Positions 1 through 64,000 of a stretch of 64,000 nucleotides of DNA are shown piece by piece. The notes under the pieces are model-generated. The model was not told the DNA's origin, did no database searches, and worked only from the letters and a program-made list of their open reading frames with translations. A program made the translations under genes and the position numbers. The DNA is taken from positions 248,001 through 312,000 of the forward strand of contig NZ_CP020700.1 of the NCBI RefSeq assembly GCF_003932715.1, in the 5' to 3' direction. This DNA comes from Streptomyces tsukubensis (GTDB lineage: Bacteria > Actinomycetota > Actinomycetes > Streptomycetales > Streptomycetaceae). Numbering within the stretch: the stretch's first letter is position 1; every line of letters begins with the position of its first letter.

Positions 1-739
1 GTCCGGCGGCGGCCAGAGCGTCGCGCAGGGGGGTGCCCGCGGTGAGGGGGTGGACGGGGAGGGTGCGGTGGCTGCCGTCGAGCCGGGCGGGGAGGCCCAC
101 TGCGGACGGCGCGGGGCAGAGTCCGTCGAGGTCAAGGGGGCCGGTCGCGGTGAGGGCTTCGGCGGGTACGGCAACCCAGCGCAGGGGGAATGCGGGGTGG
201 AATTCGGGTGCGTAGGCCCGGAGATCGGCGGCCGTGAGGCCGCGCCGTCCCCGTCCGGTGGGGTGGACGGGGTGGTCGAGCCTGGCGGCAAGGGTGTCGA
301 AGGCCAGCGCGGCGGCCGGTCCCGTCCAGTGGGCGGGGTCGGTGCCGTAACGCTCGCTGAGGCGGCCGCGTACGGCGGTGTCGGTGGCGCGGTGGAGCCG
401 TACGGTGGTCTCCGCCTGCCGGCATTCGTCCTCGAAGTCGGCGTAGCCGGGCCGGTCGCGGGGGTCGGCGAGGGCGCCGAGGGCGCGCAGTACGGCTTCG
501 GTGGTGGTCAGTTCGGTGCCGTCGGACTCGCGGCGCAGCAGCGGGAGCCGGGCCTCGGTGCCGTACTGGAACGCGGGGGCCGCGGTGCGTACGGGCAGCA
601 GCAGGGCGTCGTCGTGTGCGGGGAGCCGTAGCCAGGCGCCGTCGGGCAGGTCGACGCGGGTGGTGCGGCTCCGCAGTCCGACGGCGTCCTCGCGCAGGAG
701 GGTGCTGAGGACGTCGAGGAGTACGGGGGCGTCCGTCAC
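1..739 (-). CDS. IucA/IucC-family siderophore synthetase (NIS), 3'-truncated by window edge
   Basis: This is the N-terminal ~246 residues of an NRPS-independent siderophore synthetase. Such enzymes adenylate a carboxylate and condense it with an amine or hydroxylamine in the cytosol. The visible support is the family's His-Pro-x-His-Pro segment followed by a Gly-Leu-Thr-Ala-Ala-Asp stretch and 'YAPEFHPAFPLRWVAVP' at about residues 150-185. The GTG start overlaps the stop of the upstream ATP-grasp gene by 4 bp (GTGA), so the two are translationally coupled and transcribed from the iron-box promoter near 2340. The C-terminal part of the catalytic domain lies left of the window. The family call is fairly secure; the substrate cannot be told. 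Confidence 0.75.
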   Translation of the reverse strand, partial: MTDAPVLLDVLSTLLREDAVGLRSRTTRVDLPDGAWLRLPAHDDALLLPVRTAAPAFQYGTEARLPLLRRESDGTELTTTEAVLRALGALADPRDRPGYADFEDECRQAETTVRLHRATDTAVRGRLSERYGTDPAHWTGPAAALAFDTLAARLDHPVHPTGRGRRGLTAADLRAYAPEFHPAFPLRWVAVPAEALTATGPLDLDGLCPAPSAVGLPARLDGSHRTLPVHPLTAGTPLRDALAAAG

Positions 740-2100
740 GGGGTGATCTCCCAGCTCTGCCGGGCGAGGAAGCCGGTCACGGCCCGGTCCACGGCGGACT
801 GGTCGGGTCCGGTGGCGCGGACGGTGCCCAGATAGTCGCGGTTGGTGCGGTACAGCGGATGCCGTTCTCCGACGGCGCGGGCCGGACGGTAGGTCAGGGT
901 GACGTCGCCGAGGGTCAGATCGGCCGGTCCGGGGGCGGCGGTGAGGGTGCCCGCGCGGTCGGCGACGGGGTAGTCCAGCCGGGCGGCACCGCCGGTGCGG
1001 GCGCCGAGGTCGGCGGGGAGGCGCCGGCCGAGGTGGACCAGGAGGACATGGGCGAAGAGCGGGATGCCGAGGAGGCGCTGGAGGATCAGATCGCCCTGGT
1101 CCCCGATGGAGCGGTAGTTGACCTCGATGATCCGGGCGCGGCCGTGGTGGACCACGAATTCGGTGTGGCAGACGCCGAAGCCGACGCCGAGGGTGTCGAG
1201 GGCGGCCAGGACCTGGGCGACGACGGGGGCGGGGTGGGCGGGGACGTAGGTCAGCCGTTCTTCGATGAAGTAGGGCAGTGGTGACAGGTCGGTGCGGAAG
1301 CCGCCGATGACATGGAGGCGGTGTCCGTCGCCGAGGGTCTCCAGGGTGCCGAGTTCGCCGGGGAGGTACTCCTCGGCGACGAGGGCGGCGCCGGGGCGCC
1401 GGGCCCTGATCTCGGCGCAGCGGCGGAGGAACGCGGCTTCGTCGTCGATATGGACGACGTCCTCGCTGGCGACGCCTTCGCGGGGTTTGAGTACGCAGGG
1501 GTAGGGGACGCCGGTGAGGGCGGCCGGGTCCTGGTCCGCCGCCAGTTCCACGCTGTGGACGCGGTGGTCGCCGGTGGCCGCGAGGGCACGGCGCATCTGG
1601 GCCTTGTCCTTGGCGCGGAGGGTGGCGCGCCAGTCCTTGGCGGGCAGGCCGAAGTAGTCGGCGGCGAGAGCGGTCACGGTCTGGAGGTGATCGCTGTTGC
1701 TGAAGACCGCGTCGGGGGCGCGGTGCGCGGAGATGGTGCTGATGACCGCGTGGTGGTCGCGGACGTCGCAGTGCAGGACGGTGAGGCCGGGGTGGCGGGC
1801 GCGGTGGGCTTCGGGCTGGTCGGTGAGGAGGGTGATGTCGAGCCCGAGCTGTGCGGCGGCGGGCAGATAGCCCTCGGACACCGCGTCGGTGGGGTTGAGG
1901 GCGAGGAGGTAGAGGTGGAGCCCTGAAACGGGGCCGGAGTCCGGGCCGGGCTCCGGGCCGGAGTCGGGTCCTGGCAGGGGGGCCGGGGCGTCGGACGGGG
2001 GCCGCGGTGACGGGGTGGTCCGGGTGGTGGTGCCGGTGGGCCGTGGGGGCTCCACGGATTCCGTGCGGTCGGTGGACGGTGTGGTCTGCATGGTCTGCAT
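736..2100 (-). CDS. ATP-grasp domain protein, siderophore-associated
   Basis: A protein of about 454 aa with a Pro/Ser/Thr-rich N-terminal tail (~60 aa) and then an ATP-grasp fold. Visible elements are the nucleotide-binding strand 'PCVLKPREGVASEDV', a Glu-Glu-Tyr hinge, and the metal-binding segment 'ARIIEVNYRSIGDQGD'. ATP-grasp enzymes form amide bonds through acyl-phosphates. Its coupling to an IucA/IucC synthetase and the upstream iron box point to assembly of a hydroxycarboxylate siderophore. I chose ATG 2100 because a GGAAG ribosome-binding site lies upstream. The frame stays open to 2319, but that extension looks like untranslated leader. The exact bond formed is unknown. Confidence 0.75.
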   Translation of the reverse strand: MQTMQTTPSTDRTESVEPPRPTGTTTRTTPSPRPPSDAPAPLPGPDSGPEPGPDSGPVSGLHLYLLALNPTDAVSEGYLPAAAQLGLDITLLTDQPEAHRARHPGLTVLHCDVRDHHAVISTISAHRAPDAVFSNSDHLQTVTALAADYFGLPAKDWRATLRAKDKAQMRRALAATGDHRVHSVELAADQDPAALTGVPYPCVLKPREGVASEDVVHIDDEAAFLRRCAEIRARRPGAALVAEEYLPGELGTLETLGDGHRLHVIGGFRTDLSPLPYFIEERLTYVPAHPAPVVAQVLAALDTLGVGFGVCHTEFVVHHGRARIIEVNYRSIGDQGDLILQRLLGIPLFAHVLLVHLGRRLPADLGARTGGAARLDYPVADRAGTLTAAPGPADLTLGDVTLTYRPARAVGERHPLYRTNRDYLGTVRATGPDQSAVDRAVTGFLARQSWEITP

Positions 2101-2329
2101 GGGTGAAATACTTCCGCGCGCCCGGTCGGTGGGCAGGGGACGGGGGACAGCCGTGAGGGGATGCCGGCCGGTGGCGGCGCGGGTGCCGCGGCCCGTGGCG
2201 GGCAGGGTGGCGGCCCGCTCGGCGGCGGGTGCGGCGGTCCCGGTGACGGGCAGGGGGGCGACCGGAGGCCCGTCCCGTGGTTCGTTCCGACAGGAGGCGG
2301 TCCGGTCGCTCTGGATCATGCGCCGGAGC

Positions 2330-2348
2330 TTAGGTTAGGCATCCCTAA
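2330..2348. promoter_or_regulatory. Iron box (DmdR/DtxR-type operator) for the siderophore operon
   Basis: TTAGGTTAGGCATCCCTAA is a near match to the Streptomyces DmdR1 iron-box consensus (TTAGGTTAGGCTCACCTAA). It lies ~230 bp upstream of the ATP-grasp start, in the 477-bp divergent region 2101-2577. Iron-loaded DmdR would repress here. Confidence 0.8.
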
Positions 2349-2403
2349 ACATGCCAATTGGGCGGGCCGGAGGCTCAGTTCGCACACGGTAGGACGATGT
2401 GGT

Positions 2404-2422
2404 TAAGGTGAGCCTTACCTTT
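2404..2422. promoter_or_regulatory. Second iron box, for the divergent fhuF-like gene
   Basis: TAAGGTGAGCCTTACCTTT matches the reverse complement of the iron-box consensus at about 15 of 19 positions and contains AAGGTgAGCCTTACC. It is ~155 bp upstream of the FhuF-like start, so each divergent arm has its own operator. The rest of 2423-2577 is leader with the AAGAGGAG ribosome-binding site at its end. Confidence 0.7.
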
Positions 2423-2577
2423 TCGCTATTCCCGGGCACGGCCCTCTGCGCCTGCCTTTCGCTGCTTCTTCCGCCTTGCCCTGTGTCGTTCCGCGTTCCG
2501 CTGTTCCGCGTCCGCCGGTACCTCCGCGGGGTCCGGACCGTCCGCCGCGAACGAATCCCGTCCCAAGAGGAGTACCC

Positions 2578-3438
2578 GTGCCTCTGGCCCCGGCGCCCGC
2601 ACCTGCCGGAGCTGCCCTCCGCCGCTCCAACCCGCTGAACGCCACCTTCCGCAGGCTCGCCTCGGTCTGTGCGACCCCCCGGATCGACGTGGTGCCGCCG
2701 CGCTCGCCCGCCGGCCGGGGCTGGACCTGCGGCGCCGAGCTGGCCCGGGAGCCCGCCCTGCTGGAGGCCTTCCTGGCGGCGGAGTCCGAACGGATCGAAG
2801 AGCTGCACGGGCGGACCGCGCGCCCCGATGTGGTGGCGTCCCGGGCGCTGCACTCCTGTCTGTGGGCCGTCTGTCTGCTGATCGCCGGGCCCTGGTACCT
2901 GGAGCGCCGGGTGCCCCTGCTGCGGCCCGAGGACGTACGGTTCGGCCGGACGCCGGGCACCCTGGCGGTCGTTCCCGGCCGTTTCGTCGCGCTGCCCGGT
3001 GATCCGGCGGCCGGCCGGCCCGGGGTGGAGACGGCCGCGGACGAGGAGGCCCTCCGCCACCGGCTGCGGGAGTCGGTGGCCGACCATGTCCGGCCGCTCC
3101 TCGCCGCGATGGGACCGGGGCTGCGGCGCGGCCCGCGGGCGCTGTGGGGCATGGTCGGCGACGATCTGGTGTCCGCCGTCTGGTACGCGGGCCGGATGCT
3201 GGGCGAGGAGGAGCGCGCCGTGTACGAGGCCGGGGAACTGCTTCCCGGACCCGTCGGCCCCTTCCTCGGCGGCGCGGACTTCCGGCGGCTGACGGGCCGT
3301 GACGGGCGGACGTACCCCACCCGGACCCGGATGGGCTGCTGCCTCTACTACGCGATCCGGCCCGACGAGGCGTGCGGAACGTGCCCGCGGACGGGTGACG
3401 CGGAGCGGTTGCGGCGGCTGGAGGGCACCGCCTCCTGA
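2578..3438 (+). CDS. FhuF-like ferric-siderophore reductase
   Basis: A 286-aa protein whose C-terminus carries the FhuF-type [2Fe-2S] ligand pattern Cys-Cys-x10-Cys-x2-Cys ('MGCCLYYAIRPDEACGTCP'). This family reduces ferric siderophores in the cytosol to release iron. The GTG start is set by a strong AAGAGGAG ribosome-binding site 6 bp upstream. An iron box upstream and the divergent siderophore synthesis operon place it in the same iron-starvation response. Length and cysteine motif agree with the family; which siderophore it acts on is inferred only from context. Confidence 0.85.
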   Translation: MPLAPAPAPAGAALRRSNPLNATFRRLASVCATPRIDVVPPRSPAGRGWTCGAELAREPALLEAFLAAESERIEELHGRTARPDVVASRALHSCLWAVCLLIAGPWYLERRVPLLRPEDVRFGRTPGTLAVVPGRFVALPGDPAAGRPGVETAADEEALRHRLRESVADHVRPLLAAMGPGLRRGPRALWGMVGDDLVSAVWYAGRMLGEEERAVYEAGELLPGPVGPFLGGADFRRLTGRDGRTYPTRTRMGCCLYYAIRPDEACGTCPRTGDAERLRRLEGTAS

Positions 3439-3514
3439 TCCCGGGCGGCCCGGAGTGTGCGACGCGCGCTCCGGAAGCCCCTCCGCCGACCGGCAGTTTT
3501 GGTACATACGGCTC

Positions 3515-4726
3515 ATGCATCCGGAAACGCTCATTCTGATCATGGCCGCCGCCGTGCTCGCGCCCTTGCTGGCCCATGCCGCGGGACGGTGGATCCGGGT
3601 CCCCCTGGTCGTCTTCGAGATCGTGCTGGGCATCCTCATCGGGCCGGACGTCCTCGGCTGGGCACGACCGGACGCCGTGGTGGACACCCTCTCGCACCTC
3701 GGCCTGGCGATGCTGATCTTCCTGGCCGGGTACGAGATCGACTGGGGGGCCGTCCGCGGTGACACGCTCAGCCGCGCGCTGTGGGCCTGGCTGGTCGCGC
3801 TGGCGCTCGGCCTGGGTGTCGCCCTTGCGCTGACGGGCGGTGAGACGGCGACCGCCGTGGTCATCGGTACCGCGCTCACCAGTACGGCGCTGGGGACGGT
3901 CCTTCCGGTACTGCGGGACTCCGGCGATCTCAAGGGCCGGTTCGGAACCGTGATGCTGGCGTTCGGTGCGGTGGGCGAGTTCGGGCCGATCATCGCGATG
4001 GCGCTGCTGTTGAGCGGCCGCAGACCCGCCGAGTCCGTCGCCCTGCTCGCGGGGTTCGCCGTGGTGACGGCGGTGGCGGTGCTGTGGGCACTGCGCCCTC
4101 GCCCGCCCTGGTTCTCGCGGGTGGTGCGGGAGACGTTGCACAGCAGCGGCCAGTTCGCCGTCCGGTTCGTGATGCTGCTGCTGGTGTCGATGCTGGCGCT
4201 GTCGGCGGTGTTCGGTCTGGACACGCTGCTCGGGGCGTTCGCGGCGGGCGTGCTGACCCGGATCGTCCTCGACCGCGCGGCGCCCGAGAGTTCCGGGGAG
4301 GTGGTCGGCCGGATCGAGGCGATCGGCTTCGGGTTCCTGGTGCCGTTGTTCTTCGTGGTCACGGGGATCGAGTTCGACCTGGCGTCGCTGCTGTCCGGCG
4401 GGCGCGCACTGGCGCTGCTGCCGCTGTTCCTCGTGCTGTTCCTGCTGGTACGGGGGGTGCCGGCGGCGTTGCTGGCACCGCGGGACCTCGGGCGCGGCGA
4501 CCGCCGGGCGCTGGGCCTGTTCTGTGCCACCTGTCTGCCGCTGGTGGTGGCCATCACCACCATCGGGCTCGACCGGGGAACCGTCACACCGGGTGAGTCC
4601 GCGGCGCTCGTCGGGGCGGCCATGGTCTCGGTCCTGCTCTTTCCGCAGTCGGCGCTGCGGCTGCGGGCCGGGCGCGGCAAGGCTCCCCGGGCCGCGCTGC
4701 GGGGCGAGGGCTCCGAGGCCTGGTGA
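3515..4726 (+). CDS. CPA2-type cation:proton antiporter
   Basis: A ~403-aa polytopic membrane protein with about 12 hydrophobic segments. It begins 'MHPETLILIMAAAVLAPLLA' and has the family-typical early motif 'VVFEIVLGILIGPDVLG' and the conserved 'LGLAMLIFLAGYEID' (second and third helices). These features fit KefB/NapA-like monovalent cation/proton antiporters, membrane domain only, with no C-terminal TrkA-N domain. ATG 3515 lacks a strong ribosome-binding site but starts just at the first helix. It is separated from FhuF by 76 bp and has no visible functional tie to it. The ion is not determinable. Confidence 0.8.
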   Translation: MHPETLILIMAAAVLAPLLAHAAGRWIRVPLVVFEIVLGILIGPDVLGWARPDAVVDTLSHLGLAMLIFLAGYEIDWGAVRGDTLSRALWAWLVALALGLGVALALTGGETATAVVIGTALTSTALGTVLPVLRDSGDLKGRFGTVMLAFGAVGEFGPIIAMALLLSGRRPAESVALLAGFAVVTAVAVLWALRPRPPWFSRVVRETLHSSGQFAVRFVMLLLVSMLALSAVFGLDTLLGAFAAGVLTRIVLDRAAPESSGEVVGRIEAIGFGFLVPLFFVVTGIEFDLASLLSGGRALALLPLFLVLFLLVRGVPAALLAPRDLGRGDRRALGLFCATCLPLVVAITTIGLDRGTVTPGESAALVGAAMVSVLLFPQSALRLRAGRGKAPRAALRGEGSEAW

Positions 4727-4878
4727 ACCGGCCGGCCGGGCCCCGCCGTGCGAATCCGGCCGTGTGAGCCATCTCATGACGCCGTCCCGTCCCGGACCGG
4801 ATCCTTTCCGGTGGCTGGGGAGTCGATACGTTCGGCCCTCCCCCGTACCGGGGACCCGACCGAACCGGAAGGCACACC

Positions 4879-5994
4879 ATGAGCGATATCCAGCAGCAGA
4901 TTCAGCAGGCCGCCGACCATCTGGTGGATTCGGGGGCCGAACGCGGCCTCCAGATCGCCGTCTACCACCGGGGCGTTCAGGTCGTGGAGGTGGCCGCAGG
5001 TACCGCCGACCCAGCCACGGGACGCCCGGTCACGCCGGGGACGGTCTTCTACAACTACTCCATCGGCAAGGCCGCCACGGCGACCGTGGTCCATGTGCTC
5101 GCCGGGCGCGGACTGTTCGGGTACGACACTCCGGTGGCCGAGCTGTGGCCCGCCTTCGCCGCCCACGGCAAGGAGGAGGTGACGGTCCGGCAGGTACTGG
5201 ACCACACGGCGGGCGTACCCGGGCTCCCGCTCGACACCACGGTCGAGGACATCTGCGACTGGGAGCGGATCACCGCCCGGGTCGCCGACGAGCAGCTCTG
5301 GTGGCAGCCGGGCGAGGCGATGGGGTACCACGCCTACACCTTCGGCTACATCCTCGGGGAAGTGGTGCGCCGGGTCACCGGGAAGCCGGTCTCCCAGGTG
5401 CTGGCCGAAGACGTCGCGGGGCCGCTGGGCTTTGCCGACGAGCTGTACTTCGGCATGCCGGTGGCGGAGCACGGCCGGCTCGCGGTGCTGGAGGACCGGC
5501 CCGGAGCCGCGGAGATGCTCGCCGGGCTGCCCGAGGACCTGCCCATGTTCAAGGCGGGCCCGGTGTCACTGATGCCGACCGCCGCGCTCGGCAACCGCAC
5601 CGACGTCCTGGCCGCCGATATCCCGGCGGGCGCCAAGACCTCGGCCCGCGCCGTCGCGACGATGTACGCGGCACTGCTGGGCTCCCTGCCCGGGCACACC
5701 CTGATCTCACCGCAGCGGCTGCACGAGGCCACCTCGGTGTCGTCGAGCGGACCCGACCGGGTGTTCGGCCCCGACAGCACCTGGGGTCTCGGGTACGCCC
5801 TCGGACTCCCCGGCCGCGAGAACACGACGGGCAGCGTCTTCGGCATGGCGGGCGCGGGCGGCAGTTACGCCTTCGGGGACACGGAGCACGGCATCGCCTT
5901 CGCCCTGACGAAGAACAGGCTGGACATGGACTTCGACACCCTCGAAGGGATCGTGCCGCTCGTCTACCGGGCACTGGCGGACCAGCCGGGCTGA
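4879..5994 (+). CDS. Serine hydrolase of the class-C beta-lactamase/esterase (EstB-like) family
   Basis: A 371-aa protein with no signal peptide, so probably cytosolic. The nucleophile motif S-x-x-K is 'SIGK' near residue 60, and the second-motif tyrosine is in 'YHAYTFGY' around residue 150. A Gly-rich 'GMAGAGGSYAFG' near the C-terminus replaces the third KTG/HTG motif. This pattern is typical of actinobacterial beta-lactamase-related esterases rather than true resistance beta-lactamases. A GGAAGG ribosome-binding site precedes ATG 4879. A strong hairpin terminator follows directly, so it is probably monocistronic. The substrate is unknown. Confidence 0.85.
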   Translation: MSDIQQQIQQAADHLVDSGAERGLQIAVYHRGVQVVEVAAGTADPATGRPVTPGTVFYNYSIGKAATATVVHVLAGRGLFGYDTPVAELWPAFAAHGKEEVTVRQVLDHTAGVPGLPLDTTVEDICDWERITARVADEQLWWQPGEAMGYHAYTFGYILGEVVRRVTGKPVSQVLAEDVAGPLGFADELYFGMPVAEHGRLAVLEDRPGAAEMLAGLPEDLPMFKAGPVSLMPTAALGNRTDVLAADIPAGAKTSARAVATMYAALLGSLPGHTLISPQRLHEATSVSSSGPDRVFGPDSTWGLGYALGLPGRENTTGSVFGMAGAGGSYAFGDTEHGIAFALTKNRLDMDFDTLEGIVPLVYRALADQPG

Positions 5995-5997
5995 GCG

Positions 5998-6022
5998 CGC
6001 CCCCGCGGCTCCCGCGGGGGCG
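5998..6022 (+). terminator. Perfect hairpin terminator after the serine hydrolase gene
   Basis: The arms CGCCCCCGCGG / CCGCGGGGGCG pair perfectly over 11 bp with a 3-nt loop, beginning 4 bp after the stop codon. Confidence 0.75.
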
Positions 6023-6156
6023 GGCCCGGCCACGGCGTACGACTGCGGGAACACCCCTCTTCGCGCGGGCGCACGCCCCACCCGGACGGACGGTGTCGGC
6101 TGCGCGGTGTGCGCCGCCGCGCGACCATGGAGGAGAGGCGCCACCGGGAGGCCCCC

Positions 6157-6387
6157 ATGGAGTACGCAGAGGTATACGAACTCGTCTTCCGCGCGTCCAC
6201 CGCCGAGGACGATGTCGTCGTGGTGCACCGTACCGACCGCGCGGGAGCGGGCGGCCATCCGGTGTACGAGGACGACACGGGCATCGTCCGGGCGGAGATC
6301 ACCCCGGGCGGCGAGGTCCGGATGCTGGCCAGCGGCGGGCACCAGGCCCCGGGACTGCCGGTGACCGTACGGCCGCTCACCGCCTGA
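6157..6387 (+). CDS. Small conserved Streptomyces protein (possibly DUF6296)
   Basis: A 76-aa soluble protein beginning 'MEYAEVYELVFRAS'. It is rich in acidic and Arg residues and has no membrane segment or cysteine motif. GGGAGG 6 bp upstream fixes ATG 6157 over the in-frame upstream ATGs at 6109 and 6127. The overall pattern resembles the small uncharacterised DUF6296 proteins of Streptomyces; I am recalling that family from memory, so treat the name as tentative. It lies alone upstream of an iron-box promoter. Function unknown. Confidence 0.6.
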   Translation: MEYAEVYELVFRASTAEDDVVVVHRTDRAGAGGHPVYEDDTGIVRAEITPGGEVRMLASGGHQAPGLPVTVRPLTA

Positions 6388-6500
6388 ATCCGTTACGCCC
6401 CCGCCGCGTTCACTCCCCCGGGTGAGCGTCGCGGCCGCCTCGTACCGCCCCCGGTCGATGGTCATCGGGAGGCGGGGTTGGCTCCACACCCCATTCGGGC

Positions 6501-6519
6501 TTAGGTTAGGCAAACCTAA
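6501..6519. promoter_or_regulatory. Iron box upstream of the DUF2470 gene
   Basis: TTAGGTTAGGCAAACCTAA matches the iron-box consensus at about 17 of 19 positions and is nearly palindromic. It lies only 25 bp upstream of ATG 6545, an ideal place for DmdR repression. Confidence 0.85.
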
Positions 6520-6544
6520 GTTTCCGATGGTGTGGAGATTCCGC

Positions 6545-7264
6545 ATGCGCTGGTTCAACGCCCCCCTCGCCCAGCCCACGAGCGCGGAGCGGATCAGGAC
6601 GATCCTGACGGCGGCCGACTCGATGACGGTGGTGACGGACGAGGGGCGTGCGGAGGTGTCCCGGCTCGGCGGCGGGGGCGTGGCGGAGCACATCCATCTG
6701 CACCCCGTCGACCACGGTGCCGAGGGGCGGGGTCCGGCCGGCCCCGGGATCGCCCGGGCCGTACTGGAGTTCACCGATATCGCCCCCACTCCGGTACGGG
6801 ACCGGGTCCGGGCCCGGGTCCTGCTCACGGGGTGGCTGCTGCCGGAAGGGGAGCACCGGGGCTCGGACGGCAGCCGCTGCATGGAGTTCGAACATGCGGT
6901 ACTCGAACGGGCGGGCGAGCGGACGAGTGTCGGGCTGCGGGAGCTGATGGAGGCGGAGACCGATCCGCTGTCCACGTGCGAGGCGGGCATGCTCACGCAT
7001 ATGACCGACGACCACGGCGACTTGGTGGACGTCCTGCTGAGGCTGGCGGAGCCGCGGCGGGCCGACGCGGTCCGGCGGGCGCTGCCGCTGGCGATCGACC
7101 GCTACGGCATCACGCTCCGCCTGGAGTACGCCGATGCCCACGAGGACGTCCGGCTCGGATTCGCCTCGCCGGTCCGGGACCCCGATCAGGCCGGTGAGCG
7201 GATCCGCGCTCTGGTGGACAGCGCACACGGCCGGTTCCGTGGACGGCTGCTGCGGGACTCCTGA
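6545..7264 (+). CDS. DUF2470 domain protein, iron-regulated (putative heme/iron handling)
   Basis: A 239-aa cytosolic protein. The C-terminal half carries the DUF2470 signature: 'HMTDDHGDLVDVLLRL' around residues 155-170, then 'LAIDRYGITLRLEY' and a final Phe-Ala-Ser-Pro-Val. DUF2470 occurs as the C-terminal domain of HugZ-like heme-utilisation proteins with a PNPOx-like barrel, and the N-terminal half here could be such a barrel. The iron box directly upstream indicates iron-starvation induction. GGAGA precedes the ATG. Heme binding or degradation is inferred from the family and not visible in the sequence. Confidence 0.75.
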   Translation: MRWFNAPLAQPTSAERIRTILTAADSMTVVTDEGRAEVSRLGGGGVAEHIHLHPVDHGAEGRGPAGPGIARAVLEFTDIAPTPVRDRVRARVLLTGWLLPEGEHRGSDGSRCMEFEHAVLERAGERTSVGLRELMEAETDPLSTCEAGMLTHMTDDHGDLVDVLLRLAEPRRADAVRRALPLAIDRYGITLRLEYADAHEDVRLGFASPVRDPDQAGERIRALVDSAHGRFRGRLLRDS

Positions 7265-7294
7265 GACCTGGGCCCGCATGGCGCCGCACGGACC

Positions 7295-7331
7295 CGGGCC
7301 GGGCCTCCGTCACCGGAGGAGGCCCGGCCCG
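7295..7331. terminator. Bidirectional hairpin between convergent genes
   Basis: GGGCCGGGCCTCCG and CGGAGGaGGCCCGGCCC pair with a single bulge around a short loop. The hairpin lies between the DUF2470 gene (plus) and the SPW gene (minus). Confidence 0.65.
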
Positions 7332-7390
7332 CTCCGTCCGGCCGTGCGCCCACGGGTGTCCCGCGCAGGCGTACGGAGACGGACGCAGCG

Positions 7391-7846
7391 TCAGGTGTGC
7401 CGTGTCCGGCCGCTGCGCATCGCCGCCGCCGTACACGCCAGTCCGAGCAGGAAGGTCAGACCGCCGAGAACGGCGTTGGTCCAGATGACCCCCTTGTCGG
7501 GGTTGGTGCCCACGACCCACGGCGCGATGATCATCCAGGCGCCCATGACGCACATGGCCCAGCTCAGGCCGTACATCCGCTGGGGCATGACCGTGAATCC
7601 GAGCGCGAGCACCACGATCGCGACGCCCATGATGAGGTTGTGCGTCGCAAGAGCGGGCTGACTGGCCGAGAAGTGGACGATCCACGGCGAGATCGCGCAG
7701 GCCAGGCCGACCAGGAACAGCGGTCCGTCGACGAGCGCAACGTCCCGCCCGCCGAGCACGCGGGCATAGCGGTCCCGCATTTCCGTGATGTCGGGATGAT
7801 CCGCCAGATCTTCCCTGTGTGCTCCCCTGTGTGAGACGTCGGCCAT
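7391..7846 (-). CDS. SPW repeat membrane protein
   Basis: A 151-aa integral membrane protein with four predicted transmembrane helices and a ~45-aa hydrophilic N-terminus. It carries two copies of the short Ser/Ala-Pro-Trp motif that names the family ('AISPWIV' and 'MIIAPWVVG'), each at a helix end. AGGAGG 8 bp upstream fixes ATG 7846. SPW proteins are common in actinobacteria and proteobacteria but have no established function. The gene is monocistronic, convergent with the DUF2470 gene. Confidence 0.85.
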   Translation of the reverse strand: MADVSHRGAHREDLADHPDITEMRDRYARVLGGRDVALVDGPLFLVGLACAISPWIVHFSASQPALATHNLIMGVAIVVLALGFTVMPQRMYGLSWAMCVMGAWMIIAPWVVGTNPDKGVIWTNAVLGGLTFLLGLACTAAAMRSGRTRHT

Positions 7847-8180
7847 ACGACTCGCCTCCTTCGACGGTGCGTCTGTGCGTCGACCGAACTGTGCGGCTCC
7901 TTCGCCACACACCTCCATTTTGCCCTTATATGTTCCTTATGCACAGCGAAAGGGGTAAGAACTTCCGCACGGAGTCCCACCGCGCCCCGGTCGGTTCACC
8001 GAGCGGATTCACCCGGACGCCCTACCGGAGTGGCATCCCTGGCCGGAGAAGAGTGCGCAGGTCACCAGGTACGCACCGGGAAGGCTTCGCCCGTTCGGCG
8101 GAGCCCGTACCAATTGCGGTGCGTAAACCGGATTCACACGGTGAGTGCGAGAGACCGTCCCATCTCCGGAAGGAACCCCT
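7847..8180. other. Intergenic region between divergent SPW and secreted-protein genes
   Basis: A 334-bp region with a relatively AT-rich patch around 7915-7940, probably the SPW promoter, and a GGAAGGA ribosome-binding site at its right end. I see no ORF, operator or RNA in it. Confidence 0.5.
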
Positions 8181-8900
8181 ATGCGTCTCGCATCGGTGAC
8201 GCGCGCACTCGTCCCCCCGGCACTGTGCGCCGCCTTCGTCCTCACGGCGGCAGGCCCCGCGGCCGCCTCCCCCTCGGGGTCCGCGCCGCCCGCGGCCGCG
8301 AGTCCGGCGGAGCCCGGCGCGCCGGACCCGGCCGGGGCGGCACCGGCCACGGTGACCGCGCTGCTGGAAGACGCCCTCGGCGCGCGGGGCGGACAGTTGT
8401 CGCCGTCGGCGGCGGCAGAGCACCGGGATCGGGTCGATACGGCGCTCTCGCAGGTGAAGCAGGTAAAGCAGGTGAAGGAGGAGGCCGGAAGCGAGGCGGA
8501 CGGGGGTTCCGCGGTGCGCGCGGGGGCCGTGGACGATCTGGTGACCGCGCTGCAGAAGGCCGTCGACGATCTGGTGGCGGCGGCGACGGCGGGCGTGTCG
8601 ACCACGGTCACCGCCGTGGGGCAGTCGGTGACCGCACTGGTGAACGCGCTTACCGCCGCCCTGTCCGGGGTCACCGTCCCGACCGTTCCGCCGGTGACGG
8701 TGCCTCCGGTGACCGTTCCGCCCGTAACGGTTCCGGCCGTTCCGCCGGTCACGATTCCGCCGGTGACGATCCCGGCCCTACCCGCAGTCCCCTCAGTCCC
8801 CGCCGTACCGTCCGTACCGGTGGTGACGGTACCGCCGGTCACCGTGCCCCCGGTGACCGTGCCCGTCGTCACGGTCCCGCCGCTGCCGGTACTGCCCTGA
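8181..8900 (+). CDS. Secreted protein with C-terminal V-P-P-V-T repeats
   Basis: A 239-aa protein with a Sec signal peptide (basic n-region, hydrophobic core, 'AGPAAA' cleavage region near residue 30). A Pro/Ala-rich segment and an amphipathic helical region (~60-165, including 'QVKQVKQVKE') follow. The last ~75 residues are near-perfect V/I-P-P-V-T pentapeptide repeats. No sortase signal or catalytic motif is visible. The repeats suggest an extended polyproline-like, possibly wall-spanning or adhesive tail. The ribosome-binding site GGAAGGA and a strong terminator make it a single-gene unit. Function unknown. Confidence 0.75.
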   Translation: MRLASVTRALVPPALCAAFVLTAAGPAAASPSGSAPPAAASPAEPGAPDPAGAAPATVTALLEDALGARGGQLSPSAAAEHRDRVDTALSQVKQVKQVKEEAGSEADGGSAVRAGAVDDLVTALQKAVDDLVAAATAGVSTTVTAVGQSVTALVNALTAALSGVTVPTVPPVTVPPVTVPPVTVPAVPPVTIPPVTIPALPAVPSVPAVPSVPVVTVPPVTVPPVTVPVVTVPPLPVLP

Positions 8901-8908
8901 CCGCTGCC

Positions 8909-8932
8909 CCGCCCCGCCGCACGGCGGGGCGG
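8909..8932 (+). terminator. Strong hairpin after the V-P-P-V-T protein gene
   Basis: The arms CCGCCCCGCCG / CGGCGGGGCGG are perfectly paired (11 bp) with a 2-nt loop, 8 bp after the stop. Confidence 0.8.
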
Positions 8933-9172
8933 TCCGGTGGCATGCGGCGCCGCCCGGCAGCGCTGTGAGTGCCCGGCCGGCGAACGGGTCGCCCACCCTC
9001 CGGAGTAGTCGCAGACGCGCTCTACCGGTCAGCGCGCCCAGCCGGTGTTCGCTCGCTACCGCGGGTGAGGCCGGAATCCCGCCGCGGCCCGGCCGTCCGG
9101 CGGCGATTTCCCGCCGCATTCGGCCTTCCTCGCCGATTCACCGATTCCGTGGCTGGGCCAAGGGGGTCGAAG

Positions 9173-11320
9173 GTGCGCAACAATGGGCCCGTGTTGGGCA
9201 ACCTTCCCGAGGAATCGACCAGTTTCGTCGGACGGAACTGGGAACTGTTCCGGCTGGACCGGGCATTGAGGAAGCACCGCATCGTCACCCTCGTCGGCCC
9301 CGGCGGAGTCGGCAAGACACGGCTGGCGCTGCGCGCCGCCCATCAGGTCGCCGAAGGCTTCTCCGACGGTGTGGCCTGGGTCGAGCTGTCCCCGCTGTAC
9401 GGGGACCGGCTGCTGCTGGCCAGCGTCTCCGACGCCTGCGATCTGGCGGACCACACCCCCCGGATGCCGGTCGACGCGCTCTGCGAATGGCTCGCCAGGA
9501 AGCGGCTGCTGCTGGTGCTGGACTCCTGTGAGCATCTGGTCGACCCGGTCCGGGTCCTGATCGGGGATCTGCTGACCGCGGTCCCGGGGCTGACCGTACT
9601 GGCCACCAGCCGTCAGCCGCTCGGGCTGGAGGACGAGCGGCTGCTCGACCTCGAACCGCTGCCGGTCGACGGGCCGGACGCGCTGGAACTCTTCACCCAG
9701 CGGGTCCTGGCCGCGGGCGGCTTCGTGCCTCCCGAGACCGAGCCGGCGGCACCGCGGCCGGCGGCCGACGGCACCGGCCCGGACAGCGGGGCGGACGAGG
9801 TTCCCGTCCCCTGGTCGGGTGACGGAGCCCAGGCCGCGCGGTGGATCTGCCGACGGCTCGACGGCATTCCGCTCGCCCTGGAACTGGCCGCTGCGCACGC
9901 CGGGCGGACCAGCGTGGCGGAGGTGGCCGAGCGGCTGACGTCCCGCTTCGACGTGCTGGAGGCGGAGGAGGGGCTCGCGGTCCGGCCGGAACGGCACCGG
10001 ACGCTGCGTACCACGATCGGGTGGAGTCATGAACTGTGCGCTCCGGTCGAACGGCTGCTGTGGGCCCGGCTCACGGTCTTCCGGGGCGATTTCGACGAAG
10101 CGTCCGCACTCGCCGTGTGCGCGGGCGGCCCTCTGGACTCGACGACGATGGGCCCGCTGCTGGAGCGGCTGGTCAGCATGTCCGTGCTGCGGGTCGTCAA
10201 GGCACCGGACGGCGACGGCATCCGCTACCGGATGCTGGACACCATCCGGGAGTACGGGAAGCTGTGGCTGAGCGCGCTGGAGGAGGACACGGTCCTGGCG
10301 CAGCGGCACGCCGAGTACTTCTTACGGTTCGCCCTGCGCGCCGACCGCGAGTGGCTGGGGCCGGAGCAGGCCCGCTGGTACCGGCGGATCAGCGCGGCGT
10401 ACAACGAGCTGTGCGCGGCCCTGGAGCACTTCCTGAACCACTCCCCCGAGCGGGCGCTGCGGCTGGCCGGGCTCGTCGGCTTCTTCTGGAGCTGCTGCGG
10501 CCACCTCCACGAGGCCCGCGAGTACCTCCAGCAGACCTTGGACGCCCATCCGCGCCCCGGGCCGGACCGGACGCGGGGGCTCTGGGCCCTCGGTGTCACA
10601 ACCACCCTTCAGGGGGACTACGAGACGGCCCGGCGGGTGAGCAACGAGTGCACCGCGTCGGCAGCGGCCGATCAGGAGACCGAGGGGATTCTGGCGGCCG
10701 CCTATCTCTCCGGGCTGATCGACCTGCTGACGGGGAGTCCGCTGGACGCGGAGGCCACCTCGGTCCAGACCCTGCATGCGGCGGGTGGACAGCCCTTCGA
10801 CTCGGCCGCCCGGCTCCGCTGCTCCCTGGTGAAGGTCTTCGCGCTGACCGGTCTCGAACGGCTCGACGAGGCCAGGGAGCTGGCGCTGAGCCTGCGGGCG
10901 GGGTGCGTGGAGCGGGGCGAGTCGTGGACCCGTGCCTATCTGGACTACCAGCTCAGTCTGATCGCGCTCTTCCGGGGCGACGCTCCGGACGCGGCGACGC
11001 ATGCCCGCGCCATGCTGGAGGGGAAGCACGGCATAGGGGACAACTTCGGTATCGCCCTGGGCCTGGACGCGCTGGCTGCGGCGATCGCCGCGGCGGGCGA
11101 CGGGGAGCGGGTGGGCCAGGTGTACGGCACCGGGCAGGCGTTCTGGAGTACGGTCGGCCATCCCCAGCGGGGTACACCGGAGCTTCGGGCCGTCCGGGAG
11201 GCGTGCGAGCGGGTCGCGCGGGAGGGCGTCGGTGACGACGTCTACGAGCGGGCCTATCAGGAAGGTGCTTCCTACGGTCTGGACGCGGGGCTGAAGGCAG
11301 CGCTGGGACCGCCGCGCTGA
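9173..11320 (+). CDS. AfsR-like NB-ARC ATPase with TPR-type C-terminus, TTA-containing
   Basis: A 715-aa STAND-type ATPase. Near residue 45 it has the P-loop 'LVGPGGVGKTRLAL', then Walker B 'LLVLDSCEHL', the sensor 'TVLATSRQPLGL' and the plant-R-like 'DGIPLALELAAAH'. A winged-helix segment and a long helical TPR-like C-terminus follow. There is no N-terminal SARP domain and no C-terminal LuxR helix-turn-helix, so DNA binding is not evident. A TTA codon (10322-10324, residue 384) predicts dependence on the bldA tRNA, hence late, development-linked expression. GTG 9173 follows AAGGGGG. The frame is open further upstream, but that part looks non-coding. Probable regulator of unknown target. Confidence 0.8.
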   Translation: MRNNGPVLGNLPEESTSFVGRNWELFRLDRALRKHRIVTLVGPGGVGKTRLALRAAHQVAEGFSDGVAWVELSPLYGDRLLLASVSDACDLADHTPRMPVDALCEWLARKRLLLVLDSCEHLVDPVRVLIGDLLTAVPGLTVLATSRQPLGLEDERLLDLEPLPVDGPDALELFTQRVLAAGGFVPPETEPAAPRPAADGTGPDSGADEVPVPWSGDGAQAARWICRRLDGIPLALELAAAHAGRTSVAEVAERLTSRFDVLEAEEGLAVRPERHRTLRTTIGWSHELCAPVERLLWARLTVFRGDFDEASALAVCAGGPLDSTTMGPLLERLVSMSVLRVVKAPDGDGIRYRMLDTIREYGKLWLSALEEDTVLAQRHAEYFLRFALRADREWLGPEQARWYRRISAAYNELCAALEHFLNHSPERALRLAGLVGFFWSCCGHLHEAREYLQQTLDAHPRPGPDRTRGLWALGVTTTLQGDYETARRVSNECTASAAADQETEGILAAAYLSGLIDLLTGSPLDAEATSVQTLHAAGGQPFDSAARLRCSLVKVFALTGLERLDEARELALSLRAGCVERGESWTRAYLDYQLSLIALFRGDAPDAATHARAMLEGKHGIGDNFGIALGLDALAAAIAAAGDGERVGQVYGTGQAFWSTVGHPQRGTPELRAVREACERVAREGVGDDVYERAYQEGASYGLDAGLKAALGPPR

Positions 11321-11329
11321 GAGTCCGCG

Positions 11330-11382
11330 CCCTGCCCCGGCCGGGCCGTGCCTCGTCGCCGCCGGGCCCGGCCGGGGCAGGG
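11330..11382. terminator. 18-bp perfect inverted repeat, bidirectional terminator
   Basis: CCCTGCCCCGGCCGGGCC (11330-11347) pairs with its exact complement at 11365-11382 around a 17-nt loop. It lies between the convergent NB-ARC and LysR genes. Confidence 0.8.
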
Positions 11383-11385
11383 GCG

Positions 11386-12300
11386 TCAGATCCGGTCGAG
11401 TCCGGCCGCGGCGGCGGACAGCGCGTCGAGCACCGGCCGGAGCAGGGGGTGCGCCTCCGCTCCCCGGCGGACCGCCGCGAACACGCGGCGGGTGGCCGCG
11501 GGGCCGGAGACGGGGCGGACGGCCGTGCCCTTGAGATCCGTGCCGCGCAGGGCCGAGCGGGGGACGAGGGCGACGCCCGCGCCCGCGGCGGCCAGGGCGA
11601 CATTGGCGCGGAAGTCGTCGGACGAGTGGACCAGCCGGGGGGTGAATCCGGCCCGCTCGCAGGCGCGTATCACCATGTCGTGGCAGGGATTGCCCGGGTA
11701 GGGGCCGATCCAGTCGCTGTCGGCGAGCGCGGCCAGTTCGATGGTGTCCCGGGCGCCCAAGGGGTGGTCGTCGGGCAGCACGGCGTCGAAGGGTTCGGCG
11801 TGCAGGGGGACCCGGGAGAGCCGGGGGTCGTCGGCGCCGGGCGCACCCCGGTATTCGACGGCGACCGCGATATCGGCCTCCCCGTCCAGGACCAGCGGCA
11901 GGCTCTGGTCGCCCTCGGCGTCCCGGACCCGGACCGCGACGGCGGGGTGGTGCACGGCGAGAGCGCGCAGCGCGGGCGCGACGATCTCGGCGATACCGGT
12001 GGCGAAGGCCGCGACCGTGACGGCGCCGGCGGCGCCGTCCGCGTAGGCCGCCAGCTCCGACTCCGCGCGCTCCAGCTGGGCCAGGACCGCATGGGTGTGG
12101 GTGAGCAGGATCTCGCCCGCCGGTGTCAGCCGGACGCCTTTGCCTCCGCGGATCAGCAGGGCGTGCCCTGTCTCCTGCTCCAGGGCACTGAGCTGCTGGG
12201 ATACGGCGGACGGGGTGAGATAGAGCGCGGCGGCCGCGGCGGTCACCGTACGGTGGTCCGCCACGGCCCGCAGGATGCGCAGCCGTCGGGGGTCGATCAC
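11386..12300 (-). CDS. LysR-family transcriptional regulator, downstream of tdh-kbl
   Basis: A 304-aa LysR-type regulator. The N-terminal winged helix-turn-helix is clear ('RTVTAAAAALYLTPSAVSQQ', residues ~18-37), followed by the linker helix and a periplasmic-binding-like effector domain. Translation starts at GTG 12300, 19 bp after the kbl stop codon, so it is the third gene of a tdh-kbl-lysR transcription unit. The context suggests it senses threonine, glycine or a related metabolite and controls the operon. That role is inferred from position only. Confidence 0.85.
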   Translation of the reverse strand: MIDPRRLRILRAVADHRTVTAAAAALYLTPSAVSQQLSALEQETGHALLIRGGKGVRLTPAGEILLTHTHAVLAQLERAESELAAYADGAAGAVTVAAFATGIAEIVAPALRALAVHHPAVAVRVRDAEGDQSLPLVLDGEADIAVAVEYRGAPGADDPRLSRVPLHAEPFDAVLPDDHPLGARDTIELAALADSDWIGPYPGNPCHDMVIRACERAGFTPRLVHSSDDFRANVALAAAGAGVALVPRSALRGTDLKGTAVRPVSGPAATRRVFAAVRRGAEAHPLLRPVLDALSAAAAGLDRI

Positions 12301-12319
12301 CCCGCCATCCTGCCAGCCC

Positions 12320-13516
12320 TCAGTTCGTGCCCAGCGCCTCCCTGGCGGTGGTGAAGGCGGCCACGGCGCGCCGTACGTCGTCCGGGGAGTGGGCGGCGGA
12401 CAGCTGGACCCGGATCCGGGCCTGCCCGAGGGGGACGACCGGGTAGGAGAAGCCGATGACGTAGATCCCCTGTTCGAGGAGGAGTTCGGCCGTCCGGGCC
12501 GCCTCGGCGGCATCACCGATCATGACCGGGACGATGGGGTGGTCGCCGGGGAGGATGGTGAAGCCGGCCTCGGTCATGCCGCGGCGGAAGAGCCGTGTGT
12601 TCTCCGCGAGGCGCTGCCGCAGTTCCCCGGCGTTCTCCAGCAGGTCGAGAACGGTGAGGGAGGCGGCGGCGATCACGGGGGCGAGGGAGTTCGAGAAGAG
12701 GTAGGGGCGGGAGCGCTGGCGGAGCAGGGCGACGATTTCGGCCCGGGCGGCCACATAGCCGCCGGATGCTCCGCCGAGGGCCTTGCCGAGGGTGCCGGTG
12801 ATGATGTCGACCCGGTCCATGACACCGGCGAGTTCCGGTGTGCCGCGGCCGCCGGGGCCGATGAAGCCGACTGCGTGGGAGTCGTCCACCATCACCATGG
12901 CGTCGTAGCGGTCGGCGAGGTCGCAGATCCCGGCCAGGGGGGCGATATGGCCGTCCATGGAGAAGACGCCGTCGGTGACGATCAGCCTGCGGCGGGAGTC
13001 CTGGGTCTCCTTGAGCCGCTGCTCCAGTTCGTCCAGATCGCGGTTGGCGTAGCGGTGGCGGGAGGCCTTGGAGAGCCGGATGCCGTCGATGATGGAGGCG
13101 TGGTTGAGGGCGTCGGAGATCACGGCGTCCTCGGGCCCGAGGAGGGTCTCGAAGACTCCGCCGTTGGCGTCGAAGCACGAGGAGTAGAGGATCGTGTCCT
13201 CCTGCCCGAGGAAGGCGGAGAGCCGTGCCTCCAGTTCCTTGTGGACGTCCTGGGTGCCGCAGATGAAGCGTACGGACGCCATTCCGTAGCCCCAGCGCTC
13301 CAGGGCGTCCTTGGCGGCGGCCACGACGTCGGGGTGGTCGGCGAGGCCGAGGTAGTTGTTGGCGCAGAAGTTGAGGACCTCCAGCGGTTCGCCGCCGGAG
13401 GCGACGGAGACGCTGGCGCCCTGCGGGGTGCCGATGACCCGCTCGGGCTTGTGCAGCCCGGCGTCGCGGATCTCGTCGAGGGTGGCACGGAGTTCGTCGC
13501 GCACGGACGCGTACAT
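12320..13516 (-). CDS. kbl: 2-amino-3-ketobutyrate coenzyme A ligase (glycine C-acetyltransferase)
   Basis: A 398-aa PLP enzyme that cleaves 2-amino-3-oxobutyrate with CoA to glycine and acetyl-CoA, the second step of threonine breakdown. Visible signatures are '[14 protein letters not shown]', the PLP-stacking region '[13 protein letters not shown]', the Asp-Asp-Ser-His motif in '[12 protein letters not shown]', and the Schiff-base lysine in '[15 protein letters not shown]'. Length is as expected. The start ATG 13516 has GGGAG upstream. It follows tdh by 90 bp in the same direction, the classic pairing. Confidence 0.95.
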
Positions 13517-13606
13517 GGAGGCTGCTCCCTGGGAGTCGCTGGGTGGGATGCCCGGGCGGGGCATCGTCGGGACGGGCGGGTGGACGGGGCGTCGTCGGGG
13601 CGGGGC

Positions 13607-14635
13607 TCAGCCCGTCCAGTCGAGGATGATCTTTCCGCTGCGGGCGGTGGCGGCCTCGTCGAAGGCGGCCCCGTGGTCGCGGTAGCCGTAGGTTCCGGTG
13701 ATGACGGGGGTGAGGTCCAGTCCGGCCTCCAGCAGGACGGTCATCGCGTACCAGGTCTCGAACATCTCGCGGCCGTAGATCCCCTTGATGGTGATCATCG
13801 AGGTGACGATGCGGGACCAGTCGACGGCGAACTCCTCGGCGGGCAGGCCGAGCAGCGCGATGCGGCCGCCGTGGGTCATGTTGTCGATCATCTCCCGCAG
13901 GGCCTCGGGGCGGCCGGACATCTCCAGGCCGATATCGAAGCCCTCCTTGAGCCCGAGGCGCTGCTGGGCCTCGGCGACGGGGTGCTCGGAGACATTGAGG
14001 GTGAGGTCCGCTCCGGCCTTGCGGGCGATCTCCAGCCGGGCGTCGCTCACATCGGTGACGGCAACATGGCGGGCGCCCGCGTGGCGGGCGACGGCCGCGG
14101 CCATGATGCCGATCGGCCCGGCTCCGGTGATCAGCACGTCCTCACCGACCAGGGGGAAGGAGAGCGCGGTGTGCACGGCGTTGCCGAAGGGGTCGAAGAT
14201 GGCCGCGATGTCGAGGTCGACGGGGGTCCGGTGGACCCAGACGTTGCCGGCGGGCAGCACGACGTACTCGGCGAAGGCTCCGTCCCGGCCGACGCCGAGT
14301 CCGACGGTGCTCCGGCAGAGGTGGCGCCGGCCGGCCAGGCAGTTGCGGCAGCGGCCGCAGACGAGATGGCCCTCACCGCTCACGAGATCGCCGACGGCAA
14401 TGTCCTCGACGCCGCCGCCGAGGGCCGCGACTTCGCCGACGAACTCGTGGCCGAGGATCCGCGGGGTGCTGACGGCGCCCCGCGCCCAGCTGTCCCAGGA
14501 GCGGATGTGCAGATCGGTACCGCAGATGCCGGTGCGGAGCACCCTGATGAGCACGTCCCCGGGGCCGGGCTCGGGCTCGGGCACGTCGACCAGCCAGAGT
14601 CCGGGCTCGGCGTGCTGTTTGACGAGGGCCTTCAT
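13607..14635 (-). CDS. tdh: L-threonine 3-dehydrogenase
   Basis: A 342-aa zinc-dependent medium-chain dehydrogenase that oxidises L-threonine to 2-amino-3-oxobutyrate with NAD+. The catalytic zinc site is in '[10 protein letters not shown]' (Cys) and 'GHEF' (His-Glu). The structural zinc four-cysteine loop is '[15 protein letters not shown]'. The Rossmann glycine motif is '[12 protein letters not shown]'. It is the first gene of tdh-kbl-lysR, and the product is channelled to Kbl. The assignment to threonine rather than another polyol rests on the kbl neighbour and characteristic residues such as 'HIRSWDSWA'. Confidence 0.93.
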
Positions 14636-14939
14636 CGGGCGGCTCCAGGCTGGGGACGGAGGGCGGGCACGGCACGGGTCAGTGACAGGCTGCGACAGCC
14701 GGGGCAGAGGCCGCAAACGGTGACAGAGCCGGTCAGAGGGCCGGGAGGCCGGGACCAATCTGCCCAGCAGGGGCCCCGGGCGTCCATCGAGGATTTCTTA
14801 AGCGGTCCCTCAGTTGCGCTACACGGAGGGTGTCCGGCCGGAAGCGCCGCGCGGCGGGGAGGGCGCGGGAGCACCGGGATCCGGCCGCGGAGCCGTCACG
14901 CCGGTCGCGTATCCGGCCCGGCGGTGCGAGCCTGGGAGG
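14636..14939. other. Divergent promoter region of tdh and the small MSWASW protein
   Basis: 304 bp. An AT-richer patch with TTCTTAAG lies near 14794-14801. I found no clear inverted-repeat operator, riboswitch or ORF. It presumably carries the tdh promoter and the LysR site. Confidence 0.4.
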
Positions 14940-15245
14940 ATGAGCTGGGCATCGTGGACGACCACCGGGGTTTACTCCGGGCGTGGAGGTGTGCTCACCG
15001 ACGAAGTCGGCGTTCTGACCGGGGATCTCACTGTGCACACCACCTGGGCCGGTGGTGAGGCGCGCGTCGCAGTGCAGTACAGCGGCGCGTCCGACTGGTT
15101 CACCCTGTCGGGCAGCCCTACGCCCTGTCTTTCCGAGGACGACAGCCGTGCGCTGCACCAGGCGGTGGTCCAGGCCGTGCAGGAGGGTGGTGGGGCCACC
15201 GTGGCGTCGGCTGTGAGCGGCTCCCGCGGCACTCCCGCACCCTGA
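14940..15245 (+). CDS. Conserved small Streptomyces protein of unknown function
   Basis: A 101-aa soluble protein starting 'MSWASWTTTGVY'. Its strand-rich segments ('GVLTGDLTVHTTWAGG', 'ARVAVQYSGASDWFTLSG') suggest a compact beta-sheet domain ending in one helix. ATG 14940 is immediately preceded by GGGAGG, unusually close, so initiation may involve a leader interaction. I recall similar proteins widespread in Streptomyces but no assigned function. No catalytic motif, signal peptide or membrane segment is seen. Confidence 0.6.
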   Translation: MSWASWTTTGVYSGRGGVLTDEVGVLTGDLTVHTTWAGGEARVAVQYSGASDWFTLSGSPTPCLSEDDSRALHQAVVQAVQEGGGATVASAVSGSRGTPAP

Positions 15246-15279
15246 TCCGCGCCTTTCCCCCGGCCGGGGCTCCACGGGG

Positions 15280-16413
15280 TCACGCCGGGGACTTCCGGCT
15301 GCCCCGGCGCAGTCGCTCCAGCAGCCGCAGGCCCCTGGAGCGGGGAGCACGGGGCGGGCGCTCGGGGCCGCCCGGTCGACCGGGCGGCCCGGAAGCGGCT
15401 GCACCGGTTCCCACGGCGGCGGGGGCTGCGACGGCGGTTTCTGCGACGAGGGGTCGTGGCGCGACCGGGGGTCGGGCTGCGGGGACCCGGCCGGCCGGTG
15501 ATCCGAGCGGCGGGCAGTGGCTCGGACCGCGGGAGCTCGGGCCGTCGGCCGGGCGCTCCGCGCGGGCTTCGTCGAGTTGCTGTGCCAACAGCGTCCCGTA
15601 CCACGCGGTCTCGTCGGGGTCGGTGGTCCGCGCAAGCCGTTGGACCAGCTCCCGGGCCGGGGCCGAGACCGGGCGGGGGCATCCGGTGCGGGGGCGCAGC
15701 CCGTGCAGCCGGGAGCGTTCGAAGGGGTCGGGGACCAGCTCGGCAAGGGCCGAGGGGGCGAGGAAGGCGGCGACGGCCGCGGCCCGCTCCCAGGGGTCCG
15801 AGGTGAACCGCAGTGCCAGGCCGAGTCGTTTGCCGCGCCAGTTCCGCGGGCGCCGGTCCGCTCCGGCGTCGAGCAGGGCGCGCAGCTCCGGATCCGTACG
15901 GCCGGTGAGCAGTTCCGGGTGGGCGCGGGCGAACTCCTCGACGTCGTCCGCGAGATAGCGCCAGACCACCGCCCGGTAGCGGTTCAGATGGAAGCGGACC
16001 GGAACGAGATGGCCGGTCCGGGCCAGGCGGGTGAACCGCTGGGGGCTGACGGAGATCAGCTCGGCGCCCGTCCTGGTACCGACCGTGTGCACCCGGCGCC
16101 GCAGGGCCTCGGACCGGTCGTCCGTGCTCCGCAGCCGTGCGATCTCGTCCCGGGCGATCCTGGGCGGTTCTCCGGCGGGGCCGGGCAGGGTGCGGACGCA
16201 TCCGAGCTGAACGGCGAGGTCGAACTCTCCGGGCCGCAGTCCGAGGGCACGGGCCGCGGCGCCCGGCGGCAGACCGCGCTCGGCGGAACCGGACCCGGGT
16301 CGGTCCCGGCCGTCCGCCCGCGGTCCGGCGCCGCCCGCCGCGGTCGGCGGCCTGTCCTGCCGGTCCGCCGTGTCCCGTCCGGATCGGGGCGGCGTGCGCT
16401 CTTCTGCCGTCAT
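15280..16413 (-). CDS. DUF6397-like Streptomyces protein with helix-turn-helix-like segment
   Basis: A 377-aa protein. The N-terminal ~40 residues are disordered. A region around 45-130 resembles a MerR/excisionase-like fold ('ISVSPQRFTRLARTGHLVPV' pairs with 'NRYRAVVWRYLADDVEEF'). A helical middle and a Pro/Ala-rich basic tail complete it. The pattern resembles the Streptomyces family DUF6397, a recollection I cannot verify here. ATG 16413 is chosen because GGGGGAG lies 9 bp upstream; the frame remains open to 16518. Function unknown; nucleic-acid binding is a guess from the fold. Confidence 0.55.
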   Translation of the reverse strand: MTAEERTPPRSGRDTADRQDRPPTAAGGAGPRADGRDRPGSGSAERGLPPGAAARALGLRPGEFDLAVQLGCVRTLPGPAGEPPRIARDEIARLRSTDDRSEALRRRVHTVGTRTGAELISVSPQRFTRLARTGHLVPVRFHLNRYRAVVWRYLADDVEEFARAHPELLTGRTDPELRALLDAGADRRPRNWRGKRLGLALRFTSDPWERAAAVAAFLAPSALAELVPDPFERSRLHGLRPRTGCPRPVSAPARELVQRLARTTDPDETAWYGTLLAQQLDEARAERPADGPSSRGPSHCPPLGSPAGRVPAARPPVAPRPLVAETAVAAPAAVGTGAAASGPPGRPGGPERPPRAPRSRGLRLLERLRRGSRKSPA

Positions 16414-16550
16414 GGCGATCAACTCCCCCATGCGCATGCGATTACGGTGAGTCATCACCGTAGCCAGCTGTCGCGCAGCTCGCGGGGGCCTGTGGAAAAC
16501 CTGGCGAACCCTCGCCACCGCGATCCGGTGGCCGTGCTGTCGCCCCGGTT

Positions 16551-16590
16551 CAGGAGCGGTCAGGACCGGTCAGGACCAGTCAGGACCGCT
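16551..16590. repeat. Four tandem copies of a 10-bp repeat (CAGGACCGGT-like)
   Basis: Copies begin at 16551, 16561, 16571 and 16581 with one or two differences each. The array straddles the stop codon of the roadblock gene, so it may reflect slippage at the gene's 3' end. Confidence 0.7.
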
Positions 16591-16984
16591 GTCCACCGGG
16601 CTGTCGGGCCGCCACGCTCAGATGCTCGCCGACCCTGTTGACCATCAGGGTCATCTCGTAGGCGACCTGGCCGATATCGGCGTCGGCATCGCTGAACACG
16701 CACAGGCAACTGCCGTCGCCCGCCGCGGTCACGAACAGCAGTGCCTCGTCGAACTCGACCATCGTCTGGCGGGCGCGTCCCGCCCGGAAGTGGCGGCCGG
16801 ATCCCCGGGCCAGCGAGTGCAGACCGGAGGAGACCGCCGCGAGGTGTTCCGCGTCCTCGCGGGCGAGCCCGGTGCTCGCTCCGGTCACCAGGCCGTCATT
16901 GGACAGCACCAGAGCGTGTCTGATGTGCCCCACCCGCTGGGTCAAATCGTCGAGCAGCCAGTCAAGTCCCTTGTCCAGCGGCAT
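16580..16984 (-). CDS. Roadblock/LC7-domain protein (MglB-like, Cvn-type)
   Basis: A 134-aa protein covering a single roadblock/LC7 domain: 'LDWLLDDLTQRVGHIRHALVLSNDGLVTGAS' at the N-terminus and a long C-terminal helix with 'YEMTLMVNRVGEHL'. Streptomyces conservons encode such proteins next to a sensor kinase, a DUF742 protein and a small GTPase, which they are thought to regulate. Here none of those partners is adjacent, so this is an orphan. A GGGAGGGG ribosome-binding site precedes ATG 16984. Confidence 0.85.
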   Translation of the reverse strand: MPLDKGLDWLLDDLTQRVGHIRHALVLSNDGLVTGASTGLAREDAEHLAAVSSGLHSLARGSGRHFRAGRARQTMVEFDEALLFVTAAGDGSCLCVFSDADADIGQVAYEMTLMVNRVGEHLSVAARQPGGQRS

Positions 16985-17755
16985 GGATGTTCCCCTCCCG
17001 TGCACGCGTTCCCCGTGTCGGGCGCCAGCCTTTCGCACACCGGAGCACAGGGCAAGGTGTTGCCGAAGGGTCGAATCGGAGTGTCGCCCCCCGTGTATCC
17101 ATGCGGCATATTCCGCACGGTGGAAGCGCGCCGGTTTTACCGGCTTCCCGGCGTGGCCCTGCGGTGTCCACCGCTCGTTCCGGGGCCCGAACCGGAAGCC
17201 GTGGAATGCGTGTTGGCGGGAAATTGTCCACGCTCCGGCAGAAATCCGTCCGGGTGGTGAAAAGGGGGCCGGGGGCTCGGTCCTCGTAGGTCCGGACCGC
17301 GATCGTCTGCCCCGGCACGGGGCGATCGCCGCCCGTGCGGTCGGTCCTGTTCAGCGGTGCCGCGGGGGCGCCGTTCGTGCGCTGCCGACGGGATCCCCCG
17401 CCGGGGCGCCCCGGCGTCCGACCCGGCGGGCCCGGGGACGGCGTGGCCGTTCTCCGCCGGGGCGGGGTGCGCCTCCGGTATCACCGCCGGAATTTTCCGC
17501 CCGCGCCGGGCGGAAGGCTCCGGCCGGGATTACCGGTTCCCCGGCGGGTCTCCGCCGGGCGGCATCACGTGAATTCCCTGCCGTCTTCCCGGGCCGATCC
17601 TTGCCACCGGGGCCGTGATGGGATTGCACTTTCCGCTCCGCGCCGCTCCCCCGCCGCCTTTTCCAAGATCATGAACTATTCCACGGAGCGCGGACGGGTG
17701 GCTGCAAAGGGCCGTGAGGACGGGCGGGCGGAGGGGTCCGCGGCCGCGGCGGGCG
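16985..17755. other. 771-bp gene-poor region
   Basis: Several overlapping open frames exist on both strands, but none has a good ribosome-binding site with Streptomyces-like codon use or a recognisable motif. Upstream of the roadblock gene a slightly AT-rich stretch (17125-17150, 17215-17265) may hold its promoter. I see nothing else here. Confidence 0.4.
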
Positions 17756-17938
17756 TCAGCGGCCGATCTCCTTGCGGGAGACCCGGCGGAGCCGACGGCG
17801 CTGACCGGGGTCGAGCGCCAGATAGGCGGCCGCAGGCACGCCGAGTACGACGAGCAGGGCCCACCAGAACCCGATGAAGGGAATCAGCAGCAGGCCCACG
17901 GCCACACCGCCAACGATGATCTTGGTACGTGTCGACAT
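17756..17938 (-). CDS. Small two-helix membrane protein
   Basis: A 60-aa protein with two closely spaced hydrophobic helices ('IIVGGVAVGLLLIPFIGF' and 'ALLVVLGVPAAAYLAL') and a strongly basic C-terminal tail that would face the cytosol. AGGAGG lies 11 bp upstream of the ATG. Such tiny proteins are common in Streptomyces and functionally unassigned. It is separated by 91 bp from the downstream end of the desaturase gene on the same strand. Confidence 0.6.
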   Translation of the reverse strand: MSTRTKIIVGGVAVGLLLIPFIGFWWALLVVLGVPAAAYLALDPGQRRRLRRVSRKEIGR

Positions 17939-18029
17939 CTCTCTCGGTGCCTCCTCGCGCGGCGTCGGCCGCTCCTGTCCGGGACAACGCTCGAAACCGC
18001 GGCACAGTTCCCCCGCCGCTCACCCTGCG

Positions 18030-19226
18030 CTACTTCTCTTCGCCGACCTGCAGGTCACCGGCCCGCAGGTCACCGGCATACACATCAGCGGAGCGCACGT
18101 CACCGTCGCGCAGGGGTACGCCGACATCGTGCAGATGGGCGAGCGCCTGCCGGTACGAGTCGACGGCGCCGGTCTCGGCGTACGGCAGCCTCAGCTTCCG
18201 GCAGTGCGCCCTGACCAGCGGCTGCGCCAGCCTCAGATGCGGCCGCGGCATGCTCGGGAAGAGATGGTGTTCGATCTGGTAGTTCAATCCGCCCAGCAGC
18301 CAGTCCGTGAGACGTCCCCCGCGGACGTTGCGTGAGGTCAGGACCTGCCGGCGCAGATGACCCCAGCCCTTGCCGGTCTCGTCGTCCACCATCGTCATCC
18401 CCTTGTGATTGGGGGCGAAGGCCAGGCCGAGGTGGAGGCCGAGAACCATCTGGTGGACCAGGGCGAAGAGCAGCGCGCGGCCGAGGGGCATCGTCGTGAG
18501 CAGCAGCGTCGCATAGAGGACCAGGTGCGTCAGGAGCAGGGCGCCTTCCGTCCGCCGCGCCCGGGCCGTCCTGAACGGTCCGGCCTTCCCGAGGACGCCC
18601 CTGATTCCGTAGACCTTGAGGGCGATCCCCTCCAGAGTGGTCAGAGGGAAGAACAGCCACGCCTGATGGCGGGTGAGGAGACCGCGGAATCCGCTGCGGC
18701 CCACGGCCTGCCGCCGGGTGAAGACCAGGATGTCGGCGACGACGTCCGGGTCCTTGTCGATGTGATTGGGGTTGGCGTGGTGCCGGTTGTGCTTGTCGTT
18801 CCACCACTCCTGGCTCATGCCGAGCAGCACATTGGCGTGCAGCAACTGGATGATCCGGCTCGCCCGGCGGCTGCCGGTGATCTGGGAGTGCCCGGCGTCG
18901 TGGGCGACGAAGGCGGCGCGGGCGGAGAACAGCGACAGCAACGGGGCCAGCAGGAGCACCCACCACGAGCCTCCCGCCAGCGCCATGCCGGTGACCACGG
19001 CGGCGGTGCCGAGCAGATGGGACGCGATGCACCGTACGTACCAGCCCGTGCGGTACTCCAGGAGTCCCTGCTCCCGTACGGTCCGCAGCAGCGGGGCGAA
19101 CTCGCTGCCCGCCGGGCGGCCCGGTCTGCGGCCCCCGGACTCCCTGTCCGTTCCGGCCGCCACCAGCACCGGAACAGGTGGTTCCGACGGTGGTTGCGGA
19201 ACGGGGACTGCGGTGGCCTGGCCCAT
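18030..19226 (-). CDS. Membrane fatty-acid desaturase (front-end/acyl-lipid type)
   Basis: A 398-aa integral membrane di-iron desaturase. The three histidine boxes are intact: HDAGH in 'VAHDAGHSQ', HNRHH in 'NDKHNRHHANPN', and the third box Gln-x-x-His-His in 'YQIEHHLFPSMP', whose leading Gln is typical of delta-6-like front-end enzymes. No cytochrome b5 domain is fused, so a separate ferredoxin or reductase is needed. ATG 19226 follows CGGAGAT. It likely introduces a double bond into membrane acyl chains; regiospecificity is not determinable from sequence. Confidence 0.88.
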   Translation of the reverse strand: MGQATAVPVPQPPSEPPVPVLVAAGTDRESGGRRPGRPAGSEFAPLLRTVREQGLLEYRTGWYVRCIASHLLGTAAVVTGMALAGGSWWVLLLAPLLSLFSARAAFVAHDAGHSQITGSRRASRIIQLLHANVLLGMSQEWWNDKHNRHHANPNHIDKDPDVVADILVFTRRQAVGRSGFRGLLTRHQAWLFFPLTTLEGIALKVYGIRGVLGKAGPFRTARARRTEGALLLTHLVLYATLLLTTMPLGRALLFALVHQMVLGLHLGLAFAPNHKGMTMVDDETGKGWGHLRRQVLTSRNVRGGRLTDWLLGGLNYQIEHHLFPSMPRPHLRLAQPLVRAHCRKLRLPYAETGAVDSYRQALAHLHDVGVPLRDGDVRSADVYAGDLRAGDLQVGEEK

Positions 19227-19690
19227 GTGGATCTCCGGGTCTGTGAGGTGCGAGGTGCCCAAGAGGGCGGGAAACGGCGGCGCGCGCGGCCCGGCGGCCT
19301 CCGGGCGACAGGGCTCGCGGACGGCCACCGGGCCGGGCCCGGAAGCAGATGGAGGAGGCGAAGCAGGTGAAGAAGGCGGAGAAAGCGAAGGAGGCGACGC
19401 CGGTGAGGGAGCCTCGGAACCGCACCGCGCCGACACCGGCAAACCTAGGTTCGAGGGCCGTCCCGGGACCATGGCGCCATCCCCCGGAACGGGCCGGGGG
19501 GCCACCCCCCGCGGCGGGTGGTGCTGATGACACCCCACCGAGGACCCCGCCACCGCGACCACCGCCACCGCCACCGCCACCGCCATCGTGATCAGCATCA
19601 CCTCGGCGGAGCTTCCCCTTCGCGCGATCCCCAGTACAATCAACGACTCCATCCCCCGGGTAGTCAAATTTGAGGAATTCGGTCATCACT
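19227..19690. other. Divergent promoter region of desaturase and SNF2 genes, with simple repeats and a palindrome
   Basis: 464 bp. Contents: a purine-rich run (about 19350-19415), the 10-bp perfect palindrome AACCTAGGTT (19442-19451), and a run of CCGCCA-type hexamers (about 19555-19590). The palindrome sits ~220 bp upstream of the desaturase and could be an operator. A region with AT-rich words just before the SNF2 gene probably carries its promoter. Confidence 0.45.
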
Positions 19691-22636
19691 GTGCACAGAC
19701 CCTCCGCGGCACCACCCTCACCGGCCGACGGATCCCGCCTGACGCCTTCCCTCGCCGCCTCCTCTCCTTCTGCTCAGTCCCTCGCCCCCCTGGCCCTCTG
19801 CCATGTCGCGTTCCTGCCCGCCGATCCCGCCCGGACCGGCCGGTTCGCGTTCTGGTACCCGGACGGCGAGACCCCGCCCTCCCATCCCTCGGGCTCCGTC
19901 GAGTCCCTGACGGTCGTCGGCGACGACGTCCGCACCCGTACGGTCACAGCGTCGACGCTGTCGGTACGGGACGCCCTCCCCGTGCTCACCCGGGCCCGGA
20001 CCGTCCCGGAGGCCTCCGCCTCCGCCGCCTTCTGGGGCAGCGCCGCCGTACTCGCCCTCCAACTGGTCGCCCGGGGGCTGCTGCTGCCGGGGCTGAGCCC
20101 CGAGGACCACGACGCCTGGCGGGTCGGCCCGCTCGCCCCGGCCGATACGGAGGCCGTACGGACCCTTGCCGCGTCGATGCCCCCGGCCGCGCACGCGGTC
20201 CCGCTGCCCCCGGCGCCGGAGGACGGCGGCATCCTGTTGCTGCCCGAACCGGAGCGGCTGGTGCGGTCGTTCGCGGACGCGGTCGCGGACACCCTCCCCC
20301 GTACCCCGGCCGCCGCTGCAGCCATCGGTACCCCCGCCTTCGCCGCCGACGCACCCCGCCGGCTGCCGGGCGCCCGCGCCTGGGCCGCCGATATTGCCGC
20401 CGGACACGACGCCGGAGTACGGCTCTCACTCCGCATCGAGCTGACCTCCCCGGAGCCGACCGCGGGCGGTGAGCCCGAGCCGGGGTTCCGGGCGGTGCTC
20501 CAGATGCACAGCGTCAGCGATCCGGCGGTGGTGCTCGATGCGGCGGACGTCTGGGCGGGCGGCGCGGCCAGGGACGCGGCAGCCGCCTTCGGCCCGCGCG
20601 CCCGGATGGACGCGCTGCTCGCGCTCCGCAGGGCGGCCCGTTCCTGGGCACCGCTCACCCCACTGCTGCACGCGGCCGTCCCGGACGCCATCGAACTCGC
20701 CGACGAGGAGATCGCCGAGCTGCTCGGCGACGCCGCCCGGGCGCTGTCCGCCAGCGGGGTCGGAGTCCACTGGCCCCGCGAGATGGCGTACCGCCTCACC
20801 GCGCGCGCCGTGGTCGGCCCCCCGGACGACGGCGGGGAGGGTTCCGGGCGCCGCCGGGACGAGGAGTCGGGTCTGCCGTCGTTCCTGTCCGCCGATGCGC
20901 TGCTCGCCTTCAACTGGCGGTTCAGCCTCGGCGGTCATGCCCTCACCCGGGAGGAGCTGGACCGGCTGGCCGAGGCCAACCGGCCGCTCGTGCGCCTGCG
21001 GGACCAGTGGGTCCTCGTCGACCCCGAGGAGCTGCGGCGGGCCCGGCTCGGGCAGGACCGCAAGGTGACGCCCGTCGACGCCCTCGCCGCGGTCCTCACC
21101 GGCTCGGCGGAGGTCGACGGCCGCCGGGTCGACGTGGACGCGTCCGGCTGGGTGGCCCGGCTGCGCGACCGGCTCGCCGATCCGGAGGGCGGCGAGCAGG
21201 AGATCGGACCGCCCGAAGCGCTGGCCGCGACGCTCCGCGACTACCAGCTCCGCGGGCTGAACTGGCTGAACCGGATGGTGTCGCTGGGCCTCGGCGGCTG
21301 TCTCGCCGACGATATGGGCCTCGGCAAGACCATCACCCTGATTGCGCTGCATCTGCACCGGCAGACCGACCCGTCGGCCGCCGGTCCGACCCTGGTCGTC
21401 TGCCCCACGTCGCTGATGGGCAACTGGCAGCGCGAGATCGGGAAGTTCGCGCCCGGGACCCCGGTGCGCCGTTTCCACGGCTCCCGGCGGGACCTCGACG
21501 CCCTCGGTGCCGGGGAGTTCGTCCTGACGACGTACGGCACGATGCGTCTGGACGCCGAGCGGCTGGCCGAAGTCCCCTGGGGCATGGTCGTGGCCGACGA
21601 GGCGCAGCACGTCAAGAACCCCTACTCGGCGACCGCGCGGAGTCTGCGGACGATCGGCGCCCGGGCGAGGGTCGCCCTCACCGGCACCCCCGTGGAGAAC
21701 AACCTCTCCGAGCTGTGGGCCGTCCTCGACTGGACGACGCCCGGACTCCTCGGCCGACTCGGCACCTTCCGCGCCCGCTATGCGCGGGCGGTCGAGGGCG
21801 GCGATCCGCTGGCCGCACAGCGGCTGGCGGCCCTCGTCGGGCCGTTTCTGCTGCGTCGCCGCAAGTCGGATCCGGGAATCGCGCCGGAGCTGCCGCCGAA
21901 GACCGAGACGGACCGCGCGGTGCCGCTCACCCCGGAACAGGCGGGCCTGTACGAGGCGGTGGTGCGCGAGACGCTCGCCGCGATCGCGGACGCGGACGGT
22001 ATGGAACGGCGCGGTCTGGTGGTGAAGCTGCTCACCGGGCTCAAGCAGATCTGCAACCATCCGGCGCAGTATCTGAAGGAGGAGCGGCCCGTGGTCCCGG
22101 GCCGGTCCGGAAAGCTGGAGCTGCTGGACGAGCTGCTGGACACGATTCTGTCCGAGGGCGCGAGCGTGCTGGTGTTCACGCAGTACGTGCAGATGGCGCG
22201 GCTGCTGGAGCGGCATCTGGCGGCCCGGGGCGTCCGGACGCAACTGCTGCACGGCGGTACGCCGGTGGCGGAGCGGGAGGCCATGGTGGTCCGCTTCCAG
22301 GACGGTGAAGTGCCGGTGTTCCTGCTGTCGCTGAAGGCCGCCGGGACGGGGCTGAACCTGACCCGGGCCGAGCATGTCGTGCACTACGACCGCTGGTGGA
22401 ATCCGGCGGTCGAGGCCCAGGCCACGGACCGGGCGTACCGGATCGGCCAGACCCAGCCGGTCCAGGTCCACCGGCTGATCGCGGAGGGCACGGTGGAGGA
22501 CCGGATCGCCGACATGCTGCTGCGCAAGCGGGAGCTGGCGGACGCGGTCCTGGGCTCCGGCGAGGCCGCACTGACGGAACTGACCGACACCGAACTGGCG
22601 AACCTGGTGGAGCTGCGAGGAGGGGCGGACCGTTGA
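19691..22636 (+). CDS. SNF2-family DEAD/H-box helicase-like ATPase (HepA/RapA-like)
   Basis: A ~981-aa protein. The N-terminal ~500 residues form the Streptomyces-specific SNF2 accessory region. The helicase core follows: motif Ia/I 'CLADDMGLGKTITLIAL', motif II 'VADEAQHVKN' (DEAQ), motif III 'ALTGTPVENNLSELW', and C-lobe motifs V-VI 'FLLSLKAAGTGLNLTRA' and 'ATDRAYRIGQTQ'. Members remodel nucleoprotein or recycle RNA polymerase. I placed the start at GTG 19691; an in-frame TTG just upstream is possible. The stop overlaps the next gene's TTG start (TTGA), so both are one operon. Confidence 0.88.
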   Translation: MHRPSAAPPSPADGSRLTPSLAASSPSAQSLAPLALCHVAFLPADPARTGRFAFWYPDGETPPSHPSGSVESLTVVGDDVRTRTVTASTLSVRDALPVLTRARTVPEASASAAFWGSAAVLALQLVARGLLLPGLSPEDHDAWRVGPLAPADTEAVRTLAASMPPAAHAVPLPPAPEDGGILLLPEPERLVRSFADAVADTLPRTPAAAAAIGTPAFAADAPRRLPGARAWAADIAAGHDAGVRLSLRIELTSPEPTAGGEPEPGFRAVLQMHSVSDPAVVLDAADVWAGGAARDAAAAFGPRARMDALLALRRAARSWAPLTPLLHAAVPDAIELADEEIAELLGDAARALSASGVGVHWPREMAYRLTARAVVGPPDDGGEGSGRRRDEESGLPSFLSADALLAFNWRFSLGGHALTREELDRLAEANRPLVRLRDQWVLVDPEELRRARLGQDRKVTPVDALAAVLTGSAEVDGRRVDVDASGWVARLRDRLADPEGGEQEIGPPEALAATLRDYQLRGLNWLNRMVSLGLGGCLADDMGLGKTITLIALHLHRQTDPSAAGPTLVVCPTSLMGNWQREIGKFAPGTPVRRFHGSRRDLDALGAGEFVLTTYGTMRLDAERLAEVPWGMVVADEAQHVKNPYSATARSLRTIGARARVALTGTPVENNLSELWAVLDWTTPGLLGRLGTFRARYARAVEGGDPLAAQRLAALVGPFLLRRRKSDPGIAPELPPKTETDRAVPLTPEQAGLYEAVVRETLAAIADADGMERRGLVVKLLTGLKQICNHPAQYLKEERPVVPGRSGKLELLDELLDTILSEGASVLVFTQYVQMARLLERHLAARGVRTQLLHGGTPVAEREAMVVRFQDGEVPVFLLSLKAAGTGLNLTRAEHVVHYDRWWNPAVEAQATDRAYRIGQTQPVQVHRLIAEGTVEDRIADMLLRKRELADAVLGSGEAALTELTDTELANLVELRGGADR

Positions 22637-24069
22637 CGAGAAACGGCGGGCACAACGACGAGGACGGGTTCGACCCGTACTACACAGGCCACACAGACCG
22701 CACTGGCCACACCGACGACTCAGACGACGCTGATGACGCTGATGACACGGACGACGGGTACGGCCGGGAAGGCTCCGCGAGCGCCGGCGCGGGTGCCGAG
22801 CGGACGTTCGCGGCTCTGCCGCCGGTGACCGGCCGGGGGTTCGCCCAGAGCTGGTGGGGGCGCTCCTGGATCAAGGCGCTGGAGGACACGGCGCTCGACT
22901 CCCAGCAGCTGAAGAAGGGCCGACGGCACGCCAGGGAGGGTGCCGTGGGTGCGGTGTCGGTGCGTCCCGGCCGGATCACCGCGGTGGTACGGGATCGGGA
23001 CGGCACCCGGCACCGGGTCGATGTGCTGATCCCCGAACTGGACGACGGCGACTGGAACCGCTTCCTGGACATGGCCGTCGACCGGGCGGGGCATATCGCG
23101 GCCCTGCTCGACCGGGAGATGCCGCCGCATCTCGTCGAGGACGCGGCGACGGCGGGGGTCGACCTGCTGCCGGGCATGGGCGATCTGGAGCCGGAGTGCG
23201 GATGCGAGTCCTGGGATCTGTGCCCGCATGCCGCGGCCCTGTGTTACACGGTGGCCCGGCTGCTGGACCAGGACCCGTTCGTGCTGCTGCTGATGCGCGG
23301 CCGGGGTGAGCGGCGGCTGCTGGACGAGCTCCAGGAGCGCAGCGTGGCGCGGGCCGCCGGCTCCGTACCCGACCCGGATGGTCCGACGGCGCCCGGGGGT
23401 ACGGTGGCGGGGGTGCCGGCGGCGGAGGCCTTCGCCGCCCGTGACATCCTGCCGCCGCTGCCCGCACCGCCCGCGGTGCCCGACGAGCCCGGTCCGCCGC
23501 CGTGTCTGGACGCCGAGACGGATCCGGTGCCCGGTATCGGGCCTGACGCCCTGGAGTTCCTTGCCGCGGATGCGGCCGCACGGGCGCACCAGCTGCTGGT
23601 CGAGGCGCTGGCACCGGGGCATGCGAACCGGCCGGCCGAGCCGGAACCGGCGTTCGACGAGGATGCGGTACGGCTGGCGGCCGCCGTACCGGGTCCGGTG
23701 ATCTCCGGGCGGCTCGCCGCCGTCACCGGCCGGTCCCGGGCCGGGCTCGACCTGGCCGTACGGGCGTGGCGGACGGGTGGTCCGGTGGCGCTGCGGGTCC
23801 TCGACGACGCCTGGTCCCCGGATACGGAAGAGCTGGCCCGGGCCGCCGCGGCACTGGAGGGCGCCTGGGAGGCGGCGTCCCTGCGGCCGAAGCTGCGTTC
23901 CGCGGCACCCGGCCGCTGGACGGTCGTGGGCGCCGACGTCCAGTTGCGGTACGGCCCGGACGGGCGCTGGTGGCCGTACCGCAAGGAGCGTTCGCAGTGG
24001 GTTCCGGCGGGTCCGGCGGACTCGGATCCGGAGGCCGCGCTGGCGGCCGCGGGTGGTGAGGCGGGCTGA
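22633..24069 (+). CDS. SWIM zinc-finger protein, partner of the SNF2 ATPase
   Basis: A 478-aa protein translationally coupled to the SNF2 gene; its TTG start is preceded by GAGGAGGGG. A ~50-residue acidic low-complexity head containing repeated Asp-Asp-Ala leads into 'QSWWGRSWIKALE'. The SWIM motif Cys-x-Cys-xn-Cys-x-His is at 'CGCESWDLCPHAAALCY' around residues 193-210. SWIM domains bind nucleic acid or protein and are regularly encoded beside SNF2 enzymes, which suggests a shared DNA-remodelling role. The Pro-rich middle is probably flexible. The pairing is well known; the biochemical task is not. Confidence 0.85.
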   Translation: MTRNGGHNDEDGFDPYYTGHTDRTGHTDDSDDADDADDTDDGYGREGSASAGAGAERTFAALPPVTGRGFAQSWWGRSWIKALEDTALDSQQLKKGRRHAREGAVGAVSVRPGRITAVVRDRDGTRHRVDVLIPELDDGDWNRFLDMAVDRAGHIAALLDREMPPHLVEDAATAGVDLLPGMGDLEPECGCESWDLCPHAAALCYTVARLLDQDPFVLLLMRGRGERRLLDELQERSVARAAGSVPDPDGPTAPGGTVAGVPAAEAFAARDILPPLPAPPAVPDEPGPPPCLDAETDPVPGIGPDALEFLAADAAARAHQLLVEALAPGHANRPAEPEPAFDEDAVRLAAAVPGPVISGRLAAVTGRSRAGLDLAVRAWRTGGPVALRVLDDAWSPDTEELARAAAALEGAWEAASLRPKLRSAAPGRWTVVGADVQLRYGPDGRWWPYRKERSQWVPAGPADSDPEAALAAAGGEAG

Positions 24070-24649
24070 CGCACGGCGCATGAGCGGCGCGACGGCCCGC
24101 CCGGGGTCGTGTCGGGTCGCGGCCGGGCGCTCCCGTGAAGGTGTGCGCCCCCTGCGGTTCCGGTTGCGGCCGTGACGCCGAAGGCCGTCACGGCGGCAGA
24201 TCGGCAGTCGGCGGGGCGCAGTTCGGCTTCGTCGGCGGCCGAACAGCGTTAACCGGCCGGAGAGTTCGCGGCCCCTCGGCGACGACGGAGCTGTCTCTCG
24301 TACGGCGGGGCCCGGGGCCCCGGAGGCCCCGGGCGGCGCTCCCGTACCGCGCCGTACCGAAGTCTCCGGACAAGGCCTGTCGCCCGTCTTCCGCCGTCGC
24401 CCGGCCGGACGTACCGTGGATCCGCTCGGGCCGGACCGGCCGGGACCGGCTCGTGCCTCCCGCCGGACCGGCCCGGGACCAGTCCGCTCATCGGCCCGTC
24501 GGGTGCCGGGGCCGTTCCGCCGAGTTCGTGACGGATGGCACCCGAAGGCGGCGACATCCGCACGGAACGGCCCACGGCACGAGATCCTCATGACGGCCCC
24601 CGCTTGCGCGCCGTCCGGAGGCCATCCGCTTCCGCCCCCAGGAGAGACC
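24070..24649. other. 580-bp intergenic region upstream of the amidase gene
   Basis: It holds a hairpin at 24310-24334 and the amidase ribosome-binding site GGAGAG at 24641. A GTTAACCGG word near 24247 is the only AT-rich promoter-like spot I notice. No convincing gene. Confidence 0.4.
24310..24334. terminator. GC-rich perfect hairpin
   Basis: GCCCGGGGCC (24310-24319) pairs with GGCCCCGGGC (24325-24334) around a 5-nt loop. It lies 240 bp past the SWIM stop, so a terminator role for that operon is plausible but distant. Confidence 0.45.
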
Positions 24650-25246
24650 ATGGACCGTCGTGAACTGCTCCGGTCGGCCGCCGTGCTGTCCGCCGCCGGG
24701 ATCCTGCTGCCGGCCGGCACCGCCCGGGCGTTCCCCGCGGCCGCCGCGCCGGTGCCGGTGGTGGACGAGCCCGGCGCGGTCTGGCGGCCCGCCGCGACCG
24801 CCAACTACACCGCGTCGAGCCGCCCCTCGGCCTATCGGATCGACCGGGTCGTGATCCACGTCGCGCAGGAGACCTTCGACGACACCGTCCGGATCTTCCA
24901 GGACCCGGCGCGGCGTGTATCGGCGCACTACGTCGTCGGTTCGTCCGACGGCAGGCTCGCCCAGTGCCTCCGGGAGCGGGACATCGGCTGGCACGCGGGG
25001 AACTGGTCGTACAACACCCGCAGCATCGGCATCGAACACGAGGGCTGGGTGGACCGGCCCGAGTACTTCACCCATGCGCTGTACGAGAGGTCGGCCGCGC
25101 TGACCGCGGCGATCTGCGACCGGTACGGCATCCCGAAGGACCGGGCGCACATCATCGGTCACCACGAGGTCCCGGGTGCCGACCATACCGACCCGGGGGC
25201 GTTCTGGGACTGGGTGCGCTACCTCCGTCTCGTCAACCTCGTCTGA
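24650..25246 (+). CDS. Secreted N-acetylmuramoyl-L-alanine amidase (Amidase_2 fold)
   Basis: A 198-aa exported protein. The signal peptide begins MDRREL and ends in Ala-x-Ala near residue 27; the paired arginines make Tat export likely. The amidase_2/PGRP zinc site shows the first histidine in 'RVVIHVAQ', with 'IGWHAGNWSYNTRSIGIEHEG' in the middle and 'IIGHHEVPGADHTDPG' giving the later ligands and catalytic residues. It cleaves the bond between MurNAc and L-Ala in peptidoglycan or muropeptides. No wall-binding domain is present. A GGAGAG ribosome-binding site precedes the ATG. Confidence 0.9.
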   Translation: MDRRELLRSAAVLSAAGILLPAGTARAFPAAAAPVPVVDEPGAVWRPAATANYTASSRPSAYRIDRVVIHVAQETFDDTVRIFQDPARRVSAHYVVGSSDGRLAQCLRERDIGWHAGNWSYNTRSIGIEHEGWVDRPEYFTHALYERSAALTAAICDRYGIPKDRAHIIGHHEVPGADHTDPGAFWDWVRYLRLVNLV

Positions 25247-25355
25247 AACCCGGCTCCACCCGGTCGCTCCCGTCCCGTGCCGCAAATTCGGTCGGCCTTT
25301 CGGCTCCTTGTCGCGCCCCGCCGCCTCGGCCACGATGGTCCCCTGGGAGGCCGAG

Positions 25356-26609
25356 TTGAGCGATGTATGGGTGGCCCTGCAACCGGGCGCCGATCCTGTG
25401 GCACGGATCGCCGAACTGCGCCGCGCGCACGACGCGTACCTGACGGCGGGCCGGGTCGAGCGGAGGGTCCGGCCGGTGGTCGCCGACTCGTGGCGGCGCT
25501 CCGCCCGGGCCCGGGTCAGTCCGGAATCCACGGTGGGGGTGGAGCTGGCCGACGACGACCTCGTGGCCTACCGCGAAAGCCATCCGCTGGCCCGGGTGAT
25601 GCCGCTGGTACGGGAACTGACCGGGGCGTACGCCTGGGACGGGGACCATCTGGTGGCCGTGTGCGACGCGTCGGGGAAGCTGCTGTGGGTGGAGGGGCCG
25701 CCGGCCACCCGCCGCCGGGCGCGGGCGATGAACTTCGTGCCCGGCGCCCGCTGGGCGGAGTCCGTTGCCGGGACGAACGCGCCGGGCACGGCGCTCAAGG
25801 TCGGGCGTCCGGTGCAGGTCTTCGCGGCCGAACACTACTGCCGGCCCGTGCATCCGTGGACCTGTGCCGCCGCGCCGGTCCACGATCCGGCCACCGGGCG
25901 GGTGCTGGGGGCGATCGACATCACGGGCGGCGACCGGCTCGCGCATCCGCACAGTCTGGCGTTCGTCTCGGCGGTGGCCCGGGCAGCCGAGACCCAGCTC
26001 GCCCTGCTGGCCCCGCCGCCGCCCGCGGACAGCGTCCGGCTGTCGGCGCTGGGGCAGGACGAGGCCCGGCTGGTGGTGGCCGGGCGCACGCTGCGGCTGA
26101 CCCGGCGGCACAGCGAGATCGCCGTACTGCTGGCCTGCCGCCCCGATGGAATCGGCGGGGAGGAGCTGCTGACGGAGCTGTACGAGGACGAGTCGGTGAC
26201 GCCCGTGACGCTGCGGGCCGAACTCTCCAGGCTCCGCGGGCTGCTCGGCGGCGACCTGCTGCGCTCGCGCCCGTACCGTTTCGCGGCCCGGGTCGACGCC
26301 GATTTCACCGCGGTGGCCCGTCGGCTGGCTTCGGGCTCGCTGACCGGCGCGGTCGGCGCGTACACCGGTCCACTGCTGCCCGGTTCGCAGGCGCCAGCGG
26401 TGGTACGGCTGCGGCGGCGGCTCGGGGACCAGGTCCGGGCGGCGCTGATCGCCCGGGCCGACCCGGGGCTGCTCGGCGACTGGGCCTACAGCCCCTGGGG
26501 CGAGGACGATCTGCCGGTCTGGCAGACGCTGGCCTCGGTCCTCGACGGTTCCCGGCGTGCGGCGGCGCTCGCCCGGGTGCGGGAGATCGACCGGTGGCAG
26601 CGGTCGTGA
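25356..26609 (+). CDS. GAF-domain transcriptional regulator with C-terminal winged helix
   Basis: A 417-aa regulator. The N-terminal helix 'RVRPVVADSWRRSARA' and GAF domain (~60-215, with 'GTNAPGTALKVGRPVQVFAAEHY') match the sensory half of AcoR-like activators. Instead of a sigma-54 AAA+ module, the C-terminal half has a winged-helix segment ('EELLTELYEDESVTPVTLRAELSRLR' region, residues ~265-310). This is the GAF-regulator architecture usual in Streptomyces. The TTG start at 25356 is preferred because GGGAGG lies 6 bp upstream; ATG 25335 is the alternative. Ligand and targets are unknown. Confidence 0.75.
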   Translation: MSDVWVALQPGADPVARIAELRRAHDAYLTAGRVERRVRPVVADSWRRSARARVSPESTVGVELADDDLVAYRESHPLARVMPLVRELTGAYAWDGDHLVAVCDASGKLLWVEGPPATRRRARAMNFVPGARWAESVAGTNAPGTALKVGRPVQVFAAEHYCRPVHPWTCAAAPVHDPATGRVLGAIDITGGDRLAHPHSLAFVSAVARAAETQLALLAPPPPADSVRLSALGQDEARLVVAGRTLRLTRRHSEIAVLLACRPDGIGGEELLTELYEDESVTPVTLRAELSRLRGLLGGDLLRSRPYRFAARVDADFTAVARRLASGSLTGAVGAYTGPLLPGSQAPAVVRLRRRLGDQVRAALIARADPGLLGDWAYSPWGEDDLPVWQTLASVLDGSRRAAALARVREIDRWQRS

Positions 26610-26946
26610 TCCCGCACGGGTCGGCGGCGGTGGTCCCCCGGTGCCCGGCCCGGACCGGGGCGGCGGCCTGGTAGCCCTGGCGCGCAGGGCCACCGCACGA
26701 CAGGCCGTCGGCGGGCAGCGCACCGGGCGGGGAGTCCGGGCGCGCGGGCGGACCGGCGGTCGCTGTCCGCGGTGTTGTACGTCCCCGGGCCGTACCGCAG
26801 GCGCCGCGCCGCCCCGGACCGCCGGTCACGGCTCCCGGACCGGCACCGCCGCTCCGACCGCGCCGCCCCGGCCGCCACCCTCACCGGCCGCACCCTCACC
26901 GGAGTCGTCCACACCGCGGGTTCACCACGGCGCCGGGTGCCGTTCC

Positions 26947-26988
<42 letters not shown>

Positions 26989-27005
26989 ACTGTCCGGGCC
27001 GTGGC

Positions 27006-27659
27006 TCAGCGGCCCGAGACCGCCGGGGCCCGGCGGGACGCGGAGAAGGTCATCGCCGGGGTACTGCTGGCGACGCTCACCACGGCACCGCGTTCCCGAT
27101 CCGTCCACTCCAGCAGCCGCAGCCCTTCCCGACCGGCTTTCAACAGGGCTTCCCTGCGCACCCACAGCCTCAGCAGCGCCGGGCCGGGGTCCGGCTCGGC
27201 CGTGGCCGCGTGCAGTTCGGCCGCGGGGAGCAGCTGTCTCAGCATCGCCACGGGCCCGGGACGGCGCGCCGCGGGCTCCACGTCGATGCCGACGGCACCG
27301 GGCCCGGCGGCCGCGGCCACGAGTCCGTCGGTATGGCTGAGGCTCACCCCGATCCCGGGGTGTCCGGGCAGATACGGACGGCCGTGCCCGGAGCGGCCGC
27401 ATTCGGCGCAGTACTGCGCGGGTGCCGCATCGCGCGGGGGCCATCCGGTGAACCGCGCCACGCACAGCCGGAGCAGCAGCCGGGCGGCCACGACGTCGTC
27501 GCGGCGGCCCGGCAGTCTGATCGGCGCCAGCCGGCGCAGCTCCCAGGGTTCGAGGAGGCCCTCGTGCAGCTCGGGATGGGCGAGGACCTCCGCGGTGGTG
27601 GCCACCGCGGCCACGGCGGGCCGGGCCTCGTCGAGGGCCGGAGCCCCAACGCCGGTCAC
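27006..27659 (-). CDS. Sfp-type 4'-phosphopantetheinyl transferase
   Basis: A 217-aa cytosolic enzyme that converts apo carrier proteins to holo form using CoA. The magnesium/CoA motif Gly-Ile-Asp-Val-Glu is in 'GAVGIDVEPA', and the second motif W-x-x-K/R-E-A-x-x-K is 'WVRREALLKAG'. The GTG start lies 10 bp after the carrier-protein stop, so it is the last gene of the ligase-ACP-PPTase operon. It presumably primes both that free carrier protein and the NRPS carrier domains. Confidence 0.9.
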   Translation of the reverse strand: MTGVGAPALDEARPAVAAVATTAEVLAHPELHEGLLEPWELRRLAPIRLPGRRDDVVAARLLLRLCVARFTGWPPRDAAPAQYCAECGRSGHGRPYLPGHPGIGVSLSHTDGLVAAAAGPGAVGIDVEPAARRPGPVAMLRQLLPAAELHAATAEPDPGPALLRLWVRREALLKAGREGLRLLEWTDRERGAVVSVASSTPAMTFSASRRAPAVSGR

Positions 27660-27669
27660 GGGCGGGCTC

Positions 27670-27927
27670 TCATCCGGCCGCGGTCGCGGCGGCGGCGGTT
27701 CCCGACGGGGTCAGGAAGCGCTGTTCCACCCGGCCGAGGGTACGGAAGTCGTCGATGGTGACTTCCTGGAGGTCGATGCTGCTGCCGGAGATCTCCTCCA
27801 GCAGCTCGACGAACTCCACGAAGTCCATGGAGTCGATGAGCCGGGCCTCGATGAGGTCCTCGTCCTTGTCGACGGGGCCGTCGAGGCCGGGGTTCTTCTC
27901 GTGGAGCCAGGCGGCGATGCGTTCCAT
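27670..27927 (-). CDS. Free-standing acyl/aminoacyl carrier protein
   Basis: An 85-aa carrier protein. The phosphopantetheine serine is Ser33 in 'LIDSMDFVEFVELLEE', followed by the acidic recognition helix and a short Ala-rich tail. The Asp-Ser-Met form resembles the carrier proteins paired with aminoacyl-tRNA-synthetase-like ligases. It lies between that ligase gene (139 bp upstream) and the PPTase gene. It probably carries an aminoacyl thioester made by the ligase for the PhyH oxygenase and the stand-alone condensation enzyme encoded divergently. Confidence 0.88.
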   Translation of the reverse strand: MERIAAWLHEKNPGLDGPVDKDEDLIEARLIDSMDFVEFVELLEEISGSSIDLQEVTIDDFRTLGRVEQRFLTPSGTAAAATAAG

Positions 27928-28065
27928 GGGGTGGTTCCGCTCCTTGGGTGTTCCGGAACGGTCGGGACCGGTTCCGGAGTCGACGGGAAGACGCGGTTGC
28001 GGACAGCGGGAGGCGGCCGTGAGGCGGACGGCCGCGGGGCGCCGGGTTCCGGCGGGACCGTGCGG

Positions 28066-28923
28066 TCAGGTCCGGGCGGCGCGCAGTCGGTCCAGGGCCC
28101 GCTCGGCGGTGCCGTGGGCGAGGATCATCGCGTGGACCCAGCGTTCGACACCGAAGGCCACACAGGCGCTGTAGGCGGGTCCGTGGGACCCCGCGCGGAT
28201 GTCGAGGCGCTCGCCGAAGAAGTTGCGGTGCCGGTTGACGGAGGCGATGGCCGTGCCGTCGGGTGCGCTGAACTCGTGCTTGACGGGGTCGAGCGCCATC
28301 AGCTTGGCGCGGGAGCCGCCCCGGTCGTAGAACGGGTCGTCGGCCGTGGCCCGGGTGAGGTCGAGGCCGAGCCGGCCCGCGGTCTCCAGGACGAACGCGG
28401 AGCCGCGGTCGAGGTGGTCGACCGCGCCGTCCTTGGTGCCGAGGTAGAGGACCTCGCGCATATGGAAGCCCCAGAGGCGGCGCAGACCGTCGTAGTGGGT
28501 CTCGTTGCGGAAGCAGCGGCCGGTCGCGGAGAGCCGCAGACCTTCGTCGCCGACGTCCGTTCCCTCCAGCGAGAGCAGCAGTCCGTAGCAGGTGGCGGAC
28601 GGCAGCAGATGGCCGGTCGGCCGGAGCGGGAGTTCACCCGGTGACTCCCCGGCCGCCAGGCCGTCGAGGGCGTCCGGGGCGAAACGCCCGGCGGAGACGC
28701 CGAGATGGGGGAAGTTGCGGAAGAAGTCGAGGCGGGCGAGGCCCGCGACCGACAGCAGCGGCGGTCCCACCACTTCGGGGGCGGCGAGCCGGTCCGCGAG
28801 GCCCGTGAGCAGATCGTCCAGGCCGTGCAGCAGGGCGGTGTGGACGGGGTCGAGCGTGAGCAGACCCGCGCCGGGGTTCTTCAGTCGGCCGTCGGGTAAC
28901 GCGGTGACACTGGCTGTACTCAT
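28066..28923 (-). CDS. Class-II aaRS-like amino acid:[carrier protein] ligase, TTA-containing
   Basis: A 285-aa truncated class-II synthetase fold without a tRNA-binding domain. Motif 2 is around 'GRCFRNETHY' with the loop 'RRLWGFHMREV', and motif 3 is 'ACVAFGVERWVHAM'. Zinc ligands Cys112, Glu157 and Cys254 are spaced like the Cys/Glu/Cys site of atypical seryl-tRNA-synthetase homologues that adenylate a small amino acid and pass it to a carrier protein rather than a tRNA. The neighbouring free carrier protein fits. The amino acid is probably small, as known members use Gly or Ala, but this cannot be read here. TTA is codon 9, so expression should need bldA. A GAGAGGG ribosome-binding site precedes the ATG. 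Confidence 0.85.
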   Translation of the reverse strand: MSTASVTALPDGRLKNPGAGLLTLDPVHTALLHGLDDLLTGLADRLAAPEVVGPPLLSVAGLARLDFFRNFPHLGVSAGRFAPDALDGLAAGESPGELPLRPTGHLLPSATCYGLLLSLEGTDVGDEGLRLSATGRCFRNETHYDGLRRLWGFHMREVLYLGTKDGAVDHLDRGSAFVLETAGRLGLDLTRATADDPFYDRGGSRAKLMALDPVKHEFSAPDGTAIASVNRHRNFFGERLDIRAGSHGPAYSACVAFGVERWVHAMILAHGTAERALDRLRAART

Positions 28924-29135
28924 GGAAAAACCGTTCCCTCTCGCATGGGCGAACCGTTCGGGACCGTGAGCCGGGGGGTTCCGGCCGGAGACGCAGCGGC
29001 AGGACCTCGTCGGCGCGGACGTCCCACGAGCGTGGTCGCCGTTGACCGCGGCGCAGCGGAGAAGCCTGACCGGGCCCTCGTCGGAACGGGCCGGAGCTGC
29101 GGCGCTGGGACGGGACCCTAGGGCAACCATTCGCT

Positions 29136-29151
29136 AGTTGTCTAGACCAAA
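29136..29151. promoter_or_regulatory. DasR (dre)-like palindrome 1
   Basis: AGTTGTCTAGACCAAA resembles the DasR/GntR operator consensus A(C/G)TGGTCTAGACCA(C/G)T at about 13 of 16 positions, with a perfect GTCTAGAC core. It lies in the 549-bp divergent region 28924-29472 between the ligase operon and the PhyH operon. HutC-type relatives could equally bind. Confidence 0.5.
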
Positions 29152-29236
29152 GCGACCGAACCAACGAACGCGACCAGTTGGAGATTTCGGGCGGTGCGCG
29201 CACCGGTCCAAATTCGGCCCGGCCCTTGACAAGGGT

Positions 29237-29252
29237 AGTGGTCTGGACCAAT
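29237..29252. promoter_or_regulatory. DasR (dre)-like palindrome 2, inside a probable promoter
   Basis: AGTGGTCTGGACCAAT matches the dre consensus at about 14 of 16 positions. A TTGACA -35-like hexamer ends just before it (29226-29231), so a bound repressor would block the plus-strand promoter of the PhyH operon. It is centred 101 bp from palindrome 1. Confidence 0.5.
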
Positions 29253-29472
29253 TCTGCTGGGCAGCGCGGCACCGGATACGCCGCCGCGAAGGCGCCGTCC
29301 CACCCCGGTCGCCGGGGTGCGACCCCTGCCGAGGGCCGACTCCCGCTGCCCTCCGACGTCCGCCGGGCCGCCCCGACCGGTTCACCGGGCATCCGGCCCG
29401 CCCCGTCCCGGCGCCGCGGTCCACGCCCGACCGCCGAACCGTTTCCCCTGATCGCCGACTTGGAGAAACCGC

Positions 29473-30570
29473 ATGATGGCATCGACCGCACCCGGCCGCA
29501 CCCGGCGCCCCCGACTCCACCGGGCGGCCTCCGGCCGCCCGTACTTCAGCGCGGACGGCGAGTCGTATCTGGCCCAGACCGCGTTACGGGAGCTCAAAAA
29601 GGACCACCCGCTCCGCGTACTGTCCGAGGAGGACTTCGCCCACTGGCAGACGTACGGCTACGTCATTGTCCGGGAGGCGATCCCGGCCGGGTCGGCCCGG
29701 CGGCTGCTGGACTTCACCTGGGACTTCCAGGGTCTGGACCCGGACCGGCCGGAGAGCTGGTACGAGGACCGGCCGTTCCGCTCCGAGCTGGACCAGCAGC
29801 TCCACGTCTACGGGTTCGTGGAGGCCTACCACCACCAGTTGCTCTGGGACAGCCGCCAGTCCCAACGGGTGTACGACGCCTTCGCCGACGTCTGGGACTG
29901 CGAGGAGCTGTGGGTCACCCTGGACCGGCTCAATCTCAACCCCCCGAACGTCGGAAACCGTGACCGGGCCCTGATCGAACCGACGGACCGCGGCTTCGAC
30001 ATCGAACTCCACTGGGACATCGACACCACGCTCGGCGTCCCGCCGCAACGGGTCCAGGGCATCATCGCGCTCAACGACACCCGGCCCGAGACGGGCGGCT
30101 TCCAGTGCTGCCCCGAGCTGTTCCGGCAGTTCGACGAGTGGAAGGTCCGCCAGCCAGCGGACCGGGACCCGCTGCGCCCCGCGATCGACCGTGCCGAACT
30201 CCCGGTCGTCCGGCCCGAACTGCACCCCGGCGATCTGCTGATCTGGAACGGCCTCCTCGCCCACGGCGTGGCCCGCAACGCCTCCGAGAACGGGGTGCGG
30301 GCCGTGCAGTACCTGTCGATGATGCCCGCGCTCGAAGAGCACACCAGGCTGCGGCAGTCCCGGGTCGACTCCTGGCGGCATCTGCGCACCCCGCGCTGGA
30401 ACCGCACCCTGGTCGGCGATCCCGTGCTCCACGAGTCCAAGCGCTATCCCACCGCGTCCCTCACCGAACTGGGCAGCAAACTGCTCGGACTCGGCTCCTG
30501 GCACGACACGGACGAGTCCGTTCCGGCCGGCGGGCAGAGCGGGGAGCCGTCGTGCGCCGCGTCTGTCTGA
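29473..30570 (+). CDS. PhyH-family Fe(II)/2-oxoglutarate dioxygenase, TTA-containing
   Basis: A 365-aa non-haem iron oxygenase of the phytanoyl-CoA dioxygenase family. The facial triad is visible as His180-x-Asp182 ('ELHWDIDTTLG') and His264 ('LIWNGLLAHGVARN'). Family members often hydroxylate amino acids bound to carrier proteins or free. Its place at the head of an operon opposite the amino acid:carrier protein ligase suggests beta- or gamma-hydroxylation of the loaded amino acid. Codon 38 is TTA (29584-29586), predicting bldA control. A GGAG ribosome-binding site precedes the ATG. The next gene overlaps its 3' end by 19 bp. Confidence 0.85.
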   Translation: MMASTAPGRTRRPRLHRAASGRPYFSADGESYLAQTALRELKKDHPLRVLSEEDFAHWQTYGYVIVREAIPAGSARRLLDFTWDFQGLDPDRPESWYEDRPFRSELDQQLHVYGFVEAYHHQLLWDSRQSQRVYDAFADVWDCEELWVTLDRLNLNPPNVGNRDRALIEPTDRGFDIELHWDIDTTLGVPPQRVQGIIALNDTRPETGGFQCCPELFRQFDEWKVRQPADRDPLRPAIDRAELPVVRPELHPGDLLIWNGLLAHGVARNASENGVRAVQYLSMMPALEEHTRLRQSRVDSWRHLRTPRWNRTLVGDPVLHESKRYPTASLTELGSKLLGLGSWHDTDESVPAGGQSGEPSCAASV

Positions 30571-31880
30571 CCCTTCCCACCAACCGGGCCTGTGCCACGA
30601 CCATCGCGGCCGTCGCCGGGGAGGCCGCCGACGGCGCCCGCCGGTTCGGCGTCGAGGTGCAGCTGCTGGTCCTGGACTCGTCCGGCGCCCCGGAGCGGGC
30701 CGGGCACCGGGCGGCGATCGCCGCCCTGCCCGAAGCCCCCGGGGTGGTCATCCACCATCTCGACGAGGAACAACAGCGGTCCTTTCTCCGGAAGGTGATC
30801 CTCCGGTCCGGTGCGGCGGCCCCGGACCGGATCCTCCGGCTGATGCTGCCGTCCGGAGTCTCCTACGGCGCCTGCACCAACCGCGCCTTCCTGTTCGCCG
30901 AGGCCCTGGGCTGCGCCTCGGTGCACCGCCGGGACTCCGACAGCGGCTACCAGACCTTCGGCGGGGAGCCCGTTCACCCCCTCGTCCACGAGCTGACGGC
31001 CCTCGGGCGTCCCGCGGCCGAGGCGGCGGAGCTGGTGACCCGGAGCAGGCTCGACCCCGCCCTCCGGGAGCGGACGGTCGCGCTGGTCGGCGGCTCCTTC
31101 GTGGGTGAGATGTCGGTGGACGTCGCGGAGATCCGCCGGCTCGACCCCGCCGTCTACCGCGATGTGGTCGGGCTGTCCGTACCGGCGGGCTATCCGGAGA
31201 TCTGGCGCGCGAACCTCGTCGACGAGGCGTTCCGCGGTGCCGGGACCGAGCCGTTCACCGGCGATCTCACCACTCTCACCCGTGTCGCCCCGGCCCGGGT
31301 GGACATGTGCAACATCGGCCTGGACCGGGAGGTCTACGGACGGGTGCCGCTGCCGCCCGCGACCGACACCATCGGCAGCGACTACTTCCTCGTCCACCTC
31401 GTTCACGACGCCCGGCTCCCCGGGGTGCTGCACAACCGCCATATCGTCAACTACCACACCGACGAGCGCCGTACCGGCGCCGGCTTCCTCGCCTACCAGA
31501 CGCGTTTCGCGAAGTTCCTGCTCGCGGCCCGGTACTTCGACGACGTGTACGCGCGGCTGCAGGCGGCGGACGGGGGGCTGCTCGACGACGGGGGCCGGAT
31601 CCGCGCCTCCACCGTCGCCGCCTGCGTCAGGGACAGCAGGGGCGCGGACCGGGACGCCGACGCGGAACGGCTCGGCCTCACGGAGGTCCTCGACGTGCTC
31701 GACCGCTCGTACCGGAAACTGGGCGGCCGCTACGCCGCGGTGGCAGACGGCCTCGCGGCCCGCCGCGGCGGACTGCTGGACGAGGCCCGCGCGGACACCG
31801 CGGACTTCGCCCTCCTCATCGACGCCTGGGAGCCCCTGGTCCGCGCCTGCCGGAACGAAGGATTCCGCGCAGATGGTTGA
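30552..31880 (+). CDS. GT-A-fold-like protein of unknown function (possibly DUF6271)
   Basis: A 442-aa soluble protein that I cannot name with confidence. The start 'VCLTLPTNRACATTIAAV', the strand 'VQLLVLDSSG' and the Asp-x-Asp-type motif in 'CASVHRRDSDSGYQ' resemble a nucleotide-diphospho-sugar (GT-A) transferase fold, with later conserved-looking His/Asp residues in 'HNRHIVNYHTDERR'. I have a weak recollection of a Streptomyces family (DUF6271) of this type. GTG 30552 overlaps the PhyH gene, so translation is coupled. It could glycosylate or otherwise modify the carrier-bound unit or final peptide; this is inference from context alone. Confidence 0.5.
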   Translation: MRRVCLTLPTNRACATTIAAVAGEAADGARRFGVEVQLLVLDSSGAPERAGHRAAIAALPEAPGVVIHHLDEEQQRSFLRKVILRSGAAAPDRILRLMLPSGVSYGACTNRAFLFAEALGCASVHRRDSDSGYQTFGGEPVHPLVHELTALGRPAAEAAELVTRSRLDPALRERTVALVGGSFVGEMSVDVAEIRRLDPAVYRDVVGLSVPAGYPEIWRANLVDEAFRGAGTEPFTGDLTTLTRVAPARVDMCNIGLDREVYGRVPLPPATDTIGSDYFLVHLVHDARLPGVLHNRHIVNYHTDERRTGAGFLAYQTRFAKFLLAARYFDDVYARLQAADGGLLDDGGRIRASTVAACVRDSRGADRDADAERLGLTEVLDVLDRSYRKLGGRYAAVADGLAARRGGLLDEARADTADFALLIDAWEPLVRACRNEGFRADG

Positions 31881-31937
31881 CCGCCCCTGCCCCTCGGCCG
31901 CCCGTAGCAGCTCACCGAAACCCTCGAAAGGCACCAC

Positions 31938-31991
31938 ATGAACGCATTACCCGGAACCTCACCCGAGTGCGGGCCGGTACCGGCCTCATGA
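31938..31991 (+). CDS. 17-codon leader ORF with a TTA codon, coupled to the condensation gene
   Basis: ATG 31938 is preceded by a good GAAAGG ribosome-binding site. Codon 4 is TTA, and its TGA overlaps the ATG of the condensation gene (ATGA, 31988-31991), which itself lacks a good ribosome-binding site. The arrangement looks like a bldA-sensitive translational switch. It is too short to prove as a coding sequence; an in-frame GTG at 31967 is an alternative start for the downstream gene that would bypass it. Confidence 0.45.
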   Translation: MNALPGTSPECGPVPAS

Positions 31992-33799
31992 CGGTGAGCC
32001 GACAGGCAGTGAGCGAAGAGCGGTCGGTCCGGCCGACTGTCGAACGGACCGTCACCGTCCGCTACTCGGGCGGACTGCAGCGCCACGGCCCCGTCACCAT
32101 GGGGCAGGCCAATATGATCCGCTGCATCCTGCGGGACGACCCGACGCACATCAACATCCACGCCGTCTGGCCGGTGCCCCCGGAAACCGGGCCCGAACCG
32201 GTGATCGACGCACTGCGTGCCCTGGTGGTACGTCACGAAGGGCTGCGTACCACCTTCCCCGGGGCCCCGGACGGGCCGCCCCGCGAGCAGCGGGTCTCGG
32301 CCTCGGGAGCGTTCACGGTCACCGTCCTCGACCTCGATCACGACCACGACGACGCGCGGCTGCCCGGGGACACCGCGGCGTACGCCGAATCGGTGGCGCG
32401 CGACGCCCGCGCCGGCCGGTTCCGGCTCGACCGGGACTTCCCGCTGCGGATCACACTGATCGCCCGGCGCGGGGAGCCCCTCTTCGTGGCGCTGGCGGCC
32501 AGTCACGCCGTCACCGACGGCAGCGCACTCGCCGTTCTGCGGGAGGAGTGGCTCGCGCTGCTGGCCGGGGAGTCGCTTCCGCCCCCGGCCGTGCTCACCC
32601 CGCTCGACCTCGCCGAAGAGGAGGCGACCGAGGCCGGGCTGCGCAGGTCGGAGGCGTCCCTGCGGTACTGGGAGCAGATCATCCGCACCGCTCCGCAGGC
32701 GATGTTCGCCGAGCCGGGCGCCGTGGGGACCGAGGTCCGGACGCCGCAGCTCACCCTCCGCTCGCGGCGCGGGGCCGGGGCGCTGGCCCGGGTGGCGCAG
32801 CGTACCGGCGCGGTTCCGTCCACCGTACTGCTGACCGCCTGGTGCACCCTGATCGCCCATCGCACCGGTCAGGACGCCTGTGTGGTCGCCGTTCCGACGG
32901 CCAACCGGTTCCGGCCGCTGCTGGCCCGCTCGGTGAACACGCTGTCGCAGGACTCGCTGCTCTGTCTCGACGTCCGGCAGCCGTCCTTCGACACACTGCT
33001 GCGCCGGGCGTGGGGCGCCGCGCTCAACGCCTACCGGCACAGCAGGTTCGATTCGCTCGCCCTGTGGGAGATGATCGGGCGGGTCACGTTCGAACGCGGC
33101 AGCAACTTCGCGCGGGACGTCGTCTTCAACGACGTCTCCACGCTCCCCGCGGCACCGTCCGCACCGGCCCTCTCCGCCGGGTCCCCCGGCCCCGAGCTGG
33201 AACTGACCCGGGGTCCGGACCAGCTGCTGCCGACCCGGGCCCTGACCTTCGTGTACGAGACGGACCCCCTGCTCCGTCTGGCGATGTGGGCCGACCCCGC
33301 GCTGTTCCCCGGTGACGAGGCGGAGCTCTTCCTCACCGGTCTCGTGCGCCTCCTGGAGGCGGCCGCGGTGGACGACGTACAGCTCACCGCCCTCACCGAA
33401 ATCACGGGCGTCCGGCCGGTGGAGCGGGACGGCCGGTGGCGGCGGGTGGACAACTGCTGGGTCTCGCCGCCCGCCGTGGCCGCATCCCTGAGCCGGGTCC
33501 TCGGCGGCGTACCCGTGCAGGTCACCGTGGAGGATCCGGTTCCGGACACCCCGCCCGGCCCCGGCGCCGGGGAGGTCCTGACGGCCTGGATCACCGCGGG
33601 CGCCGTCCTGCCGACACCGGAACAGGCCCATGCGGCGCTGATGGAGACCCTTCCCGGGCGCCCCGGGCTGCTGGCTCCCCACCGCTATGTGATCGTCGAC
33701 GACCCGCCGCCGCGGGCCGGGGACGGCGGTGCACGGCTCGGACGGCGGATTCTCTCGGAAGGGGACGGCCGGAACCGGCCGATATCGCATGACCATTGA
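31988..33799 (+). CDS. Free-standing NRPS condensation-domain enzyme
   Basis: A 603-aa single condensation-fold protein. The catalytic motif HHxxxDG appears as Ser172-His173-x3-Asp177-Gly in 'ASHAVTDGSAL': the second, catalytic His is kept and the first is replaced by Ser. Other landmarks are 'VVRHEGLRTTFPG' and 'SVNTLSQDSLLCLDV'. The C-terminal ~120 residues beyond the usual domain are Pro-rich and unassigned. It probably transfers the carrier-bound amino acid to another amine or hydroxyl, in the way SgcC5-like or stand-alone C enzymes do. Its 3' end overlaps the MFS gene by 11 bp. Confidence 0.8.
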   Translation: MTVSRQAVSEERSVRPTVERTVTVRYSGGLQRHGPVTMGQANMIRCILRDDPTHINIHAVWPVPPETGPEPVIDALRALVVRHEGLRTTFPGAPDGPPREQRVSASGAFTVTVLDLDHDHDDARLPGDTAAYAESVARDARAGRFRLDRDFPLRITLIARRGEPLFVALAASHAVTDGSALAVLREEWLALLAGESLPPPAVLTPLDLAEEEATEAGLRRSEASLRYWEQIIRTAPQAMFAEPGAVGTEVRTPQLTLRSRRGAGALARVAQRTGAVPSTVLLTAWCTLIAHRTGQDACVVAVPTANRFRPLLARSVNTLSQDSLLCLDVRQPSFDTLLRRAWGAALNAYRHSRFDSLALWEMIGRVTFERGSNFARDVVFNDVSTLPAAPSAPALSAGSPGPELELTRGPDQLLPTRALTFVYETDPLLRLAMWADPALFPGDEAELFLTGLVRLLEAAAVDDVQLTALTEITGVRPVERDGRWRRVDNCWVSPPAVAASLSRVLGGVPVQVTVEDPVPDTPPGPGAGEVLTAWITAGAVLPTPEQAHAALMETLPGRPGLLAPHRYVIVDDPPPRAGDGGARLGRRILSEGDGRNRPISHDH

Positions 33800-35063
33800 C
33801 GACGTACCTCTCCAGGAGAAGCGGCAGCCGCTGCCCAGTCCGTGGAGATCGGTGAACTTCCGGCTCTTCTTCACCGCCCGCAGCGCCTCACTGCTGGCCG
33901 ACGGCATGCTCATGGTCTCGCTGACCACCGCCGTCCTCGGGGCGGGATACGGGGCGGGCGGGGTGGGCTACGCGCTGGCCGCGTGGATGGCGCCGATCGC
34001 GCTGCTGGTGCTGTTCGGCGGAGTGCTCGCCGACCGGTTCACGCCACAGGTGATGATGATCGGCGCCGATGTGGTGCGGATGCTGGCCATGCTCGTGCTA
34101 GCGGGGCTGCTGGTCGCGGGTGATGTACGGCTCTGGCAGATCATGGCGCTGATGGCTGTCAGCGGTGCCGCGACCGCCATGTTCCAGCCCGGTCTGGCGA
34201 GCATGGTGCCGCAGGTCGCCGAGGACATCCAGCGCGGCAACGCGCTGCTGCGGATCTCGGAGGCGATGAGCGCGCTGATCGGCCCGGGGCTCGCCGGTCT
34301 GGTGGTGGCCTACTGGGACGTGGCGGGCTCGTATCTGGTGATTGCGGCGGCCTATGCGCTGAGCGCGGTCGGGCTGGCGCCGCTGCGCAGGCTGAGGACC
34401 GTACGGGACGAGGGCGACGACCCGCTGCTGCAGCGGCTGCGCACCGGATGGCACGAGTTCAGCTCCCGCCCCTGGCTGTGGGGCGTGATCGCGATCTGGG
34501 CGGTCTACGGTCTGTTCGTGTTCGGCCCGGCCATTCCGCTGGGGGCGGCGCTGATCACCGAGCAGCACGGGTCCGCGGGCTACGGCTGGATCGCCTCGGC
34601 CGACGGTGCCGGCACGATCGTCGGCGGGCTGCTGGGAATGCGGGTACGGCCCCGCCGGCCGCTGGTCGCGGGGGCCTGTGCGATGTTCTGTTTCGCCCTC
34701 AATCCGCTGGCGCCCGCGCTCGGCTGGAACTTCACGGCCACCGCGCTCACCGGGGTGCTGGCCGGCTGCGGTTTCGCCTTCTGGGGTGTGATGTGGGCGA
34801 CGAGTGTGCAGTCCCATGTTCCGCTGGCGGTGCTGAGCCGGGTCTACGCCTATGACGTCGCCGGGTCGATCATGGTGATTCCGCTGGGCCGGGCGCTGTC
34901 CGGTCCGGCGGCCGACGGCTTCGGTGCCGATCGGGTGCTGCTCTTCTCCTCCGTGATGGGTGTGGTGTGCATCGTGGCCATGCTCTGTGTGCCCGCCATC
35001 CGCGGGCTGGTCCGGGAGCCGGCGGCCGCGACGGCGGTGGAAGGGGGCGGTTCCGGCCGCTGA
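33789..35063 (+). CDS. MFS exporter of the peptide cluster
   Basis: A 424-aa major facilitator with 12 predicted helices. The N-terminus 'NFRLFFTARSASLLADGML' and the loop 'VLFGGVLADRFTP' (the A-motif Gly-x3-Asp-Arg) match the enterobactin/macrolide exporter-like (MFS_3) group. It is translationally coupled to the condensation gene (11-bp overlap) and ends 11 bp before a strong bidirectional terminator. It most likely exports the cluster product, or protects against an intermediate. Confidence 0.85.
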   Translation: MTIDDVPLQEKRQPLPSPWRSVNFRLFFTARSASLLADGMLMVSLTTAVLGAGYGAGGVGYALAAWMAPIALLVLFGGVLADRFTPQVMMIGADVVRMLAMLVLAGLLVAGDVRLWQIMALMAVSGAATAMFQPGLASMVPQVAEDIQRGNALLRISEAMSALIGPGLAGLVVAYWDVAGSYLVIAAAYALSAVGLAPLRRLRTVRDEGDDPLLQRLRTGWHEFSSRPWLWGVIAIWAVYGLFVFGPAIPLGAALITEQHGSAGYGWIASADGAGTIVGGLLGMRVRPRRPLVAGACAMFCFALNPLAPALGWNFTATALTGVLAGCGFAFWGVMWATSVQSHVPLAVLSRVYAYDVAGSIMVIPLGRALSGPAADGFGADRVLLFSSVMGVVCIVAMLCVPAIRGLVREPAAATAVEGGGSGR

Positions 35064-35073
35064 CGGCGGTGTC

Positions 35074-35110
35074 CGGGCGGGCGGCGGTTCGCGGACCGGC
35101 CGCCCGCCCG
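35074..35110. terminator. Perfect 12-bp hairpin between convergent operons
   Basis: CGGGCGGGCGGC (35074-35085) pairs with GCCGCCCGCCCG (35099-35110) around a 13-nt loop. It separates the MFS operon from dpgC and should terminate in both directions. Confidence 0.85.
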
Positions 35111-35126
35111 TCCCCCGGGACCCGGG

Positions 35127-38310
<3,184 letters not shown>

Positions 38311-38325
38311 ATGCGGTGCGTCCTT

Positions 38326-39696
38326 TCAGTGCCGGGCCGCCATCCGGATGAACCGCGCCAGCCGGGCGGTTCCCTCGTGGATGTCGGCATGGGTCAGATA
38401 GCTGACGGACAGTCGCAGGACGTGCTCGCCGCCGCCCTGCGGATAGAAGTAGGACATGGGCGTCCAGAGGACGCCGAACTCCTCGGCGGAGCGGGCGAGT
38501 GCGGTGTTGTCCGCCGCGAAGGGCACTCGGACGGCCAGGAAGAAGCCTCCGCCGGGGCGGTTCCAGCCGACTCCCAGCGCGCGGCGTTCGGCTGCGGGGA
38601 AGCAGCGTTCCAGTGCCCGGAGCGTGGTCCTCATGGCATCGCCGTAGTGGCGTGCGGTGCGGGTGTTGTGTTCGGCGGCGCCGCCGCCGCCCGCGAGGAG
38701 CATCCCGCCGACGACGGCCTGGCTGAGGGAGGAGGTGTTGACCGTCACCATGCTCTTGATGCGGACGAGTTCGTCGGCGAGCAGGCCGGTGCGGCCGTCG
38801 ACGTCGGTGACCACCTGGTCCGCGACCGCGTAGCCGACCCGGGCGCCGGGGAAGAGTGATTTGGCGAAGGAGCCCAGCTGGACGACGCGCCGCTCGCCGT
38901 CGAGTGACTTCAGGGTCGGCAGTTGCCGTCCGGGGCTCACCAGCCGGTAGGGGCTGTCCTCCAGGATCAGGAAGTCCTCGCGGGCGGCGAGTTTCAGCAG
39001 CTCCTGCCGCTCGTGGAGGGGCATCGTGGCGCCGGAGGGGTTCGAGTGGTCCGGGATGACGTAGAAGGCGCGGGGGCGGCGGCCGCGGGCGCGTTCGGCC
39101 CGGATCGCGGTCTCCAGGTCGGCGCAGCGGAGTCCGGCCGGGCCCTCGCGGACGGCGGTCGGTTCGATGTCGAGCAGGCGGGCGGCTCCGGTGACTCCGA
39201 CGTAGCAGGGGCTGGAGACCAGGAGCGCGTCGCGGGGGCCGGCGATCAGGGCCCGCAGGGTCAGGAGCATCGCCTCCTGGCAGCCGACGGTGACGACCAC
39301 GGATTCGGCCGGTACGTGGGTGTTCTCGTCCACGCGCAGGGAGTCGGCGACGAGTTCACGGATCTGGCCGCCGGTCGGCCCGTACTGGAAGAGCGCGTCC
39401 CGGATGCGGTCCGGCGAGTGGCCGGACGCGGCGAGGTGGTCCATGTAGCGGCGGATGTGGGTGAAGATCTGTTCGGGGTCGAAGAATCCGTCGTAGGGGC
39501 GGCCGGGGGCGAAGGAGATCGCGTCGGGGTAGCGGTGGGTGATCTCGTTGAGGAAGTTCATCGTGTCCAGCACCGGGTCGGTGAGGCTGCCGTGCAGCTC
39601 TTCCCTGGCCAGTGCGGGGAGCACCACGGGGGGCCGGTCCGGGGGGCCGGGGAGGACGTGGGCGCCGCCGTCGCCGTCGTGGTGGTGGTGGTTCAT
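38326..39696 (-). CDS. hpgT: HpgT-like PLP aminotransferase for arylglycines
   Basis: A 456-aa fold-type I aminotransferase of the MocR/2-aminoadipate group. Visible motifs are 'YGPTGGQIRELVAD', 'IPDHSNPSGATMP' (Asn-Pro-x-Gly), and the Schiff-base lysine in 'GSFAKSLFPGARVGYAV'. HpgT converts 4-hydroxyphenylglyoxylate and 3,5-dihydroxyphenylglyoxylate to Hpg and Dpg, commonly with tyrosine as amino donor. The N-terminus has a run of four histidines (residues 3-6) that could bind metal. It overlaps the HmaS-like gene by 4 bp (ATGA) and precedes dpgA. Confidence 0.9.
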   Translation of the reverse strand: MNHHHHDGDGGAHVLPGPPDRPPVVLPALAREELHGSLTDPVLDTMNFLNEITHRYPDAISFAPGRPYDGFFDPEQIFTHIRRYMDHLAASGHSPDRIRDALFQYGPTGGQIRELVADSLRVDENTHVPAESVVVTVGCQEAMLLTLRALIAGPRDALLVSSPCYVGVTGAARLLDIEPTAVREGPAGLRCADLETAIRAERARGRRPRAFYVIPDHSNPSGATMPLHERQELLKLAAREDFLILEDSPYRLVSPGRQLPTLKSLDGERRVVQLGSFAKSLFPGARVGYAVADQVVTDVDGRTGLLADELVRIKSMVTVNTSSLSQAVVGGMLLAGGGGAAEHNTRTARHYGDAMRTTLRALERCFPAAERRALGVGWNRPGGGFFLAVRVPFAADNTALARSAEEFGVLWTPMSYFYPQGGGEHVLRLSVSYLTHADIHEGTARLARFIRMAARH

Positions 39697-40715
39697 TCGG
39701 CGGCCTGCCTGTCGCGCTCGACCGCTTCGTACAGGGCCCGGTGGTGCGCGGGGCCGAGTCCGCGGGAGCCGCGGCGTTCGATCAGGCCGTGGAAGAGGGG
39801 GCTGCGCCCGTACGGGGACCGGCTCAGCGCCTGGAGCAGGGTGCCGGGTTCGTCGCGGTCGGCCAGGATCCGGGCGGCCCGGAGCCCGTCGAGGCCGGTC
39901 CGGACGGCCGGGACGCGTTCGGGCAGGGAGTCGTAGTAGTCGTCGGGTACGGGCAGGAAGACGACTCCCCGGTCCCGGGCCTCGTGGACCGCGGGGACGA
40001 TGGAGTCGACGAGGAAGGAGAGGTAGCGGGCGCCGGGTCCGCCGTTGCGTTCCAGGAAGGCGTCGAGCTGCCCCGGCTGTTTGCGCGGGTCGGGGGCGGC
40101 GAGGGCGAGGGTGACCCGTCCGGAGGGGCTGCGCAGGACGACGGAGTCCATGCCGTGTTCTCCGGCGTCCACGTATCCGGCGGAGTGGCGGACGAGTCCG
40201 AGTGCTTCGCGGTACAGGTCGGTGTACTGGCCGAGCGTGGCGGCTTCCAGGCAGAGGGCGATGTGGTCGGTGTGCCGGATCCGGCCGGTGGGCGTGGCGC
40301 CCGGTGCGCCGGGTACGGGGACCCAGTTGCGTCCCGGCGGTGGGGTGCCGGGGCCGTCGCGGCGGGACAGCAGGGTATGGGTGAGGCTGCCGCAGCCGAG
40401 GATCGCGGGGCGGCCCTGGGCGGAGCCGGTGACCGTGGCTCCAACGGCCCGTGCCGACCGCAGGGTGTGGGTGACGTCGTCGCAGGTGAAGGCGATGTCG
40501 GCGATGCCGTCGCCGTGCGCGCCGAGGAATTTCCAGGTCGCCGGGCCGGTGGTGACGATCAGTCGGGCGGTGCCCTGGCGGAGCAGTGCGCTGCTGCGGT
40601 CCACGCCCACGGCCTCGGCTTCCCGGGTGAAGCCCAGGGCGGAGACGAAGTAGTCGACGACGGACTTCTTGTTGCTGGTGTACAGCTCGGTGTAGGCGAC
40701 GTCGTACACGGCCAT
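39693..40715 (-). CDS. hmaS: HmaS-like 4-hydroxymandelate synthase/HPPD-family protein with a substituted iron ligand
   Basis: A 340-aa two-domain vicinal-oxygen-chelate protein, like enzymes that turn 4-hydroxyphenylpyruvate into 4-hydroxymandelate for Hpg. The iron ligands in HmaS are two His and one Glu. Here His151 ('HTDHIALCL') and Glu313 ('HGLIERRG') align, but the middle ligand position, 80 residues after the first as in HmaS, is Tyr231 ('GARYLSFLVD', codon TAC). This may weaken or change activity. No hydroxymandelate oxidase gene lies in the window. GGGAGG precedes the ATG. Placement in the Hpg/Dpg operon supports the family call; function is less sure. Confidence 0.82.
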   Translation of the reverse strand: MAVYDVAYTELYTSNKKSVVDYFVSALGFTREAEAVGVDRSSALLRQGTARLIVTTGPATWKFLGAHGDGIADIAFTCDDVTHTLRSARAVGATVTGSAQGRPAILGCGSLTHTLLSRRDGPGTPPPGRNWVPVPGAPGATPTGRIRHTDHIALCLEAATLGQYTDLYREALGLVRHSAGYVDAGEHGMDSVVLRSPSGRVTLALAAPDPRKQPGQLDAFLERNGGPGARYLSFLVDSIVPAVHEARDRGVVFLPVPDDYYDSLPERVPAVRTGLDGLRAARILADRDEPGTLLQALSRSPYGRSPLFHGLIERRGSRGLGPAHHRALYEAVERDRQAAE

Positions 40716-40757
40716 GCGGAGCCTCCCGGGCAGGCGTATGACGAGGGGCGGGGTGCG

Positions 40758-41927
40758 TTACCAGCGCCATTCGTGCTGGTGGAAGAGGTGTCCTGCGGTG
40801 ATTCCGCGGTCTGCGCACCACCTCGTGAAGCTTTGGATCCCGGGGGCCCGGTACGGGTCCGCGTGGGAGGGTGCGGCCGTGGTGTGCCCCGGCCAGGGTT
40901 CGTCGCCGGTGGCGTAGACGTATGTCTCGGCGGCGCCCAGTTCCGCGGTGACGGCGGCGGCCTGTTCGGCGCTCGGGCCCGGTGGTGTCCGTGGGGTGTC
41001 CGGCCGGGTCAGGCCCAGTTTGGCCATCAGTGCCTCGTAGTGCCGGGCGGGTGGGGTGCCACCGGGGTCCATGGCGAGGAAGGCGTAGTCGGCCGCGCCC
41101 AGGCGGTGGCGGATGCGCCGGCAGGGTTCGGGGTCGTCGCCGTAGGCGTCGGTGCCGATGAACGCCGATCGGCCGGCCAGTTCGACCCAGTACGCGGACC
41201 GGCCGCCGGTCCCGGGAAAGGGGGTGGCCACCACCCTGCCGCCGGGGAAGCCGAATTCGTCGTACTCGCCGGCTTCCACCACGGGAAAGCCGAGCCGGCT
41301 CAGGAACAGCCCGGTGGAGGGTTCACCGGGTTCGCTGCGGGCGGAGCGGGGGGCCACGACGGCCCCGATGCGTCCGCGCAGCTGGAGCAGGGTCTCCAGC
41401 ACGATGCGGCCGTGGTGGCCGTGGGTGACCAGCACCAGGTCGATGAAGTCCGGCAGGTCGTCGAGGGTGTAGCGGCCCCTGCCGTTGCCGTCGGTGCTGA
41501 GGAACGGGTCGGTCACCACCGCGCCTTCGGGGGTCTGGAGCGCGAGACAGGCGTTGCCGAAGTAGCGGATGCGTCCGCCGGCTTCGGGGCGGCGGTGCGG
41601 GGCGGGGCTCGCGTGTGCGCGCAGCAGCAGGGCCAGCTGCTCGGCCTGTGCGTCGTCGAGTTCGAGGGCGGTGCGCAGGCTGTCGAGTGCCGACGGCACC
41701 TGGGACCGGCGGAGTTCTTCGAGTACGGCGGGTTCGGGGGAGATCTGCGGTTCGGCGGGTTCGGGCGAGACCTGTGGTTCGGCGGCATCCGGCGCGGTCT
41801 CCCGCGGCAAGGCGGGCTCCTCGGCGTGACCGTCCTCCGGCTCCGAATTCCGGTTGGTCGCTGCGCGCGGTGCGGCGAGTCGGCCGTACGGCGTGATGGC
41901 AGGCGCCGTCGTAAATCCCGGATTCAT
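40758..41927 (-). CDS. CmlA-like metallo-beta-lactamase-fold protein with degenerate metal site
   Basis: A 389-aa protein. A Pro/Glu-rich ~60-aa head leads into an MBL fold ('RIRYFGNACLALQTPEGAVV', 'DPFLSTDG', 'LPDFIDLVLVTHGHHGRI', 'YVYATGDEPWPG'). The pattern follows CmlA-type di-iron beta-hydroxylases that act on carrier-bound aryl amino acids, but without their N-terminal domain. The metal motif HxHxDH reads His169-Gly-His171-His-Gly173-Arg174, so the Asp and last His are gone. The Glu-His segment expected before the second half is also not evident. It is the first gene of the Hpg/Dpg operon, 42 bp before the HmaS-like gene. Perhaps a non-catalytic or altered homologue. Confidence 0.7.
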   Translation of the reverse strand: MNPGFTTAPAITPYGRLAAPRAATNRNSEPEDGHAEEPALPRETAPDAAEPQVSPEPAEPQISPEPAVLEELRRSQVPSALDSLRTALELDDAQAEQLALLLRAHASPAPHRRPEAGGRIRYFGNACLALQTPEGAVVTDPFLSTDGNGRGRYTLDDLPDFIDLVLVTHGHHGRIVLETLLQLRGRIGAVVAPRSARSEPGEPSTGLFLSRLGFPVVEAGEYDEFGFPGGRVVATPFPGTGGRSAYWVELAGRSAFIGTDAYGDDPEPCRRIRHRLGAADYAFLAMDPGGTPPARHYEALMAKLGLTRPDTPRTPPGPSAEQAAAVTAELGAAETYVYATGDEPWPGHTTAAPSHADPYRAPGIQSFTRWCADRGITAGHLFHQHEWRW

Positions 41928-42162
41928 TGCACCCGCTTCCGTTTCCGGGTTATGGGGTTGGGCGGAGAGCCAATCCGGGAGGGGTACGAGTGCCGCTTTC
42001 GGCGGGAGGGCCCTCGGCCCGTCCGCCCTATGCGCCCCCGACTCCCGGAAAGCAACCGGGCCCGGAGATCGAGGATCCTCCGGCGTCCGGACCGGGTCCG
42101 CCGGGACTCGGCCTCCTCACTATGGCGCGCGGCGGCTCGGGAGAACAAGCCGCACCAGGGGT

Positions 42163-42190
42163 GTTCAACTGCCGCGCCACGCACTTGAAC
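42163..42190. promoter_or_regulatory. StrR-type inverted repeat upstream of the Dpg operon
   Basis: GTTCAACTG-N10-CACTTGAAC resembles the StrR operator GTTCGACTG-N11-CAGTCGAAC. The half-sites match each other at 8 of 9 positions. It is ~236 bp upstream of the first operon gene (start 41927). Two StrR-family regulators are encoded next door, so it is a good candidate activator site. Confidence 0.55.
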
Positions 42191-42825
42191 GATCACAGGT
42201 ATTCCTTTCCGGCATTCGCTGCGGAGCATTTCCTGCTGCGATCCCGGAGAACGGCCGGATATCCGCGGGCAACTCCGCCCGGCCGCCCGCGCCCCGGGAG
42301 GCCCGGGTCCGGCAGCCGATCCGCCGATGCGTGGCCCGCCCCTCCGGGGCACGGCCGCGGGAGCCGTACACCCGGCGCTCCGCACCGGGTCCGGTCCGGT
42401 CGGCCGCAGACCGCCCCCGTGACCACGCGCGTCCAATTGGTCGCTATTGGCCGAATGTTTCGAACATACACAGGAGTACTCAATATCCCGGGGCGATCGA
42501 CCGGGCGACACAAAGGATGTACCGGCGTAGCGCTTTTTCCGTACCCTCCATCACCCCCGCGCAGTACGGGGAAACCGCGCCGAAACACCCGAAGCCGTAG
42601 ACTTTCGAAGCCGTCGCAACTGCAAGCCTCAGGCAACTTCAGGGGGCGATCACGCGGTCATGGGTGTGGATCACAACCGCCCGCACCGGCGAAACACGCC
42701 CGATGTCCCGGTGATCGCCCGGAACCACCTCGGGAAAAGCGGCCCACCGCCCTGACCGTTGGCGACGGGTGTCAACGCGCCACACCAAGAGGGAGGAAAG
42801 AACCGGGAAATCAACAACTACCCGG

Positions 42826-42853
42826 TTGACATCACAACAAGCCCGACTAGCAT
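42826..42853 (+). promoter_or_regulatory. Probable promoter of the first StrR-type gene
   Basis: TTGACA (42826-42831), 16-bp spacer, TAGCAT (42848-42853): a near-consensus HrdB-type promoter reading toward the regulator gene. It leaves a ~250-nt leader that carries a StrR-like half-site GTTCGACTG. Confidence 0.6.
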
Positions 42854-43108
42854 CGAACACCGGAAGCGTCGACGCAAACCGGTCATACGCTTCCGGGAAG
42901 TCCGAGCACCCGAAGAACCGATGATCCGTCAGATTCACTGCACCGTTCATCCCGTCTCCGCCGGTAGATCAAATATTCTGCTGCGCTCTCTCCGTATTCC
43001 CTCACCCGAAGCGTTCGACTGCCCATACGCCCTGTCGCGGTGGGTTATTTTTTGTGCTGAATATCGAATTACTGAACTTCCGCGCCCGCTACACCAAAGG
43101 GGGATGGT

Positions 43109-44185
43109 GTGATCACGAGAGATTCCGAATCCGATAGAGCACCCGCCGGCCCGGCAACCGGACCGGGAGACACGGTCGGCGGGACGACGGACCCGTCCGG
43201 GGAGTCCGTCGAACTGCCACTGTCCTTACTCCAATTCGGCGATTCGCCCCGGCTCACCGGACAGGACACCAAGTACACCGAGCAGCTTGCGGAGAGCGAC
43301 GCGCCGCTGCCGCCGATCGTGGTGAACCGGCGGAGTATGCAGGTCGTCGACGGTGTGCACCGTGTCCTGGCCGCGATACTCCGCGGCCGGAAGACGATCG
43401 GTGCCGTGCTCGTCGACGTATCGCGGGAGGACGCGTTCCTGCTCGCCGTCCGGTCGAACACCCGGCACGGGCTGCCGCTGTCCCAGGCCGACCGGCGGGC
43501 GGCGGCGGCCCGGCTGATCTCCTCGCATCCGCAGATGTCCGACCGGATGATCGCGCGGGTGTCCGGTCTCGGGGCGAAGAGCGTTGCGGGGATCCGCCGT
43601 TCAACCGCTGCCGCGACACAGTTGAACGCCCGCGTCGGCAAGGACGGCAAGATCCGGCCGGTGGACCGGGCGGCGGGCCGGCGGCGGGCGGCGGAGGTGA
43701 TCGCCCGGAACCCCGAGGCGTCCCTCCGGGAGGTGGCGCGGCTGGCGGGGATCTCCCCGGCCACCGCCGGCGATGTCCGCAAGCGGCTGCTGGTGGGCGA
43801 CAGCGTCGTCGGGGAACCGCCCCGCGCGGCGGTGACCGCCCCTGAACCGGTGGAGCGTCCCCTGCCCGAACCCCGGCAGGGCGCCGCACGGGAACCCCGT
43901 GAGCGGCCGACCTCCCTGCTGGAGCCGCTGCTGCACGATCCCGCGGTACGCGGCGCCGAACGCGGACGGAGACTGCTGCGCCTTCTCCAGCTCAACGTCA
44001 TGGGTGTACACAAGTGGTTCGAGCTCGCCGATGCCGTACCGCCGCACTGTGACGCCTTGGTCATCGCCCTGGCCCGGCAGAACGCCGACACCTGGCGCGA
44101 GATCGCGCGGACCCTGGACGAGCAGGTGCTCCCGGCGGCCCGGCTGGGGCCGGGTCATGGAAACCGGGCGGCTCCGGCGAGCTGA
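43109..44185 (+). CDS. StrR/Bbr-family pathway regulator 1 (ParB-like N-domain), TTA-containing
   Basis: A 358-aa DNA-binding protein. The N-terminal ParB/sulfiredoxin-like domain ('LPPIVVNRRSMQVVDGVHRV') is followed by 'NTRHGLPLSQADRRAAA'. Two helix-turn-helix segments come next, 'SDRMIARVSGLGAKSVAGI' and 'SLREVARLAGISPATAGDV', the second typical of StrR, Bbr and Tei15*. Such proteins activate aminoglycoside and glycopeptide-type clusters, including Dpg/Hpg genes. TTA is codon 40 (43226-43228), making it bldA-dependent. GTG 43109 follows AAAGGGGGA. Confidence 0.88.
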   Translation: MITRDSESDRAPAGPATGPGDTVGGTTDPSGESVELPLSLLQFGDSPRLTGQDTKYTEQLAESDAPLPPIVVNRRSMQVVDGVHRVLAAILRGRKTIGAVLVDVSREDAFLLAVRSNTRHGLPLSQADRRAAAARLISSHPQMSDRMIARVSGLGAKSVAGIRRSTAAATQLNARVGKDGKIRPVDRAAGRRRAAEVIARNPEASLREVARLAGISPATAGDVRKRLLVGDSVVGEPPRAAVTAPEPVERPLPEPRQGAAREPRERPTSLLEPLLHDPAVRGAERGRRLLRLLQLNVMGVHKWFELADAVPPHCDALVIALARQNADTWREIARTLDEQVLPAARLGPGHGNRAAPAS

Positions 44186-44564
44186 TCCCTGCCACGACAC
44201 AGCCGCTGCGGTGCCGGAATCCCCGGGGACACCGGAACGTATCCCGGGCAGCCGCCACCTCCGGCCGCCGGAGCACCCGATTCGGCCGCCCCTGTCCGGG
44301 CGGGGCTGCCTGGCGTATCGGTGGTCCCGCCCGGAGACGGACGTACCGCCGTGCCCCGTACCGAATTTCTCACCGACACCCAGTTCAATGCCCTTGACAG
44401 ATCCCCGAACCGGGACCCTTTGCCCCTCTTTGCCGGACCACTGCCGTGCCGCCGATGCGAACATCATCCGGCGGCGTTCCCGGACACCGGACGGCGTTCT
44501 CCCTGCACAGGAAATCAGGGCAAGCTCCCGCGAAATAGCCGAGCCCGCACGCGAGGTGATCACT
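44186..44564. other. 379-bp spacer between the two StrR-type genes
   Basis: Contains TTGACA at 44394-44399 without a convincing -10 element, and at its end GAGGTGATC (44553-44561), an extended match to the 16S anti-Shine-Dalgarno sequence. Reading frames through it lack Streptomyces-like codon use. A separate promoter for the second regulator is possible. Confidence 0.45.
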
Positions 44565-45665
44565 TTGCCGTTGCCCGATGCCGCCACGACGTCCGCCCCT
44601 GCCGTGCGACAGGCAAACATCAGTACAACGGAATGGGGGAAGTTACATCATGTCAAACCCGAGCAGGATATTGTCGCCGTCGCTATCTCGGCACTGACCC
44701 TCGGTGAATCTCCGCGAGTCGAAGGTCAGGACCAAGAACATATCATTCGACTGGCGGAGGCGGAAAGCCCGCTGCCTCCCATTGTCGTCAACAGACGCAC
44801 CATGCAGGTAATTGACGGGGTGCATCGCGTCTTCGCCACGATCCTGCGCGGCGAGGACCGTATCAATGCCGTCTTCTTCGACGGAAGCGCCGAGGATGCC
44901 TTTCTCTGCGCCGTTCAGACCAATATGGCCCATGGTCTTCCGCTGTCGCTGGCGGACCGGCGGGCCGCGGCCGAGCGGATCGTCGCCTCCCACACCCATA
45001 TCTCGGACCGTGCGATCGCCCGGGTCACCGGTCTGGGGGCCAAGACGGTCGCCGCGCTCCGGCGCCGGCCGGTCCTGACCGCACCGCAGGTGTCCACGCG
45101 CGTCGGCATCGACGGCAGGACCCGTCCGCTGAACAGCACGGCGGGACGGATACGGGCCGCCCAGGTGCTCGCCGCCCGTCCGGAGGCCTCGCTGCGCGAG
45201 GTGGCCAGGCTCGCGGGCATCTCGCCCGCGACGGTGAGCGACGTCAAGCGGCGGCTGGCGGTGGGCGAACCACCGGCCGGGAACCCGCCCGCGGTATCCG
45301 GGACGAAGGCCCCCGCCGGGCCGGATCCCGGGGCTGGGGTACCGTCGCATCCCGTACGGCAGGAGCGTTCCCCCGCCCCCCAGACCCCCGCGGAGAAGGC
45401 GTCCCGGACCGGACGGCGGACGGTCGCCGTCGCTCTCGACCCCGGCCATGCCCTGGAGAAACTCCTCCGCGACCCGTCCCTGCGCCAGAAGCAGACCGGC
45501 CGGGAGTTGTTGCGGCTGCTGCACCACAACGCCATCGTGATGAAGGAGTGGCCGGAACTCATGGCAGCGGTTCCGGAACACTGCATCAGAACGACGGCCG
45601 ATCTGGCGCGCCAGTACGCCGAGAGCTGGATGCAGTTCGAGGAGCAGGTGCGCACCACGGAGTGA
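44565..45665 (+). CDS. StrR/Bbr-family pathway regulator 2, TTA-containing paralogue
   Basis: A ~366-aa paralogue of the preceding regulator with the same layout: ParB-like domain ('LPPIVVNRRTMQVIDGVHRV'), 'NMAHGLPLSLADRRAAAE', helix-turn-helix 'SDRAIARVTGLGAKTVAAL', and the second helix-turn-helix 'SLREVARLAGISPATVSDV'. TTA occurs at 44643-44645 (codon 27 from this start). I chose TTG 44565 because the near-perfect Shine-Dalgarno GAGGTGATC lies 4-12 bp upstream; GTG 44556 within that sequence is the alternative. Two diverged tandem copies suggest separate targets or a cascade within the cluster. Confidence 0.85.
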   Translation: MPLPDAATTSAPAVRQANISTTEWGKLHHVKPEQDIVAVAISALTLGESPRVEGQDQEHIIRLAEAESPLPPIVVNRRTMQVIDGVHRVFATILRGEDRINAVFFDGSAEDAFLCAVQTNMAHGLPLSLADRRAAAERIVASHTHISDRAIARVTGLGAKTVAALRRRPVLTAPQVSTRVGIDGRTRPLNSTAGRIRAAQVLAARPEASLREVARLAGISPATVSDVKRRLAVGEPPAGNPPAVSGTKAPAGPDPGAGVPSHPVRQERSPAPQTPAEKASRTGRRTVAVALDPGHALEKLLRDPSLRQKQTGRELLRLLHHNAIVMKEWPELMAAVPEHCIRTTADLARQYAESWMQFEEQVRTTE

Positions 45666-45756
45666 GCGGCGGCGCCGGGCGGCGGCACCGTCAACCCCCC
45701 GCGGGGACTCCTCGACGGCTGCCGTCCCCTGCGCCCGACCGGCCGGAGGCGGCCGG

Positions 45757-45785
45757 TTGACCTGCGGCGCGACGCTTCCTATCGT
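45757..45785 (+). promoter_or_regulatory. HrdB-type promoter of htpG
   Basis: TTGACC (45757-45762), 17-bp spacer, TATCGT (45780-45785). The expected start is near 45792, ~34 nt before the htpG ATG. Confidence 0.7.
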
Positions 45786-45812
45786 TGATCGAACTCTTCA
45801 ATGGTCGACGAT
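45781..45812. promoter_or_regulatory. Inverted repeat over the -10/+1 region of htpG
   Basis: ATCGTTGATC (45781-45790) and GGTCGACGAT (45803-45812) are an imperfect inverted repeat (8 of 10) with a 12-bp spacer. It does not match CIRCE or the HspR box HAIR, so a different repressor or activator is likely. Confidence 0.5.
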
Positions 45813-45825
45813 TAGGGGGAAAGCG

Positions 45826-47715
45826 ATGACATTACAGTCGGATACGGAAACGCGTAGTTTTCAGGCCGAGGCGGCCCAGATTCTGGACCTCATGGCCCAT
45901 TCGCTCTACAGCAACAAGGAGATTTTCCTCCGTGAGCTGATCTCGAATGCCTCCGACGCGATCGACCGGCTCCGTTTCGAGCGGTACGCCGACCCCGGAC
46001 CGGCCGACGGCGAATCGGACGATGCGCCGCGGATCCGTATCTCGTTCGACAAGGACGCGGGTACGGTCACGATCGCCGACAACGGCATCGGGATGAGCCG
46101 GCAGGAGGTGATCGACAACATCGGCACCATCGCCCGCTCGGGCACCGCCGATTTCCTCCGTTCGCTCACCGGGGACCAGCGCCGTGACGCCGAGCTGATC
46201 GGCCAGTTCGGTGTCGGCTTCTACTCGGCCTTCGTCGTCGCCGACCGGGTGGTGCTGACCACGCGCCGGGCGGGGCTGCCCGCGTCCGAGGGGGTGCGCT
46301 GGTCGTCGGACGGCAAGGGGGAGTACGCGCTGGAGGCGGTGGAGCGCGCCGAGCACGGCACCACGATCGTCCTGGAGCTGCGGGAGAGCGAGGACGAGCT
46401 GCTGAGCGAGTACCGGCTGCGGTCGATCGTCCAGCGGTACTCGGACCACATCACGCAGCCGATCGTGCTGTCGGACGACGACACCGCCGTCAATCAGGCT
46501 TCGGCGCTGTGGACACGTCCCAGGAGTGAACTCAGCGAGCAGGACTACCACTCGTACTACCGGAATCTCACGCACGACTACTCCGATCCGCTCGCCCATG
46601 TGCATACGAAGGTGGAGGGGCGCTACGAGTACACGCTCCTGCTGTACATCCCGTCCCGGGCCCCGCACGATCTGTGGCTGCCACAGACCCGCGGCGGTCT
46701 CCGGCTGCATGTGCGGCGGGTCTTCATCCTGGAGGACACCGGCCAACTCCTGCCGGACTACCTGCGGTTCGTGCGCGGGGTCGTCGACTCCGCCGATCTG
46801 CCGCTGAACGTCTCCCGGGAGATCCTCCAGAGCAGTCATGCCGTCGATCACATCAGGTCCAGCGCGGTCAAGCGGGTGCTGAAGCTCCTCGGCGGGCTGG
46901 CGGCCGACGAGCCCGGGAAGTACGCGGACTTCTGGAAGGAGTTCGGCGGTGTCCTGAAGCAGGGCGTGGCCGACGACCCCGCCCACCGTGAGGACCTCGT
47001 CGAGCTGCTGCGCTTCACCTCCACGCGGTCGGGCACCCAGGACGCCGACGTGTCCCTCGCCGACTACGTCGACCGGATGAAGGACGGCCAGGACAAGATC
47101 TACTACCTGCTGGCGCCGGGGCAGTCCTCGGCCGCGGCGAGCCCGCATCTGGAGGCGTACCGGGCCAAGGACATCGAGGTGCTGCTGCTGAGCGAGGCCG
47201 TGGACGGTTTCGTCGTCTCCGGCCCGCTCCAGGAGTACCGGGGCAAGCGGCTCCGGTCCGTGACGCAGGGCCCGCCCGACTTCGGCACCCTGGAGGACGA
47301 GGCCGAGAAGGAGGCCGCCGACCGGGCGGACTCCGACTACGCGGCGCTGCTCGGCCTGCTCAAGGCGCATCTGGCGGGCAAGGCGTACGACGTACGCGTC
47401 ACCAGCCGGCTGACCACCTCCCCTGCCTGCATCGTGGCCGACGGGGTGGAGACCGATTTCACCACCGCGCAGCGGCTTCGCGGTTCGGGGCTGCCGAACC
47501 AGCCGATTCTGGAGATCAACCCCGGGCATCCGCTGGTGCGGCGGCTCAACGAGGACCGGGACGATCCCCGTCTGGCCGAGTGGGCCCATGTCCTGTTCGA
47601 CCAGTCCGTGCTGACCGCCGGTGCCCGGATCGAGGAGCCGACCGCGTTCGTCACCCGGCTCAACGAGCTGCTGCTCTCCCTCACCGGGGACGGTTCGCCG
47701 GACGCCTCGGACTGA
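45826..47715 (+). CDS. htpG: HtpG, HSP90-family chaperone, TTA-containing
   Basis: A 629-aa HSP90. The N-terminal GHKL ATPase has 'LRELISNASDAIDRLRF' (Asn for Mg), 'IADNGIGMSRQEV' and the lid 'GQFGVGFYSAFVVAD'. The middle domain has 'LPLNVSREILQ' with the catalytic Arg, and the dimerisation domain ends the protein. ATG 45826 follows GGGGGAAAG. TTA is codon 3, very unusual for a housekeeping chaperone, so this copy seems dedicated to the cluster. HtpG is known to be needed for albicidin and colibactin-type assembly-line products, and a role in folding or stabilising the NRPS is likely here. Confidence 0.93.
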   Translation: MTLQSDTETRSFQAEAAQILDLMAHSLYSNKEIFLRELISNASDAIDRLRFERYADPGPADGESDDAPRIRISFDKDAGTVTIADNGIGMSRQEVIDNIGTIARSGTADFLRSLTGDQRRDAELIGQFGVGFYSAFVVADRVVLTTRRAGLPASEGVRWSSDGKGEYALEAVERAEHGTTIVLELRESEDELLSEYRLRSIVQRYSDHITQPIVLSDDDTAVNQASALWTRPRSELSEQDYHSYYRNLTHDYSDPLAHVHTKVEGRYEYTLLLYIPSRAPHDLWLPQTRGGLRLHVRRVFILEDTGQLLPDYLRFVRGVVDSADLPLNVSREILQSSHAVDHIRSSAVKRVLKLLGGLAADEPGKYADFWKEFGGVLKQGVADDPAHREDLVELLRFTSTRSGTQDADVSLADYVDRMKDGQDKIYYLLAPGQSSAAASPHLEAYRAKDIEVLLLSEAVDGFVVSGPLQEYRGKRLRSVTQGPPDFGTLEDEAEKEAADRADSDYAALLGLLKAHLAGKAYDVRVTSRLTTSPACIVADGVETDFTTAQRLRGSGLPNQPILEINPGHPLVRRLNEDRDDPRLAEWAHVLFDQSVLTAGARIEEPTAFVTRLNELLLSLTGDGSPDASD

Positions 47716-47737
47716 CCGCGGCCCCCGCTGCCCCGCG

Positions 47738-47769
47738 CGGACGCCGGCCGGTCGTCCGGCCGGCGTCCG
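47738..47769 (+). terminator. 14-bp perfect hairpin after htpG
   Basis: CGGACGCCGGCCGG (47738-47751) pairs with CCGGCCGGCGTCCG (47756-47769) around TCGT, 22 bp after the htpG stop. Confidence 0.85.
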
Positions 47770-47876
47770 GCGCCCGGAGTGACTTCCTCGGGTCCGATCC
47801 TGTCCGGCAGCGGGTTTCGCCGAGGTGACCGCAAGCGTTAACCGCCGTCCTACCGCAGATCTGGGGCAATGTCGGC

Positions 47877-48530
47877 ATGCGAATTCTGGTGGCCGAGGAC
47901 GAACGCTTCCTGGCGGATCTGGTGGCGGAGGGGCTCCGCAAGGAGGCGATGGCGGTCGACGTCGCCTATGACGGGGCCGCCGCGCTGGAACGGCTCGGCG
48001 TCAACGACTACGACGTTCTGGTCCTCGACCGCGATCTGCCCCGGGTGCACGGTGACGACATCTGCCGTGAGCTGGCACAGCAGGGGGGACGGGTCCGCAT
48101 TCTGATGCTGACCGCGTCCGGCACGGTGCACGACCGGGTCTCCGGGCTGAATCTGGGCGCGGACGACTATCTGGCCAAGCCGTTCGCCTTCAGCGAGCTG
48201 GTGGCGCGGATCAACGCGCTGGGCCGCCGGGCCGGGCCGCCGCTGCCTCCCGTGCTGGAGCGCGGGGACATCACCCTGGACACGGGCCGGAGGCAGGCGT
48301 TCCGCGACGGTCACTATCTGCCGCTGTCCCGTAAGGAGTACGCGGTACTGGAGGTGCTGATGAGGGCCCGGGGCACGGTCGTGAGCACCGAGGAGCTGCT
48401 GGAGCGGGCCTGGGACGAGCACACCGATCCGTTCACCACCGTCGTGAAGGTGACGATGAGCAAACTCCGGTCCAAGCTGGGCGACCCTCCCGTCATCGTC
48501 ACCGTCCCCGGAAGCGGGTACCGGCTGTGA
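47877..48530 (+). CDS. OmpR-family response regulator, CutR-like
   Basis: A 217-aa two-domain regulator. The receiver has the acidic pair in 'VAEDERFLADLV', phospho-acceptor Asp51 in 'DVLVLDRDLPRVHGDD', Thr in 'LMLTASG' and Lys in 'DDYLAKPFAFSEL'. The OmpR winged helix covers ~125-217 and ends 'VIVTVPGSGYRL'. The sequence is close to CutR of the Streptomyces CutRS system. Its stop overlaps the kinase GTG by 4 bp (GTGA). The short leader has only a weak GGGG ribosome-binding site. It is probably involved in stress or secretion sensing; a link to the cluster is positional. Confidence 0.88.
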   Translation: MRILVAEDERFLADLVAEGLRKEAMAVDVAYDGAAALERLGVNDYDVLVLDRDLPRVHGDDICRELAQQGGRVRILMLTASGTVHDRVSGLNLGADDYLAKPFAFSELVARINALGRRAGPPLPPVLERGDITLDTGRRQAFRDGHYLPLSRKEYAVLEVLMRARGTVVSTEELLERAWDEHTDPFTTVVKVTMSKLRSKLGDPPVIVTVPGSGYRL

Positions 48531-49798
48531 AGCGGGTACGGCCCGGGGCGCGTTCCGGCCGGCCGGTTCGGTTCGGACGGCGCGCCCTGGCTCCGCTGCG
48601 CGGCTCGGTCCGGGCCCGGATGACGCTGCTGTACGGCGGTGTGTTCACGGTCATCACGCTGGCGGTACTGATCACGGCGCTCCGTCTGCAGAAGGGAATC
48701 GTCGACGGCAAGGTCGACCGGTTCGTGAAGCCCGGTTCGGTGGCCGGGATCCCGTGCGAGATGCGGCCGCCGGAGTCGCCGTGTTCGGCCGTGCCGTACC
48801 GGCCTTCCGCGGACACCGCTCCGGCCGCGTCCCCGCCGGGGCCGCACACGGTCCTCGACCGGGAGGGGAAGGCGCAGCTCCAGCACGATCTCGCGAGTAC
48901 GCAGCTGGTCGTCAGTCTGATCGCCATCGGGGTGATCATGGTGCTGGCCTTCGTGGTGTGCTGGTGGCTCACCGGCCGGCTGCTGCGGCCTCTGCAGCGG
49001 GTCACCACGACCGCGCGCCGGCTGTCGTTGTCGACGCTGCACGAACGGATCGCGCTGACGGGGCCTCGGGACGAGCTGAAGGATCTGGCCGACACTTTCG
49101 ATGCCATGCTGGACCGGCTGGAGCATGCGGTGGCGAGTCAACGGCGTTTCGTGGCCAATGCCTCCCATGAGCTGCGGACGCCGCTCGCCATCCAGCGGAC
49201 CGCGATGGAGGTCGGTCTGGCGGATCCGTCGCCGGAGCGGGTGGCCCGGATCCGGGAGGAGCTGCTGCGGGCGACCGAGCGGTCGGAGCGGTTGATCGAA
49301 GGGCTGCTGGTGCTCGCGCAGGGTGAGCAGGAGTTGACCGTGCGGGCTCCGGTGGATCTGGCGACGGTGGTCGACCAGGTCATCGGGGAACATCTGCCGT
49401 TCGCCGAGCGCCGCGGTATCGCCGTCGGCGCCACCACCCGGCCGGTCACGGTCGCGGGCGACGAGGTGCTGATCACCCGTCTGGTCGCCAATCTGGTGCA
49501 GAACGCGATCCGGCACAACGACGAGGGCGGGCGGCTGCTGGTCGACCTCTCCCCCGCCGGTGGCCTGGTGGTGAGCAATACGGGCCCGGAGGTGCCGCCG
49601 GAGCAGGTCGGCGAGTTGTTCGAACCGTTCCGGCGGTTGCACGCGGACCGTACGGGATCGTCGGAAGGCGCGGGTCTCGGGCTGTCCATCGTGGCGGCGA
49701 TCGCGCAGGCCCACGGCGGTACGGTGCGGGCCGCGGCCAATCCCGGGGGCGGGCTGGCGGTCACCGTGGCCCTGCCGGTGCTCGTGCCCTCGGGGTGA
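48527..49798 (+). CDS. Membrane sensor histidine kinase, CutS-like
   Basis: A 423-aa kinase. A basic N-terminus leads to TM1 (~33-52). A ~75-residue extracytoplasmic loop contains two cysteines ('GIPCEMRPPESPCSAV') that may form a disulfide. TM2 (~127-149) and a HAMP domain follow. The H-box 'NASHELRTPLAI' has phospho-accepting His214, the N-box is 'NLVQNAIRHND' and the G-box is 'GAGLGLSIVAAI'. It is translationally coupled to the response regulator and convergent with the NRPS gene. The cysteine pair in the sensor loop fits a redox- or envelope-sensing role as proposed for CutS; the signal is not known. Confidence 0.9.
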   Translation: MKRVRPGARSGRPVRFGRRALAPLRGSVRARMTLLYGGVFTVITLAVLITALRLQKGIVDGKVDRFVKPGSVAGIPCEMRPPESPCSAVPYRPSADTAPAASPPGPHTVLDREGKAQLQHDLASTQLVVSLIAIGVIMVLAFVVCWWLTGRLLRPLQRVTTTARRLSLSTLHERIALTGPRDELKDLADTFDAMLDRLEHAVASQRRFVANASHELRTPLAIQRTAMEVGLADPSPERVARIREELLRATERSERLIEGLLVLAQGEQELTVRAPVDLATVVDQVIGEHLPFAERRGIAVGATTRPVTVAGDEVLITRLVANLVQNAIRHNDEGGRLLVDLSPAGGLVVSNTGPEVPPEQVGELFEPFRRLHADRTGSSEGAGLGLSIVAAIAQAHGGTVRAAANPGGGLAVTVALPVLVPSG

Positions 49799-49824
49799 CC
49801 CGGGTCGTCTCTTCCTTCCCGGGT
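49798..49824. terminator. Short weak hairpin between the kinase and NRPS genes
   Basis: ACCCGGG (49798-49804) and CCCGGGT (49818-49824) could pair in the 28-bp gap between convergent genes. With only 7 bp of stem, its activity is uncertain. Confidence 0.35.
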
Positions 49825-49826
49825 GT

Positions 49827-52800
49827 TCATGCGTTCCGCTCGTCCATCCATGCGGCGATCGCCTCCCAGGACCGGCCGAGCATCTCGGGGAGCATGAGGT
49901 CGGTGTGGCGGCACGGGAGGCCGACCCGGGTGATCTCCCCGCGGACGTAGGGCTCCCAGAGCCGGCTGTCGGGCGGGTTGTCGGTGTCGCGGTGCTCGGC
50001 GGCGAGGAGGAGCATGTCCCCGTCGAACACCTGGGGCCGGTGGGTCTTCTTGAGGGCGGTGTTGTTGCGGAAGATCTCCGCCATCAGGAGGAGTTCCTCG
50101 TCGGAGATTCCGTCGATGACCTCGCCCACTTCTTCCCGGAACCGTGCGGCGGTCTGCCGGAGGGCGTCGGCCGGTGCGGGGCCGTCGGCGTCCGGGGGGC
50201 GTACTCCGCCGGGTGCCCGGGCCCCTGCGGGCCCGTCGAGCGTCCTTTCCGCGGCGGGTTCGCCGGGTTCGCGGGGCCGTACGGGTGTGTCGTCGGTGTC
50301 GGGGGTCGGGTAGGCGTCCATGACGACGAGCGCGGCAACGGTCTGTCCGGCGGCCCGGAGCTGGACGGCGATCTCGTGGACGGGGATTCCGCCGAAGGAG
50401 AAGCCCAGCAGATGGTAGGGCCCGGTGGGCTGGAGGGCGCGGATCTGTTCGACGTACTCGGCCGCGAGGTCCTCCATCGTGCGTGCGGGGGTGCCGCTGC
50501 CGTCGATGCCTGCGGCCTGGAGGCCGTAGAGCGGGATGCCGTCGGGTACGTACCGGGCGAGGGGCCGGTAGCACCAGCTCAGTCCGGAGGCCGGGTGGAT
50601 GAGGAAGAACGGCGGCCGGTCGCCTTCGGTGCGGATCGGCAGGACCCTGCCGAGGGAGTCGCTGAGCGCGGCCAGGCTGAGGCTGCTGACGATGCCTTGG
50701 ACGGTGGGGGCGGCGAACACGTTCCGGACGGAGGTGTCGACGCCTTTCTCCTGGAGCCTGGTGACGAGGGTGACCGCCAGCAGGGAGTGGCCGCCGAGTT
50801 CGAAGAAGTCGTCGTCGACGCCGACTTCGGGGACTCCGAGGACTTCGGCGAACACTTCGCCGACGAGTGTCTCCAGGCTGGTGGCGAGGTTCCGGCGGCC
50901 GGCCGGACGCATGGTGCCGGCTTTCGCGGTGTAGTCGGGGGCGGGCAGGGCCCTGCGGTCGAGTTTGCCGTTGCCGGTGAGCGGGAGGGAGGTGAGGGTG
51001 ACCACGGCTGAGGGGACGAGCGGGGCGGGGAGCCGGTCGGCAAGATGGTCCCGCAGGCCCTCGACCTCGTCCGTATCGGCTTCGGCGGGGACGACGTAGG
51101 CGACGAGGCGGCGGTCGCCGGGGGTGTCCTCCCGGGCGATCACCGCGGCCCGGGCCACTGCCGGATGCGTCAGCAGTACGGCTTCGACCTCGCCCGGTTC
51201 GATGCGGAAGCCGCGCACCTTGACCTGGTCGTCGGCGCGTCCGGCGAAGACGACCTGTCCGTCGGCCGTCCAGCGCGCCAGGTCCCCGGTGCGGTACATA
51301 CGCTCTCCCGCGGGCCCGTACGGGCAGGCAACGAACCGCTCACCCGTCAGCCCGGGACGGTTCATGTAACCGCGGGCCAGCGGCGTTCCGGCGACGTAGA
51401 GCTCCCCGGTCACGCCGACCGGGACCGGCTGGAGGCCACCGTCCAGGACATAGAAGCGGGTGTTCGCGATCGGCCGCCCGACCGGGATCACACCGTCCGC
51501 GACCGCGCCCGCATCGAGTTCCGCCGTGGCGACGCCGATGGTCGTTTCGGTGGGGCCGTAGTGGTTGAACACCTGCCGCTCACCGGCTGCCGACACCAGC
51601 TCCCCCACCAGTGCCTTCGGGGCGGCCTCACCGCCCAGGACGAGGGATCCGGCCGGGAAGACTGCGTCGGTGCCCGCTCCGGCGGTGAGTGCCGCGAGAT
51701 GGGAGGGCACCACCTTGAGGGCGTCGATCCGCTGGTCTGCGACAAAGGCCGCGACCGCGGCCGGGTCGGTGACCGCTTCCGCGTCCAGGACGTGGAGTCG
51801 GCCCCCGGTGGCGAGGCTGATGAACACCACCGTGTTCCCCAGGTCCGTCACCTGCGCCTGCAGCAACCCGTACCGCGCACCTGCGGCCGTCCAGCCCAGC
51901 CGTACCGACACGGATTCCACGTAGTTCGCGAGCGCCCCATGGGTCACTCCGACGCCCTTCGGCACCCCCGAAGAACCCGATGTGTACATCACGTACGCCA
52001 GCCCTGACCGGTTCGTTCCGGCTCCGGGTGGCGTCGCCGGATATCCGTTCAGCAGGGCGACCGTCGTAGGGTCGTCGACGGCGATCATCCGTACCCGGCC
52101 GACCGGAAGGTCGTCCAGGGCCTCCTGGGTGCCGAGTACCACGCGGACCCCGCTGTCGGCGAGCATGAACGCGATCCGCTCCGCGGGCAGCTCCGCGTCG
52201 ACCGGAAGATAGGCGGCTCCCGCCTTCCACACGGCGAGTATCGCGGTGACCGTTTCCGGGCCCCGCGGCAGGCACAACCCCACCACGGACTCGGGGCCCA
52301 CTCCCAGCTCCCCCAGACAGCGGGCCAGCCGGTTCGCCGCCGCGTCCAGTTCGGCGTAGGACAGCTCGGTGTCTTCCGCGACCAGGGCCACCGCGGCCGG
52401 ATCGGCCGCCACCCGGCCTTCGAACAGCTCTGTCACCGACGGCGCCGCCGTCTCTCCCGATGTGTCGTTCCACTGGTGGAGCAGCCGGTCGCGCTCCCCG
52501 GCGTCCAGCAGGTCGATCGTGTGCAGGGCGGTTCCGGGAGCGGCCGTCACCACGTCGAGTACGCGGAGGAACCAGTCGGCCATCCGGCCCGCCATGGGCG
52601 CGTCGTACAGGTCCGCCGCGACCGTCACGGTTCCGCGCAGGCCCGCCGGACGACCGTCGGCGTCGAACATTTCGGCGATTCCGAGGTAGAGGTCGTACTT
52701 GGCGGGTGCGGGGACCGGTTCCGTGGACGAGCCGGGGCCTCCGCCGCCGCGGGCGCCGGGCAGTTCCAGCGTGGCGTCGGCGGTGTTCTGGAGGGTGAGA

Positions 52801-53860
52801 ACGGTCTGCGCCAGGGGGTGCCGGGCCATCGAACGGGACGGGGCCAGCTCCTCCACCAGCTTCTCGAAGGGTACGTCCTGGTGGGCGAAGGCTCGGAGGC
52901 TCGTTTCCCGCACCCGCGCCAGCACCTCCCGGAACTCGGGGTCCCCGGAGAGGTCCGTCCGGATCACCAGCGTGTTCAGGAAGATCCCGACCAGATCGTC
53001 CAGGGCCTCGTCGCCGCGGCCCGCGATGGGCGAGCCGATGGGGATGTCCGTCCCGGCACCGAGCCGCGACAGCGTCACGGCGAGCGCGGCCTGGAGCACC
53101 ATGAAGGCGGTCACGCCCTCGGCGCGGGCCAACTGTGCGAGGCGGCCGTGCACATCGGCGGGCACCCGCAGGGGTACCCGGTGTCCGCGGTGGCTCGCCA
53201 CCGCGGGACGCGGGCGGTCCGTCGGCAGTGTCAGCTCCTCCGGGACTCCGGCCAGCGCCTGCCGCCAGTACTCCGTCTGCGTCGACAGCAGACTGTCCGG
53301 GTCGGATTCGTCGCCGAGGAGGTCGCGCTGCCAGAGGGTGTAGTCGGCGTACTGGACGGGCAGCGGCTCCCACTCCGGGGCCCGCCCGGCGAGGCGTGCC
53401 TCGTAGGCCAGGGAGAGATCCCGGCTCAGCGGTGCCAGCGACCAGCCGTCACCGGCGATGTGGTGGATGACGACGACGAGCAGCTGCTCGTCCGGCCCGT
53501 CCTCGAACAGCCATGCCCGGACGGGCACTTCCGACGACAGGTCGAAGGTGGAGCGCGCGGCCTGCGCCACGGCTTCCGCCCGTTCTTCGTGCGGCACCTG
53601 ACTGATCCGAAGCTCCCAGTCCAGATCCTCGGGGTCGAGGAGCTGCTGGTACGGCTCGCCGTCCGCGGCCGGGAACACGGTCCGCAGCGATTCGTGGCGG
53701 ACGATCACATCGCGCAGTGCCGCCCCGAGCGCGGCGCCCTCCACTCCGCTGAGCCGGATCGGCATCGGGATGTTGTGCGTGGCGCTGGGGCCTTCGAGCT
53801 GGGCCAGGAACCAGAGGCGGCGCTGGGCGAAGGACAGCGGTACCCGCTCGGGCCGGACCG
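49827..53860 (-). other. NRPS terminal module C-A-PCP-TE, predicted Asp
   Basis: The A domain is almost identical to that of the first Asp module and gives the same D-L-T-K-V-G-H-I-G-K code. The C domain has [12 protein letters not shown] near 53,455. The last carrier domain (Ser near 50,793) differs from the others ('[18 protein letters not shown]'). The type I TE (~50,640-49,830) shows GFSFGG and a late His in '[10 protein letters not shown]', and it has a Pro/Glu-rich lid insertion. Confidence 0.85.
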
Positions 53861-56800
53861 CCGCGGTCAGGGGGATCCGGGTCGGGCCCTCCGTGAGGCG
53901 TGCCGCCAGTCCGGCGACGGTCGGGGTCTCGAACAGGGTCCGTACCTCGACTTCCGCACCGAGGGCTACCCGGATGCGTGAGGCGAGCCGTACCGCCAGC
54001 AGGGAGTGCCCGCCGAGCTGGAAGAAACTGTCGTCGACACCGACGGAGTCCAGGCCCAGGACGTCGGCGAAGGCCGCGCAGAGCAGCTCCTCCTGGACGG
54101 TGGCCGGGGCCCGGCCCTCGCCCGTCGCGTACTCGGGGGCCGGAAGCGCGCGCCGGTCGAGCTTTCCGTTGACGGTCATCGGCAGCGACGGGAGCGGAAC
54201 CAGTGCGCTCGGGACCATGTACTCGGGCAGTCGGGCCGCGAGGTATTCGCGGAGTGCCCCGGCGTCCGTGCCGTCGTCGGCAGGTACGGCGTAGGCGACG
54301 AGCCGTGGGTCGCCGGGGATGTCCTCCCGGACGACGACGGCGGCCCGGCGGACGTCGGGATGGGTCAGGAGTACGGCTTCGACCTCACCGGGCTCGATAC
54401 GGAACCCGCGGATCTTCACCTGGTCGTCCGCGCGGCCGACGAATATCAACCGCCCGTCCGCGGTCCACTTCACCAGATCCCCGGTCCGGTACATCCGCTC
54501 ACCGGCCGATCCGTACGGACAGGCGACGAACCGCTCCCCGGTGAGGGCAGGACGACCCACATAGCCCCGTGCCACCCCCGCACCCGCCACATACAACTCC
54601 CCCACCACACCCACCGGCACCGGACCGAGAGAACCGTCCAGGACGTAGAGGCGAGTGTTGGCCATCGGTGTGCCGATGACCGGCCGGTCTCCGGCGGACA
54701 GCGGGGCCGATATCGAGGCGCACACGGTGATCTCGGTCGGGCCGTAGGCGTTGATCAGACGACGCCCCGGAGCCCACCGGTCGATCAGAGCGGTGTCCAG
54801 TGCCTCACCTGCCGATACCAGCGTGCCTACGGAGGCGAGATCACCCGGCTCCAACGCGCCCAACACGGCGGGTGGCAGCGTCGCATGCGTCACCCCGTGG
54901 CGCTCGACGAGCCCGACCAGACCTTCGCCCGCATCCAGCCCCTGCCCCGGCGCCATCACCAGCACCCCACCCGAGCAGAGCGTCACCAACACCTCCGACA
55001 CCGCCGCATCGAACCCCACCGACGCAAACTGCAACACCCGCGCACCCGCACCCACCCCGAACCGCTCCCCCTGAGCAGCCACCAGATTCACCACACCCCC
55101 ATGCCCCACAGCCACCCCCTTCGGCACCCCCGACGACCCCGACGTATAGATCACATACGCCAACCCCAACCCGCCGACCACCACATCCGGCAAGCCCTCC
55201 GGCTCCGCAGCAACCAGCGCCGACGTCACCGCATCGTCCAACGCCACCAACGGCACCCGCCCCACAGGCACATCACCAAGAGACTCCTGAACACCCAGAA
55301 CCAGCCGCGCCCCACTGTCCGCCAGCATGAACGCCAGCCGGTCCACCGGCAGCCGCCCGTCCAGCGGCAGATAAGCCGCCCCCGCCTTCAACACACCAAG
55401 AATCGCCGTCACCAGATCGACACCCCGCGGCAGACACAACCCCACCACCGACTCCGCACCCACACCCCGACCCACCAAATACCGCGCCAGCCGACTCGAC
55501 GCCGCATCCAACTCCCCATACGACACCTCAACACCCCCGGCAACCACCGCCACCGCATCCCCAGCCTCAACCACCCGCCCCGCAAACAACTCCACCACCG
55601 ACGAACCCACCACACCCCGACCCGTCGCATTCCATGCGGTGATGAGACGGTCGCGTTCATCGGCGGGGAGGAGGTCGACCGCGCCGAGCCGTAGGCCGGG
55701 CGTGGTGGTGACCGTGTCCAGCACTCGCGCAAACCAGCCCGCGAACCGCGCGGCCGCAGGCTCGTCGAACAGATCCGCCGCCACCGTCACCACTCCGCGC
55801 AGCCCCGCGGGCCGACCCTCGCCGTCGAACTGTTCGACGACCACCAGGTCGAGGTCGAATTTGGCGGGCATGTCGACCGGTCCCTCCAGGGGCGGGCCGT
55901 CACCACCGCCGGGCAGCCCGGGCAGGGCCCGCTGGGTGTTCTGGACGGTCAGCGTCGTCTGGAAGAGGGGGTGGCGGGACATCGACCGTTCGGGCGCCAG
56001 CTCTTCGACGAGCTTCTCGAAGGGCACGTCCTGGTGGGCGAAGGCCCCCAGGCTCGCTTCCCGCACCCGCCCCAGCACCTGCCGGAAGTCCGGATCACCC
56101 GCCAGATCCGTCCGGATCACCAACGTGTTCAGGAAGAACCCGACCAGATCGTCCAGGGCCTCGTCGCCGCGGCCCGCGATGGGCGAGCCGATGGGGATGT
56201 CCGTACCGGCGCCGAGCCGCGACAGCGTCACGGCCAGGGCGGCCTGGAGCACCATGAACGCGGTCACGCCCTCGGTGCGCGCCAGGGTTGCCAGCCGCTG
56301 ATGGACGTCGGCCGGGATGCGGAGGGCCGCGGCGTGTCCGCGGTGTCCGGCGGCTGCGGGGCGCGGCCGGTCGGTGGGGAGGGCCAGTTCTTCCGGTGCG
56401 CCGGCGAGGGTCCGCCGCCAGTACTCGACCTGGGCCGACAGCAGACTGTCCGGATCCGTTTCGTCGCCGAGGAGGTCGCGCTGCCAGAGCGTGTAGTCGG
56501 CGTACTGGACCGGCAGCGGCTCCCAGGCCGGAGCCTCACCACGGAGGCGGGCCTCGTAGGCGAGGGTGAGATCCCTGCTGAGGGGGCCGCGCGACCAGCC
56601 GTCGGACGCGATGTGGTGCATCAGCACGAGCAGCGTCTGCTCGTCGGTACCGGTGTCGAACAGCCAGGCCCGGACGGGGATCTCGGTTGCCAGGTCGAAG
56701 GCGTACCGTGAGGCCTGTCGTATCGCTTCGGGCAGGCCGGAGGTCTCCACCCGGGTGATCTCCAGGGCCCGGTCGACTTCGCCGGGGTCGAGGACGTGCT

Positions 56801-59800
56801 GGTACGGCTCGCCGTTCAGGGCCGGGAAGACCGTGCGCAGCGACTCGTGACGCCCGATGACATCCCGTAGTGCCGCGTCCAGCGCGGAGGGGTCCGCGCC
56901 GCTCAGGCGGATGGGTACGGGGATGTTGTACGTGGAGCCGGGGCCTTCCAACTGTGCCAGGAACCAGAGCCGCCGCTGGGAGAACGAGAGCGGTACGCGG
57001 TCGGGGCGTGACGCTGCCCGCAGCGGTGTGCGGGCCTGCCTGGCGCCTTCGTCGAGCCGTGCGGCCAGCTCTGCCGGTGTCGGGGCTTCGAACAGGGTCC
57101 GTACCTCGACTTCCGCACCGAGGGCTACCCGGATGCGTGAGGCGAGCCGTACCGCCAGCAGGGAGTGCCCGCCCAGCTGGAAGAAGCTGTCGTCGACGCC
57201 GACCGAGTCCAGGCCGAGCACCTCCGCGAAGGCCGCGCAGAGCAGCTCCTCCTGGACGGTGGCCGGGGCCCGGCCCGCGCCCGATACGTACTCGGGGGCC
57301 GGGAGCGCCCGCCGGTCGAGCTTTCCGTTCGACGTCAGCGGCAGTTCCGGGAGGGGCACCACGGCGGCGGGAACCATGTACTCCGGCAGGCGGCGGGCCA
57401 CGAAGTCGCGGAGCGGGCCGGGGTCGAGGGCGATATCGGCGTCACTGCCGACGGGGACGACGTAGGCGATGAGGCGGCGGTCGCCGGGCGTGTCCTCCCG
57501 GGCGATCACTGCGGCCCGGGCCACTGCCGGATGCGTCAGCAGTACGGTTTCGACCTCGCCCGGTTCGATGCGGAAGCCCCGCACCTTGACCTGGTCGTCC
57601 GCCCGCCCCGCGAACACCACCTGCCCGTCGTCCGTCCACCGCACCAGGTCCCCGGTCCGGTACATCCGCTCACCGGCCGCCCCGAACGGGCAGGCGACGA
57701 AACGCTCACCCGTCAGAGCAGGACGGTTCATATACCCGCGGGCCAGCGGAGCCCCTGCGACGTAGAGCTCCCCGGTCACACCGACCGGGACCGGCCGAAG
57801 GCCACCATCCAGGACATAGAAGCGGGTGTTCGCAATCGGCCGCCCGACCGGGATCACACCGCTGGCGAGGGTGTCGGTGTCCAGCCGGGCCGTGGCAACA
57901 CCGATGGTCGTCTCCGTCGGACCGTAGTGGTTGAACACCTGCCGCTCACCGGCTGCCGACACCAGCTCCTCCACCAGTGCCTTCGGGGCGGCCTCACCGC
58001 CCAGCACGAGGGATCCGGCCGGGAACACCGCGTCTGTGCCCGCTCCGGCGGCGAGCGCCGCGAGATGAGAGGGCACCACCTTCAGAGCGTCGATCCGCTG
58101 GTCCGCGACAAAGGACGCGACCGCGGCCGGGTCGGTCACCGCTTCCGCGTCCAGCACATGCAGCCGGCCGCCGGTCGCCAGGCTGATGAACACCACCGTG
58201 TTCCCCAGGTCCGTCACCTGCGCCTGCAGCAGCCCGTACCGCGCCCCGGCCGCCGTCCAGCCCAGCCGTGCCGAAACCGACTCCACATAGTTCACCAGCG
58301 CCCCATGAGTCACGCCGACGCCCTTCGGCATCCCCGACGAACCCGATGTGTACATCACATACGCCAGCCCCGACGGAGCCACCGCGGCAGGCGCCGGGGG
58401 CGTTCCCTCCGGGAGGTCTTCGATCCGTACGACGCTCACGTCGGGCAGTTCGGCGGCCGTCGCAGTGTCCGTCAGGACGATGCGGGCCCCGCTGTCGGTG
58501 AGCATGAAGGCGATCCGCTCGCCCGGAAGCTCCGTGTCCAGGGGCAGATATGCCGCTCCCGCCCGCCAGACACCCAGGACGGCCAGGATCATCTGCGCAC
58601 CGCGGGGCAGGCACAGCCCGACCACCGACTCCGGTCCCACCCCATGGGCCCGCAGCCCGCGGGCGATACGGTCCGTCTCCTCGGCGATGCGGGCATAGGT
58701 CAGCTCGGCCCCGCCGGCGACCAGGGCCACCGCGTCCGGGGATTCGGCCGCCCGGCGCAGGAACAGCTCATGGACACCCGAACCCGTCACGGCCGCCGCG
58801 GTGTCATTCCACCGGTGGAGCAGCGCTTCGCGCTCTTCAGGGCCGATGAGTTCCACATCCGCCGGCCGGGTTCCGGGGGCCGCGGTCAGCATGTCCACCA
58901 CCCGTACGAACCACTCCGCGATCCGGTCCCCCGCCGACGCGTCGAACAGATCGGCGGCGACGGTCAGCGACCCCTGGCAACCGGCGGGTCGCCCGTCCTC
59001 GTCGAACCTCTCCGCCATCGACACGTTGAGGTCGAACCGGGCCGACACCATCGGCGCGGCATCTGTGACGCCCGCACCGCCACGGGTACGGACCTCGGAC
59101 AGCTCCAGCGCGCCCCGGTCGGTGTTCTGCAGTGTCAGCATCACCTGGAACAGCGGATGCCGCGAGAGCGACCGCTCCGGAGCCAACACCTCCACCAGGC
59201 GCTCGAACGGTACGTCCTGGTGGGCCAGGGCGCCCAGGCTCGCGTCCCGTACCCGGCCCAGCACCTGCCGGAAGTCCGGATCACCTGTCAGGTCCGTTCG
59301 GATCACCAGCGTGTTGAGGAAGAAGCCGACCAGGTCGTCCAGCGCTTCGTCCGTACGGCCCGCGACCGGCGTTCCGATGGGGATGTCCGTCCCGGCGCCG
59401 AGCCGGGACAGGGTCACCGCCAGCGCGGCCTGGAGCACGATGAACGCGGTGACGCCCTCCGCGCGCGCCAGTTCGGTGAGCTGCCGGTGCACCTCGGCGG
59501 AGATCCGGAACGATGTGGCGTGTCCGCGGTGGCTCGCCACTGCGGGGCGCGGCCGAACCGTCGGCAGTGCCAGTTCCTCCGGTGCTCCGGCGAGCGCCTG
59601 CCGCCAGTACTCGACCTGCGCCGACAGCAGACTGTCCGGATCCGTCTCGTCGCCGAGGAGGTCGCGCTGCCAGAGCGCGTAGTCGGCGTACTGGACGGGC
59701 AACGGCTCCCACTCCGGGGCCCGTCCGGCGAGGCGTGCCTCGTAGGCCCGGGAGATGTCCCGGCTCAGCGGCGCCATCGACCAGCCGTCGGACGCGATGT

Positions 59801-62800
59801 GGTGCATGACGACCACGAGTACGTGTTCGTCCCGGCCCGCTTCGAACAGCCAGGCCCGGAACGGAAGCTCCGTGGACAGGTCGAACGCGTACCGGGAGGC
59901 GGCAGCGATGGCTGCGGGCAGGGCTCCGGGCTCCACCCGGGTGGTCCGGAGCTGCCATTCCAGGTCCGCGGGGTCGACGACCTGCTGGTAGGGCTCGCCG
60001 TCGACGGCCGGGAACACGGTGCGCAGCGATTCGTGGCGGACGATCACATCGCGCAGTGCGGCGTCGAGTGCGGACACGTCGACACCGCCGAGACGGATCG
60101 GCACGGGAATGTTGTAGGTGGGGCTGGGGCCTTCGAGCTGGGCGAGGAACCAGAGGCGGCGCTGGGCGAACGACAGGGGTACCCGCTCGGGCCGGACCGC
60201 CGCGGTCAGGAGGGTACGGGTCTCCTCCGCTTCCGTGCCGGTCAGACGGGCCGCCAGTCCTGCCGGGGTCGGGGCTTCGAACACGGCCTGGACTTCGACT
60301 TCGACGCCGAGGGCCGCCCGGATGCGGGAGGCGAGCCGTACGGCGAGGAGGGAGTGTCCTCCCAGGTCGAAGAAGCTGTCGTCGACGCCGACCGAGTCCA
60401 CTCCGAGGACCTCGGCGAAGGCTGCGCAGAGCAGCGCTTCCCGCTCGGTGGCCGGGGCGCGGCCCGGCTCCTTGGTGTATGCGGGGGCGGGCAGTGCGGA
60501 CCGGTCCAGCTTCCCGTTCACCGTCATCGGCAGAACGGGGAGCTCCACGACAGCGGCCGGGACCATGTAGTCCGGCAGGCGTCCGGCCGCGAACTCCCGC
60601 AGGCCGTCTCCGTCGAGACCGTGGTCACCGGGTACGGCGTAGGCGACGAGCCGTGGGTCGCCGGGGGTGTCCTCCCGGACGACGACGGCGGCCTGGCGGA
60701 CGTCGGGATGGGTCAGGAGTACGGCTTCGACCTCACCGGGCTCGATGCGGAACCCTCGGATCTTCACCTGGTCGTCCGCACGGCCGACGAACATCAGCCG
60801 CCCGTCCGCCGTCCAGCGGGCCAGATCCCCGGTCCGGTACATCCGCTCACCCGCAGGACCGTACGGACAGGCGACGAACCGCTCCCCGGTGAGGGCAGGA
60901 CGGTTCACATAACCGCGCGCCACACCGGCACCGGCCGCATACAGCTCCCCCACCACACCCGTCGGCACCGGACCGAGAAAACCGTCCAGAACGTAGAGGC
61001 GGGTGTTGGCCACCGGGGTGCCGATGACCGGCCGGTCTCCGACGGACAGCGGGGCCGACATCGACGCACACACCGTGATCTCCGTCGGACCGTACGCGTT
61101 GATCAGACGACGCCCCGGAGCCCACCGGTCGATCAGCACCGAGTCCAGCGCCTCACCCGCCGACACCAGTGTCTTCACCGACGCCAGGTCCGCTACGGCC
61201 AGGGAGCCGAGGGCGACGGGCGGCAGCGTCGCATGGGTCACCCCGTGACGCGCCACGACCTCTTCGAGTCCGCTGCCGGGCACCAGTTGACCGGCCGGGG
61301 CCATGACCAGGGCCGCCCCGGCGCCGAGGGCCATGAGGATTTCCCAGGTGGCCGCGTCGAAGCCGATGGACGCGAACTGGAGCACGCGGGCTCCGGGCTC
61401 CGGTGCGAGCCGTTGAAGCTGCGCGGTGGCCAGGTTGACCGTTCCGGCGTGGGTGAGGGCGACGCCCTTCGGCGTGCCGGTCGAGCCCGATGTGTAGATC
61501 ACGTACGCCAGCCCCGACGGGTCGGGTGCGGTGTCGGGTGCGGTGTCCGGGTGGGCCGCGATCCGTTCCCGTACCGTCCGGTCGTCGAGGGGGAGGGTAT
61601 CGACGCCCCTCAGCACGTCGGTGAGGGCCGCAGCTTCGTCCCCGGAGGTGAGGACGGTGGTGGCGCCGCTGTCGGTGAGCATGAACGCGATGCGCTCGGC
61701 GGGGTGCCGGGCGTCCAGCGGCAGATAGGCCGCCCCCGCCTTCAGTACGGCCAGCATCGCCGTCACCAGCCCGGCGCCCCGCGGCAGGCAGAGCCCCACC
61801 AGTGACTCCGCACCCACACCTCGGCCCACCAGCTCGTGCGCCAACCGGTTCGCAGCCGCGTCCAGCTCACCGTAGGTCAGTTCCCTGTTCTCGGTGACGA
61901 CCGCCACCGCGTCCGCAGCGGCCGCCATCCGCCGGGCGAACAGCTCCAGGACGTTCGGTGCCACGGCTTCGGCCTCGGAGTCGTTCCAGGTGTGGAGCAG
62001 CCGGTCACGCTCGTCGGTGTGCAGGACGTCCACGGCGGCGAGCCGGGTCCCGGGTGCCGCCGTGACCAGGTCGAGCACCCGGACGAGGCGTTCGGTGACC
62101 GCTTCGACCGTTGCGGCGTCGAACAGGTCGACCGAGCCGGTCAGCGAGCCGCGGAGGCCCGCCGGGCGCCCGTTCTCGTCATGGGCCTCGCCGACCATCA
62201 CGTCGATATCGCATTTGACGGAGGCCGCCAGGGTGGTCTCGACACCGGCGACGGCCGCCGTCTCCACGCCGGGCAGGCGCAGTGCGGTCCGTTCGGTGTT
62301 CTGGAGTGTGAGGACGACTTGGAACAGCGGATGGCGGGACATCGACCGCTCGGGGGCGAGTACCTCCACGAGCCGTTCGAAGGGGACGTCCTGGTGGGCG
62401 AAGGCCCCGAGGCTCACTTCCCGCACCCGCCCCAGCACCTGCCGGAACTCGGGGTCGCCGGAGAGGTCCGTCCGGATCACCAGCGTGTTGAGGAAGAAGC
62501 CGACCAGATCGTCCAGGGCCTCGTCGCCGCGGGCGGCGACGCCCGAGCCGATGGGGATGTCCGTACCTCCGCCGAGCCTGGACAGGGTGACCGCCAGCGC
62601 CGCCTGGAGGATCATGAACACGGTGACGCCCTCGGTCCTGGCCAGGTCCACGATCCGCCGGTGCACCTCCGCGGGGACCCGCAGGGGGGCGCGGTGCCCG
62701 GTATGACCCGCCGCGGCCGGCCGGGGCCGGTCCGCGGGCAGCGTCAGCTCTTCCGGCACTCCGGCGAGCGCCTGCCGCCAGTACTCGACCTGTGCGGCCA

Positions 62801-64000
62801 GGGCGCTCTCCGGGTCCGACTCGTCGCCGAGCGCCTCGCGCTGCCAGAGGGTGTAGTCGGCGTACTGGACGGGCAGCGGCTCCCACGCCGGGGCCTCGCC
62901 CTGCAGCCGGGCCTCGTAAGCGGCCGACAGATCGCGGCCCAGCGGGCCCATCGACCAGCCGTCGGAGGCGATGTGGTGCATCACGACCACCAGCACCTGC
63001 TCGCCGGGGCCCGCGACGAACAGGGAGGCCCGGAAGGGCAGTTCGGCGGCGAGGTCGAAGGCGTGACGCGACGCCCGCCCTGCGGCCGCCGCCAGGTCTC
63101 CGGACGCGACCTCGGTGACGTCCAGCTCCCAGTCGAGCTCTGCCGGGTCGAGGATCCGCTGGTACGGCTCGCCGTCGACGGCGGGAAACACGGTGCGCAG
63201 CGACTCGTGGCGGCCGATCACATCCCGCAGCGCGGCTTCCAGCGCGGAGGGGTCGACACCGCTCAGACGGATCGGGATCGTGATGTTGTACGTCGCGCCG
63301 GGGCCTTCGAGCTGGGCGAGGAACCAGAGACGGCGTTGCGCGAAGGACAGCGGGACCCGCTCGGGCCGGACCGTTGCCGTCAGCGGGGTCCGGGTCCGTC
63401 CCGGGACCTGGTTCAGACGGGCGGCGAGGCCCGCTGCGGTCGGTGCGGCGAAGAGGGTACGGAGTTCGACCTCGGCGTCGAGTACGGCGCGGATGCGTGA
63501 GACGAGGCGTACGGCGAGGAGGGAGTGGCCGCCGAGCCGGAAGAAGTCGTCGTCGACCCCGACGGAGTCGATGCCGAGGACATCGGCGAAGACGGCGCAG
63601 AGCAGCTCCTCCTGGACAGTGGCCGGGGCCCGGCCCTCACCCGATACGTACTCGGGGGCCGGGAGCGCCCGGCGGTCCAGCTTTCCGTGCGCAGTGAGCG
63701 GAAGGCCGTCCAAGGCGACGAAGGCGGCCGGAACCATGTAGTCCGGCAGCCGGGCCGCAAGGTATTCCCGGAGTGCCCCGGCTTCCGTGCCAGCGCCGGC
63801 AGGTACGGCGTAGGCGACGAGCCGTGGGGCGCCGGGGGGGTCCTCGCGGACGACGACGGCGGCCCGGCGGACGTCGGGATGGGTCAGGAGTACGGCTTCG
63901 ACCTCACCGGGCTCGATACGGAACCCGCGGATCTTCACCTGGTCGTCCGCACGGCCAACGAACATCAACCGCCCGTCCGCCGTCCAGCGGGCCAGATCCC
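49827..64000 (-). CDS. Multimodular NRPS, C-terminal part, ending in thioesterase (5'-truncated by window edge)
   Basis: At least 4,720 aa of one megasynthase; the N-terminus lies beyond the right edge. Domain order: A(partial)-PCP | C-A-PCP | C-A-PCP | C-A-PCP | C-A-PCP-TE. All condensation domains keep HHxxxDG (HHIASDG or HHIAGDG), all carrier domains have 'LGGHSLLAV', and all A domains keep the A10 lysine 'NGKLDR'. Specificity codes for the four full A domains read DAWTVAAVCK (Phe), DLTKVGHIGK (Asp), DASTVAAVCK (aromatic) and DLTKVGHIGK (Asp). No epimerase, methyltransferase or cyclase domain is present. The TE nucleophile is in '[10 protein letters not shown]', so release may be hydrolytic or macrocyclising. 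It ends 28 bp from the kinase gene. Confidence 0.95.
53900..57000 (-). other. NRPS module C-A-PCP, predicted aromatic residue; mosaic A domain
   Basis: The A domain reads '[10 protein letters not shown]', '[11 protein letters not shown]', 'TLVSAGEA' and '[13 protein letters not shown]', giving D-A-S-T-V-A-A-V-C-K, i.e. the Phe code with Trp239 replaced by Ser. The enlarged pocket could take Tyr or another substituted aromatic. About 54,550-55,620 has codon use unlike the rest of the gene. The C domain has [12 protein letters not shown] near 56,600. Confidence 0.75.
57060..60190 (-). other. NRPS module C-A-PCP, predicted Asp
   Basis: The A domain reads '[11 protein letters not shown]', '[11 protein letters not shown]', '[10 protein letters not shown]' and '[14 protein letters not shown]', giving D-L-T-K-V-G-H-I-G-K, the textbook aspartate code. 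The C domain has [12 protein letters not shown] near 59,790. The carrier serine is near 57,163. Confidence 0.85.
60260..63370 (-). other. NRPS module C-A-PCP, predicted Phe
   Basis: The C domain starts at '[19 protein letters not shown]' with [12 protein letters not shown] near 62,960. A4 'FDAATWEI', A5 '[13 protein letters not shown]' and the intervening 'ATLPPVAL' and 'TLVSAGEA' give code D-A-W-T-V-A-A-V-C-K, the classical phenylalanine code of tyrocidine/gramicidin-type enzymes. No epimerase follows, so L-Phe is expected. Confidence 0.8.
63400..64000 (-). other. NRPS module fragment: C-terminal A subdomain plus PCP
   Basis: Only motifs A8 ('[20 protein letters not shown]') to A10 and the carrier domain (Ser codon near 63527) are inside the window. 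The specificity pocket is outside, so the residue is unknown. Its A8-A9 wording ([21 protein letters not shown]) resembles the two aromatic-type modules rather than the Asp modules. Confidence 0.85.

Follow-up and report, generated by a model that had tools for sequence, protein, structure and literature searches.

Mycothiol biosynthesis relies on a synthetase-like enzyme to link an amino acid with a glycosylated amino sugar; this CysRS-like ligase acts directly, whereas the gene block that we describe here places a carrier protein and a condensation enzyme in between. The ligase Bll0957 from Bradyrhizobium (PDB 3mey) and its relatives share with the ligase of this block a class-II core without tRNA-binding domain, a Cys/Glu/Cys triad and an adjacent free carrier gene. 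Starting from other gene neighbourhoods, Iyer et al. 2010 predicted that such ligases put an amino acid on a sugar amine (PMC2922099). The systems described in the part of that paper considered here likewise bring together a ligase and a carrier with an oxidising enzyme and with carbohydrate genes, and the predicted bond is an amide to the sugar amine. Their redox enzyme has a Rossmann fold, and a further conserved protein is taken to form the amide (Atu2574 in Agrobacterium, for example), whereas the present block encodes a PhyH oxygenase, a DUF6271 protein and a condensation enzyme. Mycothiol biosynthesis is called analogous in passages of PMC2922099 and PMC9437257.

The block lies in a window of Streptomyces tsukubensis DNA, by which we mean the whole 64-kb stretch that was analysed. 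Its motifs were compared in 24 block loci, which were picked for having the ligase and several of which share genomes with the named loci discussed below; "invariant" tolerates gaps in at most two rows of these alignments. The features are the following.

27006–27659, minus strand: 4'-phosphopantetheinyl transferase (PPTase), 217 aa; PF01648 at 40.4 bits (cut-off 25), found in 24/24 block loci.
27670–27927, minus strand: free carrier protein, 85 aa, with phosphopantetheine site S33 (invariant in 24/24 block loci); weak PF00550 match, 17.5 bits, below the cut-off of 20.8.
28066–28923, minus strand: class-II-synthetase-like amino acid:[carrier protein] ligase, 285 aa, with C112/E157/C254; NF005479 at 103 bits (below the cut-off of 357) and a match to 3mey.
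29138–29149, plus strand: predicted DasR-like operator, one mismatch to TGGTCTAGACCA; counterpart in 58/58 named regions examined.
29239–29250, plus strand: second predicted DasR-like operator, one mismatch to TGGTCTAGACCA; counterpart in 58/58 named regions examined.
29473–30570, plus strand: PhyH-type Fe/2OG oxygenase, 365 aa; PF05721 at 39.2 bits (cut-off 22).
30549–31880, plus strand: DUF6271 protein, 443 aa, modelled with a GT75/MtdL-like GT-A fold, putative glycosyltransferase; Pfam DUF6271 at 693.6 bits.
31988–33799, plus strand: stand-alone condensation enzyme, 603 aa; PF00668 at 74.8 bits (cut-off 30.6).
33786–35063, plus strand: predicted MFS exporter, 425 aa, the seventh gene of the block; PF07690 at 77.5 bits, in place in 54/67 named loci.

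The oxygenase and DUF6271 genes overlap by 22 bases, the condensation and MFS genes by 14. Six of these proteins were already part of the original prediction; all are where it placed them and look intact, and the MFS gene, which it had not included, completes a block of seven genes. The sequence also supports the idea of a separate mini assembly line that comprises a class-II-synthetase-like ligase, a carrier and a PPTase of its own, the PhyH oxygenase, a GT-A protein and a free-standing condensation enzyme.

The assignment of the ligase to the amino acid:carrier protein ligases on the basis of Cys112, Glu157 and Cys254 is supported by the sequence: these residues align with the Cys/Glu/Cys of 3mey, which we take to be zinc ligands (phmmer E 4.3e-21, alignable over the core only), and are invariant in 24/24 block loci. 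The profile match spans residues 29–274 of the 285, and there is no tRNA-binding domain. The top NCBIfam match is NF005479 (E 1.5e-29), whose cut-off may be narrower than the ligase family. The block ligase scores below that cut-off (103 versus 357 bits) and, unlike Bll0957 and its relatives, is set in a complete oxygenase/GT-A/condensation cluster. It is the single match in the S. tsukubensis genome. A carrier gene lies beside the ligase gene in 24/24 block loci, and the second Pfam match of the carrier protein is, like PF00550, below its cut-off (18.3 versus 32 bits).

These genes had been predicted to lie inside an NRPS cluster and to hand their amino acid to its product. The location holds as adjacency, in the S. 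tsukubensis genome only: the large NRPS is real, DpgA, DpgB and DpgC of the window score above their NCBIfam cut-offs, and 64 bases separate the end of the MFS gene from DpgC. One could thus imagine that the block supplies a carrier-bound hydroxylated amino acid to the arylglycine peptide of the neighbouring NRPS, but the window DpgA is matched (E up to 1e-40) in only 6 of the 37 block-bearing genomes defined below, beside the block in S. tsukubensis alone, and at least 0.7 Mb away or on another contig in the other five (one of these matches is just 38% identical). At the same threshold, 31 of the 37 genomes have no DpgA match, so that DpgA is not near the block in 36/37. No Dpg gene (DpgA, DpgB or DpgC, to which all these co-occurrence results refer) is present in the available flanks of the 67 named ligase loci, and the oxygenase and DUF6271 genes occur together without a carrier in 27 loci. 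Such a supply is very improbable, and the proposed delivery to the NRPS product is not supported; the gene-neighbourhood comparison that the original prediction had suggested finds the block to be independent of the Dpg genes, which is the first of the two results that it would have taken as a refutation. A role as an NRPS loading module was rejected on gene neighbourhood. Judging from the same neighbourhoods, DpgA, DpgB, DpgC and the large NRPS appear to belong to a different cluster from the seven-gene block.

We lean towards the view that positions 27006–35063 are a self-contained seven-gene biosynthetic cluster, which merely adjoins an Hpg/Dpg NRPS cluster in the S. tsukubensis genome, and that it operates with the following chemistry and regulator. 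The PhyH oxygenase and the DUF6271 protein would turn primary metabolites into a hydroxylated and glycosylated core while, in parallel, the PPTase would arm the carrier. The ligase would adenylate an amino acid (a small one, by analogy) and load it onto the carrier, the condensation enzyme would transfer the aminoacyl group to the core to form an amide or an ester, and the MFS protein would export the product. A DasR-type (GntR/HutC) regulator would control both divergent promoters. We infer these chemical steps, their order and the regulator; the computed basis of the model consists of the conservation of the block, its separateness from the NRPS, the pairing of oxygenase and DUF6271, the modelled fold, the gene fusions, the hybrid loci and the operator sequences. 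The cluster probably couples an amino acid with a sugar-like compound, and its product is most likely an aminoacylated, glycosylated small molecule. A sugar-like acceptor was the other destination considered originally, and it has gained support from the DUF6271 fold, the condensation fusions and the hybrid loci. Two observations count against the model: beyond the oxygenase and DUF6271, the block encodes no gene for the acceptor, and NRPS-like matches flank three loci that carry the block or lie close to it (L032, L162 and L186).

The seven genes are an independent conserved cluster for which we found no assigned product: open-licence PMC literature, searched by title or abstract opening, yielded nothing on it. 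The ligase is matched at E up to 1e-90 in 39 of 392 genomes of the same genus. In 37 of the 392, a ligase at least 78% identical (78–100%) has DUF6271 nearby, within 3 kb in 36 of them and at about 6 kb in G410. Two genomes (G203 and G391) have ligases that are 60 and 66% identical and no DUF6271 match, and this counts against the model, as does the fact that DUF6271, present in 123/392 genomes, is without a close ligase in 86 of these 123. All seven genes are found in one order and orientation in 54 of the 67 named ligase loci, many of which are close relatives, so that these counts are not independent events. Among the remaining 13, four end at contig edges (L155, L198, L212 and L213), L194 is complete except for a PPTase above the 45% threshold, two (L160 and L180) are hybrid loci, and six (L200 and L207–L211) have a more distant ligase (53–67%) and no DUF6271 in the available flank. 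The cluster is also carried by named S. griseus, S. globisporus and S. clavuligerus strains.

Some DUF6271 genes are found in a different context. We chose 30 loci without a close ligase, namely 28 loci from 27 of the 86 genomes and two plasmid records, and in 27 of them an oxygenase gene lies beside DUF6271 with no relative of the ligase, the carrier or the condensation enzyme. The other three (L123–L125) lack the oxygenase, and their DUF6271 proteins are distant. In the 27 ligase-less loci the pair is accompanied by relatives of a PLP decarboxylase (LysA-like, below cut-off), of a GNAT protein and of another MFS protein (25/27 each), and by a GH3-like gene (19/27). L105 has none of these four, L134 lacks the decarboxylase, and L129 lacks the GNAT and MFS proteins. 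The DUF6271 and oxygenase trees each separate 25 ligase-type sequences from 27 others (support 0.90 and 0.996, respectively).

The hybrid loci combine both contexts. In L180, the ligase, carrier and PPTase genes adjoin oxygenase, DUF6271, decarboxylase and GNAT genes, and no condensation enzyme relative was seen there; in L160, the first three genes lie beside the oxygenase and DUF6271, and the only condensation relative is 34% identical. The state of the condensation enzyme in L180 and L160 counts against the model. Because of the 27 ligase-less pairs, the separated trees and the hybrid loci, the oxygenase and DUF6271 can be regarded as one unit and the ligase genes as a second one, and the two combine in more than one way.

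This separation argues against hydroxylation on the carrier, which had been part of the original prediction, and for a shared product. It bears on the possibility that the product is a carrier-linked hydroxy amino acid, with the oxygenase modifying the aminoacyl carrier first, and DUF6271 and the condensation enzyme working on that residue afterwards. Some Fe/2OG enzymes do act on carrier-bound amino acids, and all the genes lie within one conserved block. However, the oxygenases of the 27 loci that have neither ligase nor carrier are 69–77% identical to that of the window. For this reason, hydroxylation on the carrier seems unlikely, and we regard a carrier-linked product as improbable. That the two types of DUF6271 cluster seem to exclude each other (none shared in 392 genomes, hypergeometric 6e-5) was set aside, because the calculation ignores phylogeny, at most four candidates were scored per genome, and S. 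clavuligerus plasmid records contain both types, in two different strains.

The word DUF6271 was not found in the open-licence PMC literature. The modelled fold of the protein is of the GT75/MtdL type (GT-A, core and C-terminal helix) and, over 315 residues, it is shared with the NDP-pyranose mutases MtdL and UAM, as described in part of PMC9937993, together with their metal site (DxD and His). In the fold comparison, MtdL and rice UAM rank closest, before the transferases. This may suggest that DUF6271 is an MtdL-like NDP-pyranose/furanose mutase that supplies an activated sugar, the transferring enzyme being encoded elsewhere. However, the MtdL nucleophile, according to the same part of PMC9937993, is an autoglycosylated arginine, R159, and among 22 DUF6271 sequences no arginine from D131 to G181 is invariant; in the DUF6271/MtdL alignment, which is non-significant, R159 falls opposite a gap. 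Unlike MtdL and UAM, the window protein has no match to Pfam RGP (PF03214), only PF19787 being matched at E up to 10, and the block contains no further glycosyltransferase. A mutase is therefore unlikely. The sequence profiles of DUF6271 and MtdL have no significant match (E about 0.1; 0.11 and 0.1 with different settings), so that it is from the fold match that we infer a glycosyltransferase. By sequence, no convincing relative was found in the PDB (best E 0.54). Membership of GT75 was considered and rejected: the fold agrees, but the profiles do not match significantly and the catalytic arginine is missing.

The product of DUF6271 may pass to the condensation enzyme. The two are fused in one reading frame in 9 of the 56 named loci that have both, leaving out an apparent tenth fusion (L205) that looks broken, and both Pfam families occur on 13 of 120 condensation homologues among the matches listed. 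This suggests that they act in consecutive steps. The PF00668 match covers only residues 48–315 of the condensation enzyme. Its HHxxxDG motif is incomplete and reads SHAVTDG, the first His being replaced by Ser; the second His and the Asp (H173 and D177) are invariant in 24/24 block loci. The same holds for H180, D182, H264 and R276 of the oxygenase, i.e. the HxD...H triad and the 2OG arginine. The AF2 model of the oxygenase, built from 18 sequences, has a pLDDT of only 37.5, and a sequence search of the PDB found no convincing relative of it (best E 0.54).

Regarding regulation, part of PMC4398421 gives the consensus of the DasR operator (dre) as A(G/C)TGGTCTAGACCA(G/C)T. All 59 gaps between ligase and oxygenase genes (58 named loci and the window) have at least two sites within two mismatches of TGGTCTAGACCA, and one has three, compared to a background of 0.017 per region in other stretches of these loci. 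The 64-kb window has no operator-like sites besides its two; this number is in itself unremarkable, since 30 of 100 shuffles reach it. An operator-like site is also found at most 500 bases upstream of the oxygenase in 17 of the 27 ligase-less loci. Another GntR/HutC regulator, such as a DasR paralogue, could use these predicted operators. Their conservation suggests N-acetylglucosamine as a switch, should the cluster be silent.

We propose tentatively, and with rather less assurance than the self-contained cluster itself, that this is a new class of biosynthetic cluster: a GT75-like glycosyltransferase that lacks the mutase arginine would make a glycoside, which would then be aminoacylated by a tRNA-synthetase-like ligase together with a free carrier and the condensation enzyme, under a DasR-type regulator that senses N-acetylglucosamine. 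If so, amino acid:[carrier protein] ligases would be assigned a role across Streptomyces and, in a divergent form, on plasmids of honeybee Apilactobacillus. The compact cluster and its conserved order make the role of these tRNA-synthetase-like enzymes testable, and for DUF6271, which had no stated function, there is now a modelled fold and an activity that can be tested.

Last, we note that split transketolases in the S. clavuligerus and Apilactobacillus loci count against the model. In S. clavuligerus, a split transketolase comes after the seven-gene block; this pair was seen in none of the 67 named loci, so that the link may be due to chance. On plasmids of Apilactobacillus kunkeei, a distant DUF6271 (20–22% identity) lies within 10 kb of a carrier and of a ligase with the same triad, which is kept in a ligase only 20% identical, and these loci also contain ATP-grasp, aminotransferase, methyltransferase and split transketolase genes.

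The ligase-carrier pair seems to recur across several cluster families: in four loci (L048, L049, L060 and L064), more distant ligases (39-46%) have as neighbours lookalikes of heme-oxygenase-like diiron enzymes and of AcpS-like PPTases, both assigned by eye. The ligase module and the oxygenase/DUF6271 module are combined in two hybrid loci, with ABC-transporter-like genes, also assigned by eye, lying between them; L180 additionally contains a decarboxylase, a GNAT protein and a heme-oxygenase-like protein, the last assigned by eye. A second type of DUF6271 cluster consists of the oxygenase, DUF6271, a LysA-like decarboxylase, a GNAT protein and an MFS protein.

L180, 653-14516: hybrid locus
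L160, 2255-12059: hybrid locus
L126, 6373-11752: DUF6271 cluster, second type
L118, 6315-11725: DUF6271 cluster, second type
L103, 15010-16653: split transketolase pair, S. clavuligerus plasmid
L106, 8210-18608: cluster on Apilactobacillus kunkeei plasmid OX335149.1

On the S. clavuligerus plasmid, the seven-gene block is immediately followed by a split transketolase pair; no such pair was seen in the 67 named ligase loci. The A. kunkeei cluster comprises a ligase, a carrier protein, two ATP-grasp proteins, an aminotransferase, a methyltransferase, a distant DUF6271 and a split transketolase. In PMC9648514, an A. kunkeei plasmid that measures 32.9 kb and carries ATP-grasp genes is interpreted as a putative polyketide plasmid. 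It may be the L106 plasmid under another reading, since plasmid records of that size contain the distant DUF6271 of L106.

Two further features of the window (NCBIfam) have the Hpg/Dpg genes on one side and the large NRPS on the other:

45757-47715: HtpG chaperone gene
47877-49798: VanR/VanS-like two-component genes

The two-component genes score under the NCBIfam cut-off, and the chaperone gene exceeds it.
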